The notes beneath the pieces were generated by a model. It saw only the letters and a list, made by a program, of their open reading frames with translations. It was not told the origin of the DNA and made no database searches. The position numbers and the translations under genes are program-made. Of a stretch of 64,000 bases of DNA, positions 1 through 64,000 are shown piece after piece (the stretch's first letter is position 1; each line of letters begins with the position of its first letter). The stretch is taken from NCBI GenBank assembly GCA_018266075.1, contig JAFEBB010000006.1:62001-126000 (forward strand), in the 5' to 3' direction. This stretch comes from Deltaproteobacteria bacterium. Lineage in GTDB: Bacteria; Myxococcota; Myxococcia; Myxococcales; SZAS-1.

Positions 1-13
1 TGCTCCCGCGCCG

Positions 14-397
14 ATGGCGTTGACCCTGCCGCGCCTCGCCTCCGAGGTGGTGCGCATCGTCGACCTGCAGCCGGTGGTGATCCACGACGGCCGCGAGCGC
101 GCGCTGGCCCTGCGGGTGGAGATCCACGCGCTGTCCGCGGGCGGGTTCGAGTCGCGGGTGTACCAGCGCGAGTTCTACCGGATGCAGCCGAGCTTCCACC
201 TGAGCCGGCGCGCCGACGAGCGGCTCTGGGCCGAGGACGTGATGTTCGTGTGGGAAGGCCAGCCCGCGCAGAGTGCCGACGAGGCGCTCGCGGCCACGCT
301 GCTCCGGATTGCGCAGCAGCTCGCGCCCGCGCCGGCCAAGCGCACGGCGAAGGCGACCGCCAAGAAGAAGCCGGTTGCAAAGAAGAAGAAGCGCTGA
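14..397 (+). CDS. Hypothetical protein with lysine-rich C-terminal tail
   Basis: A 127-residue protein I do not recognise. The first ~100 residues look like a compact alpha/beta domain with alternating hydrophobic strands and a helical end (residues about 85-103). The last ~20 residues are almost only Lys, Ala, Arg and Thr, like the histone-H1-type tails of many myxobacterial proteins, which suggests nucleic-acid binding; that is inference from composition only. The ATG at 14 has no clear ribosome binding site, and the frame stays open to the window edge, so the true start may lie upstream. It is followed after 7 bp by another small gene on the same strand. Confidence 0.6.
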   Translation: MALTLPRLASEVVRIVDLQPVVIHDGRERALALRVEIHALSAGGFESRVYQREFYRMQPSFHLSRRADERLWAEDVMFVWEGQPAQSADEALAATLLRIAQQLAPAPAKRTAKATAKKKPVAKKKKR

Positions 398-404
398 GGC
401 CGTC

Positions 405-617
405 GTGGCTCTCTTTACGTGGGGACAAACGGTCCGGATCCGGACCGGGGCGCCGCAGCATCCAGACGACATCGCCGAGGTCGTGGGTATCAACGACATT
501 CGAACCGAGGAGCGGGCACATCAACTTGGGGCCGCCGTCGGTTCACGCGTCTACCTGGTCGAATTCGGCGATGGCTCTTCCATCGAGCTCGCGGAGAAGT
601 GGCTCGCGCCGTTCTAG
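405..617 (+). CDS. Small hypothetical protein, 70 aa
   Basis: A short protein starting at a GTG eight bases after the stop of the preceding gene; a weak GAGG at 396-399 overlaps that stop and has suitable spacing. The frame is open further upstream, but that extension is an arginine-rich shadow of the previous gene, so the GTG is preferred. The sequence (TWGQTVRI near the start, VYLVEFGDGSSIEL near the end) alternates hydrophobic and polar residues like a small beta barrel of SH3 type. Function unknown. It probably belongs to the same transcript as the gene before it and ends 11 bp before a convergent aldo/keto reductase. Confidence 0.6.
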   Translation: MALFTWGQTVRIRTGAPQHPDDIAEVVGINDIRTEERAHQLGAAVGSRVYLVEFGDGSSIELAEKWLAPF

Positions 618-628
618 GCGCGAGCCGC

Positions 629-1513
629 TCAGATGATGCCGTCCCAGCTCGCGCCGGCGGCCGTGAACGCCTGGCGGATGCTCGAGGCCAGGTCGGCGTC
701 GAGTGGTCCACCGCCGAGCGCGGCCGCGTTGGCCTCCACGTGCGGCACGGTGCGCATCCCCGCGATGGCCGAGCTCACCCCGGGCGCGAACGCCGCGAAC
801 CGCAGCGCCAGCTCGGCCCAGCCGAGCGTCCCCGGCTCGACCTTGAGCTTCTGCAGCCGACCCCAGTAGATGCCCACGTCGCTGGCGCCCGGCGAAATCG
901 GATACGTGAAGCACGCATTCGCGAGCGGCCGCTTGGCGAGGATGCCGATCCCGCGCTCCTGCGCTTCGGCCACGATGCCCGAGCCGAGGCTGCGCTGGTC
1001 GACCACGTTCACCGAGCACTCCAGCACCGTGAACTTCCCCGAGCGCAGCGCCCACTCCAGCGCCGCGCCCTCGCCCGAGTAGCCCGCCTCGCGGATCTTG
1101 CCGGCGTCCTTGGCCTGCAGCAGCGCGTCGACGAGATCCTCGCGCTTGAGCACCTCCAGCGGACAGGAGTGCAGCAGGAACACGTCGAGGTAGTCGGTCT
1201 TGAGCTGCCGCAGGGCGCGGTGGATGCCGTAGGTGATGGCCTCGGGCGTCCAATCCGGCGCGCCTTCGACGAAGTAGCCGCCCTTGGTGCAGAGCACCAC
1301 GTCGCGGCGCCGCGCGCCGAGGTGCCGCCCCAGCCGCGCCTCGGCCAGCGCGTACGAGCGCGCGGTGTCGATGAGGTTCACGCCCAGATCCAGCGCGCGG
1401 TGCAGCACCTTGGCGAAGTCGGACTCGGGGACCTCGGCCGAGCCCAGCCCGGCCGTGCCCAGCCCGAGCACGGAGACGTCGATCCCGGTCTGGCCCAGCG
1501 CGCGCCGCTGCAT
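629..1513 (-). CDS. Aldo/keto reductase family protein
   Basis: A 294-residue NAD(P)H-dependent aldo/keto reductase, TIM-barrel fold. Visible family features are the N-terminal GLGTAGLGS turn, the catalytic Asp/Tyr segment DTARSY, the catalytic Lys in LCTKGG, the His in FLLHSC, and a C-terminal half with SGEGAALEWAL and AGMRTVPHVEAN in the cofactor-binding region. The start is the ATG at 1513, preceded by AGGGG at good spacing; a longer reading from 1588 adds a non-homologous Arg/Trp-rich leader and is rejected. The closest subfamily is the L-galactose dehydrogenase/D-threo-aldose dehydrogenase type, but the substrate cannot be read from sequence. It is divergent from an AraC-type regulator across 307 bp that contain an inverted repeat, so regulation by that neighbour is plausible. 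Confidence 0.85.
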   Translation of the reverse strand: MQRRALGQTGIDVSVLGLGTAGLGSAEVPESDFAKVLHRALDLGVNLIDTARSYALAEARLGRHLGARRRDVVLCTKGGYFVEGAPDWTPEAITYGIHRALRQLKTDYLDVFLLHSCPLEVLKREDLVDALLQAKDAGKIREAGYSGEGAALEWALRSGKFTVLECSVNVVDQRSLGSGIVAEAQERGIGILAKRPLANACFTYPISPGASDVGIYWGRLQKLKVEPGTLGWAELALRFAAFAPGVSSAIAGMRTVPHVEANAAALGGGPLDADLASSIRQAFTAAGASWDGII

Positions 1514-1679
1514 TCGAAGCCCCTGGGGCCACTCTATCTCGCGCGCCCATCGGTGCGCGCCGGTCAGGGAACCACCGTGCGCGTGCAAGAACGCGCCAAA
1601 GAGGTGCGCGACCGCGACAGCGTGTCGGTGCGCACGATCCGTGCGGCTCAGTTCCGGTACGGTGCTCCCATCTGCGACG

Positions 1680-1720
1680 CGCGCGGCTCGAGCACTTGAG
1701 GGGGGCGTTCGAGCCGTGCG
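1680..1720. promoter_or_regulatory. Inverted repeat in divergent promoter region, candidate operator
   Basis: Two 12-bp arms at 1680-1691 and 1709-1720 are reverse complements with one mismatch (CGCGCGGCTCGA against CGCACGGCTCGA), separated by 17 bp. They lie in the 307-bp gap (1514-1820) between the aldo/keto reductase and the AraC-type gene. The rest of that gap holds no convincing gene or hairpin. An operator for the adjacent regulator is the simplest reading; a transcribed hairpin is the alternative. Confidence 0.35.
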
Positions 1721-1808
1721 GTCGCAGCAGACCGGGCGGCGGTTCTGTTCGCCAGGCGACGCTCTTTGCGCCCGAATGTCCGATGGCCTTCACCCTGCGT
1801 GTGGGGGC

Positions 1809-1814
1809 TAGGCT
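1809..1814 (+). promoter_or_regulatory. -10-like TAGGCT six bases before a GTG start
   Basis: TAGGCT ends six bases before the GTG start of the AraC-type regulator. No clear -35 box is seen. A GCGGG stretch touches the start codon but is too close to act as a ribosome binding site. The geometry fits a leaderless transcript and recurs at other genes in this window. Confidence 0.3.
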
Positions 1815-1820
1815 TGCGGG

Positions 1821-2657
1821 GTGCGCCCCACCTCCACGGTCCAGGAGTTCCTCTCCGACCCGTACGGCAGGTACTTCTGCGGCCGGCAGCACATCGTCTT
1901 CGCGCACTCGCATGAGCTGATCGGCTTCGTGTGCTGGGGCTACCCGGACGTCGACGACGTGCGCGAGATGCTCACCCTCTGCGAGATCGGCGTGCGCGCC
2001 GATGCGCGGCCGCACCGCTTCCTGGTGGACGTGCGCGAGCTGGAGTTCGTGGACCCGCGCACCTTCGCCATGTTCGTGGACTACACGCGCCGGCACCGCG
2101 ACGTGCTCGGCCGCAAGCTGATGCGCCAGGCGCTGCTCCGCCCCGAGGGCCTGGTGGGCTCGATCATCTCGGGCTTCTCCAACGTGGCGAAGCTGTCGTA
2201 CCCGTACAAGGTCTTTGCCGAGGTCGACGCCACCGTGGCCTGGCTGGGGCTCGAGCCTGGCGAGGGCGCGGACCTGGTGGCCGAGCTGGAGGCGGTGCGC
2301 GCCAACGCGAGCGGCACCAACTCCACGGTGCGCCGCATGCGCGAGGTGCTGGCCACCACCCGCTGCGCGACGCTCGCGGAGCTGGCCCAGCGGCTGAAGC
2401 TCTCGCGGCGCACCTGCCAGCGCGCCTTGAACGACGCGGGCACCACCTTCCGCCGAGAGCTCCGCGCGGCCCGACTCACGCGCGCGCGCGACTTTCTCCA
2501 GCAGAGTGATCGCAACCTCACCTGGATCGCCGCGGAGCTCGGGTTCTCGTCGGCGCAGCACTTCGCGACCGCGTTCCGCAAGGCCACCGGCGAGACGCCC
2601 AGCGCCTGGCGCGCGCGGCACCGGTCGCCCAGCGAGCCGCATCGAAAGAGCGGCTGA
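1821..2657 (+). CDS. AraC-family transcriptional regulator
   Basis: A 278-residue protein. The C-terminal ~100 residues form the two helix-turn-helix motifs of AraC/XylS regulators: LAELAQRLKLSRRTCQRAL for the first and IAAELGFSSAQHFATAFR for the second, the latter matching the family signature well. The N-terminal ~175 residues are a sensor region I cannot assign; it contains FLVDVRELEFVDPRTFAMF, loosely like a STAS or other alpha/beta sensing domain, not the usual cupin. The start is GTG at 1821, six bases after TAGGCT. It is divergent from the aldo/keto reductase, which is its likely target, and converges on an M23 peptidase 5 bp away. Confidence 0.85.
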   Translation: MRPTSTVQEFLSDPYGRYFCGRQHIVFAHSHELIGFVCWGYPDVDDVREMLTLCEIGVRADARPHRFLVDVRELEFVDPRTFAMFVDYTRRHRDVLGRKLMRQALLRPEGLVGSIISGFSNVAKLSYPYKVFAEVDATVAWLGLEPGEGADLVAELEAVRANASGTNSTVRRMREVLATTRCATLAELAQRLKLSRRTCQRALNDAGTTFRRELRAARLTRARDFLQQSDRNLTWIAAELGFSSAQHFATAFRKATGETPSAWRARHRSPSEPHRKSG

Positions 2658-2662
2658 ACGGC

Positions 2663-3760
2663 TCAGCGCGCGCCGGCGTCGCCTGCGCTCGCAGGCAGAG
2701 GATCCACTTCGCTGTGCTCCTCCGGGCCCGCGTCGCTCGCCCCGCCATCGGCAACGTCGATCGCGAGGTGGGGGAACTCCGGCGTCTGGCCCTTGTCGAG
2801 GCCGAGGTCGAGCTTGAAGGCTTCCTCCGCGTCCACCAGCCGGTCGTGGATCTTCACGCCCAGGTGCAGGTGCGGCCCGGTCACGCGGCCGGTCTTGCCC
2901 ACCAGGCCGAGCTGCGTACCGCGCGTGACCTGCTGGCCCGGGGTCACGTCCATGCGGGACATGTGGAAGTACGAGGTGAAGAGCCCGCCGCCGTGCGCGA
3001 CGATCACCGTGTTGCCCGAGTAGTAGCAGCCGCGCGCGAGGATCACCACGCCGTCGGCCGCAGCCTGGATGGGGTCGCCGATCTTGCCGTCGAAGTCGGT
3101 GCCCTGGTGCGCGTTCTTCTTCTTGCCGTTGTAGAGGCGCTGGTCGCCGAAGTGCGCGGTGATCTCCGAGTCGCGCGGCTGGCTGAGCTTGCCCACGAAG
3201 GTGGCCGGCCCGAACCCGAGCGACTTGTAGGCCTTGTTGATCTCCACCTTGTCCTGGGCGATGTGCTCCTTCTCGCTCTTGGGCGGGGTGACGAACTTCG
3301 ACGCCACCTTGAGCTCCGATTTGCGGAACTCCTTGGAGGCGATGGCGATCGTGGTGGACAGCGTCTCCACCGTCTTGCCCCGGTGCAGCTCCACTTCGAC
3401 CTTCAGCGGCCCCGGCTCCTGCTCCAGCGAGATGCCCACCAGCGCGCGCTGGTGCTTCTTGCCCGCGGTGAAGAACTTGAGCTTCTCCCCCAGGAGCTTG
3501 CCCCGCAGCGCCTCCGGCCACTTGTAGTTGCGCACGTCGAGCACCAGGATTCCGCCCGGCACCGCAGCCTCGGTGTTGATGGTGAGCGTGGCACCCGAGG
3601 CGCTGGTCGCCGTTCCCGATGCGGCGTCTGCGCCCCCATCGACGGCGGCCATTGCGCCCGCATCCACCGGAGCCATGATCGCCGTGGGCGCGCTCGCGGG
3701 TCCGGTCGCCGGTGCAGGAGCAGGCGAGGCGGCGAGGAGCGCGGCGCAGAGGGCGATCAT
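2663..3760 (-). CDS. M23-family metallopeptidase, exported
   Basis: A 365-residue exported protein with an LytM/M23 peptidase domain, expected to cut or bind peptidoglycan cross-links in the periplasm. A short hydrophobic signal follows MIALCAALLAASP, then an Ala/Gly/Asp linker (to about residue 75). The peptidase shows both zinc motifs: HQGTDFDG (HxxxD) and GPHLHLGV (HxH), with FHMSRM between them, so it looks catalytically intact. The C-terminal tail is Asp/Gly/Ala rich. The ATG at 3760 is chosen because it gives the signal peptide; upstream codons give Arg/Pro-rich nonsense. No good ribosome binding site is visible. An upstream beta-rich segment (residues about 80-180) resembles the lead domain seen in several myxobacterial M23 proteins. 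Confidence 0.85.
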   Translation of the reverse strand: MIALCAALLAASPAPAPATGPASAPTAIMAPVDAGAMAAVDGGADAASGTATSASGATLTINTEAAVPGGILVLDVRNYKWPEALRGKLLGEKLKFFTAGKKHQRALVGISLEQEPGPLKVEVELHRGKTVETLSTTIAIASKEFRKSELKVASKFVTPPKSEKEHIAQDKVEINKAYKSLGFGPATFVGKLSQPRDSEITAHFGDQRLYNGKKKNAHQGTDFDGKIGDPIQAAADGVVILARGCYYSGNTVIVAHGGGLFTSYFHMSRMDVTPGQQVTRGTQLGLVGKTGRVTGPHLHLGVKIHDRLVDAEEAFKLDLGLDKGQTPEFPHLAIDVADGGASDAGPEEHSEVDPLPASAGDAGAR

Positions 3761-3824
3761 GTCAGGCGGACGTCGGTTCGAGGGATCGTGCAGAGCACAT
3801 GCTCTGCACGATGGGGCTGCGCGG

Positions 3825-5396
3825 CTACTGCACCGGGCTGATGAACCCCTGCGCCGGGTTGGACGCGGTGAGCGCCGCGCCCGTGACCCACTCCGCGCTC
3901 GTGTCGCCCGCGGTCCGGCCGTCATTGAACATCACGTACACGGGGCGGTTGGCGGTGACGTTCACCGCGGTCAGGCCCACCTGCGTGTAGGTGAAGCTGT
4001 AGAAGCGGCTGAAGTGACCGCCGAGCACGCTGGGCTGGCTCGCGTCGACGGTGACCGGGAAGCCGGGGCTGGTGTTGCGGCCGTTGGGGTCGTACTCGCC
4101 CACGCTCTGACGCTTGCCGTCGTTGTCGAGGTCGGCGTCGAAGTAGGCGGAGAGCTGCGGCGCCTGGGTCTCGTTGCCGATCGAGCTGTCGAACTCGAGG
4201 TGCACCACCTCGCCCGGGGTGAGCGCGGCGTTGGTGGCGCCCTGGTAGGTGGCCTTGAGCACCGACGGGCCGGGGCCCGAGGCCGGGGCCACGAAGCAGG
4301 CGCCCGAGAAGGTCACGCTGCGCGCGGGCCGCGACGCCGACGCCGTGGCCGAGATGGACACGCTCATCGCGTGGCCGCCGGGGAAGGTGCCGCCGAAGCT
4401 GACCACCGTGCCCGTGCCGCCGTTGACCAGCGCGGGCGAGCCCACGTCGATGGGCGTGCCGTCGTCATCGAGCACCGAGACGGAGAGCGAGCTGGGCACC
4501 ACGGGCTGGTTGAAGGCCACGAACACGCTGTCCGAGCTCTGGATGAGCGAGCCCGCCGGACCGCCGCCGCCCTGCGAGGTGCTCACCAGCGTGCCGCAGT
4601 TGGAGCCGACGATCTGCAGATTGCCCTGGGCCTGGCTCGGCGGCGGCAGCACCACCGAGAGCGAGCCCGGCGAGGCCAGCGCGTCGGCCGCGGAGATCTG
4701 CAGGGTGGCGCCGCCGTAGTCGATGGTGCCGTCGCTGTTTGCGTCGAGCGGCTCCACAGCCAACGAGAGGTAGCCCGCCGACGAGCCGGTGAGGCGCGCC
4801 AGCTCGCCCAGGTCGGGGATATCGGTGAAGCCGATGAGGCCATTGGCGCCGGTGGCGTGAACGACCACGTTGCCGCCGCCGCTGCCGGTGCTGTCGAGCG
4901 TGTACGCGGGGCTGATCTGCAGCACGGCGTTGGGCGAGAGCAGCTTGCCGTCGAAGCCCACCACGGTCACGTTGAGGCTGCCGGTGGTGGCGAAGAGCCG
5001 CACCGGGCCCACGAAGGCGGTGGCGTTGTCGATGGGCACGTTGCCTGCCGCCGAGGGGATCGTCGTCTGCAGGGAGGCGGTGGTGTAGCCCGAGAGCGAG
5101 ATGGTGAGGCCCACCGACGAGCCCGCGGGCTGGTTGGTGAACGAGAAGTGGCCGGTGCTGTCGGTCTTGGCGGGCTTGGTGGGGTCGATGGAGCTGGTGA
5201 CCGTCGCGTTGGCGAGCGGGGCCCCGTCGGCGTCGAGCACCGTGCCGGAGATGTTGCCCACCGGCGTGCTGGGGGCGATCACGGAGACGTCGTTCGGCGC
5301 AACGACGCCGTCGGCGATGCCGTCGTTGTTCGAGTCGGTCTTCGAGCCCGAGCACGACGCGAGGATGAAGAGCGCGGCAAAGATCGCGCGGCGCAT
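3825..5396 (-). CDS. Lipoprotein with carboxypeptidase regulatory-like domain
   Basis: A 523-residue lipoprotein. The N-terminus MRRAIFAALFILASCSG is a signal peptide with the lipobox LASC, so it should be membrane anchored. Residues about 45-125 (GNISGTVLDADGAPLANATV and following) match the CarboxypepD_reg/Kre9-like beta-sandwich fold used for adhesion or structural roles. The remainder is beta rich with repeated Ig-like strands and no catalytic motif. The start is fixed by GGGAGG nine bases before the ATG at 5396. It is convergent with nothing and separated by 64 bp from the M23 peptidase downstream on the same strand. Function unknown beyond an extracytoplasmic role. Confidence 0.75.
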   Translation of the reverse strand: MRRAIFAALFILASCSGSKTDSNNDGIADGVVAPNDVSVIAPSTPVGNISGTVLDADGAPLANATVTSSIDPTKPAKTDSTGHFSFTNQPAGSSVGLTISLSGYTTASLQTTIPSAAGNVPIDNATAFVGPVRLFATTGSLNVTVVGFDGKLLSPNAVLQISPAYTLDSTGSGGGNVVVHATGANGLIGFTDIPDLGELARLTGSSAGYLSLAVEPLDANSDGTIDYGGATLQISAADALASPGSLSVVLPPPSQAQGNLQIVGSNCGTLVSTSQGGGGPAGSLIQSSDSVFVAFNQPVVPSSLSVSVLDDDGTPIDVGSPALVNGGTGTVVSFGGTFPGGHAMSVSISATASASRPARSVTFSGACFVAPASGPGPSVLKATYQGATNAALTPGEVVHLEFDSSIGNETQAPQLSAYFDADLDNDGKRQSVGEYDPNGRNTSPGFPVTVDASQPSVLGGHFSRFYSFTYTQVGLTAVNVTANRPVYVMFNDGRTAGDTSAEWVTGAALTASNPAQGFISPVQ

Positions 5397-5476
5397 GATG
5401 TGCCTCCCGGATGGATGTTTGGCCGGCAGAGCATAGCAGCGAAGGCGCCCGGGACAGCCAGCAAGTGAGCAAGCGA

Positions 5477-5526
5477 GCCTGCAAAATCGTGGGTCGTGGG
5501 TCGCGGGTCGTGGGTCGTTCGCAGGC
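5477..5526. repeat. Heptamer tandem repeat (TCGTGGG)n flanked by inverted hexamers
   Basis: Four consecutive 7-bp units TCGTGGG, TCGTGGG, TCGCGGG, TCGTGGG run from 5487 to 5514, followed by a partial unit. The array is bracketed by GCCTGC at 5477-5482 and its reverse complement GCAGGC at 5521-5526. It lies in the 200-bp gap between the lipoprotein start and the cyclase remnant, which holds no gene. Confidence 0.75.
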
Positions 5527-5596
5527 GTCCAGCCTGGATCGCCCGACGAGTGCCAAATGGAACACCCTCGAACGACACACGTCCCGCGAGCGGGCG

Positions 5597-5929
5597 TCAG
5601 CGGAGCTCGGCCTTGGTCGGCGCGAGCACCTCTTGCTCCTGGGCAACGCCCTTGAGGCTGAACCTGCCCAGCGGCTCGGTCGGCCAGCTCGTGAGCCTGG
5701 CGAAGTCGCTGCTCACGACCACGCGGCGGTCCTGCGTGCCGGTGAGGCCCTCGAGCCGCGACGCCAGGTTCACCGCGGGGCCGATGCAGGTGAAGTCCAG
5801 CCGCGCGGCGCCGCCAATGTTGCCGTACGCCACCTCGCCCACGTGCAGCGCGAGCCCGAAGCGGATGGGCGCCACGCCTCGCGCCTGGCGCTCGGGGTTT
5901 GAAGCTTGCCGAGCGCCTCCCATCTTCAA
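5597..5929 (-). pseudogene. Truncated class III adenylate/guanylate cyclase remnant
   Basis: Only the C-terminal half of a class III nucleotide cyclase catalytic domain is present, about 95 residues. Recognisable parts are the RFGLALHVGEVAYGNIGG strand-loop, DFTCIGPAVNLASRLEGLTG (transition-state Asn and Arg region), and the final beta strand RFSLKGVAQEQEVLAP. The first half, with the metal-binding aspartates, is missing: the frame begins with a TTG at 5929 (or ATG at 5923) that overlaps the stop of the preceding gene, after which homology starts within about 15 residues. None of the other frames upstream contains the missing half. It cannot be catalytically active alone. The best explanation is a deletion or replacement that left a gene fragment; a small expressed protein acting by heterodimer formation is less likely. 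Confidence 0.65.
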
Positions 5930-6426
5930 CGCGCCGCAGGCACCAGCTGATGGAACAGGCTGGTGATGCGCATGAAGAAGCCCTCGGTGTGCATCGACTC
6001 AGGCAACCGCAGGTGGACGAAGTCGAGGTGGTGCACCATCTCGTGCAGCAGCGTGCGCAGGAAGGTGCGGAAGGCCACCACCCGGCCGTGGCGCGCGGTG
6101 CGCATCCACACCGCCACCGTCGCGTCGTCGCGGTCCCGGGTGTAGAGCCCGTGCAGCTCCATCCGCTCTGCGCGCGGCCGCTCCTCGAGCAGCACGAAGT
6201 GCGGCGGCTCGGCCCCGAGCGCGTGGGCCAACCCGAAGCAGAGCGCCTCGCCGAGCGCTTCGACAGCCTGCGCGTCGTCGCGGGAGAGCGCATGCTGCAG
6301 CTCGGCGATGAGCGGCTGGAGCGCGCGCGCGTCCGGTGGCGGCAGGCGAAGCGCGTGCACGGCGTCGCTCTGGCGGTAGGCCGCCTGGGCGCTCGGTGAG
6401 AGCCGCGCGTAGTACGAGAAGGTCAC
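5926..6426 (-). CDS. HExxH-containing putative metalloprotease
   Basis: A 166-residue protein with LLHEMVHHLDFVH near residues 120-140, a clear HExxH zinc-binding motif typical of small SprT-like or minimal gluzincin proteins. The following FFMRITSLFHQLVP could supply a third ligand, as in proteins of the minigluzincin type. The substrate is unknown. The start is a GTG at 6426, 18 bp after the kinase gene on the same strand, so the two are probably cotranscribed. Its stop overlaps the cyclase remnant. There is no signal peptide, so it is likely cytoplasmic. Protease activity is inferred from the motif only. Confidence 0.7.
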   Translation of the reverse strand: MTFSYYARLSPSAQAAYRQSDAVHALRLPPPDARALQPLIAELQHALSRDDAQAVEALGEALCFGLAHALGAEPPHFVLLEERPRAERMELHGLYTRDRDDATVAVWMRTARHGRVVAFRTFLRTLLHEMVHHLDFVHLRLPESMHTEGFFMRITSLFHQLVPAAR

Positions 6427-6444
6427 GCCTCAAAATGGGGCGCG

Positions 6445-8634
<2,190 letters not shown>

Positions 8635-8638
8635 GTCC

Positions 8639-8671
8639 GGCTTCGGGCTTCAGGCGGCGGGCTTCGGCTTG
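8639..8671. repeat. Heptamer repeat GGCTTCG in kinase leader
   Basis: Four period-7 units GGCTTCG, GGCTTCA, GGCGGCG, GGCTTCG occupy 8639-8666 and a partial unit follows. The array sits directly upstream of the kinase start, in the 102-bp gap after the cyclase gene. It would be transcribed if the two genes share an mRNA. Confidence 0.55.
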
Positions 8672-8736
8672 AACCGACGACCGCCTGAATCGAATCCCAA
8701 CTCCGGCCGCGAGGGCAAGCGGCGTCGCAGGGCGCG

Positions 8737-10509
8737 CTAGCGGTGCTGCGCGCCCATGGTCGCCTCGGAGGCGAAGTCGAGCACCCGCGCGATGGGGATG
8801 GGCTTCTCCTTGCCCTTCACCTTGGCCGGCGGCAGCGAAGTGTCGAGGTCGAAGGTGTCCTTGGGCAGGAGCTTCTGGGTGGTGGCGGAGATGATGATCT
8901 CGTTGGCGCGCGCCTCGTGGCACAGGCGCGAGGCCAGGTTCACCGCGTCGCCGATGGCGGTGTAGTCCGAGCGGCGCGAGCTGCCCATGCTGCCCACGAC
9001 CGCCTGGCCGGAGTTGATGCCCACGCCCATGTAGATGGCGGCCTTGCCGGCGGCCACGCGGCCACGGTTGAAGGGCACCATGCGCTGCTGCATCTCCAGC
9101 GCGGCGCGGACGGCGTTCTCGGCGTCGTCGGGGCGCTTCTTGGGCGTGCCCCAGAGGGCCATGATCGAGTCGCCGATGAACTTGTCGAGGGTGCCGCCGT
9201 ACTTGAAGACGATCTCCACCATGATCTCGAAGTACTCGTTGAGCATGGCGACGACGTTCTCCGGCGTCTCCTTCTCGCTCATGGTGGTGAAGCCGCGGAT
9301 GTCGCTGAAGAGCACGGTGATGTCGGTGCTCTTGCCGCTGGTGTGCAGGTCGAGGTCGCCGCCCTGCGCCTCTTCCACCAGCGCCGGCGAGAGGAAGCGG
9401 GCCAGGTTGGCGCGCTTGGCCGCCTCCTGCTCCACCTGAGCCACGAGCTCCGCGTTCTCCAGGGTATAGGCCGCCTGGATGGCGATGGCGTTGAGGAGCT
9501 TGAGGTCGGTGTCGGTGAAGGAGTGCGTGCGCTGCAGGATGTCGAGGTACAGCACCGCGCGCACGTTGCCCTTGGTGATCAGCGGCACGCCCATGGCGCA
9601 CTTGATGCCCTGGCTCACGATGGACTGCGCCGCCGAAAAGCGCGGGTCCACGTCGACGTCCTGGATCAAGAGCGCGCTGCGCGTGGTGGCCACCTGCTCC
9701 AGCAGCGTGTCCGAGACGGTGAAGCCCGCCGCGTTCGGGTTGCGCTGCTTGATGTGGCTGGCCTCGAAGCCCTTCTCCGCGCGCTTCAAGATGGCGCCGT
9801 TGTCGGCCTTGAGCGTGGTGTGCGCGAAGGTGAGGATCTGCTCGAGCAGCGCATCCACGCCCTTGTCGATGGTGATGCCCTCCTGGAACTCCAGGGCAAC
9901 TTGCAGCCGGCGGTACTCCTCGCGCAGCTGCTCCATGTCCTCGAAGTCGGTGACGGCCTTGAGGTTGCGCTCGGTGCTGCTCTTCACCTGCGCCAGCACG
10001 GGCGCATTGAACGAGTGCACCACCGTCAGGTTGGCGCGCTGCTGCGAGGTGGGCGAGGCCATCGCCTGCCGCAGCGGATTCGAGCCGCTGGGCGCGTTGC
10101 CGATGGTGATGGCCGGCTGGGCCTCGGCGGCCATGTAGACGATCTGGGTGGTGCCCACCCGGATGATGTCGCCGTCCTTGAGGCGGTGCTCGCCGATCTT
10201 GGCCTCGTTGACGAACGTGCCGTTGGAGCTGCCCAGGTCGCGGACGATGACCTCGCTCCCGCGCCGCTCCACCACCGCATGCTCCTTCGACACTTCGCGA
10301 TCGGAGATGCAAATGTTGTTGCGCTGCGGGTTGCGGCCCATCGAGAGCCGGTCGCGGATGGGGAACTCGGTGGCGAGCCCGCCCGGCATGCGGATGACCA
10401 GCTTGGGCTCAGCGCCGCGCAAGGGCGAGCTGCACACGGGGCAGCGCGCCGGCGTGGGCGTCTGCGCGATGTTCGCGCGGCAGGTCGGGCTGGGGCAGGT
10501 GACAGCCAT
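8737..10509 (-). CDS. FHA-GAF-adenylate cyclase with N-terminal zinc ribbon
   Basis: A 590-residue multidomain protein. Cys5, Cys10, Cys23 and Cys26 form a zinc-ribbon-like set. An FHA domain at about 45-125 keeps the phosphothreonine-binding residues (MGRN, SKEHAVV, SSNGTFVN). After a linker, a GAF domain covers about 205-355, and a class III cyclase domain about 395-580. The cyclase has both metal aspartates (D403 in FSDIRGFTT, D447 in FIGDSIM), Lys442 and Asp515 typical of adenine specificity, and Asn524/Arg528 in NLASR, so it should be an active adenylate cyclase. The ATG at 10509 is chosen because it opens directly into the zinc ribbon; a start 33 bp upstream is possible. No strong ribosome binding site is seen. 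It leads the minus-strand block that continues with the kinase. Confidence 0.9.
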   Translation of the reverse strand: MAVTCPSPTCRANIAQTPTPARCPVCSSPLRGAEPKLVIRMPGGLATEFPIRDRLSMGRNPQRNNICISDREVSKEHAVVERRGSEVIVRDLGSSNGTFVNEAKIGEHRLKDGDIIRVGTTQIVYMAAEAQPAITIGNAPSGSNPLRQAMASPTSQQRANLTVVHSFNAPVLAQVKSSTERNLKAVTDFEDMEQLREEYRRLQVALEFQEGITIDKGVDALLEQILTFAHTTLKADNGAILKRAEKGFEASHIKQRNPNAAGFTVSDTLLEQVATTRSALLIQDVDVDPRFSAAQSIVSQGIKCAMGVPLITKGNVRAVLYLDILQRTHSFTDTDLKLLNAIAIQAAYTLENAELVAQVEQEAAKRANLARFLSPALVEEAQGGDLDLHTSGKSTDITVLFSDIRGFTTMSEKETPENVVAMLNEYFEIMVEIVFKYGGTLDKFIGDSIMALWGTPKKRPDDAENAVRAALEMQQRMVPFNRGRVAAGKAAIYMGVGINSGQAVVGSMGSSRRSDYTAIGDAVNLASRLCHEARANEIIISATTQKLLPKDTFDLDTSLPPAKVKGKEKPIPIARVLDFASEATMGAQHR

Positions 10510-10637
10510 GAAGAGGTGCCGGAATCCGTCCGAACGTACCACGGTTGAAGCGCGAGCCCAACGCCTGCGCGGTTTTGGTAGGAAGCCCCCTCGGGCCCTG
10601 CCGGCCTGAGCCCTCCAACCCCCCAGGAGGCCCGTTC

Positions 10638-11846
10638 ATGCCCGCGCCCCTCTCCGCCGAGCTCTTCGATCTCGATCCGGCCGTCCTCTGGGTCATGCAC
10701 TGCGCCGAAGGACCGGTCCCCAAGTCCTCGGCTGAAGCCGTCCGGGCCTTCCTTCCGAAGGAGACCCGGCCCTGGACGCTCAACTTCCAGACCGACTTCA
10801 CCGGCCTTCCCGCCCAGGTCCGGACGGAGGCCGCGCGGCTGGTGGGCGGTCGCGCCGAGGACATCACCCTCACGCCGACGACCTCGAGCGGCCTGGTGCT
10901 CGTGGCCCGCGGCTTCCCTTTTCGGCCCGATGACGAGGTCCTGGCGCCCCTGGGCGAGTTCTCCACCAACAGCTGGCCCTGGCTCGGGCTTCGCGATCGG
11001 GGCGTGAGCTTGCGCCAGTTGCCGCTCTGGGACGGGCACGTCGCGGGCGCGGACGCGTGGCGCTCTCTGCCGCCGCGCGCAACGGACGATGTCGAGGGCA
11101 AGCTCCTGGCAGCCATCGGCCGAAGCACGCGGCTGATGACGGTCTCCTTCGTGCGCTTCCAGGACGGCCTCGTCCTCGACCTGCCGCGGCTCGCGCGTGG
11201 ATGCGCCGAGCGCGGTGTGGCCCTGGTGGTCGACGGCATCCAGGGCGCGGGCACGCTTCCCGTCCCACTCGACGGACTGAGCGCGTTCGCGACGGGCGGC
11301 TACAAGGGCTTGCTGGCGCCCGAAGGCCTGGGCTTCCTCTGGACCGACCCGGGCTTCCGCGCGCGCCTGGCGCCGCTGGGGAGCTGGCTGAGCGTCGAGG
11401 CCGCCACCGACTTCGCGCGCTCCAACACCGACCTCACCCGCGCCTGGGCCACGGACGGCACCAAGCTCGAGCAGGGCGGGCCGAACATGCTCTCGGCCGC
11501 GGCGCTGCTGGCCTCGCTGCGGCTGCTCAACGAGACCGGCGTTCCGCGGATCGCCGAGCACGTGCGCGGCCTCCACGCGAGGCTGATCGACGGGCTGTCG
11601 GCGATCCCCGCATGGCGAAGCGAGGCCGAGCGGCTCTCCGCGTTGCTGCAAGCGGGTCGAATGGGATCCGTCCTGTCATTGCATCACGGCGGCCGCGGGC
11701 CAGAAGGAATGCAGCGACTGCTCGAGTCAGGAATTCGCGCGGGCATCTACGCCTCGGTGCGCGAGGGCTACCTGCGCATCGCGCTGCACGGGTTTCACTC
11801 CGAGTCCGACCTGGAGCGGTTGCTGGCGTGGCTCTCCGAGGCCTGA
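10638..11846 (+). CDS. Aminotransferase class V-fold PLP enzyme
   Basis: A 402-residue PLP-dependent enzyme of the class V (cysteine desulfurase/kynureninase-like) fold. Visible are TLTPTTSSGLVLV (cofactor phosphate region), VVDGIQGAG (the Asp that contacts the pyridine nitrogen) and the Lys in FATGGYKGLL that should form the internal aldimine. A C-terminal SGIRAGIYASVREGYLRIALHGF segment matches the small domain. The start is certain: AGGAGG lies eight bases before the ATG. The exact reaction is unknown; isopenicillin-N-epimerase-like and cysteine-desulfurase-like enzymes share these features, and no active-site Cys loop is evident, which argues against a desulfurase. It precedes the molybdopterin oxidoreductase by 99 bp. 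Confidence 0.85.
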   Translation: MPAPLSAELFDLDPAVLWVMHCAEGPVPKSSAEAVRAFLPKETRPWTLNFQTDFTGLPAQVRTEAARLVGGRAEDITLTPTTSSGLVLVARGFPFRPDDEVLAPLGEFSTNSWPWLGLRDRGVSLRQLPLWDGHVAGADAWRSLPPRATDDVEGKLLAAIGRSTRLMTVSFVRFQDGLVLDLPRLARGCAERGVALVVDGIQGAGTLPVPLDGLSAFATGGYKGLLAPEGLGFLWTDPGFRARLAPLGSWLSVEAATDFARSNTDLTRAWATDGTKLEQGGPNMLSAAALLASLRLLNETGVPRIAEHVRGLHARLIDGLSAIPAWRSEAERLSALLQAGRMGSVLSLHHGGRGPEGMQRLLESGIRAGIYASVREGYLRIALHGFHSESDLERLLAWLSEA

Positions 11847-11932
11847 GTCCCCACCGGAAAGCGCACGACGTGATCGCGCGGTTCGAGAAGCTGGGGATCG
11901 CGGCCGAGAGAGCCTGGCAGCGTCGAAACCGC

Positions 11933-11938
11933 TAGATT
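11933..11938 (+). promoter_or_regulatory. -10-like TAGATT seven bases before an ATG
   Basis: TAGATT ends seven bases before the start of the oxidoreductase gene, which has no Shine-Dalgarno sequence. No good -35 box is seen 16-18 bp upstream. Candidate leaderless start. Confidence 0.35.
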
Positions 11939-11945
11939 CACCGCG

Positions 11946-13865
11946 ATGGCCGAGCTCAAGAAGACCCTCTGCAACCGCGACTGCCCCGACGTGTGCCGCA
12001 TCGTGGCAACGGTCGAGGACGGCAAGGTCACCAAGCTCGCGGGCGATCCGGATCACCCGGTCACGCAGGGCTTCCTCTGTCATCGCACCAGCCAGTTTCT
12101 GAAGACGCAGTACTCGCCCGACCGCATCACCACGCCGCTCTTGCGCAAGAACGGCGAGCTCGTCCCGGTGAGCTGGGACGAGGCGCTCGACTTCGCCGCA
12201 GAGAAATTGCTTCGCATTCGCGCGGAGAGCGGCGGCGCGTCGATCCTGCACTTCCGCTCGGGCGGCTCGCTGGGGATGCTGAAGATGCTCTCGGACCACT
12301 TCTTCGAGAAGTTCGGTCCGTGCGCGGTAAAGCGCGGCGACATCTGCACTGGCGCCGGCGACGCCGCCCAGATGCTCGACTTCGGCGACGAGGACTGCAA
12401 CGACCTCTTCGATCTGCACCACAGCCGCACCATCGTGCTCTGGGGCAAGAACGTCTTCACCTCCAGCCCGCACACGATTCCGGTCGTGAAAGAGGCGCAG
12501 GCGCGTGGCGCGAAGGTCTGGGTGATCGACCCGCTTCATAACAAAACGGTTTCGCTTTCCGATCGCTACCTGCAGCCGCGCCCGGGCGGCGACTTCGCGT
12601 TGGCCATGGCCGTGGCCCGCGCGCTCTTCGAGAATGGCTGGACTGCGCCCGACGCCGCGAGCTTCTGCGACGGGCTCGGCGAATTCCGCGCGCTCGCCGA
12701 GTCGCGCGCGCTTGCGGATTGGTGCCGCGAGGCCGACGTCGCCGAGGCGGACGCCGTGGAGCTCGCGCGCGCACTCGGCGTCGAGAAGCCAGCGAGCATC
12801 CTGTGTGGCTGGGGCATGTCGCGGCGCTCGAACGGCGCGGCCATCATCCGCGCGCTCGACGCACTCGGCGCAGTGAGCGGCAACGTCGGCGTGCGCGGCG
12901 GCGGCGTGGCCTATTGGTGGAACCGTCGGCGTGCATTCGACGCGAGCTGGATCCGCGCCAACGAGACCGCCCCGCGCACGGTGCTCGAGGCGATGCTCGG
13001 CCGCGAATTGCTCGAGATCAACGACCCGCCGATTCGCGCGGTGTGGATCACCTGCGGCAATCCGGTGGCGATGCTGCCCGAGAGCGAGACCACCGCGCGC
13101 GCGCTGAAGAGCCGCGAGTTGGTCGTCGTCGCGGATTCGTTCCTCACCGACACCGTGCGCTGCGCCACGCTCGTGCTGCCCACGACCACGCTGCTCGAAG
13201 CCGACGATTTGCTCGGCTCGTATGGACACCACTTCATCGGCGTCGCAGAGCCGGTCGTGGCGCCGCCGCCGGGTGTGAAGAGCGATCTGGAAATCATCCA
13301 GGCGCTCGCGGGTCGCGTCGGGCTCGGGGATCATTTCACGGGCACGGCGCGCGAGTGGAAGCAGCGCTTCATCAAGCCCAAGCTCGAGCCGAAGGGCGTG
13401 ACCCTGGAGCAGCTCGAACGCGCGCCGGTGCGCAGTCCGATGTCCGCCGAGGTGGCGTTCGAGGACCGCAAGTTCCCGACGCCGAGTGGCAAGGTTAACC
13501 TGATTGTTAATACGATCGCTGAGGAGCCCGACGATGCCGGGTTTCCGCTGGTGCTGATGAGCACCTCGACCGAGCGCTCGCAGTCGTCGCAGTGGGTGAA
13601 GGTGCCCGAGGGGCCAGCGGTGGTCACGGTGCATCCGGATGCGACGCCGTTCGCGGACGGTGCACTCGCGCGGCTCGAGTCGCGCGTGGGGGGCATGGAT
13701 GTCCGCATCAAGCACGACGCCCGTCAACGTCGCGATGTGGCCATCGTCCCCAAGGGCGGGCATCTGCATCGTGGCCAGTGCGCCAACGCGCTCATTCGCG
13801 CGCGCACCACGGACCTGGGCGAGGGCGCCGCGCTGCACGAGCGCGTGCGGCTCGTCGCGCCTTAG
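11946..13865 (+). CDS. Molybdopterin-dependent oxidoreductase (DMSO reductase family)
   Basis: A 639-residue member of the DMSO-reductase superfamily. Cys9, Cys13, Cys17 and Cys45 form the N-terminal 4Fe-4S site. They are followed by the family landmarks PVTQGFLCHRTSQFL, SPDRITTPLLRKNG and WDEALDFAAEKL, then IVLWGKNVFTSSPH and KVWVIDPLHNKT for cofactor binding, and a C-terminal cofactor-binding domain (FPLVLMSTSTERSQSSQW). It lacks a Tat signal, so it is probably cytoplasmic. I could not identify the molybdenum ligand with confidence, and the substrate is unknown. The nearest relatives in style are the single-subunit formate-dehydrogenase/assimilatory-type enzymes of unknown substrate. Its stop TAG overlaps the convergent lipoprotein stop (sequence TTAG). 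Confidence 0.85.
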   Translation: MAELKKTLCNRDCPDVCRIVATVEDGKVTKLAGDPDHPVTQGFLCHRTSQFLKTQYSPDRITTPLLRKNGELVPVSWDEALDFAAEKLLRIRAESGGASILHFRSGGSLGMLKMLSDHFFEKFGPCAVKRGDICTGAGDAAQMLDFGDEDCNDLFDLHHSRTIVLWGKNVFTSSPHTIPVVKEAQARGAKVWVIDPLHNKTVSLSDRYLQPRPGGDFALAMAVARALFENGWTAPDAASFCDGLGEFRALAESRALADWCREADVAEADAVELARALGVEKPASILCGWGMSRRSNGAAIIRALDALGAVSGNVGVRGGGVAYWWNRRRAFDASWIRANETAPRTVLEAMLGRELLEINDPPIRAVWITCGNPVAMLPESETTARALKSRELVVVADSFLTDTVRCATLVLPTTTLLEADDLLGSYGHHFIGVAEPVVAPPPGVKSDLEIIQALAGRVGLGDHFTGTAREWKQRFIKPKLEPKGVTLEQLERAPVRSPMSAEVAFEDRKFPTPSGKVNLIVNTIAEEPDDAGFPLVLMSTSTERSQSSQWVKVPEGPAVVTVHPDATPFADGALARLESRVGGMDVRIKHDARQRRDVAIVPKGGHLHRGQCANALIRARTTDLGEGAALHERVRLVAP

Positions 13866-14722
13866 ATCGACACCGCGAGCCCGACGGCCGGATAGAGCGT
13901 GACGCCGCTGAGCGCACGCTTCTCGCCGAGGATTTCGGGCGAGAGGTGCGTCCAGCCGCCGTCGAGCTCGAGGTAGAGCGACACGCGCTTGTACGTGCCC
14001 GAGATGCCCGCGACGCCGCCGTAGAAGAACATGTGGTCGTCGATGCTGCCCACCAGCGGCGGCAGGCCCGCGTACGCGGTGGCGTCGTTGCCGAACTTGA
14101 AGGCGTTCTCGTCGAAGTGGAAGCTCGTGCGCACGATCTTCGGGCCGCCGTAGAGGCGAACGATGTTCCAAGCGTTCAGCGTGTAGAGCCCGGTGAGCTC
14201 CAGGTCGTAGCGCGAGAAGTCGCCCATGTTCACGAAGTCGAGCACGTCGGTAACGGGGTTCGAGACGTCCACGTTGCAGTAGCGAAAGTCGATCGCTGCA
14301 GCGTGGGCGAGGTCTTTCGAGATGGTGCCGTGGAAGAGCCGCAGCTTGGTGTCCACGCTCCAGTCGTTGCTCGAGAGGCGCGCGCCCACGTCCCAGAAGT
14401 CCGTCAACCCGAAGCGACCGCCGACCTCCCAGACCGGCCCGGGCGTCTGCAGCGCGAGCGAGAGGGCCGCGTCGAGGAGCTCGTCGCGCTCCTCGGTCGG
14501 CGGCGTGGGGTGATTTCCGGTCGTCGCCAGCGACTGCATGCCCTTCGCCTCCAGCTCGCCTGCCTTCGCGAGGTGCGGAATCGCTCCGAGCGGCGCGTAG
14601 CCTCCGAGCCCGGCGTGCAGCTCGGCGTGGCCCTTGGGCGTCGTCTCCGCGGTCTGCAGGGTGGAGAGCGTCGAGGCGCAGCCGGACAGCACCAGCGTGA
14701 GCAGCAGGGCAATTCGGGGCAT
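13862..14722 (-). CDS. Lipoprotein with beta-barrel-like domain
   Basis: A 286-residue lipoprotein: MPRIALLLTLVLSGCAS carries the lipobox LSGC. AAGGAGG stands eight bases before the ATG at 14722, fixing the start. The mature part alternates aromatic and hydrophobic residues in many short beta strands (VWEVGGRFGLTDFWDVGARL, SLYLELDGGWTHLSPE) and ends VGLAVSI, as in small outer-membrane beta-barrel proteins. Function unknown. The gene converges on the molybdopterin oxidoreductase with a four-base stop overlap and is divergent from the TruD gene. Confidence 0.75.
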   Translation of the reverse strand: MPRIALLLTLVLSGCASTLSTLQTAETTPKGHAELHAGLGGYAPLGAIPHLAKAGELEAKGMQSLATTGNHPTPPTEERDELLDAALSLALQTPGPVWEVGGRFGLTDFWDVGARLSSNDWSVDTKLRLFHGTISKDLAHAAAIDFRYCNVDVSNPVTDVLDFVNMGDFSRYDLELTGLYTLNAWNIVRLYGGPKIVRTSFHFDENAFKFGNDATAYAGLPPLVGSIDDHMFFYGGVAGISGTYKRVSLYLELDGGWTHLSPEILGEKRALSGVTLYPAVGLAVSI

Positions 14723-14816
14723 GGGCGGCCTCCTTGCGAAGGTAGGGACCGCCGGCACGTCAGGAATGGGAACTTTTTGTGATCGCGCGTGCTATCAGAG
14801 TGTCCGGAGCGTGCCC

Positions 14817-16166
14817 GTGCGCATCAAGCAGCGTCCCGAAGACTTCGACGTCAGCGAGTCCTACCGGTTCGACCCCGACCCGCGCGGGCACTACCGCGTC
14901 TACTTGATGGACAAGCAGAAGCTGTCCACGCTCGACGCCATCGAGCGGCTGCGCGAGAAGTTCAAGCTCAAGCGCGACGCGTTCAGCATCTGTGGCCTCA
15001 AGGACAAGCAGGGCCGCACCAAGCAGCTCATCGCCGTCGAGGACGCCGACATCCAGATGCAGGCGCCGGATCTGCGCCTCAAGTTCCTGGGCCGCACCGC
15101 CGCGCCGCTCTCGGCCGAGAACATCACCAGCAACCGCTTCAGCGTCACCGTTCGCGATCTCACGCCCGAGGACCTCGACGAGCTGCCCGGCTCGGTCGCC
15201 GAGGTGAACCGCGTGGGCGTGGTGAACTACTTCGACAGCCAGCGCTTCGGGCACCTCAAGCACGGTCAGGGGCTCATCGCGCGCGAGCTCATTCGCGGGC
15301 GCTTCGAGCGCGCGCTTCAGGGCCACTTCGGCACGCCGAGCGAGCTCGATCACACCGACGACGGCAAGGTGAAGAAGTTCTGGGCGGAGCACTGGGGCCA
15401 GTGGACGGCGAGGCCGCCGTGGAAGGACGCGGCCCAGCGCTATCGGCCGATCGTGCAGCACCTCGAGGAGAACCCGACCGACTTCGCCGGCGCGTTCATG
15501 AAGATCGACGCGCGCATGCGCACGATGATTCTGTACACGTACCAGTCCTTCCTCTGGAACGAGGGTGTGCGCCGCTTGCTCATGGGCCTGGTGCCGCGCG
15601 AGATGCTGGTCGCGATTCCGTATCAAGCGGGCACGGTGCTCTTCCCGCGCGACCTTCCGCCCGAGGTGCAGCGCCGGCTGCGCAAGATGAGCTTCCCGCT
15701 CCTCGGCCCGGACACGGTGATCCGCGATCCCGACATCAAGAGCGCGGTGGATTGGGTGCTCGGCCGCGAGCACCTCACCATCCCCGAGCTCAAGATTCCG
15801 GGCCTGCCGCAGATCTTCTTCAAGCACGAGGAGCGGCAGCTGCTCATCTATCCGGGCAAGTTGATCATCGGTAAGCCCGCGGACGACGAGCACAACGAGA
15901 AGAAGACCCGCGTGAACGTGGCCTTCACCCTGCCGCCGGGCGCGTACGCGACGCTGGTGGTGAAGCGGCTCTTCTGGTTCGACCTGGAGAAGGGCCGGAA
16001 GGAGCGGCTCGACGCCGAGCGTGAGGCCAAGACGCGCGCGGTCCGTGAAGCGTCGATCGCCGAGCGCAAAGCGAACCCGCCGCCGGGCTTTCGCGCGCAG
16101 CAGGCCGAGAAGAAGCGGCTCAAGAAGGAGCGGCAGCAGGCCGCGAAGCGCCCCGGGAAGCGATGA
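14817..16166 (+). CDS. truD: tRNA pseudouridine synthase TruD-like protein
   Basis: A 449-residue protein of the TruD family, which isomerises uridine 13 in tRNA. The catalytic aspartate lies in GLKDKQGRTKQ (residue about 63) and the second family motif is NYFDSQRFG (about 137-145). The order and length look more like the archaeal/eukaryotic Pus7 type than the compact gamma-proteobacterial TruD. The last ~50 residues form a basic Arg/Lys/Ala tail. GTG at 14817 is favoured because CGGAG lies seven bases upstream; the GTG at 14811 is too close to it. The stop overlaps the next start in ATGA, implying translational coupling with the membrane protein. Confidence 0.85.
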   Translation: MRIKQRPEDFDVSESYRFDPDPRGHYRVYLMDKQKLSTLDAIERLREKFKLKRDAFSICGLKDKQGRTKQLIAVEDADIQMQAPDLRLKFLGRTAAPLSAENITSNRFSVTVRDLTPEDLDELPGSVAEVNRVGVVNYFDSQRFGHLKHGQGLIARELIRGRFERALQGHFGTPSELDHTDDGKVKKFWAEHWGQWTARPPWKDAAQRYRPIVQHLEENPTDFAGAFMKIDARMRTMILYTYQSFLWNEGVRRLLMGLVPREMLVAIPYQAGTVLFPRDLPPEVQRRLRKMSFPLLGPDTVIRDPDIKSAVDWVLGREHLTIPELKIPGLPQIFFKHEERQLLIYPGKLIIGKPADDEHNEKKTRVNVAFTLPPGAYATLVVKRLFWFDLEKGRKERLDAEREAKTRAVREASIAERKANPPPGFRAQQAEKKRLKKERQQAAKRPGKR

Positions 16167-17692
16167 CGGATCGGCGTGCGCGCTTCGAGGCGCTGGGGCT
16201 CGCGGGCGCGACGTTCGCGCTCGCGTTGGTGATTCGCGGGCTGTACCTGCTCTCGGTCCGGCACGCGGTCTTCTTCGAGCACCTGCAGACCGAGCCCGCG
16301 CGCTACGACGCCTGGGCGCACGCCATCCTGCGCGGTCGCGCGGCGTTTCGACCGCCCCTCGACGAGGCGCCGGGCTTTCCGTACTTCGTCGCGACGATCT
16401 TTCGCGTCGTCGGCCATAGCGTGCTCGCGGTGACCGTGGTGCAAGCTCTGCTCGACGCGATCGCGTGCGCGCTACTGGCGCTGGTGGCGCGGCGGCTGGG
16501 CGGGCTGCGCGCGGGGATCGCGACCGGCGCGCTCGCCGCGCTCTACGCCACGACCACCTACTTCTGCGGACAGCTCGAGCCAGCCACGCTGGCGCTGTTT
16601 GCGATCGCGCTCGCGCTCTGGGCCACGCCGATCGAGGGCGCGTCGCGCGTGCGGTGGATGCTCGCGGGGCTCGCGTGGGCCGCGGCGATCTTGATTCGCT
16701 CGGAGCTCGTGCTGGCGCTGCCGTTCGTGCTCGCACATGCGGTGCTCGTCGGCGGGCGACGCGCGCTGGCCACGGCGACCGTCGCGCCGGCGGTGCTGCT
16801 CGCGATTTCGCTTGGAGTGAATTGGGCCTCGTGCGGACGGCCGGTGCTGCTCACCACGGGCGCCGGAGAAAATTTGTGGATCGGCAACAATCCACTCGCT
16901 GACGGCGTGAGTCCTTTTCTCCACGGCGATCAGCTCGCGGTCACGCGCGCCGTGGAGCGCACGGCGCACGACGCCGTCGAGGCCGATACGCTTTTCCGCG
17001 CGCAGGCCCGGTTCGGTGACTTCTTGCGGCTCGCACCGCGAAAGCTCGCCTGGACGCTCAACGCAAAGGAGCTTCCCAACGCGGCCGATATCGACTGGGA
17101 GCGCAGCCAGAGCTGGCTCTTGCGACTCCCGCTGCCGGGCTTCGGCCTGTTGCTGCCATTCGCGCTCGTGGGTGCGCTCACGTTGCGGCGAGATCGACGC
17201 GCGCTGATCTTGCTCGGGCCGATCGCGGTCGCGCTGGCTGTCTGCGTGGCGTTCTTCACCAACGCGCGCTTCCGTCTGGAGCTCGTGCCTGCGCTGCTGG
17301 TGCTCGCGGGTGTGGGCATCGCGGGTGCATTCGAGGGCCGCGAGCGGATCGCGAAGGTGGCCGTCCTCGCGCTCGGCTTGCTCCTCGCGTGGAACGACTT
17401 CGACGGCGTGCGCGGCTACCGCATCCCCGAGCTGGACATGGACACCGCGGCGCTTCAGGTGGTCGGCGGCGATGTCGAAGGCGCGATCGCGCGGCTGCGT
17501 GCGGCGATCGGGGCGCGTCCCGAAGACCCCTCGGGCTGGGCCCAGCTCGCCGGCACGCTCGCGAACGCGGGCCGCGTCCCTGAGGCGCAACAGGTCTGGA
17601 GCGACGCGTTACAACGCCGGTCCAGCGACCCCTATTTGCAAGCCGCGGCTGCACAATTCGCTCGACGTTACGCGACCCTTCGCCCGCAGTGA
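16163..17692 (+). CDS. GT-C-like (family 39) membrane glycosyltransferase with TPR tail
   Basis: A 509-residue polytopic membrane protein with about ten hydrophobic segments in the first 400 residues. It resembles the dolichyl-phosphate-mannose/ArnT (GT39) family: an early acidic loop with RYDAWAHAILRG, the FRPPLDEAPGFPYF segment after it, and ENLWIGNNPLADG later. Such enzymes move sugars from lipid-linked donors to proteins or lipids on the outer face of the inner membrane. The C-terminal ~80 residues (GDVEGAIARLRAAIGARPED onwards) read as two tetratricopeptide repeats, presumably periplasmic. It overlaps TruD by four bases, so the two are co-translated despite no obvious functional link. 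Acceptor unknown. Confidence 0.7.
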   Translation: MTDRRARFEALGLAGATFALALVIRGLYLLSVRHAVFFEHLQTEPARYDAWAHAILRGRAAFRPPLDEAPGFPYFVATIFRVVGHSVLAVTVVQALLDAIACALLALVARRLGGLRAGIATGALAALYATTTYFCGQLEPATLALFAIALALWATPIEGASRVRWMLAGLAWAAAILIRSELVLALPFVLAHAVLVGGRRALATATVAPAVLLAISLGVNWASCGRPVLLTTGAGENLWIGNNPLADGVSPFLHGDQLAVTRAVERTAHDAVEADTLFRAQARFGDFLRLAPRKLAWTLNAKELPNAADIDWERSQSWLLRLPLPGFGLLLPFALVGALTLRRDRRALILLGPIAVALAVCVAFFTNARFRLELVPALLVLAGVGIAGAFEGRERIAKVAVLALGLLLAWNDFDGVRGYRIPELDMDTAALQVVGGDVEGAIARLRAAIGARPEDPSGWAQLAGTLANAGRVPEAQQVWSDALQRRSSDPYLQAAAAQFARRYATLRPQ

Positions 17693-17786
17693 TCGCGCTC
17701 ACGCTCGCTGTTTGGCGCGCTTGGTTACACGGTGCGATGCGCGCGAGATCCTCGGAAGTTGTCTTACATGTACTGAACCGTAAACC

Positions 17787-17816
17787 TAGACAATTGTAAT
17801 TTTGAATTTCTAGCAT
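17787..17816 (+). promoter_or_regulatory. Sigma70-like promoter for lysyl-oxidase-like gene
   Basis: TAGACA (17787-17792) and TAGCAT (17811-17816) are spaced by 18 bp inside a conspicuously AT-rich tract (17759-17816) of the 171-bp gap. The leader to the GTG at 17864 would be about 40 nt and carries a good GGGAGG ribosome binding site. Confidence 0.5.
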
Positions 17817-17863
17817 CGTCTTCGCTTGGGGGCCCCGGTTCCGGGGCGAGAGGGAGGCGAATC

Positions 17864-19792
17864 GTGCGCACTGGGTCGTGGGCTGGGATCTGTCTGGGGT
17901 TGGTTGGCGCAGCGGCGGTTCTGGGGTGCGGCGCAGCGGAGAGTGCCGACGGCGCGGCGAGCCAGCGACAGGCCGTCACCAGCGGCGCGCTCGTGAAGAT
18001 GGACATGGACTCCACGGTGGGCGTGCTCCTCGATGAGCTCCCCGCCGGTCCGCAGCGCGAGAAGGCCGCAGCCAACGCGCTCGCAGAACCGGCCAGCTTC
18101 TGGACCCAGCGCGCGCTGCACCAGGCGCGGCTCTCGGGATATCGCCTCGTGTTCCGCGGCCAGTACTACGCGGCCAACAACAACAAGTCGAAGGGCCCGC
18201 TGCCGCTGCCGCCGAAGAGCACCTGGCACGTCGCCATCACCGGCGCGGCCTCGCGCACCAAGATCGACGGCCACGATCTCGTGGTCGTGCCCTACCACTT
18301 CAGCACCTACCAGGTGACCGACGCGGCCTCGCCGGGCATCGTCGAGCCGGCCCTGGCCAACGTGGGCGGCGCGTGGAGCGAGCCGCTCAACTTCCCGGTC
18401 GACCCCGAGCTGCTGCTCGAGCGCACGGGCTACGGCTGCATGGATGAAGACGAGTTCCCGCCGGGCAGCGTGTTCGAAGAGAACACCTGGTACTTCTACG
18501 ACGACGCCTGCAACGCCTCGGGCACCAGCACCTGCCACGTGACCACGCAGGTCTCCGGCTCGTGCAACGACGCGCTCGTCCACGGCCCCGGTCACATGCA
18601 GACGGCGATGAAGTTCACGCGCGTGGCCTACGACGCCAACATCGCCGCGCAGTACCGCGTAGGCACCGTGAACTCCGTCGCGGTGACCATGGGCAACGCG
18701 CCGGACCTCAGCGTGGTCCAGGATGGCCTCACCGAGGAGCACGACATCGCCTACCGCTTCTTCGGCCCTGGCTCGTGCGAGCTGGGCGAGGGTGTGATCA
18801 GCCAGTACGGCTGGCGGCGGCTCCTGATGTTCTCGGCCATCGTGCAGAACGACGGCACCGGCCCCGTCGAGATGGGCAGCCCGACGGATCCGAACAACCC
18901 GTACGTGCAGGGCCACGCGTTCGAGTTCAGCGCGTGCCACGGCCACTACCACTTCAGCCACTACGGCACGTTCGACTACGAGGGCCTGCCGGGCAGCAAG
19001 CGCGCCTTCTGCCTCGAGGACACCAACCGCTACCACAACGACGAGACCACGCCGCTGACCGCCTCGCACCAGACCTGCGAGAACCAGGGCATCGGCCAGG
19101 GCTGGGGCGACGAGTACAACTTCGGCATCCCCGGCCAGTGGGTGGACATCACCACCGCCGACACCACCAAGGCGCACGACCTGAGCTTCACCTCCAACCC
19201 GGACCAGTTCATCTGCGAGGGCAACCCCGCGCTCGACGCCAACGGCAACGACATCCTCGATCCCACCAGCTTCCGCACCGCGGACGGCCAAGTGGTCTCG
19301 CGCATTCGTTGCAACTTCCTCTCGAACTGGAACGCCACGAACTACGGCGCCACGCCGGTGAGCTCGCCGGGCGGGAGCTTCGTGACCGACGCGTGCAACC
19401 GCGGCCAGCTCGGCCCGAACCGCGACTGCGACTTCGCGGCCCAGAAGAACGGCCTCCACGCCTGCAGCACTGGCGCGACCATCAACCTCACCTGCACGGC
19501 GAAGAGCGCGCCCCAGGTGCTGCGCGTGTGCGAGAAGAGCGGCCAGCTCGGCGTGGGCGTGGCCTGCACGCTCGCCGACTCGGTGGCCAACGTCATCGTG
19601 AACACCACGCCGACGGCGGTGAGCTTCAGCTGCCCGGCGGTGCGCGACCAGACCATGGTCCCGGACTCGACGGGCACGCTCATCCCTACGCCCGTCGCCG
19701 GCGTGGGCGCGTACTCGCTGTATCAAGCGTCGCTGGGCACGCTCTCGGCGGGCGACTCGTCGCCGGCGGGCATCACCTGCACCGGCTTCTGA
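17864..19792 (+). CDS. Lysyl oxidase-like copper lipoprotein
   Basis: A 642-residue exported protein with a lysyl oxidase catalytic core. The copper site is the HGHYH cluster (His359, 361, 363), matching the animal CHQHYH. Both residues that make the lysine tyrosylquinone cofactor are conserved: Lys379 in GSKRAFCLEDT and Tyr418 in GDEYNFGIPGQWVDIT. The enzyme should oxidatively deaminate primary amines or protein lysines outside the cell. The N-terminus ends its hydrophobic stretch at VLGC, a likely lipobox. The ~300 residues before the core and ~200 after it are Cys containing and unassigned. GTG at 17864 follows GGGAGG. Converges on the zinc-finger gene 4 bp away. Confidence 0.8.
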   Translation: MRTGSWAGICLGLVGAAAVLGCGAAESADGAASQRQAVTSGALVKMDMDSTVGVLLDELPAGPQREKAAANALAEPASFWTQRALHQARLSGYRLVFRGQYYAANNNKSKGPLPLPPKSTWHVAITGAASRTKIDGHDLVVVPYHFSTYQVTDAASPGIVEPALANVGGAWSEPLNFPVDPELLLERTGYGCMDEDEFPPGSVFEENTWYFYDDACNASGTSTCHVTTQVSGSCNDALVHGPGHMQTAMKFTRVAYDANIAAQYRVGTVNSVAVTMGNAPDLSVVQDGLTEEHDIAYRFFGPGSCELGEGVISQYGWRRLLMFSAIVQNDGTGPVEMGSPTDPNNPYVQGHAFEFSACHGHYHFSHYGTFDYEGLPGSKRAFCLEDTNRYHNDETTPLTASHQTCENQGIGQGWGDEYNFGIPGQWVDITTADTTKAHDLSFTSNPDQFICEGNPALDANGNDILDPTSFRTADGQVVSRIRCNFLSNWNATNYGATPVSSPGGSFVTDACNRGQLGPNRDCDFAAQKNGLHACSTGATINLTCTAKSAPQVLRVCEKSGQLGVGVACTLADSVANVIVNTTPTAVSFSCPAVRDQTMVPDSTGTLIPTPVAGVGAYSLYQASLGTLSAGDSSPAGITCTGF

Positions 19793-19796
19793 GCCA

Positions 19797-20270
19797 TCAG
19801 GCCGGGTAGAGCGCGTCGCGGAGGGCGGCCACGTCGCCCTTGAAGCCCGAGCCCTTGCCGAAGACCTTGTCCAGGACCTCGGCAAGCTGCTCGCCGCGCG
19901 CGTGCTTGAGGCAGAAGGCGAACTCGCGAAGCGCGTCGGTGAAGAGCCCCATCTCGCGGAAGGCCAGCGCCACCTGCAACCGCGTCTCGATGTCCGAGAT
20001 GTCGGTGACCTGATCGCCGAGCCCCTCCGCCATCTCTTCGAGGAATTCCTCCACGAGCTGACGGGGAGAGGACGGCGTCTCGTCGCCAGGATCCAGCTGC
20101 GACGCTCGCGTCGGCACTGGCGCGCTCCTTCCGAAGAGCGGGAGCAGCACGGGCAGCCGCGCCACCAGGCGCTCCACACATTTTCCACAGACGCCGTCGC
20201 TCGCCCCGGATCGAAGCGGCGCGACCTCGGGCTCTCGTTGACACAGTGCGCAGACGCTCACGCTCCCCAT
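19797..20270 (-). CDS. Zinc-finger protein with helical C-terminal domain
   Basis: A 157-residue protein. The N-terminus has two CxxC pairs (CALC and CGKC, about 20 residues apart), a zinc finger of the kind found on regulatory or adaptor proteins. Residues about 60-157 are helical and TPR-like (DIETRLQVALAFREMGLFTDALREFAF), ending ALRDALYPA. The role is unknown; an adaptor in signalling or proteolysis would fit. I chose the ATG at 20270 because it sits nearest the zinc finger; ATGs at 20273 and 20282 are equally possible and none has a good ribosome binding site. It is divergent from the receiver-TPR gene across 77 bp. Confidence 0.65.
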   Translation of the reverse strand: MGSVSVCALCQREPEVAPLRSGASDGVCGKCVERLVARLPVLLPLFGRSAPVPTRASQLDPGDETPSSPRQLVEEFLEEMAEGLGDQVTDISDIETRLQVALAFREMGLFTDALREFAFCLKHARGEQLAEVLDKVFGKGSGFKGDVAALRDALYPA

Positions 20271-20347
20271 CATCGCGCACATCAGGTGATGAATGGTGCG
20301 AGCAACGCCGCCTTTCCAGCCTCGACGCATCCGGGCAACATTCGCGG

Positions 20348-21604
20348 GTGGCTGCACTTCCCCCGAACGATGCGCCGTGTGTCCTCGTCGTCGACGACGA
20401 CCCGGCGGTCATCTACGCCGCGCGGGCGCTGCTGGCGCGCCGAGGCTGTCGGGTGGAGGCCGCGTTCAAGGGCCTGGATGCCGTGGCGCGGGCGCGGGCG
20501 GGTGGCGTGGAGGCCGTCCTGCTCGATGTGGAGATGCCCGAAGTGAATGGGCTGTCGGTGCTCGCCGAGCTGCGTGCGCTGGATCGCACGCCGCGCGTGG
20601 TGCTCATGACCGACGGGCCGTCGCAGGCTGCGCGCGAGGCCGTGGAGCGCGGCGAGGCGGTGGCGCTGCTGCGCAAGCCGGTCGACTTCGCGCACGCGCA
20701 CGCGCTGATCACCGGTCGCGTTCCCGAGCAGCCCATCGAGATCAAGCTGGATCCGAACCGTGCCGCGTATCCCACCGTTCGCGACGCGCTCGAGGGCCGC
20801 GCGCTGCAGCTCGCGCAGGAGGCGCCGCTGCCGCCGGGGACGCCGGTGACGGTGCGCGTGCCCCACGGCTCCCGACGGTCCATCGACGTGACCGGCACGG
20901 CGACCACCGCGCGCGGTGTGAAGCACCTGGTGGTCAAGCTCGCGCCGCTGACGCCGGCGGTTCGCGGCGAGCTGGGCGAGCTCTTGCGGCGGGGCGCGGG
21001 GGCGTCGTCGTCGCGGCCGCCGTCGCGAAAGCAGCCCGCAGTTCGCACTGCCAAGGAAGGCCGCGCCCGCGAGCTCTACCAGCGCGGCATGCGGCGCCTG
21101 GAGCAGGGGCGCTACGCGCAGGCCCAGCAGGATCTCGCCGGCGCGCGCGAGCTCGCCCAGAAGCCCGAGTACGCCGCTGCGGAGAAGCGCGCGCAGCAGC
21201 TGCTCGGCGCCACGCGTGCGCGGGCGCTCATCCGCAAGGCGCGCACGCTGGCCATCGCCGAGCCCCGTGAAGCCTTGGCGCAGCTCGAGGAGGCCATTCG
21301 ACTCGAGCCCGCGCGCGCATCCACCCACCTCGAGGCCGCCCAGCTCCTGCTCCAGCTCGGCGAAGACCTGCCTCGCGCCGAAGAGCGCCTGGGTGCGGCG
21401 ATCCACCTCGCGCCGAGCGACACCGTGCCTCGGCTTCACCTGGCGCGGCTCCTCGAGCGCACGGGCCGGATGCAGGAGGCGCTCTGGGCCTGCGATGCCG
21501 CGCTGTCGCTGTTCCCCGGCGACGCCGAGCTCCGTCAGACGAGCGAGCGGCTGCGGCGCAAGGTGAGCTCGCTGGCGGCGGTGCGCGGGCGCCGCGCGAG
21601 TTGA
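20348..21604 (+). CDS. Response regulator with middle domain and TPR repeats
   Basis: A 418-residue single-chain regulator without a DNA-binding domain. Residues 10-125 form a complete receiver: acidic triad DDD at 16-18, phospho-acceptor Asp60 in LLDVEMPEVNG, Thr88 and Lys110 in LLRKPVDF. Residues about 145-225 form a beta-rich domain that may be PilZ-like (PLPPGTPVTVRVP), though the RxxxR and DxSxxG signature is not obvious. From about 250 to 405 there are TPR-type helices (ALIRKARTLAIAEPREAL; SDTVPRLHLARLLERTGRM). The output is therefore probably protein-protein interaction. GTG at 20348 is the closest start before the receiver. No partner histidine kinase is nearby. Confidence 0.8.
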   Translation: MAALPPNDAPCVLVVDDDPAVIYAARALLARRGCRVEAAFKGLDAVARARAGGVEAVLLDVEMPEVNGLSVLAELRALDRTPRVVLMTDGPSQAAREAVERGEAVALLRKPVDFAHAHALITGRVPEQPIEIKLDPNRAAYPTVRDALEGRALQLAQEAPLPPGTPVTVRVPHGSRRSIDVTGTATTARGVKHLVVKLAPLTPAVRGELGELLRRGAGASSSRPPSRKQPAVRTAKEGRARELYQRGMRRLEQGRYAQAQQDLAGARELAQKPEYAAAEKRAQQLLGATRARALIRKARTLAIAEPREALAQLEEAIRLEPARASTHLEAAQLLLQLGEDLPRAEERLGAAIHLAPSDTVPRLHLARLLERTGRMQEALWACDAALSLFPGDAELRQTSERLRRKVSSLAAVRGRRAS

Positions 21605-21615
21605 TCGATCCAAAA

Positions 21616-21696
21616 AGTTCCTGGTTCCTGGTTCCCGGCGGAGCGCTCGGGAATCGACGCGCTCGAAAACCAACCGGGAGCGAGGAACCAGGAACT
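21616..21696. repeat. Inverted pair of 23-bp arms built from GTTCCTG heptamers
   Basis: Arms at 21616-21638 and 21674-21696 are reverse complements with two mismatches, separated by 35 bp. Each arm is itself a period-7 repeat (GTTCCTG, GTTCCTG, GTTCCCG on the left). The element fills most of the 146-bp gap between the receiver-TPR gene and the kinase gene. A long hairpin would form if it is transcribed. Confidence 0.75.
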
Positions 21697-21750
21697 GATT
21701 TCTTTTCGAGGTGCTTGCCCGGCACGCGGCGTGTTCGGCAGAGTCTCGCC

Positions 21751-22815
21751 ATGGCCGTGCGCAAGGTGGGCACCTGCGAAATCACCCGTGAGCTCGGCCG
21801 CGGCGGCATGGGCGTGGTCTACGAGGCCGAGCAGCCCATGCTCGGCCGCAAGGTCGCGGTGAAGGAGCTCCCCGCCGAGCTCGCCAAGAACAAAGAGTTC
21901 GTCGAGCGCTTCAAGCGCGAGGGCAAGGTGTACGCCTCGCTGCAGCACCAGGCGATCGTGGGCGTCTACGATCTCATCGAGAAGAACGACGCCTACTACC
22001 TCGTCACCGAGTTCGTGGACGGCGCCGACCTGCACAAGCTCATGCAGCAGGGCGGCCCGTTTCCGCCGGTGTGCGCGGCGATCGTCGGTGCGCGCGTGGC
22101 CGAGGCCCTCGATCACGTGCACTTCCACAAGCTGCTCCACCGCGACATCAAGCCGGCCAACGTGATGCTCTCCCGCTATGGCGAGGTGAAGCTCATGGAC
22201 TTCGGCATCGCCAAGGACCAGACCGCGGACGACCTCACCCGCGAGGGCCTGCTGGTGGGCAGCCCCAGCTACCTCGCGCCCGAGGTGCTCGGCGGCGAGC
22301 GCAATGACGCTCAGAGCGAGATCTGGGCGCTCGGCGTGATGCTCTATGAGCTCGTCACGGGGCAGAAGCCGTTCACCGGCAAAGACCAGGGCTCGCTCTT
22401 CCTCGCCATTCGTCGCGGGCGCTTCCCGCCGGTGCGCGGCGTGGCGCCGAACGTGCCCAGTCGCTTGGCGAGGGCGATCGAGCGCTGCCTCCGCGTGAAG
22501 GCGAAGGATCGTTGGCGCAGCGCCGCCGAGCTGGGCGCAGAGCTCGACATCTGCGCGGGCCGCTTCCTGCAGAACTTCCATCCGCAAGCGCGGCTCTTGA
22601 GCTTGATGGAGCAGCGCGGCTACGGGTTGCCCGTCGACAACCGCACCGCCATCGATGCGGGCTCGCTGATCATCACCATCGACGAGGACTCACGCTCGAT
22701 GCCCGCGCCCACGCGCTCGGCGGCGGAGCGTTGGGCCCGTGCGCTGGCCGCGACGGTGCTCGCCATGGCGGCTGCGTGCGCGGGCGTCGCGTACTGGCTG
22801 CACGTGAAGTCCTGA
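21751..22815 (+). CDS. Ser/Thr protein kinase, membrane anchored
   Basis: A 354-residue Hanks-type kinase. The domain covers about residues 8-260: glycine loop GRGGMGVV, Lys in VAVKEL, catalytic HRDIKPANV, DFG in LMDFGIAKD, and APEVL in the activation segment. A hydrophobic helix near the C-terminus (about 330-350, ATVLAMAAACAGVAYWL) is followed by only four residues, so this is a tail-anchored kinase with no extracytoplasmic sensor of its own. Signals must come from partners. The ATG at 21751 is chosen because upstream sequence is the inverted repeat; no ribosome binding site is present, and CAGAGT lies six bases before the start. Stands alone between the receiver-TPR and coiled-coil genes. 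Confidence 0.9.
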   Translation: MAVRKVGTCEITRELGRGGMGVVYEAEQPMLGRKVAVKELPAELAKNKEFVERFKREGKVYASLQHQAIVGVYDLIEKNDAYYLVTEFVDGADLHKLMQQGGPFPPVCAAIVGARVAEALDHVHFHKLLHRDIKPANVMLSRYGEVKLMDFGIAKDQTADDLTREGLLVGSPSYLAPEVLGGERNDAQSEIWALGVMLYELVTGQKPFTGKDQGSLFLAIRRGRFPPVRGVAPNVPSRLARAIERCLRVKAKDRWRSAAELGAELDICAGRFLQNFHPQARLLSLMEQRGYGLPVDNRTAIDAGSLIITIDEDSRSMPAPTRSAAERWARALAATVLAMAAACAGVAYWLHVKS

Positions 22816-22939
22816 GATCCAGACATATCTCGATGTAGGACTTCAGTTCTGGCGCCGCGGCGAAGTTCTGCTCTGCCCGAAGCGCGAATCCAGCCCGACT
22901 GTGCGCCGTGCAGCGACGTCGAAGATCACGCGCTGCGTT

Positions 22940-22969
22940 TTGAAGGGCGCGTGGGTAACTCCGTAGCAT
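22940..22969 (+). promoter_or_regulatory. Sigma70-like promoter for coiled-coil protein
   Basis: TTGAAG (22940-22945) and TAGCAT (22964-22969) are spaced by 18 bp, about 30 bp upstream of the ATG at 23000. The same -35 hexamer recurs before the DUF507 gene and the same -10 before the lysyl-oxidase-like gene. The remainder of the gap from 22816 shows no gene. Confidence 0.5.
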
Positions 22970-22999
22970 TCGGGTTCGTCCAACCAGGGGAGCCCCGAC

Positions 23000-24079
23000 A
23001 TGCCGATCATTCTCCTGGTCCACGCATCCCGCGAGCAGTCGGATCCGATCGCCCAGGCGCTGACGAAAGCGGGATGGACCGTGCGTCGCCACGCCGATGC
23101 GGCGAGCGCGTTGAAGGTCTCTTCGCCGAGCACGCTCGCGGGCGCGCTGATCTCCGAGACGCTCGCCGATGGCCCGGGCTACGCGCTCGTTGACCAGCTG
23201 CACGCGCTGCAGCCGCAGCTCCCGGTGGTGATGCTCGCCGCGCCCGGCCCCGCGCTCGACGCGCACAAGGCCTCGCCTGCAGCCGCGCGCGCGTACCTGG
23301 ACCCCGCGCTCGCGCCCAGTCAGGCGGCCAGCGAAGTGCTGCGCGCGGTGCGGACGCTGAAAGCCAACGCGCGTCCCACGTCGGGCGCCCAAGCGGTGCA
23401 GGCGGCGCTCCGCGAGCTCGACGCCCTCAAGCCTTCGACGGCGCGCTTGCCCACGCCGAAAGACGTCCCCAAGGCCGCCGCGCCCAACCCCTTGCACGCC
23501 AAGGTGCGCGAGCTCGAGTCGGAGGTGCTCACCCTCAAGCGGGCCTTGCAGGACAAGGACGCCAAGCACGCGCAGGCCGTCTCCGTGCAGGCGGAGATGG
23601 TGCGGCACCTGGAGCTCGCGCTGGAGGCGCTCACCGCGGACCTGAGCAACGTCGCCACCGGCTTCGCCCAGCAGCAGGACCGCGCTGGCGTGAGCGAGCA
23701 GCGACTCGAAGGCGCTGAGAAGCAGCTCGCCGCCGAGGTGACGCTCGCGCACGAGCTGCGCAAGGAGCTCGGCGAGGCGCGCGGTCAGCTGCTCGCGGCC
23801 GAGCTCGACAACCTGGGGATGCGCGAGGCGTTGACCCGCGCGGTCACCGACGCGAGCGCGCTGCACGAGCGCGCGCTCCTCGCCGACGGCCAGCGCGACG
23901 AGCTCATCCGCTCGCTGTCGGCGTCGACGGCGCGGGCCACGCAGCTGGAGAGCGAGCTTCGCGACGCGAGCGCCGAGAAGGCGCATCTGAAAGACGAGCT
24001 GGGCCGGCTGAAGGAGAAGCTGCGCCGCGCGGAGGCTGCGCTCGATTCCGGCGCGCCGCGCGTGGCCGCAGCGAAGTAG
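23000..24079 (+). CDS. Receiver-like protein with long coiled coil
   Basis: A 359-residue protein. Residues 1-120 have the fold pattern of a response-regulator receiver (IILLVHASREQSDPIAQALTKAG, LPVVMLAAPG) but the acidic pocket is replaced by H-A-S and the phospho-acceptor position by an Ala/Ser segment, so it is a degenerate receiver that cannot be phosphorylated in the usual way. From about 165 to 350 the sequence is a long heptad-rich coiled coil (VRELESEVLTLKRALQDKD and onwards) ending in a short Ala/Lys tail. AGGGGAG eight bases before the ATG supports the start. The architecture recalls FrzS/AgmR-type myxobacterial polarity and motility factors, but that link is only by analogy. Confidence 0.7.
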   Translation: MPIILLVHASREQSDPIAQALTKAGWTVRRHADAASALKVSSPSTLAGALISETLADGPGYALVDQLHALQPQLPVVMLAAPGPALDAHKASPAAARAYLDPALAPSQAASEVLRAVRTLKANARPTSGAQAVQAALRELDALKPSTARLPTPKDVPKAAAPNPLHAKVRELESEVLTLKRALQDKDAKHAQAVSVQAEMVRHLELALEALTADLSNVATGFAQQQDRAGVSEQRLEGAEKQLAAEVTLAHELRKELGEARGQLLAAELDNLGMREALTRAVTDASALHERALLADGQRDELIRSLSASTARATQLESELRDASAEKAHLKDELGRLKEKLRRAEAALDSGAPRVAAAK

Positions 24080-24085
24080 CGCCGC

Positions 24086-24712
24086 TCAGTGCGTGAGCGG
24101 GATCTCCGCCAGCGCGTAGCGGTTGTTGCCGTCGTTCTTCACCTGGCCCGCGTTGGTGAGCGTCATGCGCGTGTCGTGCTGCGGGTCGTAGAAGCCCATC
24201 CACACGATGGCCGCGTTCGACTGCTCGAAGCCGTTGAGCGTCACCGGGAACTGGTCGTGGATCACCTCGCCCGGCTTCCACTGGGTCATGGGCAGCTTGT
24301 GGCCCGCGGGCCAGTGGTCGCCGTTGGCGCGCACCGGCTTGCCCTCGGAGTCATCGACGTGCACGAACATCATCTCGTCGGAGTTGATGGTCTGGGTGGC
24401 GCGCAGGAAGACGTCCACCATCACCTGTTGGCCGGGCTGCGCGGTGGCCGGCGTGATCTTGTAGGCCACCACCTGGAGCGCGCCGTCGAAGATGGCGCCC
24501 GCAGGCTTGGGCTGCTCGTTGTTCGCGGCGGGCATCGGCGTCGGCGCGGGCGTGGGGCTCGCGCTCTGCGACGACGCGGACGAATCGCTCGCCTGCGGCG
24601 CCTGCTGCTGGGTGCTGGTGAGCGGGCCGCGGGGCATGCCCTTGTGGGCGTCGGGCGACTCCTCGATGCAGGCGGCGAGGAGCAGCGTGGCGAGCAGGGC
24701 GGTCTTTCGCAT
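24086..24712 (-). CDS. Lipoprotein with C-terminal beta-sandwich domain
   Basis: A 208-residue lipoprotein: MRKTALLATLLLAACIEE has the lipobox LAAC. Residues 25-70 are a low-complexity Ser/Gln/Pro/Ala linker. The C-terminal domain (VMVDVFLRATQTINSDEMMF, FPVTLNGFEQSN) is beta rich and resembles the small sandwich often attached to membrane glycosyltransferases. Function unknown. It is divergent from ftsY across 101 bp. The start lacks a Shine-Dalgarno sequence and lies six bases after TAGAAC, suggesting a leaderless mRNA. Confidence 0.7.
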   Translation of the reverse strand: MRKTALLATLLLAACIEESPDAHKGMPRGPLTSTQQQAPQASDSSASSQSASPTPAPTPMPAANNEQPKPAGAIFDGALQVVAYKITPATAQPGQQVMVDVFLRATQTINSDEMMFVHVDDSEGKPVRANGDHWPAGHKLPMTQWKPGEVIHDQFPVTLNGFEQSNAAIVWMGFYDPQHDTRMTLTNAGQVKNDGNNRYALAEIPLTH

Positions 24713-24718
24713 GGGGGC

Positions 24719-24748
24719 GTTCTAGCGCCTCGGCCCGGGTGGTGTCAG
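24719..24748 (-). promoter_or_regulatory. Promoter CTGACA-N18-TAGAAC, apparently leaderless
   Basis: On the minus strand CTGACA (24743-24748) and TAGAAC (24719-24724) are spaced by 18 bp. The -10 box ends six bases before the lipoprotein ATG at 24712, so transcription should begin at or next to the start codon. Confidence 0.5.
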
Positions 24749-24777
24749 CAGCGGAGCGGACGACCCGTGCGAGCCGC

Positions 24778-24806
24778 TTTACTTGGCGCAGACGCGTTTA
24801 TATAGC
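24778..24806 (+). promoter_or_regulatory. Promoter TTTACT-N17-TATAGC for ftsY, apparently leaderless
   Basis: TTTACT (24778-24783) and TATAGC (24801-24806) are spaced by 17 bp. The -10 box ends seven bases before the ATG of ftsY, leaving no room for a leader or ribosome binding site. It is back to back with the lipoprotein promoter; their -35 boxes are about 30 bp apart. Confidence 0.5.
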
Positions 24807-24813
24807 GCGCGAC

Positions 24814-26250
24814 ATGGCCGACCCCGCGCTTGTGCCTGCCCCCACCACGCCGACCGTCCAGGCGCCTGCCCCGGTGCCGACGCCGCCGAGCGCATTGCCA
24901 CTTTCCACGCCGGTGTTCGTCGCGGTGGTCATCGCGGTGGCCCTGCTGCTCGTGGTCGTCCTCGCGCGCCTCGGCCGCAAGGCCCCCGAGCTTCCGGCCA
25001 AGGAGGCCGAGAAGCTCCCCGCGCCGCCCGAGCGCATCCCCGAGATCCCGCTCGAGCTGCCGCCGAGCGAGGCGCTGCAGAAGGCCGAGGCCGAGCTCGT
25101 CCGCCAGCAGGGCGAGCGCGACGGCCTGCGCGCCAAGGGCCTCGACGACAAGAGCGAGGACTTCAAGAAGGCCGAATACCGGGTCAAGAAGGCGCAGGAG
25201 TCGGTCGACCGCGAGCGAAAGCGGGTCGAAGCCGAAGCGCGCGCGAAGGCCGAAGCCGAGGCGAAGGCCCGCGAGGCCGCTGAAGCCGCCGCGAAGAAGG
25301 CCGCCGAAGAAGAGGCCCAGCGCAAGCGCGTGGAGGCCGTGGCCGGCAAGACGCTCGCCGAGGGCCTGGACAAGACGCGCGCCGGCTTCATGGGCAAGCT
25401 GGGCGCGCTCTTTGGCGCCCAGAAGCAGGTCGACGAGAAGACGCTCGCGGAGCTGGAGGAGATCCTCTTCACCGCGGACATCGGCGTGAAGACCGCGACC
25501 GATCTCTTCGAGGTCGCGCGCGAGCGCGTGAAGAAGAAGGAGCTCGCCGACGGCGACAAGCTCAAGGGCGCGCTCCGCGGAGAGATCGAGCGCATCCTGG
25601 CGCTGCCCGGCGCGGGCGCCATCCCCGCACCTTCCGGCAAGCCGCTGGTGATCATGGTCGTCGGCGTGAACGGAGCAGGGAAGACCACCACCATCGGCAA
25701 GCTCTCGGCGCAGTACGTGAGCCAGGGCAAGAAGGTCATCCTCGGCGCCGGCGACACCTTCCGCGCCGCCGCCACCGAGCAGCTCGAGGTCTGGGCCGGC
25801 CGCGCGGGCGTGCCCATCATCAAGGGGCTCGAGAACAGCGATCCGGGCGCCGTCGTGTTCGACGCGGTGAAGAAGGGCGCCACCGATCAGGCCGACGTCG
25901 TGATCTGCGACACCGCCGGCCGCCTGCACACCAAGGCTCCGCTGATGGAGGAGCTCAAGAAGGTGAAGCGGGTGATGGACAAGGCCGTGGTGGGCGCGCC
26001 GCACGAGGTGCTGCTGGTCCTCGACGCGACCAACGGCCAGAACGCCATCGCCCAGGCGCGGCAGTTCCACGAGGCGCTGGGCGTGACCGGCATCGCGCTC
26101 ACCAAGCTCGATGGCACCGCCAAGGGCGGCGTGATCATCGGCATCTGCGACGAGCTGAAGATCCCCGTGCGCTACGTGGGCGTGGGCGAGGCGATCGAAG
26201 ACCTGCGCGCCTTCGAGCCTCACGAATTCGTACAAGCCCTCTTCACGTAG
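24814..26250 (+). CDS. ftsY: Signal recognition particle receptor FtsY
   Basis: A 478-residue SRP receptor GTPase, which docks SRP-ribosome complexes at the membrane. Residues 31-52 form a genuine membrane helix (VFVAVVIAVALLLVVVLARL), so unlike E. coli FtsY it should be an integral membrane protein. Residues 60-180 are a charged Ala/Glu/Lys coiled coil (A domain). The NG domain follows from about 185: Walker A GVNGAGKTTTIGK at 284-296, GDTFRAAATEQL, DTAGRLH and TKLDGTAKGG are all intact. The ATG at 24814 sits seven bases after TATAGC with no ribosome binding site. Divergent from a lipoprotein gene. Identification is secure. Confidence 0.95.
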   Translation: MADPALVPAPTTPTVQAPAPVPTPPSALPLSTPVFVAVVIAVALLLVVVLARLGRKAPELPAKEAEKLPAPPERIPEIPLELPPSEALQKAEAELVRQQGERDGLRAKGLDDKSEDFKKAEYRVKKAQESVDRERKRVEAEARAKAEAEAKAREAAEAAAKKAAEEEAQRKRVEAVAGKTLAEGLDKTRAGFMGKLGALFGAQKQVDEKTLAELEEILFTADIGVKTATDLFEVARERVKKKELADGDKLKGALRGEIERILALPGAGAIPAPSGKPLVIMVVGVNGAGKTTTIGKLSAQYVSQGKKVILGAGDTFRAAATEQLEVWAGRAGVPIIKGLENSDPGAVVFDAVKKGATDQADVVICDTAGRLHTKAPLMEELKKVKRVMDKAVVGAPHEVLLVLDATNGQNAIAQARQFHEALGVTGIALTKLDGTAKGGVIIGICDELKIPVRYVGVGEAIEDLRAFEPHEFVQALFT

Positions 26251-26295
26251 GACGATTCACCGGGCTGCCACGTGCGCGCGAGACGGTGGGCGTGC

Positions 26296-26301
26296 TAGAG
26301 C
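26296..26301 (+). promoter_or_regulatory. -10-like TAGAGC six bases before an ATG
   Basis: TAGAGC ends six bases before the start of the phosphoesterase lipoprotein, which has no Shine-Dalgarno sequence. No convincing -35 box. Weak candidate for a leaderless start. Confidence 0.25.
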
Positions 26302-26307
26302 CCGCCC

Positions 26308-27855
26308 ATGCGAACGTTCTCTCGCTCCCTGTTCTGCGCCTTCGTGGCCCTCGCCGCCTGCGGTAAGGACCAGAAGGTCGTCCAGACCAACGCTTCGTCC
26401 AATGCGGCGAACGGCTCCGGAACCTCGGGCAGCCACGGCAGCACCGGCGGATCCGAGACCGGCGCCACGGGCGGATCGACGACGGGCAGCAGCGGAAGCC
26501 ACGGCGCGTCGACGGGCAGCTCGGGCAGCCACGGCTCGACGACGGCCAGCAGCGCAGCGGCGTCGACGGGGAGCAGTGGCAGCAGCGGCACCAGCACCAG
26601 CTCCACCGGCAGCAGTGGCGCAACGAGCGGCAGCAGCGGCAGCTCCACCGGCGGGACGACGGGCTCGATCGATCACCTGGTGATCATCGTCCTCGAGAAC
26701 CACACCTTCGACTCCATGTTCGCGAAGTTCCCCGGCGCTGAGGGCAAGAGCCACTTCGTCTTCGACGGCGGCGTGACCATCGACGCCCAGCCCGCGCCCG
26801 ACGCGCCTTCGCACGACATGTGCCACGCCCACAGCTGCGCGCTGGCGGACTGGAACAACGGCGCGATGGATGGCTGGGTCAACAACGGCGACCAGCAGCA
26901 GTACGGCGACTTCCAGGCCTTCTCGCAGTACGACGGCAGCAGCATCCCGGGCTTCTGGGCCCTGGCGTCGAACTACGGCCTCGCGGACCACTACTTCTCC
27001 TCGATGCTCGGGCCGAGCTTCCCCGGGCACACCTTCTTGCTCGCGGCGCAGGCCGGCGGGGCGCTCGACAACCCGAGTGCCAACCTGATCTTCAACAGCC
27101 TGCCGCTTTGGGGCTGCGACGATCCCTCCACGAGCACCGTGGATGTGGAGCCCACGACCGGCAACTGCGGCACGAGCGCTCCGTTCCCGTGCTTCAACAT
27201 CCCCAGCGCGCCGGACACGCTGCAGTCGCAGTACACCTGGAAGTTCTATGGCACCGGACTGAACTTCCTGGGTACGTCGATCGTGTGGAGCATGTTCGAC
27301 GCCATCAAGCCCATCCACGACGGCTCGGAGTGGGGCAACGTGGTCACCTACGACCAGTTCGAGCAGGACATCCAGAATGGCACGCTGCCGAATGTCACCT
27401 GGCTCGTCGACCAGGACCTCAACAGCGGCCACCCGCCGTTCTCCATGTGCTCGAGCGACACCTGGGCCACGCACTACACCAACGACATCATCAACTCGCC
27501 GTACTGGGACCACGCCGCGGTGATCATCACCTGGGACGACTTCGGCGGCTGGTACGACCACGTGCCGCCGCCCACGCAGTACGGCTGCGACCTCACCCAC
27601 CCGTACGGACTCGGCTTCCGCCTGCCGGCGATCATCGTTTCACCCTGGGTGAAGCACGGGGTGTTCCACGGCGTGACCGAGCAGGCGAGCATCCCGCGGC
27701 TCATCGAGGAGCTCTTTGGCGCGCCGGGCGCCGTGGGCACGCTGCACCGCCAGGACGCGCGCGCGCGCGACGACGTGGCCGGCTCGCTCCTCGACGCCTT
27801 CGACTTCAGCCAGCAGCCGCTCCCGGCCAACCCGGCGACCGAGAGCTGCCCCTAG
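26308..27855 (+). CDS. Secreted phosphoesterase (phospholipase C/acid phosphatase family) lipoprotein
   Basis: A 515-residue lipoprotein (lipobox LAAC in [19 protein letters not shown]). Residues 30-118 are a low-complexity linker of Ser, Gly, Thr and His. The rest is a phosphoesterase of the bacterial phospholipase C/AcpA type: the nucleophile region [37 protein letters not shown], and the metal-binding [16 protein letters not shown] near the C-terminus, all conserved. It should hydrolyse phosphate esters on the cell surface; phospholipid versus small-substrate preference cannot be told. The linker would hold the enzyme away from the membrane. It lies between ftsY and a convergent roadblock-like gene. 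Confidence 0.85.
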
Positions 27856-27858
27856 CGA

Positions 27859-28194
27859 TCAGGCAGCCAGGATGCGCCGCGCGCCGTAGACCGCGTCCAC
27901 CAGCGGGGCAGCGCTGCCCTCGCCGAGCGCGCCCACGTAGAGCGTGCGGTCCATGAAGCGGAAGGGCACGTGCGTCACCTTGCCGTGCGTCGCGTGGCGG
28001 CGCGCGTGGAGCAGATTTGCCGCCAGCGCCCGCGCGTCCACGTCGTCGTTGCTCGAGGCGCCCACCAGGAAGCCCAGCTCGTCGGCGACGATCATCGCCG
28101 CGTAGCCGCCGCGCGCACGGCAGGCATCGAGCAGCAGGGTGAGCGCCTGGACGGGGGCGTCCGAGCGGCGGTTGCGGCGGTTGGTGCGATCCAT
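27859..28194 (-). CDS. Roadblock/LC7-like small protein
   Basis: A 111-residue protein with the MglB/roadblock pattern: an N-terminal helix ALTLLLDACRARGGYAA, then strand-turn-strand MIVADELGFLVGASSNDDVDA, helix ARALAANLLHA and a last strand region TLYVGALGEG. Such proteins regulate small Ras-like GTPases in myxobacterial polarity, but no GTPase gene is adjacent. AAGGAG seven bases before the ATG at 28194 settles the start. The gap to the convergent phosphoesterase is 3 bp. Assignment rests on pattern only. Confidence 0.6.
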   Translation of the reverse strand: MDRTNRRNRRSDAPVQALTLLLDACRARGGYAAMIVADELGFLVGASSNDDVDARALAANLLHARRHATHGKVTHVPFRFMDRTLYVGALGEGSAAPLVDAVYGARRILAA

Positions 28195-28247
28195 TCCGGG
28201 CTCCTTGGGCGCCGCGTTCGGGGCGCCTGTAGCAGTCTGTTGCCGAC

Positions 28248-28312
28248 TTTTTCGCGCTCGCAATTTTTCGGCCGCTCGCTCGGCTTTCCCTTGCGGCCGA
28301 ACGCGGTAGTCT
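28248..28312. promoter_or_regulatory. Control region upstream of the Na/Pi cotransporter
   Basis: Contains TTTTTCG twice (28248-28254 and 28264-28270), a perfect 8-bp inverted repeat TTCGGCCG/CGGCCGAA (28267-28274 and 28294-28301), and a possible -10 box TAGTCT at 28307-28312. A phosphate-dependent operator would make sense here, but the sequence does not match the enteric Pho box. Confidence 0.3.
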
Positions 28313-28325
28313 CGGACTCGCTTCG

Positions 28326-29960
28326 ATGAACGAGAGCGTCCTTCTTCTCTTTGGTGGTCTGGCCGTCTTCGTGCACGGGCTCTCGCAGGCCCGCGAGAGC
28401 CTGCAATTGCTCGCCGGCGACCGGCTGCGCTCGCTCATCGCCGCGTTCTCCTCGAACCGCATCTTTGGGCTGGTGCTCGGCGCGGCGGTCACCGTCATCC
28501 TCCAGAGCTCCACGGCCACCACGACCATCCTCGTGGGCTACTGCGCCAGCGGCCTGTGCACGCTCGAGCAGGCCATGGCGGTCATCCTCGGCGCCGACGT
28601 GGGCACCACCGCGACCGTGCAGCTCGTCTCGCTGCAGGCGCGCTCGGCGGGGTTGGTGCTCGCCGCGGCGGGCGTGGCCGTGCGCTACGCGAGCAAGAAG
28701 AAGCGCAGCCAGTACGTGGGCCAGGCGCTGCTCGGCCTAGGCCTGCTCTTCTTCGGCATGGAGCTCATGCGCAGCGGCGCCAAGCCCCTCGCGGCCATGG
28801 GCGCGGCGCAGGTGGTCACCAGCTACCTCTCCGGTCACCGTGTGGCGGGCGCATTCCTGGGCGCGCTGCTGACGCTCTTCCTGCGCTCGAGCGCGCCCAC
28901 CCTCGCGCTCACCATGGCCCTCGCCGACGCCGGCGCGCTGGATCTCTGGGGCGCGCTGCCGGTGCTGCTCGGCGCCAACCTGGGCACCACGGTGAGCCCG
29001 TTCGCGAGCGCCGTGGACCAGGACACCGAAGGCAAGCGCGTGGCGCTGGCGCACCTGCTCTTCAAGGCCATCGGCGTGGTGGTGGCGCTGCCGCTGCTCG
29101 GGAAGTTCGTGCACCTGGCCGACGTCTCCGCCCCGCAGATCGCCCGGCAGATCGCCAACGCGCACACGCTCTTCAACGGCGCGCTCGCGCTCGCGTTCCT
29201 GCCCACGCTGAACCTGGGCGCGCTCCTTTTGCGCAAGCTCTACAAGCCGCCGGAGACCAAGCCGCGCTTCCGCCCCAAGTTCCTCGATCCGCGCGCGCTG
29301 GAGACCCCCGCGCTCGCCTTCGGCCAGGCCACGCGCGAGTACCTGCGCATGGCGGAGATCGTGGGCGAGATGCTGAAAGATTCGCTCGAGGTGTTCCGCC
29401 ACCAGGATTTGCAACTGCTCGCCAAGGTGGAGGCCCGCGACGATCAAGTCGATATATTGAATAGAGAAATTAGATTTTATCTCGCGCGCATGGGCCAGGA
29501 CATGATGTCGCCCGAGCAAGCCGAGAAGCAGATGACACTCATCACCCTCACCGCGGACCTCGAGAGCGTGGGCGACATCCTGAACCGCAACCTGCTCGCC
29601 ATGGGCCGCAAGAAGATTTCCCAGGGGTTGTGGTTCAGCGAGGACGGCTGGAAGGAGATCGAGGACTTCTTCTTCAAGGTCATCGAGAACTTCGAGCTCG
29701 CGGTGGCCGCGTTCTCCACCGGCGACGAGGAGCTCGCGCGCAAGGTGCAGCGGCACCGCGTGCGGCTCGCAGAGATAGAAGACAAGCTCAAGCAGGCGCA
29801 CATCGCGCGGCTGCACAAGGGCCTGCGCGAGTCGCTCGACACCAGCTCGATTCACCTGGATCTGCTGGCGGCGCTGCGGCGCATCAACGGGCTGCTCTCC
29901 AACATGGCCGACGCGGTGGTGCGTGAGCGAGATCCGGCGGCCAAGCTGGCGGCGGAGTAG
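28326..29960 (+). CDS. Na/Pi cotransporter family protein with PhoU-like domain
   Basis: A 544-residue sodium/phosphate symporter-like membrane protein. The two inverted repeats carry the family signatures LQSSTATTTI (residues 59-68) and TLFLRSSAPTLAL (about 178-190), each in a re-entrant segment, with eight or so membrane helices up to about 305. Residues 335-540 are a helical PhoU-like cytoplasmic domain (LEVFRHQDLQLLAKVEARDD; ADLESVGDILNRNLL). It likely imports phosphate or regulates it. A run of nine AT-rich codons including ATA and two AGA occurs at 29454-29480, unlike the rest of the gene. Followed after 3 bp by a HAD phosphatase, so the two probably form an operon. Confidence 0.9.
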   Translation: MNESVLLLFGGLAVFVHGLSQARESLQLLAGDRLRSLIAAFSSNRIFGLVLGAAVTVILQSSTATTTILVGYCASGLCTLEQAMAVILGADVGTTATVQLVSLQARSAGLVLAAAGVAVRYASKKKRSQYVGQALLGLGLLFFGMELMRSGAKPLAAMGAAQVVTSYLSGHRVAGAFLGALLTLFLRSSAPTLALTMALADAGALDLWGALPVLLGANLGTTVSPFASAVDQDTEGKRVALAHLLFKAIGVVVALPLLGKFVHLADVSAPQIARQIANAHTLFNGALALAFLPTLNLGALLLRKLYKPPETKPRFRPKFLDPRALETPALAFGQATREYLRMAEIVGEMLKDSLEVFRHQDLQLLAKVEARDDQVDILNREIRFYLARMGQDMMSPEQAEKQMTLITLTADLESVGDILNRNLLAMGRKKISQGLWFSEDGWKEIEDFFFKVIENFELAVAAFSTGDEELARKVQRHRVRLAEIEDKLKQAHIARLHKGLRESLDTSSIHLDLLAALRRINGLLSNMADAVVRERDPAAKLAAE

Positions 29961-29963
29961 CGC

Positions 29964-30647
29964 GTGGCGAGCGCGGCCAGAGTGGTCCTCTTCGACCTCG
30001 ATGGAACGCTGCTCCGCACCGGCGGCGCGGGCCGGCGCGCCATGGATCAAGCGCTGCGTGAGCTCGGCCTGGCGGATGGCCTGGGCGCGATGCGGCTCGA
30101 TGGCATGACCGACCGGGCCATCGTGCGCGAGGCCGCGGTGGCGCACGGGCAGAGCGTGGAGCTGGCGTTCGTCGACGCCGTGCTTGCGCGCTACCTGGTG
30201 ATCCTGGAGGGGAACATCGCCGCGTGCGCGGAGTACGTGGTGCTGCCGGGCGTGTTCGACGCGGTGCACGCGCTGCGCGCGCGCGGGCTGCTGGTGGGCC
30301 TGGGCACGGGCAACGTGGAGCCGGGCGCGCGCATCAAGCTGGAGCGCAGCGGCCTCAACGCGCACCTGCCATTCGGCGGCTTCGGCTCCGACGCCGAGGA
30401 TCGCGCGGAGCTGTTGGCCGCGGGCGTGCGGCGCGCGGAGGAGCTGCTCGGACAATCGCTCGCGCCGGACGCCGTGTGGATCGTGGGCGATACGCCGAAG
30501 GACGTCACGGCGGGCCGGCGCATCGGCGCGCGCGTGCTGGCGGTGGCCACGGGGCACTATTCGGTCGACGCGCTCCGCGACACGGGCGCAGATGTCGTCG
30601 TGCCGGATCTCGCGCATCCCGATGCGTGGCGCGGGCTCGGCGCCTGA
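29964..30647 (+). CDS. HAD-family hydrolase (phosphoglycolate phosphatase-like)
   Basis: A 227-residue HAD phosphatase. Motif I is VLFDLDGTLL with nucleophile Asp about residue 11, motif II the LGTGN segment near 113-117, motif III the conserved Lys in the ARIKLER region, and motif IV WIVGDTPKDV at about 173-182. The cap region inserted after motif I is helical, as in type C1a phosphatases such as Gph. Substrate unknown. GTG at 29964 follows the Na/Pi gene stop by 3 bp with no separate ribosome binding site, implying translational coupling. The stop TGA abuts the convergent stop TCA, giving the palindrome TGATCA. Confidence 0.85.
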   Translation: MASAARVVLFDLDGTLLRTGGAGRRAMDQALRELGLADGLGAMRLDGMTDRAIVREAAVAHGQSVELAFVDAVLARYLVILEGNIAACAEYVVLPGVFDAVHALRARGLLVGLGTGNVEPGARIKLERSGLNAHLPFGGFGSDAEDRAELLAAGVRRAEELLGQSLAPDAVWIVGDTPKDVTAGRRIGARVLAVATGHYSVDALRDTGADVVVPDLAHPDAWRGLGA

Positions 30648-32099
30648 TCACTGGCCGGGATCGAGGGCGAGTACCGGTTGCTCGAGGCCGGAGCCCACGA
30701 TACCCAGGTCGAGCCAGCCGTTGCCGTTGAGATCGCCCACCGCGATATTCGGCGGCTTGGCGCCGAGGAAGCCATCGGCATGGCCGGCGAGGACCGGAGA
30801 CGCGCTCATCCGACCGGCGTCCGGGTACAGGAAGAACGCCCGCACCACGCCGTAGCCGAGGGAGTTGTCCTTGGTATTGGCGACGAGATCCGGCACGCCG
30901 TCGCCGTTGAGATCCACGAGACGCATGGTCCGGATGTACTCCTCCTCCGTGCCGCTCCCGTTATCCTCGAGGAGCCACGTGGGCTGGAAGGCGCCGAGCT
31001 CGGTGGCGGTCTCCAGATGCTGCTGGCCCATGAGAATGAAGGGCGCGCCCGTGTCGGCATACGGCGTTGCCGTGATGAACAAGTCGTCGAACGGGTCGTT
31101 GTCGAGGTTCCCGACGGCGACGTCGTTGAGCGCGAAGCTGCCAGTCGACCCCGCGTCGACGATGATCCACGACGAGTAGCCGCCATCGCCAGCGCCCCAG
31201 CCGATGGCCGCGTAGTTCTCGTCGCAGGTGCCGACATCGGGTTTGCCGTCGCCGTTGAAGTCGCCCAACACCAGGCCGCGTGCGGGTCCGAGGTCGCCCA
31301 GGGGCTGGCGCGGATCGCCGATGAAGTGGCCATCGCCCTGGCCCCGGAAGAGCGTGATGAAGCCGCTGTGCGAGTTGTCGATGGCGACCACGAGATCGGT
31401 CTTGCCGTCGCCGTCGAAGTCCGCGGCGCGGAAGCGATCGAAAAAGAACTGCTGGCCTTGCGTGGCGTCGATGTTGATGGGCGCGTCGAGGCCCGCGTCC
31501 GGCCAGCAGCGAATCACGCTGATCAGCGCATCCTCGCCGGCGGAGACGATCGCCGTGCCGCCGCCATCCACGGTGAGCGAGATGATCTCCAGGCCGCGAC
31601 CGAAGCCGCCGTCGACGGGCAGGGGCATGAAGATTTGCTTGGTGTACCCGCCATCGCCGTCGCCGAGGCGCACTTCGAGGATGGCCTCTGAGTCCTCGAG
31701 GAAGTCGACGTCGTAGATGTTGAACCGCGTGACGATGTCGACCTTGCCGTCGCCGTCGACATCACCGAGGGCCACGTCGCCAGGGGAAGAGTCGTCGTAG
31801 ATGCCGGTCGTTCCGGTGTTGCCGCCGAGCGTGGAGCCCGTTGTTGCGCTGGTGCCGTTCGTTGCGCTGGTGCCGTTGTTCGAAGTCGTGGCCGACGTGC
31901 CGGTGTCACTGCCGTTGCCGCTGCCCGACGTCGTGGCTCCGTTGCTGCCCGTGGCGCCGGTGGGGTGGCTGGTGGCCGTCGTGCCGCCGTCGCAATCCGC
32001 GCCGCTGTTCGGATCGCAGGCGAAGACCTTGCCCGACGTGTCGAACGAGAGGCAGCCGCACGCGAAGAGCGCCGCGGCGATGAGCATGCTCGCGCGCAT
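30648..32099 (-). CDS. FG-GAP repeat lipoprotein
   Basis: A 483-residue lipoprotein: MRASMLIAAALFACGCLS gives a lipobox (ACGC or the preceding FAC). Residues 28-95 are a Ser/Thr/Gly/Asn low-complexity linker. The remainder contains several FG-GAP/VCBS-type calcium loops: GDVDGDGKVDIV, ADFDGDGKTDLVV, GDFNGDGKPDVG, VDLNGDGVPDLV and GDLNGNGWLDLG, which should form a beta propeller on the cell surface. The ATG at 32099 overlaps the stop of the upstream gene as TGATG, so translation is coupled. A last gene of the M1 peptidase operon; ligand unknown. Confidence 0.8.
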   Translation of the reverse strand: MRASMLIAAALFACGCLSFDTSGKVFACDPNSGADCDGGTTATSHPTGATGSNGATTSGSGNGSDTGTSATTSNNGTSATNGTSATTGSTLGGNTGTTGIYDDSSPGDVALGDVDGDGKVDIVTRFNIYDVDFLEDSEAILEVRLGDGDGGYTKQIFMPLPVDGGFGRGLEIISLTVDGGGTAIVSAGEDALISVIRCWPDAGLDAPINIDATQGQQFFFDRFRAADFDGDGKTDLVVAIDNSHSGFITLFRGQGDGHFIGDPRQPLGDLGPARGLVLGDFNGDGKPDVGTCDENYAAIGWGAGDGGYSSWIIVDAGSTGSFALNDVAVGNLDNDPFDDLFITATPYADTGAPFILMGQQHLETATELGAFQPTWLLEDNGSGTEEEYIRTMRLVDLNGDGVPDLVANTKDNSLGYGVVRAFFLYPDAGRMSASPVLAGHADGFLGAKPPNIAVGDLNGNGWLDLGIVGSGLEQPVLALDPGQ

Positions 32100-33004
32100 C
32101 AGAAGCTTCCTCGCGCGGCGACCATCGCTCCGCCCGGCGTCGGCGCCATGGCCACCGGCGGCGCGTCGTGTTGCAGCAGCTCCCAGATGCCGAACGCGGC
32201 CGCACCCGCGCCGACCACGGCCGCGCCCCAGCCGACGGGGTAGAGCGTTCCGGCGGTCTGGTACTGGCTGCGGGTCACCGTGGGCGCGCCCGCATTCGGA
32301 CCGCCGGGCTGCTGATCATCCACTGCGCCGTGCACGCCGCTCGAATAGACGATGCAGCCCACGCCGCCAGCGACGAGCACCGCGCCGCTCACCAGCAACG
32401 CCACGGGCAGCGCGCGGCTCGGCTCGGGAGCGGTCGTCGTTGTCGTCGTCGTCGTGGTCGGGCCATCTGCTGGCGGCGGCGTCGGGTACGGCGAGGGCGC
32501 GGGAGCTGCGTTCGCGGTCGCGGAGTTGCTCTTCGCGGCGCCGTACAGCTGCGGCACGAGCGTCTCGGTCGTCGTCACCAGGTCGTCCGGTCGTCCCTCG
32601 ACCTTGTCCACGGCAGAGCCCAGCACGCGCGCGTGGCGCACGTCGATGCGGCGGAGCTCGAGGATGTACGTGGAGCCCACCTGCGCCAGCTGACCGACGA
32701 TCATCTCGTCGGCGCCGAGCGCGCCGCCCAATTCGCTGATGCAGTCGGAGTCGCTGCTGCAGCCGAGCCGCGCGCGCGACGTCTGAAGCCCCACGAGGGC
32801 GCGCGCGTCGCCCATGGACATCACTTGCGTGTTCTTGTCCTCGGCCTTGCGCACCGCCTCGGGCAGCACCAGGCCCAGGCTCTTGGCGACGGCAGGGTCC
32901 ACCCGGCCGGTGGTCTCGATGTCCATCACCACCACGCGCTTGTGCGCGGGCCGGACCTCGGCGGTGGCTGTCCAGGAGGCGAGGAGCAGCGGCAGCGGCA
33001 ACAT
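32099..33004 (-). CDS. TolB-like-domain membrane protein with poly-Thr linker
   Basis: A 301-residue exported protein. A short signal precedes a domain of about 130 residues (RVVVMDIETTGRVDPAVAKSL, LGADEMIVGQLAQVGSTYIL) resembling the TolB N-terminal/CsgG-like alpha/beta domain that many myxobacteria use in envelope proteins. Then follow a Pro/Ala linker with nine consecutive threonines encoded by an ACN trinucleotide tract, one membrane helix (ALPVALLVSGAVLVAGGVGC) and a second (YPVGWGAAVVGAGAAAFGIW). It probably spans or anchors in the membrane with a periplasmic sensor. It starts 43 bp after the M1 peptidase and ends in TGATG with the FG-GAP lipoprotein. Confidence 0.65.
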   Translation of the reverse strand: MLPLPLLLASWTATAEVRPAHKRVVVMDIETTGRVDPAVAKSLGLVLPEAVRKAEDKNTQVMSMGDARALVGLQTSRARLGCSSDSDCISELGGALGADEMIVGQLAQVGSTYILELRRIDVRHARVLGSAVDKVEGRPDDLVTTTETLVPQLYGAAKSNSATANAAPAPSPYPTPPPADGPTTTTTTTTTAPEPSRALPVALLVSGAVLVAGGVGCIVYSSGVHGAVDDQQPGGPNAGAPTVTRSQYQTAGTLYPVGWGAAVVGAGAAAFGIWELLQHDAPPVAMAPTPGGAMVAARGSF

Positions 33005-33047
33005 CCAGGAACCTCGAGCAAGCCCCGAACGCTAGCAGACGTGCAGC

Positions 33048-34883
33048 TCAGGGCCCTTGCAACATCTGCGAGGGATCCACGCCGTTCTGCATCATCTGCA
33101 TGAGCTGCGGCACCATCTGCTGCATGAGCGCGCGGTCTTCGGGCGACATCTTCATGCCGGTGACGCCCTCCACGAGCTTGCCCATGTCGAGCTGGCCCAG
33201 GTCCTCGTCGCCGTGGCTCTCGAGGAACCAGCGGTCCTTGAGCGCGAGCAGCTTCTTGGCGCGATCCGGCGCGACGTCGGTGGCCGCGAGGACGAAGTCG
33301 TAGGGGCCGGCCTCGCTGAAGCGGAGCTTGTCGGCGTAGTGGCGCATGGCCTTGTCGAAGGTGGCGTCGCCGAGCAGCTTGCGGAGCGCGCCGAAGAACA
33401 TGGGCGCCTTGCCGTACACCAGGCCGGCATACTGCAGCGGTGAGTCGAACTCGTCGGTGGCGCGATCGCAGGCGCCGTCCTTCTCGCCGGACATGCGCAT
33501 CATCTGGAAGTTGATGGCCACCATGTCGGTGAGCGCCTCGGTGCCGGCGGCTTTGCCGCGCTTGGCCTCCACGTAGAGCGCGGCCGAGTACTGCGCGAGC
33601 GCCTCGTCGACGGCGGGGTGGCGGTGCGGATCCGATCCGACGATGGAGCTCCACCACTGGTGCGCGACCTCGTGCGCGACGGTGAACTCCATCATCTTGT
33701 CGGAGATGCCCACGTTGCTCTCGTGGCTGCCCAGCTTCTGCTGCGGGCCCATCAGAGCGCCCAGCGAGCCGAAGCTCTGCTGGGTCCGGTACACCATGTT
33801 CGCCACGCCGACGACGGTCGGGTACTCGATGCCGCCCGCGCCATCGAGGAGCGGCTGCTCCACCACGGAGAAGTCCGTCCACGGGTAGGGGCCGAAGCGC
33901 TTGCCCAGCTCGGTGAGCGCGCGCGAAGCGACGCCGAGCGCGATCTTGCCGTTGGCCTCGTCGCCCTCGAGCGTGTACGCGCTCACGGTGATGCCGCCGG
34001 CCTTCTCGGTCGTCACCTTCCAGGTGCCCGTGTAGATGGGGAAGTCGCGGACCGCGGCCGAGGCGAAGGTGAAGCGCTTGCCGCCCGAGGGCGTGGCCTC
34101 CTCACCCACGCGCGCGCCGCCCGCGACGACCTGCACGTTCGCCGGAACCTCTGCGGTGAAGAGGTAGTTCGAGGTGTCGTAGCTGGCCACGTCGCCCACG
34201 CCCGAGGGCGGGCCGAGGTCCACCTGCCCGCCGAAGTGCGCCGCGAGTTGAGGAAACATTCCGGTTAACGACATCACTCCCTGCGCCGAGCCGAACGCGC
34301 CGTGATCCGTCGGGCCGCCGCCGTGCGACTGGATCATGCCCAGCTGCGCGTTCATGGCTCCGGCGCCGCTCACCGCCTTCTCGTTGAGCTCCGGCACCGT
34401 GCCCGAGAACTCCAGATCGACGGCGGCCACCGTCCCCGCGGGCAGCGGCGGGTCGAAATTCACGTGCAGGATGGTCGGCTCGGAGTCTGCGGCGAGCGTG
34501 CACGGCTGGTTCGGGCAGGTGGTCTTGCCCACCTCGACCTGCGGCTTTCCCGCATTCAGATAGGTCGCGTTGTTGAAGAGCCGGAGCACGAGCTCTTTGG
34601 TCTCCACGGTCACGGGAACGCGCAGCTGCTCCTGGCCCTTGAAGCTGTGCGTCGCGGGATCGATCGTGGCCACCACGCGGTACAGGGGCAGCGTGCCCAG
34701 ACCGTGCAGCTTGGTCTGCAGCGCGGGCCGCTCTTTCGACTGGATGCTCTGCAGGAGCACGTCGAGCTCCGCGGGGCTGGCGGCGCTCGGTGCGGCGGGC
34801 GTCGCGTCGGCCTTGGGCGGCGCGGGCTTTGATGGGGCCGGCTTCGCGGCGGCGAGCGCGGCGCAGAGGAGCAGGTGGACCAT
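33048..34883 (-). CDS. M1-family aminopeptidase, exported
   Basis: A 611-residue M1 metallopeptidase. A signal peptide (MVHLLLCAALAAAKP) and an Ala/Pro linker lead into the beta-saddle domain. The catalytic domain shows the exopeptidase-like LLDGAGGIEYPTVVG (GxMEN equivalent), the zinc motif HEVAHQWW with the third ligand Glu in VDEALAQYSA, and YGKAPMFFGAL afterwards. GGIEYP replaces the canonical GAMEN, as in several periplasmic M1 enzymes. The substrate is probably short peptides. The ATG at 34883 gives the signal peptide and lies 85 bp from a divergent lipoprotein gene. It heads a three-gene operon with the TolB-like and FG-GAP proteins. Confidence 0.85.
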   Translation of the reverse strand: MVHLLLCAALAAAKPAPSKPAPPKADATPAAPSAASPAELDVLLQSIQSKERPALQTKLHGLGTLPLYRVVATIDPATHSFKGQEQLRVPVTVETKELVLRLFNNATYLNAGKPQVEVGKTTCPNQPCTLAADSEPTILHVNFDPPLPAGTVAAVDLEFSGTVPELNEKAVSGAGAMNAQLGMIQSHGGGPTDHGAFGSAQGVMSLTGMFPQLAAHFGGQVDLGPPSGVGDVASYDTSNYLFTAEVPANVQVVAGGARVGEEATPSGGKRFTFASAAVRDFPIYTGTWKVTTEKAGGITVSAYTLEGDEANGKIALGVASRALTELGKRFGPYPWTDFSVVEQPLLDGAGGIEYPTVVGVANMVYRTQQSFGSLGALMGPQQKLGSHESNVGISDKMMEFTVAHEVAHQWWSSIVGSDPHRHPAVDEALAQYSAALYVEAKRGKAAGTEALTDMVAINFQMMRMSGEKDGACDRATDEFDSPLQYAGLVYGKAPMFFGALRKLLGDATFDKAMRHYADKLRFSEAGPYDFVLAATDVAPDRAKKLLALKDRWFLESHGDEDLGQLDMGKLVEGVTGMKMSPEDRALMQQMVPQLMQMMQNGVDPSQMLQGP

Positions 34884-34955
34884 GTGCAGAGCAACCCACG
34901 CCGGATGTGCGGGCGTCAAGCGCGGGAACTTTGTTTTGCGCGGCACGGGAATGGG

Positions 34956-34961
34956 TATGCT
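34956..34961 (+). promoter_or_regulatory. -10-like TATGCT seven bases before an ATG
   Basis: TATGCT ends seven bases before the lipoprotein ATG at 34969. A TTGTTT at 34931-34936 is 19 bp upstream and could serve as a weak -35 box. No Shine-Dalgarno sequence is present. Candidate leaderless start. Confidence 0.35.
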
Positions 34962-34968
34962 TTCCGCC

Positions 34969-35547
34969 ATGCGCAAGACGCCTTTCCTGCTCCTCCTGCT
35001 CACCGCCTGTCCGCACCAGGTGCCGCTGCCCAAGGGGCCGTCGCAGCCGGTGAGCTATCGACTGCTCGCCGAGGCGCCGGAGCTGGAGACGTCGGCGCGC
35101 ACCGAGCAGCGGCCCGACGTGTTCGTGCGCACCGACCAGTTCGATCACACGCCGGTGGTGGTGGCCAAGGGTGAGGCCGGGCCGCTGTCGCTGCAGGGCG
35201 GCCGCGCGCAGCTCTGCGCCGACGAGGCCTGCACCCAGGGTATCAGCGTGGACAACTTCATCCTCTTCGAGGTGGTGGAGCCCTCGGGAACGATCAAGCA
35301 CCGCTTCGCCGTCGGGTACCACTCGGGGCTCACGGTGGAGAACCAGGAGCCCGACAACGTCGGCGCCAACTCCTTCAACTTCGACCCCGGGCTCGACGTG
35401 ACCGCGCAGCTGCCGGCGGAGTCCGAGTTTAGCCTGCGCGCGACGGCCCTCGACTACGGCGGCGTGGGCCGGGTGTCGAATGTGTTCCTGCGCGTGTCGC
35501 CGGTGTCCGAGCGGACGCCGTCGGACGACGAGCTCAAGTCGCGCTAG
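34969..35547 (+). CDS. Lipoprotein of unknown function
   Basis: A 192-residue lipoprotein; MRKTPFLLLLLTACPHQ has the lipobox LTAC, which is why the ATG at 34969 is preferred to an in-frame ATG at 34951. The mature protein is beta rich with no motif I recognise (NFILFEVVEPSGTIKHRFAV, SEFSLRATALDYGGVG). It ends 3 bp before the GNAT gene and probably shares its transcript. It lies divergent from the M1 peptidase across 85 bp. Confidence 0.65.
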   Translation: MRKTPFLLLLLTACPHQVPLPKGPSQPVSYRLLAEAPELETSARTEQRPDVFVRTDQFDHTPVVVAKGEAGPLSLQGGRAQLCADEACTQGISVDNFILFEVVEPSGTIKHRFAVGYHSGLTVENQEPDNVGANSFNFDPGLDVTAQLPAESEFSLRATALDYGGVGRVSNVFLRVSPVSERTPSDDELKSR

Positions 35548-35550
35548 CCC

Positions 35551-36030
35551 ATGTCGCTCGCGCTGACGCTGCGAACGGCGACGGCGCGGCCGCTCGCGGG
35601 CGACGACGCGGCGATCCTTCAGGCGCTGCTCGTGCGCTCCGCCGCGTACTTTCGCGGCGCGGATGGACGTGCGCCGAGCAAGCACGCCGCGCTCGAGAGG
35701 ATCTCCGACGCGCTCGGCGACGCGCAGGTCGCGCTCATCGGGCTCTTTCGCGGCGAATCATTGGTGGGATTTCTGGAGCTGCGCCTCGACGAGCCGCGCG
35801 AGCACGACGCGACGATCGTGCTGCTGCTGCTCGAGCCCGCAGAGCGTCGCAAAGGCTTGGGGCGCGAGGTGGTGGAGGCGCTCGTGTCGTCGCTGTCGAA
35901 AGCGGGGACGCGCGCGATCCACCTCGGCGTCCAGGACCACGAGCATGGCGCGCGGGCGTTCTGGGAAGCGCAGGGCTTCGTCGACGACGGCCGCGACGAG
36001 GGCGTGACCCGCTTCGTGCGCAAACTCTGA
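35551..36030 (+). CDS. GNAT-family N-acetyltransferase
   Basis: A 159-residue GNAT acetyltransferase. The acetyl-CoA pyrophosphate loop is RRKGLGREVVEAL (R/QxxGxG/A pattern, about residues 99-111), preceded by the beta4 strand ATIVLLLLEPAER and followed by beta5 AIHLGVQDHEHGARAFWEAQGF with the typical C-terminal tail. Substrate unknown; the family acylates aminoglycosides, amino acids or protein N-termini. It starts 3 bp after the lipoprotein stop and is followed 9 bp later by a hypothetical gene, all likely on one mRNA. Confidence 0.85.
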   Translation: MSLALTLRTATARPLAGDDAAILQALLVRSAAYFRGADGRAPSKHAALERISDALGDAQVALIGLFRGESLVGFLELRLDEPREHDATIVLLLLEPAERRKGLGREVVEALVSSLSKAGTRAIHLGVQDHEHGARAFWEAQGFVDDGRDEGVTRFVRKL

Positions 36031-36039
36031 AGGGTGTCA

Positions 36040-36582
36040 ATGAGCCTCCGCGTCGACCTCTATCCCATTCAGCTCGCGACGCTCTCCGCGCACCTGCGCG
36101 GGCGGGCCGGCGACGCCCAGGCGCTCGCAGCCGAGCTGAAGACGAAGCTCCCCGCGCTCGATCCGGCGATCGTCGAGGCGCTGCTGGGAGGAACCCTCGG
36201 GCCGTCGACGATGCCCGTGGAGAGCGAGCCTTTCGCCTCGCTGATGTGCCGGCTGGCCTATCGGGTGCGCCCGCCCGAGCCGCCCGTGCTCTTCGACCTC
36301 GGCGGACTTTGGAATGCGCTGGCACAGCTGAGCGGCGACGGCGCGTTGGAGGGGGAACCTGCGCACCTCGCCTCCTTCCTGCTTGGCGGCCGGCCGATGG
36401 TTGGCGTTCAAATCGATTCGGCCTGGAGCTCGTACGCATGGATTTCGAGCGGGGAGCTCGACGCCTTCACCGTACTCCTCGACCGCGCGGAGCCCATGGC
36501 CAAGTACGATGTCTCGCAAGCGCGTCCCTGGCTCGCCGAGGTTCGTCGGCGCGAGCTGGAGATCTTCGTCGCCGTCGGCTGA
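36040..36582 (+). CDS. Hypothetical protein, possibly DUF7691-like
   Basis: A 180-residue cytoplasmic protein. No catalytic motif is visible; helical N-terminal half (LAAELKTKLPALDPAIVEALL) and a C-terminal half with FLLGGRPMVGVQIDSAWSSYAW and LDAFTVLLDR. The layout resembles DUF7691/DUF1877-type small domains found in toxin-immunity or regulatory settings, but I would not rely on that. ATG at 36040 is preferred to GTG at 36034 because GAAGGG lies five bases upstream. Ends 7 bp before a convergent outer-membrane protein gene. Confidence 0.6.
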   Translation: MSLRVDLYPIQLATLSAHLRGRAGDAQALAAELKTKLPALDPAIVEALLGGTLGPSTMPVESEPFASLMCRLAYRVRPPEPPVLFDLGGLWNALAQLSGDGALEGEPAHLASFLLGGRPMVGVQIDSAWSSYAWISSGELDAFTVLLDRAEPMAKYDVSQARPWLAEVRRRELEIFVAVG

Positions 36583-36589
36583 GTGGACG

Positions 36590-37201
36590 TCAGTAGTGGA
36601 TGCCGATGTTGGCCTGCGCGGCCCACTGGTTGCCGTGGACGCTCTCGTTGGTGACGAGCGTGTTCGACAGGTTTGCCAGGTAGTCGCCGCGCAAGCCGAA
36701 CGTGGCCACGCGATCGATCAAGAAGTTCGCGCCCACGCCCATCGGCACCTGCGCGCCGCCGCCCGAGGTGTAGAGCGGGCTGTTGGTTTCGGTCACGGTA
36801 TAGAACGCGCCGCCAAACCCGCCAGCGACGAAGGGCTCGATGATCATGCTGCTGTTCGCGCGGAACGGCGCGGCGAGCTTCAAGTCTCCGCTCAACGAGG
36901 TGGTGGTGATGCCTTCGTTGGTGGGCAGCCGCGGGTCGTCGAAGGTGTTGTGCGCGCCGAGGTACGTGACCTCCACGCCGATGTTCTGCGTGAAGTTGTA
37001 GACGCCGCGCGCGTTCCAGCCGACGCCGGTGTTGGTGCGATCGCCGAGGTCGCCGGTGAAGTTGGAGACGCCCATGCCGGCTTCGGCGCCAATGCGTGAC
37101 GCCCCGTCGCTGCCCGAGGCGCCGACCGAGGCCTGTGCCTGCGCACAGAGCAGGAGAGCGGCCGCTCCCACGCTCCAGATGCTCATTCGACGAGCGTTCA
37201 T
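36590..37201 (-). CDS. Outer-membrane beta-barrel protein
   Basis: A 203-residue exported protein with an N-terminal signal (MSIWSVGAAALLLCAQAQAS) and a mature region of alternating strands that fits an eight-stranded OmpA/OprF-type barrel (MGVSNFTGDLGDRTNTGVG, YNFTQNIGVEVTYLGAHNTF, FGLRGDYLANLSNTLV, terminating in AQANIGIHY with an aromatic last residue). Such barrels anchor or seal the outer membrane. GAGGAGG seven bases before ATG 37201 fixes the start; a later ATG at 37186 is possible. The 146 bp upstream hold nothing I recognise beyond scattered AT-rich GTTAA tracts. Confidence 0.75.
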   Translation of the reverse strand: MNARRMSIWSVGAAALLLCAQAQASVGASGSDGASRIGAEAGMGVSNFTGDLGDRTNTGVGWNARGVYNFTQNIGVEVTYLGAHNTFDDPRLPTNEGITTTSLSGDLKLAAPFRANSSMIIEPFVAGGFGGAFYTVTETNSPLYTSGGGAQVPMGVGANFLIDRVATFGLRGDYLANLSNTLVTNESVHGNQWAAQANIGIHY

Positions 37202-37347
37202 GGCCAACCTCCTCAGGCGCTCGAATCTGCCTTCGGGCTGCGACAGCAACCCACGCAGTACGGTTAGGAACTGCACAGGCGTGGCCACAAGGCTCGGACG
37301 GCCAAGCGAGCGCTTGATTGAAGCCGAAATGTTAATTCACGCTTCGG

Positions 37348-37674
37348 TTAAGTCCGCTCGAAACCGTAGGCGCGCTCCACCTTGCACACCCGGAGCTGGA
37401 AGCGCGCGTACCACCTCTCGCGGCCGAGGTGCTGGGCCTCGCGGTGCTCGACGACCGCCTTCCACGCGGCGATGGCATCCGTCGAGCTCCAATACGAGAC
37501 CGTGATCGATCCGCTCGCGTCGCCCGCGTGCTCCAAGCCGAGGAAGCCCGGCTGCTCCTTGGCGAGCGCTTCCATGCGATCGGCCATGGCCGCGTAGCCC
37601 TGGTCCGCGTCGGTCCGCTGCGAGGTGAAGATCACGGCCCAGTAGGGCGGCTCGGGCGTCCGGGCGGGATTCAC
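37348..37674 (-). CDS. Antibiotic biosynthesis monooxygenase-like protein
   Basis: A 108-residue ferredoxin-fold protein of the ABM/DUF4188 kind: PYWAVIFTSQRTDAD, MADRMEALAKEQPGFLGLE, ITVSYWSSTDAIAAWK and WYARFQLRVCKVERAYG are the four strand/helix segments. Members remove or sense small reactive molecules and form dimers. The start is a GTG at 37674 that overlaps the MATE stop in the sequence GTGA, so translation should be coupled to the efflux gene. The pairing suggests a role linked to the transported compound. Confidence 0.8.
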   Translation of the reverse strand: MNPARTPEPPYWAVIFTSQRTDADQGYAAMADRMEALAKEQPGFLGLEHAGDASGSITVSYWSSTDAIAAWKAVVEHREAQHLGRERWYARFQLRVCKVERAYGFERT

Positions 37675-39104
37675 GCAGCCTCCGTCGAGGCCACGTCCAC
37701 GGGGGACTCTGCCTTGGGCGTGCGCTCGTCGAGCGGGACGATGGGCCGCGCCGAGAGCCAGAGGAAGCGCGAGAAGAGCGCCAGCGCCACCGCCGTGAGT
37801 CCACACGCCAGGCCCCACCACAGGCCGGTGATGCCGTGGCCCAGCCAGATGCCGAGCGTGAACGCCACCGGGAAACCCACGCCGTAGTGGCCGACCACGT
37901 TCGCCACGAAGGGGAACACGGTGTCGCCGGCGCCGCGGAGCACGCCCGCGCCCACGCCCTGCACGCCATCCGAGAGCTGGAAGAAGCCAGCCACGAAGAG
38001 CAGCGGCACGGCCACCGCGAGCACGTCGGGGTGGTCGCCGTAGAAGCGCGGCAGCCAGTGCGGCGCGAGCAGGAACGTCACCGCGCCCGTGGCCATCACC
38101 ACCGCGCCGCAGCCGAACGCGACCAGCCCCGATCGACGCACGCCGTGTTGATCGCGCTGGCCCACCGCGCGGCCCACGCGCACCGAGCCCGCGTTGCCCA
38201 CGCCGATGGCGACGGAGAACGAGAAGCTCGCCAGGTTGAGCGCCAGGTTGTGCGCGGCCAGGCTGGCGTCGCCGAGCCGCGCCGCGAGGAGCGTCACCAG
38301 CGCGAAAACGCCCACCTCTGCGGCCATCTGCAGGCCGATCGGCAAGCCGACGCGAAGCGCGCGCCGCAGATCCTCCGCCACGGGACGCCGCGCGGTCTTC
38401 TCCATCGGCCCGTCTTGGAGGTTCGCCGCGGCGTACGCCACGATGCCCAGCTGGAGCAGCGTGCCGATCGTCGTGGCGATGGCCGCGCCCGGCGCGCCGA
38501 ATGCGGGCACGTGGCGCAGGGGGCCAGCCCACGCGGGCAGGCGCTCGCCGCCGCGCACCAGCACCAGGTCGAGCCCGAGGTTGAGGATGTTGCAGGCGAT
38601 CGTCGAGATGACCATCGGCCGCGTCACGCCGTGTGCTTGAAGGAACGCGCGCACCGCCGCGAAGACGAGCAGCGCGGGCATGCTCAGCATGCGCCAGCGC
38701 AGGCAGGTGAGGGTGAGCGCGCCGGTCTCGACGGGCACCTTCATCGCCTGCATCAACGCGGGCGCGCCGAGCAGGAGCAGGTCGAGGACGATCGCCGCTG
38801 CGAGCGCGAGCCACACGCCCTGCCAGAGCAGCTTTCGAGCGCGGGGCTTTTCACCTGCGCCGAGTGCTTGCGAGACGAGCGGGTCGAGCCCCATCACCGC
38901 GCCCAGACCGAGCACGGCGACGAAGAAGAAGGTGCTGGTGGCGAGCCCGATGGCGCCGAGCGGGCGCGCGCCGAGCGTGCCGACGACAGCGACGTCCACG
39001 AGCCCCATGCTGGTTTGACCCGCCTGCGCCGCGGCGATGGGCAGGGCGAGGCGCAACAACGCGCCGACTTCTCGGCGGAGGGGGCTCTCGGAACTGGCTG
39101 CCAT
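37671..39104 (-). CDS. MATE-family efflux transporter
   Basis: A 477-residue multidrug and toxic compound extrusion transporter with twelve predicted helices in two halves. Landmarks are ALPIAAAQAGQTSMGLVDVAVVG at the N-terminus (quoted in part), the second-half repeat GLPIGLQMAAEVGVFALVTL, and AAIATTIGTLLQLGI. It exports cationic compounds using sodium or proton gradients. No ribosome binding site is obvious before the ATG at 39104. It is translationally coupled to the downstream monooxygenase-like gene (GTGA). Confidence 0.9.
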   Translation of the reverse strand: MAASSESPLRREVGALLRLALPIAAAQAGQTSMGLVDVAVVGTLGARPLGAIGLATSTFFFVAVLGLGAVMGLDPLVSQALGAGEKPRARKLLWQGVWLALAAAIVLDLLLLGAPALMQAMKVPVETGALTLTCLRWRMLSMPALLVFAAVRAFLQAHGVTRPMVISTIACNILNLGLDLVLVRGGERLPAWAGPLRHVPAFGAPGAAIATTIGTLLQLGIVAYAAANLQDGPMEKTARRPVAEDLRRALRVGLPIGLQMAAEVGVFALVTLLAARLGDASLAAHNLALNLASFSFSVAIGVGNAGSVRVGRAVGQRDQHGVRRSGLVAFGCGAVVMATGAVTFLLAPHWLPRFYGDHPDVLAVAVPLLFVAGFFQLSDGVQGVGAGVLRGAGDTVFPFVANVVGHYGVGFPVAFTLGIWLGHGITGLWWGLACGLTAVALALFSRFLWLSARPIVPLDERTPKAESPVDVASTEAA

Positions 39105-39203
39105 GGTCGGGGTGACGCCGCCTGCTCGGGTTACTGACGCGCAGCATAAGCGCGGACCGGTCGTGGCGCTGAGGAGTCGGCACCAGCACCCATTTGGCTC
39201 GGG

Positions 39204-40310
39204 TCAGTGGCTGGGGGCTGGGGGCTGGGGGCTGGCGGATTCCTGGGCGCGCAGCCACGAGTCCAGCTCGGGGAAGACCTCGTCGGGGGCGAAGCGGCCG
39301 AAGATGAGGTCGCCGTGGCCGTAGTCCTGCTTGTCGCCGCGCGCCTTGCCGAAGAGCACCAGCGCCTTCTGCGCCGCGCCCACGTCGCCCAGCGCTTCCT
39401 CCATGGCCTTCGGCGGCGCGAGGACGTCCAGCGTCCCGCCCATGAGCAGCACCGGACAGCGGATGCGCGAAAGCCCCGCACGCAGATCGGTGTGGTCGGC
39501 CAGGTCCCAGGCGTTGCGCGAGAACCACGAGGCGAATTGCGCCAGCAGCTTCTTCGACGAATCTGCGAGCACGTTCCACGCCACGCGGCGGTAGAGCGCG
39601 GGGTCCATGTTCTGCGGGTTCACGGCCACGTCGGAGAAGGGCAGAGGCACCACGCCCAGGTACGGCGCGATGAGCCGCGCGCTCCAGCGGTTGTGGATGC
39701 GCCCCAGGAGCGCGAGGTGCACCGAAGCCGCCAGCACCCGACCCAGCAGCGGCCGGTGGAACTCCCAGCGCGTGGGCGAGCCGAGCGCGGCCACGCCCGC
39801 CAGCGACGCGCCCGCAGGCAGCTCCGCCAGCGCAAGCCCGATGAGCCCGCCCATCGAGTGGCCAATCCAGATCGCGCTCGCCCGGCCCGTCGTCCGCTGC
39901 GCGAGCTGGACGACGGCGGGCGCGTCGCGGAGCACGAAGTCGTCGAAGGTCCAGTCGTTCTTGTTGCGGCCGGGCGGCGGGCGGTGCGAGTCGCCGCAGC
40001 CGCGCAGATCCAGAACGAAGACCTCGTTCCCCCGCGCGCGCAGAAAGCCCGCGAGCGAGTTCCGCCCGGGCAAGCTCATGTTCAGCCGGTTGGCCGAGAG
40101 CCCGTGACAGAGAATCACCGGCGGCCGAGCGCTCGGCGTTTCGGGCTTGTAGTGGGCCACCGCGAGGCGCCAGCCATCGGAGGCGACGGCTGTCAGGAGC
40201 GCGTCGGAATCCGCACGCTCCCGGTACACCCAGCTCCAGAACGCGAAGTGCGCGACCACGGCGAGCGTGATGCCGATCGCAATCCACCCGACCCAGGGCA
40301 AGTGCGCCAT
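39204..40310 (-). CDS. Alpha/beta hydrolase, membrane anchored
   Basis: A 368-residue alpha/beta hydrolase. The N-terminus is a membrane helix (MAHLPWVGWIAIGITLAVVA). The fold shows the oxyanion-hole strand VILCHGLSANRLN, the nucleophile elbow WIGHSMGGL with Ser about residue 152, the acid in MGGTLDVLAPP and a His in DYGHGDLIFG. It is close to lipase/esterase-type proteins. The last ~10 residues (SPQPPAPSH) are encoded by a heptanucleotide repeat, so the natural stop appears to have been lost or displaced. TATAAG seven bases before the ATG and no ribosome binding site suggest a leaderless mRNA. Confidence 0.85.
   Translation of the reverse strand: MAHLPWVGWIAIGITLAVVAHFAFWSWVYRERADSDALLTAVASDGWRLAVAHYKPETPSARPPVILCHGLSANRLNMSLPGRNSLAGFLRARGNEVFVLDLRGCGDSHRPPPGRNKNDWTFDDFVLRDAPAVVQLAQRTTGRASAIWIGHSMGGLIGLALAELPAGASLAGVAALGSPTRWEFHRPLLGRVLAASVHLALLGRIHNRWSARLIAPYLGVVPLPFSDVAVNPQNMDPALYRRVAWNVLADSSKKLLAQFASWFSRNAWDLADHTDLRAGLSRIRCPVLLMGGTLDVLAPPKAMEEALGDVGAAQKALVLFGKARGDKQDYGHGDLIFGRFAPDEVFPELDSWLRAQESASPQPPAPSH
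39209..39235. repeat. Heptamer repeat (CTGGGGG)n inside the hydrolase 3' end
   Basis: Three full units CTGGGGG at 39211-39231 plus partial units on both sides. On the minus strand the repeat encodes the Pro/Gln/Ala tail of the alpha/beta hydrolase and continues to its stop at 39204-39206. The adjoining gap to the MATE gene is about 100 bp without a gene. Confidence 0.8.
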
Positions 40311-40317
40311 GAACCTG

Positions 40318-40323
40318 CTTATA
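40318..40323 (-). promoter_or_regulatory. -10 box TATAAG seven bases before an ATG
   Basis: On the minus strand TATAAG (five of six consensus bases) ends seven bases before the hydrolase ATG at 40310. No Shine-Dalgarno sequence and no clear -35 box. Candidate leaderless start. The rest of the gap up to pssA at 40491 holds no gene. Confidence 0.4.
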
Positions 40324-40490
40324 TCGGCCCAGAGAGGGCGTTTGCGCCACGTTTTGAAGGTTGCTACGGTCAAATCTGGCCCCGCCAGGGTGGCCTGTGC
40401 GGGCCTGCGGCACGGCGGTTGCTCGAGGGAGAGTCGGGCTGTGGAGCGGCTGGCGTGCTTGGCCGCGCAGCACGAAGGGGAGCGGCGCCG

Positions 40491-41351
40491 ATGAAGATCC
40501 GCAAGCTGATGTTCGTGCTCCCGAACCTGTTCACGGTGAGCAGCATCTTCTGCGGGTTCTACGCCATGACCCTGTGCACCGGCGCGGCCACGCCGACGCA
40601 CCTGTACCAGGCCGCGCTCTCCATCTTCTTCGCCATCTTCTTCGACGGCTTCGACGGCCGCGTGGCCCGCCTCACCAAGACCCAGAGCGACTTCGGCGTG
40701 GAGCTCGACTCCCTCGCCGACGTCTGCAGCTTCGGCGTGGCGCCGGGCCTCCTGGTCTACAAGTGGGCGCTCGAGCCGCTGGGAATCTGGGGCCTCTTCG
40801 CCTCGTTCGCGTTCGCGGCCTGTGGCGCGCTGCGCCTGGCTCGCTTCAACGTGCTCGCGCACCGGAATCACGCGGGCAGCTCGCGCTACTTCGTGGGCCT
40901 GCCCATTCCGCTCGCGGCGGGCATGGTGATCTCGCTGGTCATCGCCCACCACATGGTGCACGGCGAGGCGACGATGGACGCGCACGTGCCCATCGCCATC
41001 GTGGTCCTCGCGCTCGCGCTGCTGATGGTGTCGACGGTGCGCTACCGCACCTTCAAGGACGCGCGCCCGAGCAAGAAGAGCGCGCTGGTCTTCATGCTGG
41101 TCTGCGCGCTGGGCGTGATCGTGGCCACGCAGCTCAAGCCGGCGTACGTGCTGGTGGCCTACTTCAGCGCGTACCTGGTGATGGGGCTCATCGAGAGCGT
41201 GGTCACGTTCCCCAAGCGGCGCAGCGAGGCGCGGGCGGCGGCTGCCGCAGCCGGTACGACTGCGGCGACCGCAGCGGTGGACGCCGAGGACGAGCTCGCC
41301 GACGACGAGGACGACGACGAAGACTCCGTCGACGAGGAAGAGTACATCTGA
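40491..41351 (+). CDS. pssA: CDP-diacylglycerol-serine O-phosphatidyltransferase
   Basis: A 286-residue membrane enzyme that makes phosphatidylserine from CDP-diacylglycerol and serine. The CDP-alcohol phosphotransferase signature DGRVAR-x8-G-x3-D-x3-D is complete (DGRVARLTKTQSDFGVELD). About eight membrane helices, PNLFTVSSIFCGFYA at the start, FVGLPIPLAAGM later, are typical of the bacterial PssA type. The C-terminal ~35 residues are strongly acidic (DEDELADDEDDDED), an unusual cytoplasmic tail. Start ATG at 40491 after an AAGGGGAG a dozen bases upstream. PgpA follows 41 bp downstream. Confidence 0.9.
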   Translation: MKIRKLMFVLPNLFTVSSIFCGFYAMTLCTGAATPTHLYQAALSIFFAIFFDGFDGRVARLTKTQSDFGVELDSLADVCSFGVAPGLLVYKWALEPLGIWGLFASFAFAACGALRLARFNVLAHRNHAGSSRYFVGLPIPLAAGMVISLVIAHHMVHGEATMDAHVPIAIVVLALALLMVSTVRYRTFKDARPSKKSALVFMLVCALGVIVATQLKPAYVLVAYFSAYLVMGLIESVVTFPKRRSEARAAAAAAGTTAATAAVDAEDELADDEDDDEDSVDEEEYI

Positions 41352-41392
41352 GCTCGCGCGCTCCCGGCAGCGGTTGAAGCGCGAAGACGAAA

Positions 41393-41902
41393 ATGGCCAA
41401 CCAGAAGCAGAAGCACTACACGCCGCCGACGCGCGCGCTCGACTGGGCCGGCGTCGCCGTGGCCACCGCGGGCGGCGCGGGATTTTTTCCCATCGCGCCC
41501 GGGACCGCAGGGACCTTGGTCGCCGTGCCCATCTATTGGCTGACCGCCGACGTGCTGCACTGGCCGTGGTGGGCGCACGTGGCGCTCTTCCTGGTGCTCA
41601 CTGCGGTGGGGATGCTCGCCGCCGAGCGCGTGGGCAAGCCGGTGTTCCACGCCAGCGATGCGGGGCAGATCGTCATCGACGAGGTCGTGGGCTACCTGCT
41701 CACGGTGATGCTGGTGCCGTTCTCGTGGAAGGCGGCGATCCTCGGGTTCTTCATCTTCCGCGCGCTCGACATCTTGAAGCCGTGGCCCGCGAGCTGGTTC
41801 GACGCCAAGGTGCACAACGGCTTCGGCGTGACCATGGACGATCTCTGCGCGGCAGCGTGGGGACGCGTGCTGCTCGGGCTGATTCTGCATTTCTGGCCCT
41901 GA
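41393..41902 (+). CDS. pgpA: Phosphatidylglycerophosphatase A
   Basis: A 169-residue PgpA, which dephosphorylates phosphatidylglycerol phosphate in the inner membrane. All family blocks are visible: GFFPIAPGTAGTLVA, DAGQIVIDEVVGYLLT (catalytic acidic motif), FRALDILKPWPASWFD and VTMDDLCAAAWG. Four hydrophobic segments. A GAAG/GCGAAGACG stretch precedes the ATG. Together with PssA it gives a small phospholipid-synthesis pair. It is followed by a 60-residue gene. Confidence 0.9.
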   Translation: MANQKQKHYTPPTRALDWAGVAVATAGGAGFFPIAPGTAGTLVAVPIYWLTADVLHWPWWAHVALFLVLTAVGMLAAERVGKPVFHASDAGQIVIDEVVGYLLTVMLVPFSWKAAILGFFIFRALDILKPWPASWFDAKVHNGFGVTMDDLCAAAWGRVLLGLILHFWP

Positions 41903-41924
41903 CGAAATTGCATCGGGATTGACG

Positions 41925-42107
41925 ATGCATTTCACCGGCCGCACCGCCGACGGCAAGCTGCAGCCGTTCGAGGAGCGCTTCGAGCGCATGGTCCAGTGGA
42001 AAGCGCGCAAGGGGCCGGGCGCCAGCCGCGCGGACCTCGAGAAGAAGACCCGCGCATACATGGCCAGCATGCCTGCCTGGAAGGACCACCCGAAGCTCAA
42101 GGCGTAG
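41925..42107 (+). CDS. Small hypothetical protein, 60 aa
   Basis: A short basic protein (MHFTGRTADGKLQPFEERF start, then KARKGPGASRADLEKKTRAY and a PAWKDHPKLKA end). No motif is recognised. An upstream TTG at 41919 is possible but the ATG at 41925 is simpler. It sits between pgpA and cinA on the same strand and may be a small nucleic-acid or ribosome-associated factor, but that is a guess from its charge. Confidence 0.5.
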   Translation: MHFTGRTADGKLQPFEERFERMVQWKARKGPGASRADLEKKTRAYMASMPAWKDHPKLKA

Positions 42108-42148
42108 CGCTTTCGCCCGCGCGGCCGCTGTGGCAGAACCCTCGCCGC

Positions 42149-43393
42149 ATGCGCGTGGAGATCCTCTGCACGGGCAACGAGCTCCTCGACGGCTCCGTCG
42201 TGGACTCGAACTCGGCCTGGCTCGAAGCCAAGCTCTTCGAGCTCGGGCTCGAGGTCGCCGAGAAGCGCGTGGTCCCTGACGACCTCGGCGTGATCACCGC
42301 GGCCATGCGCGAGATCGCCGCGCGCGCGGACTTCTGCGTCACCTCCGGCGGGCTCGGCCCCACGCCCGACGACCTCACGGCCGAGGCGCTCGCCAACGCC
42401 GCGGGCGTGCCGCTCGTGGTCGACGCGCACACCACCGAGCGGCTGCGCGCGTGGATGCAGTCTCGAGGGCGCGAGTACGGGCCGGCGCAGTCGCGGCAGG
42501 CGCTGGTGCCGCAAGGCGCGGAGGTCATCGACAACCCTGTCGGCTCGGCGCCGCACCTCCAGATGAAGATCGGCAAGTGCACCTTCGCCCTGCTGGCAGG
42601 CGTGCCCCGCGAGTTCCACACCCTCGCCGAGTCGCACGTCATCCCGCGCATCGCCGAGCGCTTCGCCGCGGACACCGGCGAGCAGTACGCCTTCACCCAG
42701 CTGCGCTGCATTGGAGTCTGGGAGGCGGACATGGCCTGGGCCGTGCGCGAGCTGCCCAAGTCGCATCCGCACGTGCGCATCGGCACGCGGACCATGGCGC
42801 CCGAGAACCACCTCAAGCTCCGCGCCAGCGGGCCCACGCGCCAAGAAGCGCAGGCGCGGCTCGACGCGGCCGTGCGCGAGGCGAAGGACAAGCTGGGCAC
42901 GCGCGTCTACGCGCTCGGCGACACCACGTTCGCCATGGCCACGCTACAGAAGCTCAAGGCCGAAGGCGCGACGGTCGCGTTTGCGGAGTCCGTCTCGGGC
43001 GGGATGGCGGCGTCGCTGCTCGCCGAGGTGCCGGGCGCGAGCGAGGTGCTGAGCGCATCGTTCGTGGTCTACAGCGAGCGCGCGAAGACCGCGTTGCTGG
43101 GATTGGATCCGGACTTCATCACGCGTGAAGGCGCGGTCTCCGAAGCGGTCACGCGTGAGCTGGCCCTGCGCGCCCGCGAGCGCGCGAAGACGACGTACGC
43201 CGCCGCGTGCACCGGCTGGGCGGGACCGGGCGGCGGCACCGAGCGCGATCCCGTGGGCACCTTCTACGCCGCGCTCGCGACGGCTTCGGGCGTCACCGTC
43301 TCGCGCTTCGAGTACCCGCGCGCCGACCGCGAGCGCATCCGCAAGGGCGCGGCCTACGCCTGCCTCGACCTCCTCCGCACGGCGAAACCATGA
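42149..43393 (+). CDS. cinA: CinA family nicotinamide-nucleotide amidohydrolase
   Basis: A 414-residue CinA. The N-terminal MoCF/COG1058 domain (residues 1-170) has MRVEILCTGNELLDGSVVDSN and TSGGLGPTPDDLT; the C-terminal PncC domain (about 260-410) has VAFAESVSGGMAASLLAEVPG, SFVVYSERAK and GWAGPGGGTERDPVGTFY. The protein removes the pyrophosphate from ADP-ribose and deamidates nicotinamide mononucleotide, in pyridine-nucleotide recycling. ATG at 42149. The stop overlaps the next start as ATGA, coupling it to a membrane protein. Confidence 0.9.
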   Translation: MRVEILCTGNELLDGSVVDSNSAWLEAKLFELGLEVAEKRVVPDDLGVITAAMREIAARADFCVTSGGLGPTPDDLTAEALANAAGVPLVVDAHTTERLRAWMQSRGREYGPAQSRQALVPQGAEVIDNPVGSAPHLQMKIGKCTFALLAGVPREFHTLAESHVIPRIAERFAADTGEQYAFTQLRCIGVWEADMAWAVRELPKSHPHVRIGTRTMAPENHLKLRASGPTRQEAQARLDAAVREAKDKLGTRVYALGDTTFAMATLQKLKAEGATVAFAESVSGGMAASLLAEVPGASEVLSASFVVYSERAKTALLGLDPDFITREGAVSEAVTRELALRARERAKTTYAAACTGWAGPGGGTERDPVGTFYAALATASGVTVSRFEYPRADRERIRKGAAYACLDLLRTAKP

Positions 43394-44871
43394 CCACTGC
43401 CACACCCACCGCCGCCGCCGATCCCCGCGCGCGCCTACAGGCCTTCCTTGCCGAGCTGAAGACCCCGCTGCTCTTCGCGCTCGGGTGCGGCGTGGTGCTG
43501 GCGGTGTTCGCGGGCTCGCGCTTCGGGCACCAGAGCAAGGCGCCGCACTTCGTGTACCAGGCGATGGCGTTCCTGCAGGGCAAGCTCGAGCTCGCGGTGC
43601 GACCGCCGAACAACGAAGACTGGGTGCTGCTCAACGGCAAGTGGTACTCGAGCTTCCCCGCGTTCCCGGCGCTGGTGATGGTGCCGCTCGTGGCCATCAA
43701 CGGCTACCAGTTCAACGACACGAGCTTCACGGTCATCGTCGCGGCGCTGAATTTGGTCTTCCTGTTCCTGGCGCTGCGCGAGCTGACCAAGTCCGGAGAC
43801 TCCGCACGCAGCGAGCGCGACAACCTCATCCTCTGCGCGCTGATGTGCTTCGGCACGCTGTACTTCTACTGCGCCATCCGCGGCGAGGTGTGGTTCACCG
43901 CCGAGGTGATGGGCGTGGGGCTCACCTCGCTGTACGTGCTCTTCGCGCAGCGCGCGCGACGGCCGGCCCTCGCCGGCCTCGCCTACGCCGCGGGCACGCT
44001 CACCCGCACGCCGATCATGTTCTCGGTGGTGTTCTTCCTCTGCGAGCTCTTCATCCCGAGCGGCCGGCTCGCCGACATCTCGAAGAAGGTGGAGCCGGCG
44101 ACGCGCCGCGAGCAGTTCATCAAGCTGGGCCAGTTCGTGGCCGGCGCGCTGCCGCTCGCGCTCTGGCACGCGTGGATGAACTGGGCGCGCTTCGGCTCGC
44201 CTGGCGACTTCGGCCACGCGCACCTCTTCAACAACCGCGTCAACGCCGACATCGAGCAGTGGGGCCTGTTCCACCCGCACTACCTCGCGCGAAACATCGT
44301 GGCCGCGTTCCTGCTCATGCCGAAGTTCGCGCAGTCGCAGCTCACCTACAACCCGCACGGGCTCTCGCTGCTGCTGACCACGCCGCTCTTCGTGCTCGCG
44401 CTGTTTCCCGCCGCGGCAAAGGGTCGCAAGGACCGGGCGATCGTCGCGCTGGCGCTGGCTGCGGCGGCGGTCGCGATTCCCTGGCTCTTCGATCAGACCA
44501 CACAGCCGCGCTCGCCCTATGAGGCACCGGGGTTCGGCGTGTCGGCCTATTTCATCTTCCTGCTCGTGGCGGGGCGGCTGGTGTGGATGGCGTTCTCGTC
44601 GAACGACGACAAGGCCGAGCCGCCGCGGCTGCAGCTCGCGCTGGCGGTGACCATCGCCGCGATGGCGCTGCCCGGGCTCTTCTACCAAAACGACGGCTAC
44701 GTGCAGTTCGGCTTCCGCTTCTCGCTCGACTGGACGCCATACCTCATCCTCCTGCTCGCCGTCGGCCGCCGGAAGATGGACGCGCTCTGGTGGTCGCTGG
44801 CCGCCGTGGGCATCGCGGTGAACGTGTGGGGCGCGGTCGCGTTCCGCGGCTACAGCGACATGTTCCGGTGA
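43390..44871 (+). CDS. Multi-pass membrane protein, possible GT-C glycosyltransferase
   Basis: A 493-residue protein with about ten to twelve hydrophobic helices and little soluble sequence. It has the shape of GT-C/ArnT-like or DUF2029-type mannosyltransferases: an early loop (GKWYSSFPAFPALVMVPLVA), a long extracytoplasmic loop near the middle with HLFNNRVNADIEQWG, and a last C-terminal helix. No defining catalytic DD motif is certain. Start and stop are coupled to neighbours: ATGA with cinA and GTGA with the metalloprotease. Function unproven. Confidence 0.65.
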   Translation: MTTATPTAAADPRARLQAFLAELKTPLLFALGCGVVLAVFAGSRFGHQSKAPHFVYQAMAFLQGKLELAVRPPNNEDWVLLNGKWYSSFPAFPALVMVPLVAINGYQFNDTSFTVIVAALNLVFLFLALRELTKSGDSARSERDNLILCALMCFGTLYFYCAIRGEVWFTAEVMGVGLTSLYVLFAQRARRPALAGLAYAAGTLTRTPIMFSVVFFLCELFIPSGRLADISKKVEPATRREQFIKLGQFVAGALPLALWHAWMNWARFGSPGDFGHAHLFNNRVNADIEQWGLFHPHYLARNIVAAFLLMPKFAQSQLTYNPHGLSLLLTTPLFVLALFPAAAKGRKDRAIVALALAAAAVAIPWLFDQTTQPRSPYEAPGFGVSAYFIFLLVAGRLVWMAFSSNDDKAEPPRLQLALAVTIAAMALPGLFYQNDGYVQFGFRFSLDWTPYLILLLAVGRRKMDALWWSLAAVGIAVNVWGAVAFRGYSDMFR

Positions 44872-45383
44872 GCAAGCCGGCGCTGCCGGTCGTGCTGCGG
44901 CCGTTCTTGCCGCTGGTGCGCGCGTGGATCGCGCAGGTCCTCGCCGTCGCCGAGGCGCAGGCCCAGCCGCTGGGGCCGGAGCTGGAGCGCGCGCTCGGTC
45001 GACATTTCTCGCCGCAGCTGCTCCAACGCGCACGCCGCGTGGTGTGCGCGCAGCTCCCGCAGCCGCCGGTGCCCACGCTCGGAATCGCGCGGCTGCGCGA
45101 GTTCAAGCGCGGCGACTATGCAGGGCTGACTTTGGGCGAGCGCGTCTTCGTGCGCACCGACCACGCCGACGACCCCGGGGTGATGGCCCACGAGCTGGTG
45201 CACGTGCTGCAGTGGATTCGCCTCGGCCGGCGCACCTTCGTGGAGCGCTACGCGGCCGAGCTGGTGGCCTTTGGCTACGGCCAGGCGCCGCTGGAGCGCA
45301 TGGCCTACGCGCACGAGGCCCGCTTCCGCGCCGGCGAGGTCTACGACCTCGAGACCGCGGTGCAGCGCGAGCTCGATGCCTGA
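44868..45383 (+). CDS. DUF4157-like putative metalloprotease
   Basis: A 171-residue protein with GVMAHELVHVLQWIRLG, an HExxH zinc motif with the aromatic flank seen in DUF4157 proteins, followed by Glu-bearing YAAELVAFGYG and ERMAYAHEARFR that could give the third ligand. Some DUF4157 domains are associated with contractile injection systems, but nothing of that kind is nearby. GTG at 44868 overlaps the previous stop as GTGA. Activity is inferred from motif only. A hairpin terminator follows. Confidence 0.7.
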   Translation: MSKPALPVVLRPFLPLVRAWIAQVLAVAEAQAQPLGPELERALGRHFSPQLLQRARRVVCAQLPQPPVPTLGIARLREFKRGDYAGLTLGERVFVRTDHADDPGVMAHELVHVLQWIRLGRRTFVERYAAELVAFGYGQAPLERMAYAHEARFRAGEVYDLETAVQRELDA

Positions 45384-45389
45384 AAGCGA

Positions 45390-45417
45390 AACGGCCGAGC
45401 CTTTCGGCCCGGCCGTT
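45390..45417. terminator. Bidirectional intrinsic terminator between convergent genes
   Basis: A 12-bp stem with one mismatch (AACGGCCG-A-GCC, loop TTTC, GGC-C-CGGCCGTT) lies between the metalloprotease and DUF507 stops. The minus-strand product is followed by a TTTC run (TCGCTTTCA), suggesting it mainly ends the DUF507 transcript; the plus side lacks a good U tract. Confidence 0.6.
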
Positions 45418-45440
45418 CGATGCTGCGGATCCGGATCCGG

Positions 45441-45959
45441 TCAGATCAGGCCGCGCGCCCGGCGGATCTGCTCGAGCGTCTTGGCGTACTCCACGTCCCA
45501 CGCCGGCGTGCCCTCCTGGAGGTGCTTCAGGCGGGCGCGGGCCTCGCGCTCAATCTCCTCATCCACGTCGAGGTGCTTCTTCATGACCTCGAAGATCTTC
45601 TTCCGGAGGGTGTTGTCCTCGGCGAAGACCTCCTCGACGTTGCGGCTGATGAGCAGGAACTCGATCATCTGGTTGATGATGTAGTCGATGCCCTCGTCAC
45701 CGGTCTTGAAGCCGCGAACCTCGGCCATCTCGCGCTTGACCTGGTTGAACTTGGAGTGGTCATAGCCGCGGCGCTCGAGCGCCTCGCGGGTGGCCTGGTT
45801 CACGCGCTCCTCGTTGGCGAGGTACTCGCGCATGATGGCCGACATGTCCATCTCGGCGTCGGCGATGCGGAGGGTCTCGACTTCGATGTCCCCGTCCTGC
45901 ATGAGCCGCTGCACGGTCTCACGGGCGATGGTGGGGATGACCTTCGGGTAGAGCCTCAT
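45441..45959 (-). CDS. DUF507 family protein
   Basis: A 172-residue protein of the DUF507 family, common in delta-proteobacteria and Aquificae, role unknown. It is highly charged and helical, starting MRLYPKVIPTIARETVQRLM; GFKTGDEGIDYIINQMIEFLL and DVDEEIEREARARLK are typical. Usually it has two repeated DUF507 halves, as seems the case here. AAGGGA seven bases before the ATG. A good promoter with about 40 nt of leader lies upstream. Codon use and length match a well-expressed housekeeping protein. Confidence 0.85.
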   Translation of the reverse strand: MRLYPKVIPTIARETVQRLMQDGDIEVETLRIADAEMDMSAIMREYLANEERVNQATREALERRGYDHSKFNQVKREMAEVRGFKTGDEGIDYIINQMIEFLLISRNVEEVFAEDNTLRKKIFEVMKKHLDVDEEIEREARARLKHLQEGTPAWDVEYAKTLEQIRRARGLI

Positions 45960-46006
45960 CGCGATTTCCCTTCAAACCCGCCCGCAGAGCCGCGAGCAGC
46001 GCGGTT

Positions 46007-46035
46007 GCTATAGAACACCGGCCGGGGGGCTTCAA
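46007..46035 (-). promoter_or_regulatory. Promoter TTGAAG-N17-TATAGC for the DUF507 gene
   Basis: On the minus strand TTGAAG (46030-46035) and TATAGC (46007-46012) are spaced by exactly 17 bp, about 47 bp from the DUF507 start. This is the most regular promoter in the window. The rest of the 195-bp gap holds an 8-T run and a small CTTGCG/CGCAAG hairpin but no gene. Confidence 0.55.
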
Positions 46036-46154
46036 CGAAATTCCCCCCAGAGCGTGAGATTTTCGGCCTCTTCGAAGCCTCGCTCCCGCGCATCAACAAG
46101 TTTGCGTCCGATTCTTGCGTCCGCAAGCAGGAAAGCGTCGGCGCGTCGTTTTTT

Positions 46155-48110
46155 TTATCCGGTCGCGTCCGGATCAGGCGGCGCGGCTGGATCAGCCGGC
46201 GACCGTTCGGGCGGGTGCAGATGAGCAAAGAGGCGTGCCCCGGCGGCCGGTCCGAGCTGCTCCGCGAGCTGATCCGACGTCGCCTCGCGGATGCGCCGCA
46301 CCGAACCAAAGTGCTTGAGGAGCTGCTTGCGCCGCGTCGCGCCAATGCCCGGAATGGCCTCCAGCTCGCTCGCAAACGAACGCTTGCCGCGCGTCTGGCG
46401 GTGGTAGGTGATGGCGAAGCGGTGGGCCTCGTCGCGGATGCGCGCGAGCAGCAGCAGCTCCGGCGAGCTCTGGCGCAAGACAATCGGATCCTTCACGTTG
46501 GGCAAGAAGACGCGCTCGGGTGAGCGGGGCGCCTCGGCGGCGTCCTGGCTGACCTGGTGCTCGCGCGCGCGACGGGCACCCGCGTATCCGCGGCCGCGCG
46601 AGAGCTCGTCCTCGTCGACGAGGCGACTCTTCGCCAGGCTGCATAGGTCCACGCCGCTGACGCCCGCGTCTTTGAAGGCCGCCACGGCGCTGCCGAGCTG
46701 GCCCTTGCCGCCGTCGATGACGATCAGGTCCGGCAGGTCGCGCGACTCGAGGCCGCGCTTGGCCCGACGGGTGAGCACTTCGTAGAGCATGGCGAAATCG
46801 TCGGTGCCCTCGACGGTCTTCACTTTGTAGCGCCGGTAGTTCGACTTGTCGGGCTCGCCGTCGAGGAAGCTCACGCCCGAGCCCACCGCGCTGGCGCCCT
46901 GGAAGAGCGAGATGTCGTAGCACTCGATGCGCCGCGGCAGCTTGGAGAGCGAGAGCTGCTTCTGCAGCTTGAGCAGCGTGCTCTCTTTTTCTTCGGCGGT
47001 GCGCTTCGTCTCGCCGAGCTGCTGCTCCGCGTTCTGCCGCGCCATCTCCACCAGCCGCAGCTTCTCGCCCTTGCGCGGCGCGTAGACCTCGACCTTCTTG
47101 CCCTTCTTCTCGCGCAGCCACTCGGCCTTGGCGGCGAGGTCCTCGAGCTCGAACGGGAGCAGGACCTCGTCGGGGATCAGGTTGCCGCCGTCGTAGTAGA
47201 GGTCCACGAAGCTGCCGAGCAGCTCTTCGTCCGGAAACTCCTGGCCGCTGAACGGGAACGCGCGGTGCTCCGCGAGCCGGCCGCCGCGGATGAAGAGCAC
47301 GTAGATGAGAATCCGGTCGAGGTCGCGCGCGAGGCCGAAGACGTCGCGATCCACGAAGTCGGAGGTGATCAGCCGCTGCTTCTCCAGCGAGCGCTCGATG
47401 GCGATCACGTGGTCGCGGTAGCGCGCGGCGGTCTCGAACTCCATCTTGCTCGACGCGTCCTTCATGCGCGCGCGCAAGTGGTCGACGAGCTCGGTGTGCT
47501 TGCCCTCCAGGAAGAGCACCGCTTCGTCGACGGCCGGCCGGTACTGCTCCGCGGTGAGCTTGGTCCAGCACGGGCACTGGTTGAGCTGGCAGAGCAGGCT
47601 CGGACGTTCCTTGCCGGCCATGCGGCGCTCGAACGCGCGATCGCGACAGCTGCGCAAATGGAAGCCGCGGTTCACCAGCCGCAGCGTGTGCCGGATCGAC
47701 TGCGCCGAGTGGTACGGGCCGAAGTAGCGCGCGCCGTCGTCGGCGATGCGGCGCTGGATCTCGAGCCGCGGATACGGCTGCGACAGATCCAGGCGCAGGC
47801 AGATGAAGTTCTTGTCGTCCCGCAGCAGCACGTTGAAGCGCGGCTGGTGCTTCTTGATGAGCTCGTTCTCGAGGAGCAGCGCCTCCTTCTCGTTGCTGAC
47901 GACCACCACCTCCAGGTCGCCCAGCAGCCGATCGAGGAAGGCCACGAACGCCCGGGTGTCACCCGACCGGGCCTGGAAGTAGCTGCGCACCCGGTTGCGC
48001 AGGTTGAGGGCCTTGCCCACGTAGATCACCCGGCCCTGCTTGTCCTTCATCAGGTACACGCCCGGCGAGGTGGGCAGGTGCTCGAGCTTCTCGGCGAGGG
48101 CGGCGTTCAT
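46155..48110 (-). CDS. uvrC: UvrABC system subunit C (excinuclease)
   Basis: A 651-residue UvrC, the nuclease that cuts on both sides of DNA lesions in nucleotide excision repair. The GIY-YIG nuclease is at the N-terminus ([20 protein letters not shown], with Arg40 following), the UVR interaction motif near residue 205-235 ([19 protein letters not shown]), the RNase-H-like 5' nuclease with [10 protein letters not shown], and helix-hairpin-helix repeats at the end ([20 protein letters not shown]). ATG at 48110 gives the best match; there is no clear ribosome binding site, and TATAAA lies 13 bases upstream. Identification is secure. Confidence 0.95.
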
Positions 48111-48293
48111 GGCGGACGCATGGTTTATAGCGCCACGTTGCGGGGCGCGTCGGCGGATCCCTACCTTTGGCAAGCGGATGGGATGGGCGGGCGCAGGAGG
48201 ACCAGCGCCGCCGGAACTCCGCGAGCTCCAGCGCAGCTGGGCTCGCGAGCTCGGCGGTGAGCGCGGGTCCGACGGGGTTGGAGGGGGCAGGGG

Positions 48294-48752
48294 ATGGCTG
48301 TGCTTCAGACGCGTCTGGCGGCAGCGCTGGCAGCGGCCTGGGAGGCCGAGGTGGTCGCCCAGCGTGTGATGACGGAGCTCGCCGAGCGCACGGAAGACCG
48401 CCGCTGCAGGTCGCGGCTCTTGGTGCTCTCGGCGGTGTGCCAGGCGCATGCGTCGCGGCTGCTCGGTCGGCTGGCGAGCATTGGGGCGGGGCCTCTGCCG
48501 GTGCCGCCCGACGAGCTCGACATCGCGCCGGATCTCGCCGAGGCCCTTCGGCGCGAAGGCGTCCGGGCGCGCTGCTCTGCGGTGCGCTACGCGCAGGTGG
48601 CCGAGGCGTGCCGCAAGACGAACGATCCCGCGGCCGCCTGGGTGTGCGAGCTCAACCGCGCGGAGGAGGAAGACCGCGCGGCCGAGTTGATGGCCATGGC
48701 GGAGCGGGCCGCGCAGATCGCGGCGGGAAGCGCGGAAGCGGTTCGTTCCTAG
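48294..48752 (+). CDS. Helical hypothetical protein, possible ferritin-like fold
   Basis: A 152-residue, almost wholly alpha-helical protein with Glu-rich helices ([58 protein letters not shown]). The pattern of four helices with Glu and His/Cys residues is reminiscent of DUF892/ferritin-like proteins, but the paired ExxH signature is not convincing, so this is only a suggestion. A GGAGGGGG ribosome binding site lies about ten bases before the ATG. Its stop overlaps that of the convergent NmrA gene (CTAG). It is divergent from uvrC. Confidence 0.55.
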
Positions 48753-49600
48753 GCGAACGCAGCGCGGTTCTCGCGGACCCAGGTCGCGAAAGCGCGTGGC
48801 GCCATGCCCGTGACGTCCTGAACGGTCTTCGTGGGCCGCGGCGGGTGCCCAAACAGCTCGAGGATGGCGTCGGCCATGATCGCGGGCACGCCGCCCTGGA
48901 TCATGCCCGCGCGTGCGCCCTCCACCGGCACCTGCACGACGTTCACTGGCTTGCCGATCTCCTGCGCGATCGCCGCGACCTGCTCGCGCTGGGTCATCAC
49001 CGTCGGGCCGCTGAGCAGGTGGATCTTGCCCGCGTGTCCCGGCTTCGTGAGCGCCACCCGCGCCACGGCGGCGATGTCGTGCGGGTCGATGGGCACGCTC
49101 TGGCTGTCGACGTGCGACGAGAACACCATCGCCTTGCCTTTGATGGTGCCGGCCCAGCGGAGCGCGTTGGAGGCGAAGTTGTCGGGGCGCAGGAACGTGG
49201 TGGCCACGCCGGTCGCGGCGATCGCCTCTTCCATCGCCAGGTGCCAGTTGCCGATGGTGACCTTGGGCGTCATCTCGATCGTCCCGCTGGAGATGGCCAC
49301 GATGTGCTTCACACCCGCGCGCTTGGCGACCGCTGCGAAGTCGGCGCCCATCTTCGCGAGCTCCGGCCCGGCGTGACCGAGGAAGAACGCGCGCGCGCAG
49401 CCTTGAAGTGCGGCCTCGAGCGATGCGGGCTGCTCGAGATCGCCTTTCGCGACCTCGATGCCTGCGCCGAGCGTGGACGCCGCGCGCGCCGGATCGCGGC
49501 TGAGCACGCGAATCGCAGCGCCGTCCGCCTGAAGCATCTTCACCAGCGCGTGGCCGATGTTTCCCGTGCCGCCGGTGACGAGGATCTTGTTCGTGCTCAT
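48749..49600 (-). CDS. NmrA-family NAD(P)-binding protein
   Basis: A 283-residue Rossmann-fold protein of the NmrA/SDR-a atypical family. The dinucleotide motif GGTGNIG lies at residues 8-14 ([17 protein letters not shown]), and [14 protein letters not shown] plus [13 protein letters not shown] are typical of quinone-oxidoreductase-type NmrA proteins. Catalytic Tyr-x3-Lys is missing, as in NmrA regulators. It probably senses or reduces quinone or redox state. AGGAG precedes the ATG at 49600 at good spacing. It is the second gene of an operon with the cupredoxin-like gene (13 bp gap). Confidence 0.85.
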
Positions 49601-49613
49601 GGATCGCTCCTGG

Positions 49614-50390
49614 CTACTTCTGCGCGAGCTTGAAGTCGGCCTTGGCCGCCCCGCCCGCGGGGATGGTGACCTGTTGCTCCGTGGGCGCGAGCCGCTCATG
49701 CCACACCTTCACGGTGTACGTGCCCGGCGGCAGGCCGTCGATGGAGAACGTGCCGTCCTTGCCGGTGACCGCGAAGTACGGGTTCTCGGAGACGTAGATG
49801 AACGCCGTCATCCAGCCGTGCACGTCGCACTTCACCTTGAGCAGCCCCGGGTTCTTGAGGGTGATCGTCTTGTGCGGAAAGCCGGGCCGATCCTGGAGCG
49901 GCTGCGCTTGATTGAAGACCGTGGTGTCCTCGCGGTAGCCGTGCGCGTTGTGCAGCACGGGATCGCTGTTGAGCAGCGCCAGCGGCGTGCCCACCGGCAG
50001 CGCCTGCACGTGCGGCACGTAGGTGCACCCCTTCTGGTCGAGCGACGCCTCCTTCGGCAGCTCGAGCTTCTTGCCGCTCGGCGCCTCCACCGTCACCACC
50101 GCGTTCGCGACCTCTCCCGCCGCCCCGAGCACCAGCGACTCGTCGGCGCCGTTCGCGCCACACGTGCCCGGGTCCTTGGTGCGCTTGAGCGGTGGCACCT
50201 CGGGCGCCGGGCCAGCGAGCGTGACCTTGCCCGTGAGCTTGCCGGGGTCCTTGGCGGGCTTCACCTCGTACGCGGCCACCTTGCGGCCGGGGATCGCGAG
50301 CTGCTTCTCGAGCTGCGCGGCGGCGCTTCCCTCGGCACGGGCGGAGGCAGCGCAGAGGGTCAGGGCGGCGGCGAGGGCGAGCTTGGACAT
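49614..50390 (-). CDS. Exported cupredoxin-like protein with regulatory-like domain
   Basis: A 258-residue exported protein. The signal MSKLALAAALTLCAASARAE is followed by a region of about 120 residues and then a cupredoxin-type fold with the ligands His147 (LHNAH), Cys188, His191 and Met194 in KCDVHGWMTAF, so a type 1 copper centre is likely. The C-terminal DGTFSIDGLPPGTYTVKVWH is the carboxypeptidase-regulatory-like strand pattern. Its role may be electron transfer or copper storage. GGAG precedes the ATG. It lies divergent from the tail-anchored protein at 50.5 kb. Confidence 0.75.
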   Translation of the reverse strand: MSKLALAAALTLCAASARAEGSAAAQLEKQLAIPGRKVAAYEVKPAKDPGKLTGKVTLAGPAPEVPPLKRTKDPGTCGANGADESLVLGAAGEVANAVVTVEAPSGKKLELPKEASLDQKGCTYVPHVQALPVGTPLALLNSDPVLHNAHGYREDTTVFNQAQPLQDRPGFPHKTITLKNPGLLKVKCDVHGWMTAFIYVSENPYFAVTGKDGTFSIDGLPPGTYTVKVWHERLAPTEQQVTIPAGGAAKADFKLAQK

Positions 50391-50549
50391 TCCGGGCTCC
50401 AGGTGCGGTGGGTGCGACTTAACGGGAGCGCCACGCGCTGACAAGAGGTCGCCAAGACGCTGGCCTCGCGTAGACTGGAAACGCAGGCTTCCCGAGGAGC
50501 TTCCCTGGCCCCGCGCGACTTCAGCCGCTTCGGTCCCGAGCTGCGCCGC

Positions 50550-51080
50550 GTGCGCGCGGGCGAGCGCTCGAACGACGACGGCGGCAAGAAGGTCTGGCAC
50601 CAGGCTGGCGCCGAGGTCGAGGTCATCTCCCACGTCGACCCCGACGGCCACGTGACCCGACAGGAGTGCTACGTCGAGGGCGCGCTCGTGGTCTGGGAGC
50701 GCGGCAAGCCGGTGACCACGGGCACGGTCCAGGGCGGCGGGCGGGGCTCGGGCATCGCGCCGGCGCAGGGCCTCGTCCAGGACGTCGATCCGTCGGTCGT
50801 CGTCGTCGAGGAGGCGCTCAGCATGCTCAAGGCTGCGCCGCCGGGCGACCGCTACCTCGATCACTTCCGCGCGGAGCTCGAGGCCGCCGCCGAAGGCCTC
50901 GCCGACGACGAGCTGTCCAGCACCGTGACCACCATGGGCAAGGTCCGGAAGGCCAGCCCGGAGGAGCTCGACGCGCTCTACGGTCCAAAGCCGAACAGCA
51001 AGACGCTGCTCCTGGGCGCGCTGGCGGCGGGCGCGGTGGTGGCCCTGGGCGTGGTGGCGCTGCTCCTTCTTCGACGCTGA
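50550..51080 (+). CDS. Tail-anchored hypothetical protein
   Basis: A 176-residue protein with a C-terminal membrane helix (TLLLGALAAGAVVALGVVAL) followed by LLLRR, typical of tail-anchored proteins. The soluble part has no known motif. GTG at 50550 is used here, but a CTG at 50505 with GAGGAG five bases upstream would add fifteen residues (MAPRDFSRFGPELRR) and looks better placed. It lies 59 bp upstream of a PEGA kinase on the same strand and may be functionally linked to it. Confidence 0.55.
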   Translation: MRAGERSNDDGGKKVWHQAGAEVEVISHVDPDGHVTRQECYVEGALVVWERGKPVTTGTVQGGGRGSGIAPAQGLVQDVDPSVVVVEEALSMLKAAPPGDRYLDHFRAELEAAAEGLADDELSSTVTTMGKVRKASPEELDALYGPKPNSKTLLLGALAAGAVVALGVVALLLLRR

Positions 51081-51104
51081 CGGGAACCCAGTACATCGCG
51101 TGCG

Positions 51105-51133
51105 TCGACGCAGCGCGGGAAGGCGAATAGAGT
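51105..51133 (+). promoter_or_regulatory. Promoter TCGACG-N17-TAGAGT for the PEGA kinase, leaderless
   Basis: TCGACG (51105-51110) and TAGAGT (51128-51133) are spaced by 17 bp; the -10 box ends six bases before the kinase ATG at 51140. No ribosome binding site sits at normal distance. Confidence 0.4.
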
Positions 51134-51139
51134 GTCGCG

Positions 51140-52858
51140 ATGGCCGAGCCGTTTGGTCGGTACAGCCTGCTCAAGCGCCTCGCCGGCGGCGGCATGGGAG
51201 AAGTCTTCCTGGCGCGCCAGGAAGGCATCCAGGGCTTCGAGAAGCTCCTGGTCATCAAGACGCTGCTGCCGCACCTCACGCAGAACAAGGAGTTCGTCGA
51301 GATGTTCCTCGACGAAGCCCGGCTCGCCGCGCGCCTGGCGCACCCCAACGTCATCCAGATCTTCGATCTCGGCCAGGTCGAGGACGTCTTCTACATCGCC
51401 ATGGAGTACGTCCACGGCGAGGACCTCAAGCGGATGTGGAAGCAGGCGTACCACGCCAAGCGCACCATCCCGACGCCCATCGCTGTCCGAATCGTCGCCG
51501 ACGCCGCCGCGGGCCTGGGCTACGCGCACCGGCTCGCGAACGCCGAGGGCCAGCCGCTGGGCCTGGTGCACCGCGACGTCTCGCCGCAGAACATCCTCTT
51601 GACCTTCGACGGCGGCGTGAAGCTCATCGACTTCGGCGTGGCCAAGGCCGCGGGCCGCGCCACCCAGACGCAGACCGGCGCGCTCAAGGGCAAGTACGCG
51701 TACATGAGCCCGGAGCAGGTGGAGGGCGAAGAGCTCGACCGCCGCAGCGACGTGTTCGCGCTGGGCATCGTGCTCTGGGAGATGACCACCGGCTCGCGCT
51801 TGTTCCGCGCCGAGTCGGACGTGGCGACGCTCAAGCTCGTCAGTCGCTGTGAAGTCCCGCCGCCGTCGCAGCAGAACCCGGAGGTTCCGCCGGCGCTCGA
51901 CCCCATCATCCTCAAGGCGCTCGCGAAGGACCGCGAGACCCGCTACCAGGACATGGAGGCCTTCCGGCTCGATCTCGAGAACTGGCTGGCCGAGACGCGC
52001 TCGCCGGGCTCGGCCGCGCACCTGGCCACGTACATGCGCGACCTGTTCTCGGCGCGGCTGGAGCGCGAGGGGCCCAAGGGCGCGCTGTCCGACGTGGACC
52101 CGGACGCCACCGGCTTCTCGCCCTTCGGCAACACCCGCAACGCGCGCGCACGGCCGACGTCGGAGACGGGCGAGTCGAGCCGCAGCCTGGTTCGCCCGAG
52201 CCAGATGACGGGCGACCTGGTGCAGACCCAGGCGCACGTGAAGGTGCCGGTGCCGCTGATGGCGCTGGGCGGCGCGGCGGTGCTCATGCTCGGCGCCATC
52301 GCCTACGGGCTGCTCAAGCCGCACGACGTGCCGCATAACGATCCGGTTAATATCGGCACGAACGATCCGCCCAAGGTGAAGCAGGGCGAGCTCAACGTGA
52401 CCTCCACGCCGAGCGGCGCGCAGGTGCTCGTCGATGGCGTGGACAAGGGCCTCACGCCCATGCAGCACCTGCAGCTCCCCAGCGACAAGCCGGTGCGCGT
52501 GGAGGTTCGGCTCGCGGGCTACAAGCCGTGGGTTGCGGAGGGTGTGAGCGTTCCCTCCACGCAGCTCGCCGCCCTCGAGGCGCTGCCGCCCAAGCAGGCC
52601 CAGGTGTCGCTGCGAAGCGAGCCGGCCGGTGCGACCGTCTTCGCCAATGGCCAGCCCATCGGCACCACGCCGGCCACCTGGACGACGTCGCCCGGCGCGC
52701 CGGTGACGCTGACCTTCAAGCTCAAGGGCTACCGCTCGCAGGAGAAGCAGATCACGCCGGGCCAGCAGAACGTGGCCGAGGCGAACCTGGTGCGCGAGAA
52801 GCCTTCGGGCAAGACCAGCGGCGGCGAATCGGCGCCGGCCATCAAGATGAACCGCTGA
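51140..52858 (+). CDS. Ser/Thr protein kinase with two PEGA domains
   Basis: A 572-residue receptor kinase. The kinase domain is at residues 7-285: glycine loop AGGGMGEV, Lys40 in LVIKTLL, catalytic HRDVSPQN at 144-151, DFG at 164-166, and MSPEQV. HRDVSPQN is the usual myxobacterial variant of the catalytic loop. One membrane helix spans about 371-392. The C-terminal extracytoplasmic part is two PEGA repeats (about 416-478 and 488-556): GAQVLVDGVDKGLTPMQ and GATVFANGQPIGTTPATW. PEGA domains are typical of surface proteins. The TonB-dependent receptor with its own PEGA domains follows 50 bp downstream, suggesting a sensing unit. Start is leaderless-like. Confidence 0.9.
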   Translation: MAEPFGRYSLLKRLAGGGMGEVFLARQEGIQGFEKLLVIKTLLPHLTQNKEFVEMFLDEARLAARLAHPNVIQIFDLGQVEDVFYIAMEYVHGEDLKRMWKQAYHAKRTIPTPIAVRIVADAAAGLGYAHRLANAEGQPLGLVHRDVSPQNILLTFDGGVKLIDFGVAKAAGRATQTQTGALKGKYAYMSPEQVEGEELDRRSDVFALGIVLWEMTTGSRLFRAESDVATLKLVSRCEVPPPSQQNPEVPPALDPIILKALAKDRETRYQDMEAFRLDLENWLAETRSPGSAAHLATYMRDLFSARLEREGPKGALSDVDPDATGFSPFGNTRNARARPTSETGESSRSLVRPSQMTGDLVQTQAHVKVPVPLMALGGAAVLMLGAIAYGLLKPHDVPHNDPVNIGTNDPPKVKQGELNVTSTPSGAQVLVDGVDKGLTPMQHLQLPSDKPVRVEVRLAGYKPWVAEGVSVPSTQLAALEALPPKQAQVSLRSEPAGATVFANGQPIGTTPATWTTSPGAPVTLTFKLKGYRSQEKQITPGQQNVAEANLVREKPSGKTSGGESAPAIKMNR

Positions 52859-52908
52859 CCCGACGTTGGGGGTCGAACTTTCGCCAGGGCTGGGGCACGA
52901 TTCGCTCC

Positions 52909-55761
52909 ATGCTCCGACGCTCGGTGGTCCTGGTCCTCGCGCTCGCCTCGCTGGCGGCGCCCCTCTCCGCACGCGCCGACGACCTCGCCGACGAAGCCGA
53001 GTTCCGCTTCCGACGCGGCGCCGAGCTCTACGCCAAGCGCGACTACCAGGGCGCGCTCGACGAGTTCTTCACCTCGAACCGGCTCGTCCACAACCACAAC
53101 GTGGCCTTCAACATCGCGCGCACCCTGGAGCAGCTGAACCGCGTGGAAGAGGCCTATCGCTGGTACGCGGGCATGCTCGAGGAGAACATCCCCGCCCCCG
53201 ACCGCAAGGACGTGCTGGAGAGCATTCAGCGCCTCTCGGCGAAGGTCGCGCTGGTGCGCGTGGAGAGCGATCCGCCCGGCGCCACGATCTACGTCGACCG
53301 CAAGGACCTGGGCGCCCTCGGCACCACCCCGCGCACCCTCGCGCTGCCGCCGAAGCCCGCGAAGATCATCCTCGAGCTGCCGGGGCACTATTCGCAGGAG
53401 AAGGGCGTCTCGATGGCGACGGGCAGGCAGCTCAAGGTCTCGCTCGCGCTGCCGACCATCTACGGCAAGGTGAAGCTGAACCTGAGCCCGTCCGAGGCGA
53501 CGGCGCACCTGGAAAAAGAAGACGGCGAGCTGCTCCACGACGGCGCGCAGGTCGTGCCCGGCCGGCACGTGATCTGGGTGGGCGCGCCGGGCTCGGTGCC
53601 GCAGACGCTGGACGTGAACGTGCCCGCAGAGGGCAGCGCCGAGGTGAAGGCCGCGCTGGTGCCGCGCCCGCCGCCGACCGGTGCGCTGGTGGTGCGCGCG
53701 AACGTGGACGGCGCGCTGATCATCGTCGACGGCAAGGAGAGTGGCTTCACGCCGGGCGTGGTCGAGGGCGTGACCGTGGGCAAGCACGCGGTTTCCATCG
53801 ACGCCGAGGGCCGCGAGCGCTTCACCCGCGACGTCGATGTGACCGCGAACGAGCGCAGCTTCGTGGACGCGCACCTGCGCTACGCCGGCCCCAGCGTGGA
53901 AGCCGCGACCAAGTCGCTCGCGCGCGCAAGCGACGCGCCGGGCAGCATCACCGTCATCACCCGCGAGGAGCTTCGCGCCTTCGGCTACCAGACCGTGGCC
54001 GAAGCGCTGCGCTCGGTGCGCGGCATCTTCGTGTCCGACGACCGCAGCTACACCACGCTCGGCTTTCGCGGCATCTCGCCGCTCGGCGACTTCAACAACC
54101 GCGTGTTGATCCTCGTCGATGGCCATGCGGTGTACGACCCGTGGGTCGACCAGGGCTACGTGGCCCGCGACCTGGACGTGGACCTCGACGACGTGGAGCG
54201 CATCGAGGTCGTGCGCGGCGGCGGCTCGGCGCTCTACGGCACGGGCGCGGTGTTCGGCGTGATCAACGTGGTGCACCGCGCGCCCGACGACGGCGCGCAC
54301 ATGGACCTCGAAGGCGGCCTGGGCAACCTCGCCGAGGAGCACGGACGCGCGACCGCGTCGATCGGCTCCGGCCACTTCGGCGCGTCGGCCACGGCCGCGA
54401 TGTACGACTCCGCCGGCGACGCCATCTACCGCTCGCCCGAGCCCGTCAACGGCCAGTCGCTCGTCCTCGACAGCGACGCCGAGCGCGCCTTCCACGCCGG
54501 GCTGCGGCTGCACGCGGGCGACTTCCAGCTGCTGGCCGACTTCAACAACCGCCGCAAGGACTCGCCTACCGGCCAGTACGACGTGCCCTTCGGCTACGGG
54601 CAGCGCTCGGTCGACGGCGTGGGCTTCGTGGAGGCGCGCTTCGAGCACGGCTTCGACTCGGGGATGCACGTCACCGCGCGCGGCTACTACGACGGCTCGC
54701 GCTTCCACGGCACGTACCCCACCGCGGGTGACACGGCAGACTCGGTCCTCACCACCCACGACCTGGGCGGCGCGGACTCCGTGGGCGCGGAGCTCCTCGT
54801 TCAGCTTCAGGAGTTGGTGCGGAACCACGTGAGTCTGGGCCTTCAGGCCGAGCACCACTTCAACGTGGTGACGTCGTCCGAGACCGACGGCGCGTACAGC
54901 ATCCATGACAACCGGTCGGAGAGCATCGGCTCGGCCTACCTGAACGACGAGCTGCGGCTGATGCCGGCGCTGAGCCTCGTGGCCGGCGTGCGGCTCGACG
55001 ACCACGTGGACTCGTTCGGCCTGGTGCTCGCGCCGCGCGCCGCGCTCATCGGCCACTTCTACGAGGGCGCGACCACCAAGCTGATGGTGAGCCGCTCCTT
55101 CCGCGCGCCGAGCGTCTACGAGCGCTACTACACCGACGGCATCTCCGAGGTGCCGGCGCTGAACCTGCAGCCCGAGCTCGGCCTCTCCGCCGAGCTGGAG
55201 CACACCCACCCGATCACGGACGAGGCGTCGATCACGGGCGCGTTCTTCTACAGCCAGCTCTCCAACCTCATCGACCTGCAGACGCGCAGCGACGGCTTCC
55301 TGCAGTACCAGAACTCGCCGGGCACCATTCACACCTGGGGCGGCGAGCTCGAGGTGCGCTATCGGCCCGGGCCGCTGCTGATGGTGAACGCCGTCTACAG
55401 CTACCAGCACACCCGCGACGACGACGCACAGCCGCTCGACAACTCCCCGGAACACACGGGCGCAGTGCGCGCCATGGTGCCGGTGGTGACGGACCTGCTT
55501 ACGGTGGGCACGGAGCTCGTCTACAACAGCGCGCGCTACGGGCCGCCGAACGACGCCGGCGAGCGCGTGCCGGTGGGCGAGGGGCTGAACTGGAACCTGG
55601 TGCTCTCGGGCTACTACCCGCGCTACCGGATCCGCTACCAGGCGAGCGTACTGAACGCGCTCGACCAGCACCTGGAGCAGCCGGCCACGGCGATGCCGCC
55701 GGGCGTGAACGTGGCGCAGTACGGGCGCCAGGTGCGGCTCAGCGCGGGCGTGACGTTCTGA
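52909..55761 (+). CDS. TonB-dependent receptor with N-terminal TPR and PEGA domains
   Basis: A 950-residue outer-membrane receptor with an unusual N-terminus. After a signal peptide (VVLVLALASLAAPLSARA) there is a TPR-like helical region at 28-110, then three PEGA-like domains (about 115-180, 185-250, 257-325; the clearest are DPPGATIYVDRKDLG and VDGALIIVDGKESGF). The plug domain begins about 335 (APGSITVITREELRAFGY; VLILVDGHAVYDP; VEVVRGGGSALYGTGA-like segment IEVVRGGGSALYG) and the barrel follows to the end (RLSAGVTF, aromatic C-terminus). It should transport a ligand using TonB. The ligand is unknown. It follows the PEGA kinase by 50 bp. Confidence 0.85.
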   Translation: MLRRSVVLVLALASLAAPLSARADDLADEAEFRFRRGAELYAKRDYQGALDEFFTSNRLVHNHNVAFNIARTLEQLNRVEEAYRWYAGMLEENIPAPDRKDVLESIQRLSAKVALVRVESDPPGATIYVDRKDLGALGTTPRTLALPPKPAKIILELPGHYSQEKGVSMATGRQLKVSLALPTIYGKVKLNLSPSEATAHLEKEDGELLHDGAQVVPGRHVIWVGAPGSVPQTLDVNVPAEGSAEVKAALVPRPPPTGALVVRANVDGALIIVDGKESGFTPGVVEGVTVGKHAVSIDAEGRERFTRDVDVTANERSFVDAHLRYAGPSVEAATKSLARASDAPGSITVITREELRAFGYQTVAEALRSVRGIFVSDDRSYTTLGFRGISPLGDFNNRVLILVDGHAVYDPWVDQGYVARDLDVDLDDVERIEVVRGGGSALYGTGAVFGVINVVHRAPDDGAHMDLEGGLGNLAEEHGRATASIGSGHFGASATAAMYDSAGDAIYRSPEPVNGQSLVLDSDAERAFHAGLRLHAGDFQLLADFNNRRKDSPTGQYDVPFGYGQRSVDGVGFVEARFEHGFDSGMHVTARGYYDGSRFHGTYPTAGDTADSVLTTHDLGGADSVGAELLVQLQELVRNHVSLGLQAEHHFNVVTSSETDGAYSIHDNRSESIGSAYLNDELRLMPALSLVAGVRLDDHVDSFGLVLAPRAALIGHFYEGATTKLMVSRSFRAPSVYERYYTDGISEVPALNLQPELGLSAELEHTHPITDEASITGAFFYSQLSNLIDLQTRSDGFLQYQNSPGTIHTWGGELEVRYRPGPLLMVNAVYSYQHTRDDDAQPLDNSPEHTGAVRAMVPVVTDLLTVGTELVYNSARYGPPNDAGERVPVGEGLNWNLVLSGYYPRYRIRYQASVLNALDQHLEQPATAMPPGVNVAQYGRQVRLSAGVTF

Positions 55762-55775
55762 TGGCCATTTGCTAA

Positions 55776-55804
55776 GTGCCGCGCCTCTTTTCGAGGAGCG
55801 GCAC
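55776..55804 (+). promoter_or_regulatory. Hairpin burying the ribosome binding site of the SDR gene
   Basis: GTGCCGC-g-CCTC (55776-55787), loop TTTTC, and GAGG-a-GCGGCAC (55793-55804) form an 11-bp stem with one mismatch ending directly before the ATG at 55805. The Shine-Dalgarno GAGGAG (55793-55798) lies entirely in the 3' arm. Either translation of the SDR is controlled by this structure or it is a transcript-end hairpin for the upstream receptor gene; no U tract follows. Confidence 0.6.
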
Positions 55805-56608
55805 ATGGCTCAGGTCTTTCGCGACGGGCTCTTGAAGGGCAAGGTGGCGTTCGTCACCGGCGGCGGCAGCGGCATCAACCTCGCCATCGCCGAGCGCTTC
55901 GCCGAGCACGGCGCCAAGGTCGCGCTCCTGGGCCGCACACCGGAGAAGCTCGACGCCGCGGTGAAGGGCATCGCCAGCAAGGGCGGCACCGCCATGGCCG
56001 TGCCCGCCGACGTGCGCGACTTCGCCGCGGTCGACGGCGCGTTCAAGAAGGTCGTCGAGGCCTGGGGCGAGATCGATCTCCTCGTCTGCGGCGCGGCCGG
56101 CAACTTCCCCGCGCCCGCGCTGGGCATGAGCGCCAACGGCTTCAAGGCGGTGGTCGACATCGACCTGCTCGGCACCTTCAACGCCATGCGCGCCGTGTTC
56201 GAGCACCTGCGCAAGCCGGGCGCCACGATTGTTAACATTTCGGCTACACAGGCCTTCACGCCCACGCCGCTGCAGGCGCACGTGTGCGCGGCCAAGGCCG
56301 GCGTGGACATGCTCACCCGCACCCTCGCCATCGAGTGGGGCCCCGCGGGCGTGCGCGTGAACTCCATCATCCCCGGGCCGATCGCGGACACCGAGGGCAT
56401 GCGCCGCCTCTCGCCGGGCGAGGCCAGCCAGGCCGCGCTGCGCGAGGTGCTGCCGCTGCAGCGCTACGGCGAGAAAGACGAGATCGCCGACCTCGCGCTC
56501 TTCCTCGCCAGCGACGCCGCCAAGTACATCACCGGCGCCACCGTGGCCTGCGACGGCGGCATGGGTCTCATCGGCTCGGGCGTGCTGATGAAGGTGCTCG
56601 GCGGCTAG
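55805..56608 (+). CDS. SDR-family protein, 2,4-dienoyl-CoA reductase-like
   Basis: A 267-residue short-chain dehydrogenase/reductase. The cofactor motif is VTGGGSGINLAIAERF (TGxxxGI) and NISATQAFTP holds the catalytic Ser region. The canonical Tyr of Y-x3-K is not there: HVCAAKAG has Val in that position. This and the sequence CGAAGNFPAPALGMSANGF match the peroxisomal/bacterial 2,4-dienoyl-CoA reductase group, which lacks that Tyr, so a role in unsaturated fatty-acid beta-oxidation is likely. GAGGAG precedes the ATG but lies in a hairpin. The stop overlaps that of the convergent VWA gene (CTAG). Confidence 0.85.
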   Translation: MAQVFRDGLLKGKVAFVTGGGSGINLAIAERFAEHGAKVALLGRTPEKLDAAVKGIASKGGTAMAVPADVRDFAAVDGAFKKVVEAWGEIDLLVCGAAGNFPAPALGMSANGFKAVVDIDLLGTFNAMRAVFEHLRKPGATIVNISATQAFTPTPLQAHVCAAKAGVDMLTRTLAIEWGPAGVRVNSIIPGPIADTEGMRRLSPGEASQAALREVLPLQRYGEKDEIADLALFLASDAAKYITGATVACDGGMGLIGSGVLMKVLGG

Positions 56609-59166
56609 TTCGGACTCTCGAAGTTGATGGGGTAGCTCACGGTCACCTCGCCGTTCGGCGAGGCCGGGAAGCGCCAGCGCTGGAAGCGGGTGAGTACGCA
56701 CTGGCCCACCTCAGCCTGCTTGAGCGTGTCCTCGGCGAGCTCGATCTTCGTGATGTGCCCGTCGGCGCCGAGGGTGAACTTCACCACCAGCTTGCCCGCG
56801 AGCTTGGGGTTCTTCTGCAGCTGCGACTCGTAACAGAAGCGGATCTCGCGCAGGTGCGCGTGGATGATGTTGCGGATGGCGCTGGTGTCGAGCGAGCCCG
56901 AGACCTGCGCGTCGCCGATGGCGGGCAGGCTGTAGCCCTTCTTGCCCATCTTGCCTTCATCGCCGCCGCTCTTGCCGCGACCTTCGCTGATGGTCCCGAG
57001 GCCGCCGAGCTCGCCGGTGCCGCCACCGCCCGCGCCCTGGCCGGAGATGACGCCGCCCATCCCCGCGCCGTAGCCGCTGATGGAGAGGCTCTTGAGCATG
57101 CCCGAGCTTGCGACCGCAGAGCCGTAGGCCCGACCGCCGAGGCCACCCACGCCGTGTCCGCCCAGGACGCCGTTCGACGCTTCTTCGGCGCCGGCCATGT
57201 GCGCGTCGGTGTCCTCCGGGACTTCGACCGGCTGGACGACGGTGTGCGGCTTGCCCATGGCCACCTTGTGGCTGCGGTCCACGGCGACGAACGAGGTGTA
57301 CGCCGTCGCCAGGTGGTAGCGCAGGCCGAGCTCGGTGATCTGCTTCTTGCGTGAATCGATCTTGCGCGTGCCGCTGAGCGCGTCGAAGGCCTGCGCGTTG
57401 GACAGCTCTTCGATCTGCGCGCGCGCCCAAAGCGTCTCGAGCTCTTCGCCGGAGCTCTCGCGGTCGGGCAGGGTCACGGCGAAGGGCAGGTCGATCGCCT
57501 GACCATCTTCGGTCTTGCCGCGCACGTGGATGGTGGTCGCGCCGCCGTGGCCGTAGAGGCCCTGGATGATGAGCGGCTTCGACAGGAACAGATCCGGCGA
57601 GACCGCGGGCGTGACCTCGCGGACGTCGAGGCCGTTCCAGTCCACGCTGAGCGCTTCGATGATCGGGTGATCGATGCGGCGGAAGAACGCGTCCACGCCG
57701 CGGCGCGGATCCTCGCGGTTGGTCGCGTAGACGGTGGCACCGTTGCCCGCGCTGGCGATGCCGTCGAGGAGCGCGCGGTTCGGCGCCGAGCCCACGCCGA
57801 AGCTGAAGACGCGACCGATCTGGCTCTTCTCCGCGAGGCCTTCGGTGTACTTGTGCGTCGCGCCGATGAGCTCCGCGTCGTTGCCGACCCAGCCGTCGGT
57901 GAGGAAGAACACGTAGCGGCGCCGGCCCTGCTCGACGTCGGGCGCGAGCGCGCCGGTGATGGCGCTGAGCATCTCGGTACCGCCGCCCGCGCGCATCTTC
58001 TCCACGAAGCCCAGCGCGTCGCCCACGTTCTCAGGCGTGGCGCGGCGCGGCTTCTCGAAGGCGAACTGGGTGGCGCCGCTGAAGGTGAGGATGTTGAAGG
58101 TGTCGTCGGGGCGGAGGCGCGAGAGCGCGTCGCGCATGGCCTCCTGGCAGAGCCAGAGCGGCAGGCCCCACATTGAGCCGGAGATGTCGACGACGAAGAG
58201 GATCTCGCGCTTGCCCACCAGCTGATCCACGTTCAGCTCGGGCGGCTGGAGCACGACCGCGAACGCGCCGGTGGCGTCGGTCTTGTGCGCGAGCACGGAG
58301 ACGGACGGCTGCGCGCCGTGCACGCGGTAGCGCAGCACGAAGTCGCGATTGGGAATCGTCTCGTGATCGGCGAGGGCGAGGTGGTAGCGGCCGGTGCCGT
58401 TCGCGGTCATCGCGACGTCGTGGCTCGGGACTTCCGGCGTCTCGATGGCGCGACCGGCGTTCACGTCGACGGCGATGCTCACGTCGTGGCCGCTTCGCGT
58501 GCCCGAGGGCAGCACCGGGGGCGAGATGCGCGAGGCATCCGGCACGCGAGCCGTGTCCGCGCGCGTGCCCGTGCCCGTGGCGGCTCCGCTCGGCGCACCG
58601 GGCACGTAGCGCGGTCCGACCACGAGCGGAAAGACGAACTCGTACTCGCCGGCGTCGTAGTTGAGGAGCTCGCTGAACCGAATGGTGATGTGTATCTGCT
58701 CGCCCGGCGGCAGGTTCGCGACGGACTGCGTGAAGATGTTCGGACGCTCCTGCTCGAGGAGGGCGGCGGTGTGGCCTTCGCTCCTGGCCTGCTCGTAGGT
58801 GCGCTTGGCGTCCTCGCGCTTTCGGACCTCGGCTTCGATGTGGCGATCGCCGGCCACCAGCGTGAAGCCCTCGACCGCCGAGTGCTCCGGAAGCGGGAAG
58901 GTGTAGATGGCCTCGATGGGATCCGGCGACGCGTTGGCGAAGACCTGATCCACCACCACCCGCGCGACGAAGCCGTCGATCTCGGCCTTCACGTCGGTGT
59001 GGCGCACCGGGAGCTCGAGCGCTGCGTCGCCTTTCACTTGAAGGTGCGGCAGCTCGCCGGGAGAGCCCATGGGGCTGAGCGCGTCGCGACCTTGGGCGAA
59101 CGCGGACGTGCTGAGAGCGAGGCCGGCGAGCGTGAGGCTCGCCAGGCCGGTGAGGGCAGGGCGCAT
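56605..59166 (-). CDS. VIT/VWA protein with AgmX/PglI-type C-terminal domain
   Basis: An 853-residue exported protein. A signal peptide (LTLAGLALSTSAFAQ) precedes a VIT domain at about 45-185 (VRHTDVKAEIDGFVARVVVD; YTFPLPEHSAVEGF), then a von Willebrand A domain from about 290 with the metal site DISGSMWG. A Gly-rich segment (about 660-740) and a C-terminal domain of about 90 residues follow (LREIRFCYESQLQKNPKLAG; RFQRWRFPASPNGEVTVSYP), the AgmX/PglI tail known from myxobacterial gliding and secretion proteins. It may display an adhesion domain outside the cell. AGGAGG precedes the ATG at 59166. Function inferred from domains only. Confidence 0.85.
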   Translation of the reverse strand: MRPALTGLASLTLAGLALSTSAFAQGRDALSPMGSPGELPHLQVKGDAALELPVRHTDVKAEIDGFVARVVVDQVFANASPDPIEAIYTFPLPEHSAVEGFTLVAGDRHIEAEVRKREDAKRTYEQARSEGHTAALLEQERPNIFTQSVANLPPGEQIHITIRFSELLNYDAGEYEFVFPLVVGPRYVPGAPSGAATGTGTRADTARVPDASRISPPVLPSGTRSGHDVSIAVDVNAGRAIETPEVPSHDVAMTANGTGRYHLALADHETIPNRDFVLRYRVHGAQPSVSVLAHKTDATGAFAVVLQPPELNVDQLVGKREILFVVDISGSMWGLPLWLCQEAMRDALSRLRPDDTFNILTFSGATQFAFEKPRRATPENVGDALGFVEKMRAGGGTEMLSAITGALAPDVEQGRRRYVFFLTDGWVGNDAELIGATHKYTEGLAEKSQIGRVFSFGVGSAPNRALLDGIASAGNGATVYATNREDPRRGVDAFFRRIDHPIIEALSVDWNGLDVREVTPAVSPDLFLSKPLIIQGLYGHGGATTIHVRGKTEDGQAIDLPFAVTLPDRESSGEELETLWARAQIEELSNAQAFDALSGTRKIDSRKKQITELGLRYHLATAYTSFVAVDRSHKVAMGKPHTVVQPVEVPEDTDAHMAGAEEASNGVLGGHGVGGLGGRAYGSAVASSGMLKSLSISGYGAGMGGVISGQGAGGGGTGELGGLGTISEGRGKSGGDEGKMGKKGYSLPAIGDAQVSGSLDTSAIRNIIHAHLREIRFCYESQLQKNPKLAGKLVVKFTLGADGHITKIELAEDTLKQAEVGQCVLTRFQRWRFPASPNGEVTVSYPINFESPN

Positions 59167-59220
59167 GGGGGGTTCCTCCTGACTGCGGAGTGAGACAGCG
59201 CCTGGCGAAGAAGGTTCCGC

Positions 59221-59352
59221 GAAACCCCATCCCCCCATCCCCTTCCCCGTCTCCCGCGGGGAAGGGGAGTCTGATTTGTAATCAAATAGTTAAGCCCAAG
59301 TGGACCCCTCCTCCCCGCGGAAGACGGGGAGGAGGCCGGGAGGTGGGGTTTC
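59221..59352. repeat. REPIN/MITE-like element with two mirror-image hairpins
   Basis: The element begins GAAACCCCA (59221-59229) and ends TGGGGTTTC (59344-59352), perfect 9-bp terminal inverted repeats. Inside are two perfect 11-bp hairpins with 7-nt loops: CCCCTTCCCCG/CGGGGAAGGGG (59239-59249/59257-59267) and CCTCCTCCCCG/CGGGGAGGAGG (59307-59317/59325-59335). The loops are nearly reverse complementary, so the second is an inverted copy of the first. The AT-rich centre holds ATTTG/CAAAT. It occupies much of the 336-bp gap between the VWA and MBL genes; the remainder of that gap has no gene. Confidence 0.8.
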
Positions 59353-59502
59353 CACTGCGCCAAAATGGTGCATCTCAGGTGCGCCATTTCAGTGCACGTG
59401 CGATTGGGCCCTCTCGATGTTCCGCGCACTTCCACCCTGGCAAGCCGATTGCTCTAGCTCCGGGTGTGCGGTTCGCGAGGCCGCCAGCCAGGAGGTAGCG
59501 CC

Positions 59503-60348
59503 ATGAACACCACCGATCGCAACGCGAAGTTGGTCGTCCGGTTCTGGGGCGTGCGCGGAAGCATCGCCGCGGGTGGATCCGAGTTCTCGGGCGTGGGCGG
59601 CAACACCTCCTGCGTGGAGGTGCGCGCCGGCGACGAGCTGCTCGTCTTCGACGCCGGCACCGGCCTGCGCGCCCTCGGCGCCGAGATGAAGCCCAAGCAG
59701 GGTCACTTCTTCTTCAGCCACCTGCACTGGGACCACATCCAGGGCTTCCCCTTCTTCGGGCCGGCCTTCGTCCCGGGCAACCACTTCACGCTCCACGGCC
59801 CGGGCAAGGGCGCGGGCCAGCTCCTCGCCGCGCTCGAGAAGCAGATGAGCCAGCCCACGTTCCCCGTCACGCTCGACGCCATGGGCGCGCGGCTGGACTT
59901 CACCGAGGTCAAGGACGGCCAGGTGACCGACATCGGTGCGGCCCGCGTCACCGCGCGCGCGCTCAACCACCCCGGCGGCTGCCTGGGCTACCGCGTGGAG
60001 GTGGGCGGCAAGAGCGTGGTCTACGCCACCGACTTCGAGCCGCTCGCCAACGGCGACGTGGATCCCGTCGCGGTCGCGCTCGCGCTGCACGCCGACGTGC
60101 TCATCGCCGACGCGCAGTACACGGCCGATGAGTACGAGGGCCGCTGCGGTCCGTGCCGCAAGGGCTGGGGCCACAACGCGATCCACCACGCGACCGCGCT
60201 GGCCAAGGCCGCGAAGGTGAAGACGCTGGTGCTCTTCCACCACGACCCGAGCCACGACGACATCGTGGTCCAGGAGCTGGAGGAGATGGCGAAGCGCGAG
60301 TTCGCCCCGGCCCGCGCGGCGCGCGAGGGCCTGCAGCTCGAGGTGTGA
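59503..60348 (+). CDS. MBL-fold metallohydrolase
   Basis: A 281-residue metallo-beta-lactamase-fold protein. HxHxDH is present as His73, His75, Asp77, His78 in FSHLHWDHIQG, and the strand LLVFDAGTGLRALG precedes it; later ligands include ALNHPGG and the Asp in VYATDFEP. The opening RFWGVRGSIAAGG and GGNTSCVEV are the marks of a subgroup that includes cyclic-nucleotide phosphodiesterase-like enzymes, substrate uncertain. A CGPC motif (Cys215-Cys218 in GRCGPCRKGWGH) is inserted before the conserved GWGH. AGGAGG precedes the ATG. The sigma54 activator gene follows after 3 bp. Confidence 0.85.
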   Translation: MNTTDRNAKLVVRFWGVRGSIAAGGSEFSGVGGNTSCVEVRAGDELLVFDAGTGLRALGAEMKPKQGHFFFSHLHWDHIQGFPFFGPAFVPGNHFTLHGPGKGAGQLLAALEKQMSQPTFPVTLDAMGARLDFTEVKDGQVTDIGAARVTARALNHPGGCLGYRVEVGGKSVVYATDFEPLANGDVDPVAVALALHADVLIADAQYTADEYEGRCGPCRKGWGHNAIHHATALAKAAKVKTLVLFHHDPSHDDIVVQELEEMAKREFAPARAAREGLQLEV

Positions 60349-60351
60349 AGA

Positions 60352-61956
<1,605 letters not shown>

Positions 61957-62047
61957 CAGGATCTGCCACCCGCACAGCGCGTGAAGGTCCCGTTGTCGGC
62001 TGCTGCACGCGCTACACTTGCCGCTTCCGGACCGGGGGCGGTTCTCG

Positions 62048-64000
62048 ATGGCGCGGGCACGCTTCACACTGCTGCTCCTGGCTGCGGGCTGCTCGCGAAC
62101 CTTCAGTGCGCCCGCGTCGCAGCCGCTGCAGGCGGACCCGGCGTTCCTCTCCGTGGCGCCGCAGCAGGCGCTGGTCTTGAAGGCCGAGGGCGGCCGCGGC
62201 GAGTCGACGTACGTGTGGAGCTGGATCGAAGGCGGCCAGCTCTCCGGCGCCGACGCCACGCTCGATGCGACGGGCCACTACCGCGCAGGCTCGCAGGGCA
62301 GCGCGCAGGACGTGGTGCAGGTGAGCGACGGCACGAGCACGGTGCAGGTGCACCTCGCCGTGGGCCAGCGGCTCACGCTCGCGCCCGCGGCGGTGAGCCT
62401 CGCGCCGGATGCCGGACTGACGTTCCTCGCGGCAGGCGGAAAGCCGCCCTACCAGTTCAGCTTCGGCGCCGCGCAGTGTCCCGAGCGCAGCGAGCCCACC
62501 AGCGCGCCGGGGCGCACCATCGATTCGAGCAGCGGCGCGTACCACGCGGGCAGCACGGCGGACTCGCTCGATTGCGTGGTCGTCACCGACGCGACTGCGG
62601 ACGAGAGCGGCCCACACGCCTTCGCCGCCACGCCTGTCGCCGTGGGCCACAGCCTGGCCGTCTATCCCGCGAGCATCGACACGCCCGTCGCGCCCACCTC
62701 CACCATCGACTTCGTCGCGTTGGGCGGCCAGCCGCCGTACACCTTCGCCATCACCACGGACGGCGGCTCGACGATCGATCCGGTGCTCGGCCACTTCACC
62801 GCGAGCGCGAAGGGCGGCGCGCCGGACACGGTGCAGGTCAGCGACGCCGTGGGCTCGAGTGTGCAGGTGGTGGTGCCCATTGGCCCCGCGCTCTCGGCGT
62901 CCTTCCTCTCGCCGGCGAGCCCGCTCCCAGGCGTGTCCCAGGAGCTCGGCGCGAGCGGCGGCCGGCCGCCGTACAGCTTTGGCTTCGCGCCGCACGGCAA
63001 CCGCACCAACGGCACGGTGGTTCCCTCGAGCAGCGGCGGCGCGCTCTACACACCCGGCATGAACGCGGGCGCGAGCGACATCCTCCGCGTGAGCGACGCC
63101 ACCGGCGTGGCCTTCGTGGATCTCCCTGTGCCGCCGAATGGCCCGCGCTACGTGGCCGCTGGCCCGGGCACGCACGCCGCGGTGGGCGACTTCGACGGCG
63201 ACGGGATGACGGACCTCGTCATCGGCGACACCAGCAACCTGCTCATCCCCAGCAACCGCCGCCTTGATCTGGTGCTCGCGCCGGGAACGGACTCGCCGCA
63301 GCTGACGAGCTACGACCGCGGCGGGACGTTGCTCGACTTCCTCGTCGACGACCTCGACGGCGACGGGCTCTCGGATCTGGTGCTCTTCCGCGGCGACGGC
63401 ATCGACGTGGCCTACGGCACGTTCTCGGGCGCGCTCGAGCCACCCGTGCGCGTGATGGACTCGTACGTGCGCGGCGCCGTGCCCCAGGTCACCACGGCCC
63501 ACGACGCCACGGGCGCGGTGCACCTGGCGTTTGGCGGCCTGCCCGACGCGGGCGGGCTCTGCGCGCCGACGGGCATCAACACCCCGGAGATGGTGGACGC
63601 GGTGTACCCGCCCTTCAGCCGCACGCCGATCTTCAGCTGCAGGCCGGGCAGCAAGACCATGGTGGGCATGGCCGCCGGCGACTTCTTCTTCGACGGCGGC
63701 ACCGAGGTGGCGTGGGTGGACGACGGCGGCGTGCATGTGGACCCGGTGCCCTTCGTCGACGACGGCGGCTTTCAGCTCGACGTGCAGCTCGACGCGGGCG
63801 ACGTGAGCCAGACGAGCACCGTCTTCTCGACGAGCACCACCGTGCTCGCCTTGCGCGGCCGCGGCGCGGGCCCGGATCAGCTGCTGGTGCGGCTCAGCGC
63901 AGGCGGCGTCCAGACCGCGCAGTCGGTGACGCTGGCGCCCGTGCCCACCCTCTCCGCGCCGTTCGTGCTGCCCTTCACGCGCGCCGTCGAGGGCATGGCC
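62048..64000 (+). CDS. FG-GAP/Ig-like lipoprotein, truncated by window end
   Basis: An open frame of at least 651 codons that runs off the end of the window without a stop, so the protein is incomplete here. MARARFTLLLLAAGCSR gives a lipobox (LAAGC). Residues about 30-365 are several Ig-like/cadherin-type repeats of about 90-100 residues, each with PPY near its start (GGKPPYQFSF, GGQPPYTFAI, GGRPPYSFGF). From about 375 FG-GAP calcium loops appear (VGDFDGDGMTDLVIGD, VDDLDGDGLSDLVLF). It is a large surface lipoprotein, perhaps an adhesin. Other long frames here on either strand are shadows. Confidence 0.8.
   Translation, partial: MARARFTLLLLAAGCSRTFSAPASQPLQADPAFLSVAPQQALVLKAEGGRGESTYVWSWIEGGQLSGADATLDATGHYRAGSQGSAQDVVQVSDGTSTVQVHLAVGQRLTLAPAAVSLAPDAGLTFLAAGGKPPYQFSFGAAQCPERSEPTSAPGRTIDSSSGAYHAGSTADSLDCVVVTDATADESGPHAFAATPVAVGHSLAVYPASIDTPVAPTSTIDFVALGGQPPYTFAITTDGGSTIDPVLGHFTASAKGGAPDTVQVSDAVGSSVQVVVPIGPALSASFLSPASPLPGVSQELGASGGRPPYSFGFAPHGNRTNGTVVPSSSGGALYTPGMNAGASDILRVSDATGVAFVDLPVPPNGPRYVAAGPGTHAAVGDFDGDGMTDLVIGDTSNLLIPSNRRLDLVLAPGTDSPQLTSYDRGGTLLDFLVDDLDGDGLSDLVLFRGDGIDVAYGTFSGALEPPVRVMDSYVRGAVPQVTTAHDATGAVHLAFGGLPDAGGLCAPTGINTPEMVDAVYPPFSRTPIFSCRPGSKTMVGMAAGDFFFDGGTEVAWVDDGGVHVDPVPFVDDGGFQLDVQLDAGDVSQTSTVFSTSTTVLALRGRGAGPDQLLVRLSAGGVQTAQSVTLAPVPTLSAPFVLPFTRAVEGMA

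Follow-up and report, generated by a model that had tools for sequence, protein, structure and literature searches.

A conserved myxobacterial gene pair encoding a Ser/Thr kinase with a periplasmic C-terminal tail and a TonB-dependent receptor with a TPR-PEGA extension

Genes and domains of the locus

The DNA analysed (hereafter the window) was a stretch of 64,000 nucleotides, in which a transmembrane Ser/Thr kinase gene is followed on the same strand by a TonB-dependent receptor gene. Coordinates of both genes and of their parts are collected in Table 1. An earlier note, made from the sequence alone, had described a kinase with two PEGA domains next to a TonB-dependent receptor, and this arrangement was confirmed.

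Table 1. Features of the kinase and receptor genes, in window coordinates.
Feature	Position	Strand	Remarks
Ser/Thr kinase gene, transmembrane product	51140..52858	+	572 aa; active-site motifs intact
Kinase catalytic domain, residues 8-274	51161..51961	+	Pfam PF00069, E 1.2e-37
Kinase membrane helix, single, approximately residues 373-393	52256..52318	+	sequence, hydropathy
Kinase PEGA domains, two, periplasmic	52382..52789	+	Pfam; 0-2 copies among paired orthologues
Kinase C-terminal periplasmic tail, APAIKMNR-COOH	52832..52855	+	motif conserved among orthologues
TonB-dependent receptor gene	52909..55761	+	950 aa; sequence, Pfam, orthologues
Receptor signal peptide, MLRRSVVLVLALASLAAPLSARA	52909..52977	+	sequence
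Receptor TPR-like helical domain, five helices	52978..53244	+	conserved SNRLVxNRNVxFNIARCxE; AlphaFold2; orthologue Pfam
Receptor PEGA / transthyretin-like beta domains, three	53245..53880	+	Pfam, AlphaFold2, PDB likeness
Receptor plug domain, residues 340-451	53926..54261	+	Pfam; TonB-box-like stretch before plug (VxAASK in orthologues)
Receptor outer-membrane beta-barrel	54298..55758	+	Pfam 538-899; nearest solved folds Cir, BtuB

The motifs LLVIKTL, VHRDVSPQN, LIDFGVAK and YMSPEQ (catalytic Lys, HRD, DFG and activation segment, read from the sequence) predict an active eukaryotic-like Ser/Thr kinase. The best NCBIfam score was to the PASTA kinase model NF033483; at 278.7 bits this lay below the cut-off of 450, and the match was limited to residues 6-293, which is the kinase domain. 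Pfam placed the better of the two PEGA stretches at residues 488-550 (E 1.4e-17) and the other at approximately 415-484. The C-terminal stretch ends in SAPAIKMNR.

The receptor probably starts at the ATG at 52909, 50 nt past the kinase stop codon. The listed open reading frame begins at a GTG at 52528; this is an unlikely start, since the frame from there overlaps the kinase gene. Plug (PF07715, 81.8 bits) and barrel (PF00593, 103.8 bits) both scored above their curated cut-offs and, together with the fold, identify the product as a TonB-dependent receptor. A full-length model (pLDDT 77) matched Cir and BtuB best, and FpvA was also matched.

Before the plug, Pfam called two PEGA stretches (E 3.7e-23) and no STN domain. 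In the window receptor itself Pfam made no TPR call. Among 16 orthologues, TPR_2 was called in 15, PEGA in all 16 and CarboxypepD_reg in 15. Residues 24-335 were modelled with AlphaFold2 using eight natural sequences; the model (mean pLDDT 92) comprised five helices and, after them, three beta domains, in agreement with the TPR and three PEGA-like domains of the earlier note. On comparison with the PDB, the beta domains resembled carboxypeptidase N/D regulatory domains and SpaA pilin / prealbumin-like domains, and are therefore fold relatives of the carboxypeptidase-regulatory-like extension. The earlier note had called the extension non-standard. This stands in that STN is absent; the contrast drawn with carboxypeptidase-regulatory-like extensions is a soft one, given the CarboxypepD_reg calls and the PDB likeness. 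A carboxylate-clamp identity was considered for the TPR domain and was not adopted: the sole PDB sequence match was HOP TPR1 (E 0.66, not significant), and the Asn alignment also fits the general TPR consensus, so that the clamp is a lead only.

Distribution of the receptor and conservation of the pair

Genes in related genomes were called with a simple codon-usage caller; the source genome assembly consists of 166 contigs. A clear receptor match was present in about half of 60 genomes of the order, most matches spanning the full length including the extension. Across 195 Myxococcota genomes, the receptor with its full N-terminal extension was found in approximately 104, reaching another class (family f11) and being nearly universal in the large-genome family f3, taken to be Myxococcaceae. 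Among the named records whose receptor carries the extension are Myxococcus llanfairpwllgwyngyllgogerychwyrndrobwllllantysiliogogogochensis, Corallococcus carmarthensis, a Polyangiaceae MAG and Sorangium cellulosum So ceGT47. A myxobacterial-type pair was also present at L167 (CAMAWH010000006.1), a record titled as a Klebsiella pneumoniae MAG; this label is probably wrong.

Outside f3, a same-strand kinase gene lay directly upstream of the receptor in all 21 primary copies with readable upstream DNA (f1, 1; f2, 5; f7, 6; f10, 1; f11, 4; L167-L170, 4), which represent two or more classes. One of the six f7 pairs had a gap of approximately 0.5 kb between kinase and receptor. In f3 the kinase orthologue, with its tail retained, was mostly 40-60 kb from the receptor on the same contig; it was adjacent or one gene off in G102, G098 and G099 and at the second receptor copies of G094, G098 and G074. 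Tight co-expression is therefore inessential in f3. No close kinase was found in one receptor-bearing genome (G030), and a few f7 receptor paralogues had no neighbouring Ser/Thr kinase. One receptor paralogue (G029, L060:7751-11589) directly followed a two-helix histidine kinase instead, with a 4-base overlap.

The genes flanking the pair differed between genomes and were unrelated housekeeping genes, so the unit that is kept is the pair and not a larger block. Conserved downstream substrate or transport genes were ruled out on the same grounds. ExbB and ExbD genes lay beside the receptor in G009 only, directly downstream of it (L041:6111-7285). In the window the receptor's neighbours are the kinase, an SDR and a VIT/VWA protein, and no FecR-like anti-sigma or ECF sigma genes are adjacent. 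The VIT-VWA protein (56605-59166, minus strand; marine sortase-target-like), two genes downstream of the receptor, carries a TonB_C / AgmX-PglI C-terminal domain. The kinase and receptor genes thus form a genuine conserved two-gene unit across Myxococcota, so that one condition under which the earlier note held its proposal refuted, a pair not conserved in related genomes, does not apply.

The C-terminal tail of the paired kinases

The number of PEGA domains in the paired kinase was not constant. Pfam called two in the window kinase, one in the f3 kinases and in L167 and L169, and none in the Sorangium kinase L170 or in the f11 kinases L144, L145 and L147; none was seen by eye in L146. The receptor PEGA domains persist across this variation of 0, 1 or 2.

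A feature missed in the earlier note was constant. After a Pro/Lys/Gly-rich periplasmic linker (KPKPRPKPKPKPKP type in f11 kinases), the paired kinases end in (L)(D/G)IKxxR-COOH. Among 31 kinases the last residue was Arg in 31, position -5 was Ile in 28 and position -4 was Lys or Arg in 28; the motif was absent from 28 control kinases of the same genome set. Examples are LGIKTGR (f3), LGIKAER (f7), LDIKIGR and LDIAIGR (f2), LDIKTGR (f10), and LDIKLER and PDIKTER (f11, in kinases that retain the tail without PEGA). PEGA-bearing paralogous kinases, by comparison, stop at the last beta strand and are tail-less.

A 24-base DNA pattern for the tail was matched in 75 of 104 receptor-bearing genomes versus 3 of 91 receptor-less genomes (Fisher 1e-25, a value that overstates independence because the genomes are related). 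The reversed pattern, used as control, was matched in 3 genomes. All 30 tail-pattern matches examined were the ends of kinase open reading frames. Within f7, f3 and f11 the receptor-less genomes also had no tail pattern, G133 (87% complete) being the one that did. The receptor-bearing genomes without the exact pattern, among those checked, mostly had variants (DIKTTR, DIKTSR, VIKTTR, DIKTAR, SIKKDR, GIKGTR, NIKKGR).

Kinases L167-L170 separate tail from lineage. In a maximum-likelihood tree of catalytic domains all four lay far from the main clade, L167 and L168 grouping with the kinases of a second receptor class described below (supports 100/97) and L169 with L170 in yet another position (supports 100/99). 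Despite these other catalytic lineages, three of the four, each beside a receptor of the window's class (class A), end in DI(K/R)xER (DIRTER, DIKMER and DIRLER in L167, L168 and L169); the Sorangium tail of L170 is degenerate (RLREHR). The tail goes with the receptor class and not with the kinase lineage. In the paralogue pairs L156/L160 the tail has drifted to SPFKTKxxR and two TPR residues that are invariant elsewhere, R71 and E74, are absent, in what is a single event.

Other kinases with TPR partners

The source genome has 116 Ser/Thr kinase matches. In this genome the receptor's TPR module also matched a second TonB-dependent receptor and several further secreted proteins, each encoded after a Ser/Thr kinase gene; at least eight kinase genes have the gene of a secreted TPR protein immediately downstream, and their products carry short tails of this kind. 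Apart from the window kinase, 66 kinases had readable C-termini. For 7 of them the next gene encodes a TPR partner (HMM E 3e-16 or better; the HMM seed included five of the 7 and not the other two), and for 59 the same HMM gave none. All 7 end in a Pro/Lys/His-rich linker and a short tail. A family of kinase/TPR-partner pairs with class-specific C-terminal tails is proposed, in which a kinase gene lies directly upstream of a gene for a secreted TPR-module protein; the window pair has this gene order.

The second receptor class has TPR and no PEGA before the plug (source genome L003/L268, C28:84150-88218) and lies directly downstream of a Ser/Thr kinase gene. Of the 195 Myxococcota genomes, 103 have this class. 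Wherever the end of the kinase upstream of it was readable, the tail was YKDDPY, FKDNPY or a close variant ([YF]KD[DN]PY). For the type-C partner, few orthologues were found among the relatives searched.

Six further kinase genes directly 5' of a secreted TPR-(PEGA) gene were noted in the source genome (L364-L369, L257, L248; contigs C4, C3, C20, C5, C8, C24), with tails LIDATNF, LVPADSL, LINPDDVIN, KNPYGP, VKGDDLFK and TVDPFAN. Several of the TPR-(PEGA) products at these loci have C-terminal membrane helices.

Comparison with known systems

The TonB-dependent receptor FecA has an additional N-terminal domain in the periplasm. Its gene adjoins that of the inner-membrane protein FecR, which presumably makes contact through its periplasmic C-terminus. 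The window pair is similar to FecA-FecR-FecI in having a receptor with a periplasmic N-terminal domain, encoded beside an inner-membrane protein with a periplasmic C-terminus as contact candidate. It differs in that the receptor has no STN, the partner is a Ser/Thr kinase and not an anti-sigma regulator, and the candidate contact is a short tail in place of a folded C-terminal domain. With SusC/Oar-type receptors, which have an N-terminal carboxypeptidase-regulatory-like domain, it shares a transthyretin-like beta domain before the plug; here, unlike there, there are three such domains together with a TPR domain, and the partner gene encodes a kinase.

The kinase resembles PASTA and other one-pass kinases (PknB family) in its cytoplasmic kinase domain, single membrane helix and extracytoplasmic domain. 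Unlike PASTA kinases, the kinases of these pairs have PEGA domains or nothing folded on the outside, and in place of PASTA repeats there is a conserved peptide at the C-terminus. By analogy it may also be likened to TonB, with an inner-membrane anchor, a Pro/Lys-rich periplasmic linker and a C-terminal end directed towards an outer-membrane receptor, although it has no TonB C-terminal domain and its linker is attached to a kinase.

In the open-licence papers searched, no description of such a pair was found, nor any link between PEGA and TonB-dependent receptors or between Ser/Thr kinases and TonB-dependent transducers; absence there is no proof of novelty.

Proposed mechanism and alternatives

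Signalling between kinase and receptor across the periplasm, as the earlier note suggested, is the most likely use of the pair. With slightly better than even confidence, the two genes are considered to encode a two-protein transenvelope signalling unit in which the kinase tail docks on the TPR-PEGA domain of the receptor. The receptor sits in the outer membrane with its TPR and three-PEGA domain hanging into the periplasm. The inner-membrane kinase would span the periplasm through its Pro/Lys-rich linker, with PEGA domains as optional spacers, and present (L)(D/G)IKxxR-COOH at its end. This peptide would dock on the receptor N-terminal domain, most likely on the TPR part. Loading of the receptor with substrate, driven by TonB, would alter the tail contact and through it kinase activity or clustering, and the kinase would in turn phosphorylate cytoplasmic targets. 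The TPR domain is favoured as docking site because every partner has it, even those with no PEGA or no barrel, and because R71 and E74 changed in the one event in which the tail did. By analogy with FecA-FecR, we infer TonB-dependent uptake as input and kinase activity as output; the direction may be the opposite, the kinase controlling transport.

The earlier note had placed the contact in the PEGA domains, which would face each other in the periplasm. Both window proteins carry them. Contact of this kind appears quite improbable, since Pfam calls no PEGA in the paired f11 and Sorangium kinases and one in others, yet the tail stays, and PEGA kinases occur elsewhere without such a receptor next door. 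The best candidate for the contact with the receptor is the periplasmic C-terminal peptide and not the PEGA domains that both proteins have. Alternatively, the tail could direct sorting or degradation of the kinase, for instance as a C-terminal degron or PDZ ligand, the pairing having some other cause, and a short peptide at the extreme periplasmic C-terminus would suit such a role. We give this little credence: a general signal should not vary with the class of the neighbouring receptor (A, IKxxR; B, KDDPY) and would be expected on unrelated proteins, whereas every pattern match examined was one of these kinases.

It is also conceivable, though rather unlikely, that kinase and receptor are regulatory neighbours that never touch, the kinase controlling receptor synthesis or transport genes and the tail binding TonB/ExbD, peptidoglycan or Tol-Pal. 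The separation of the genes in f3 and the ExbB and ExbD genes behind the receptor at L041 fit this reading. A common partner such as TonB would predict neither that the tail type tracks receptor class across kinase lineages nor that receptor-less genomes nearly always have no tail. TPR and PEGA domains abound in myxobacteria, and an ordinary receptor with a decorative extension might have come to lie beside a kinase by chance or hitch-hiking. This is very improbable indeed, being contradicted by the conserved order in 21 of 21 copies across classes with different flanking genes; other TPR partner genes in the source genome likewise follow a kinase.

Significance

Docking of the kinase tail on the receptor would be an undescribed way to carry a signal through the cell envelope, and the pair would give a transenvelope pathway with phosphorylation in place of an anti-sigma factor. 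Because the tail peptide is small, the idea can be tested directly in relatives of Myxococcus xanthus. A myxobacterial genome encodes some hundred Ser/Thr kinases or more, and the pair would offer a concrete input for one of them. A review states that the reason for the large size of the myxobacterial kinome is unknown (PMC4880591). More tentatively, and with somewhat less than even confidence, the pair may exemplify a general and undescribed myxobacterial design, in which one-pass Ser/Thr kinases carry a periplasmic C-terminal peptide recognised by the TPR domain of a secreted protein encoded next door. Each partner class would have a tail code of its own, and two of the classes are TonB-dependent outer-membrane receptors. 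If true, this design wires outer-membrane transport directly to cytoplasmic Ser/Thr phosphorylation.
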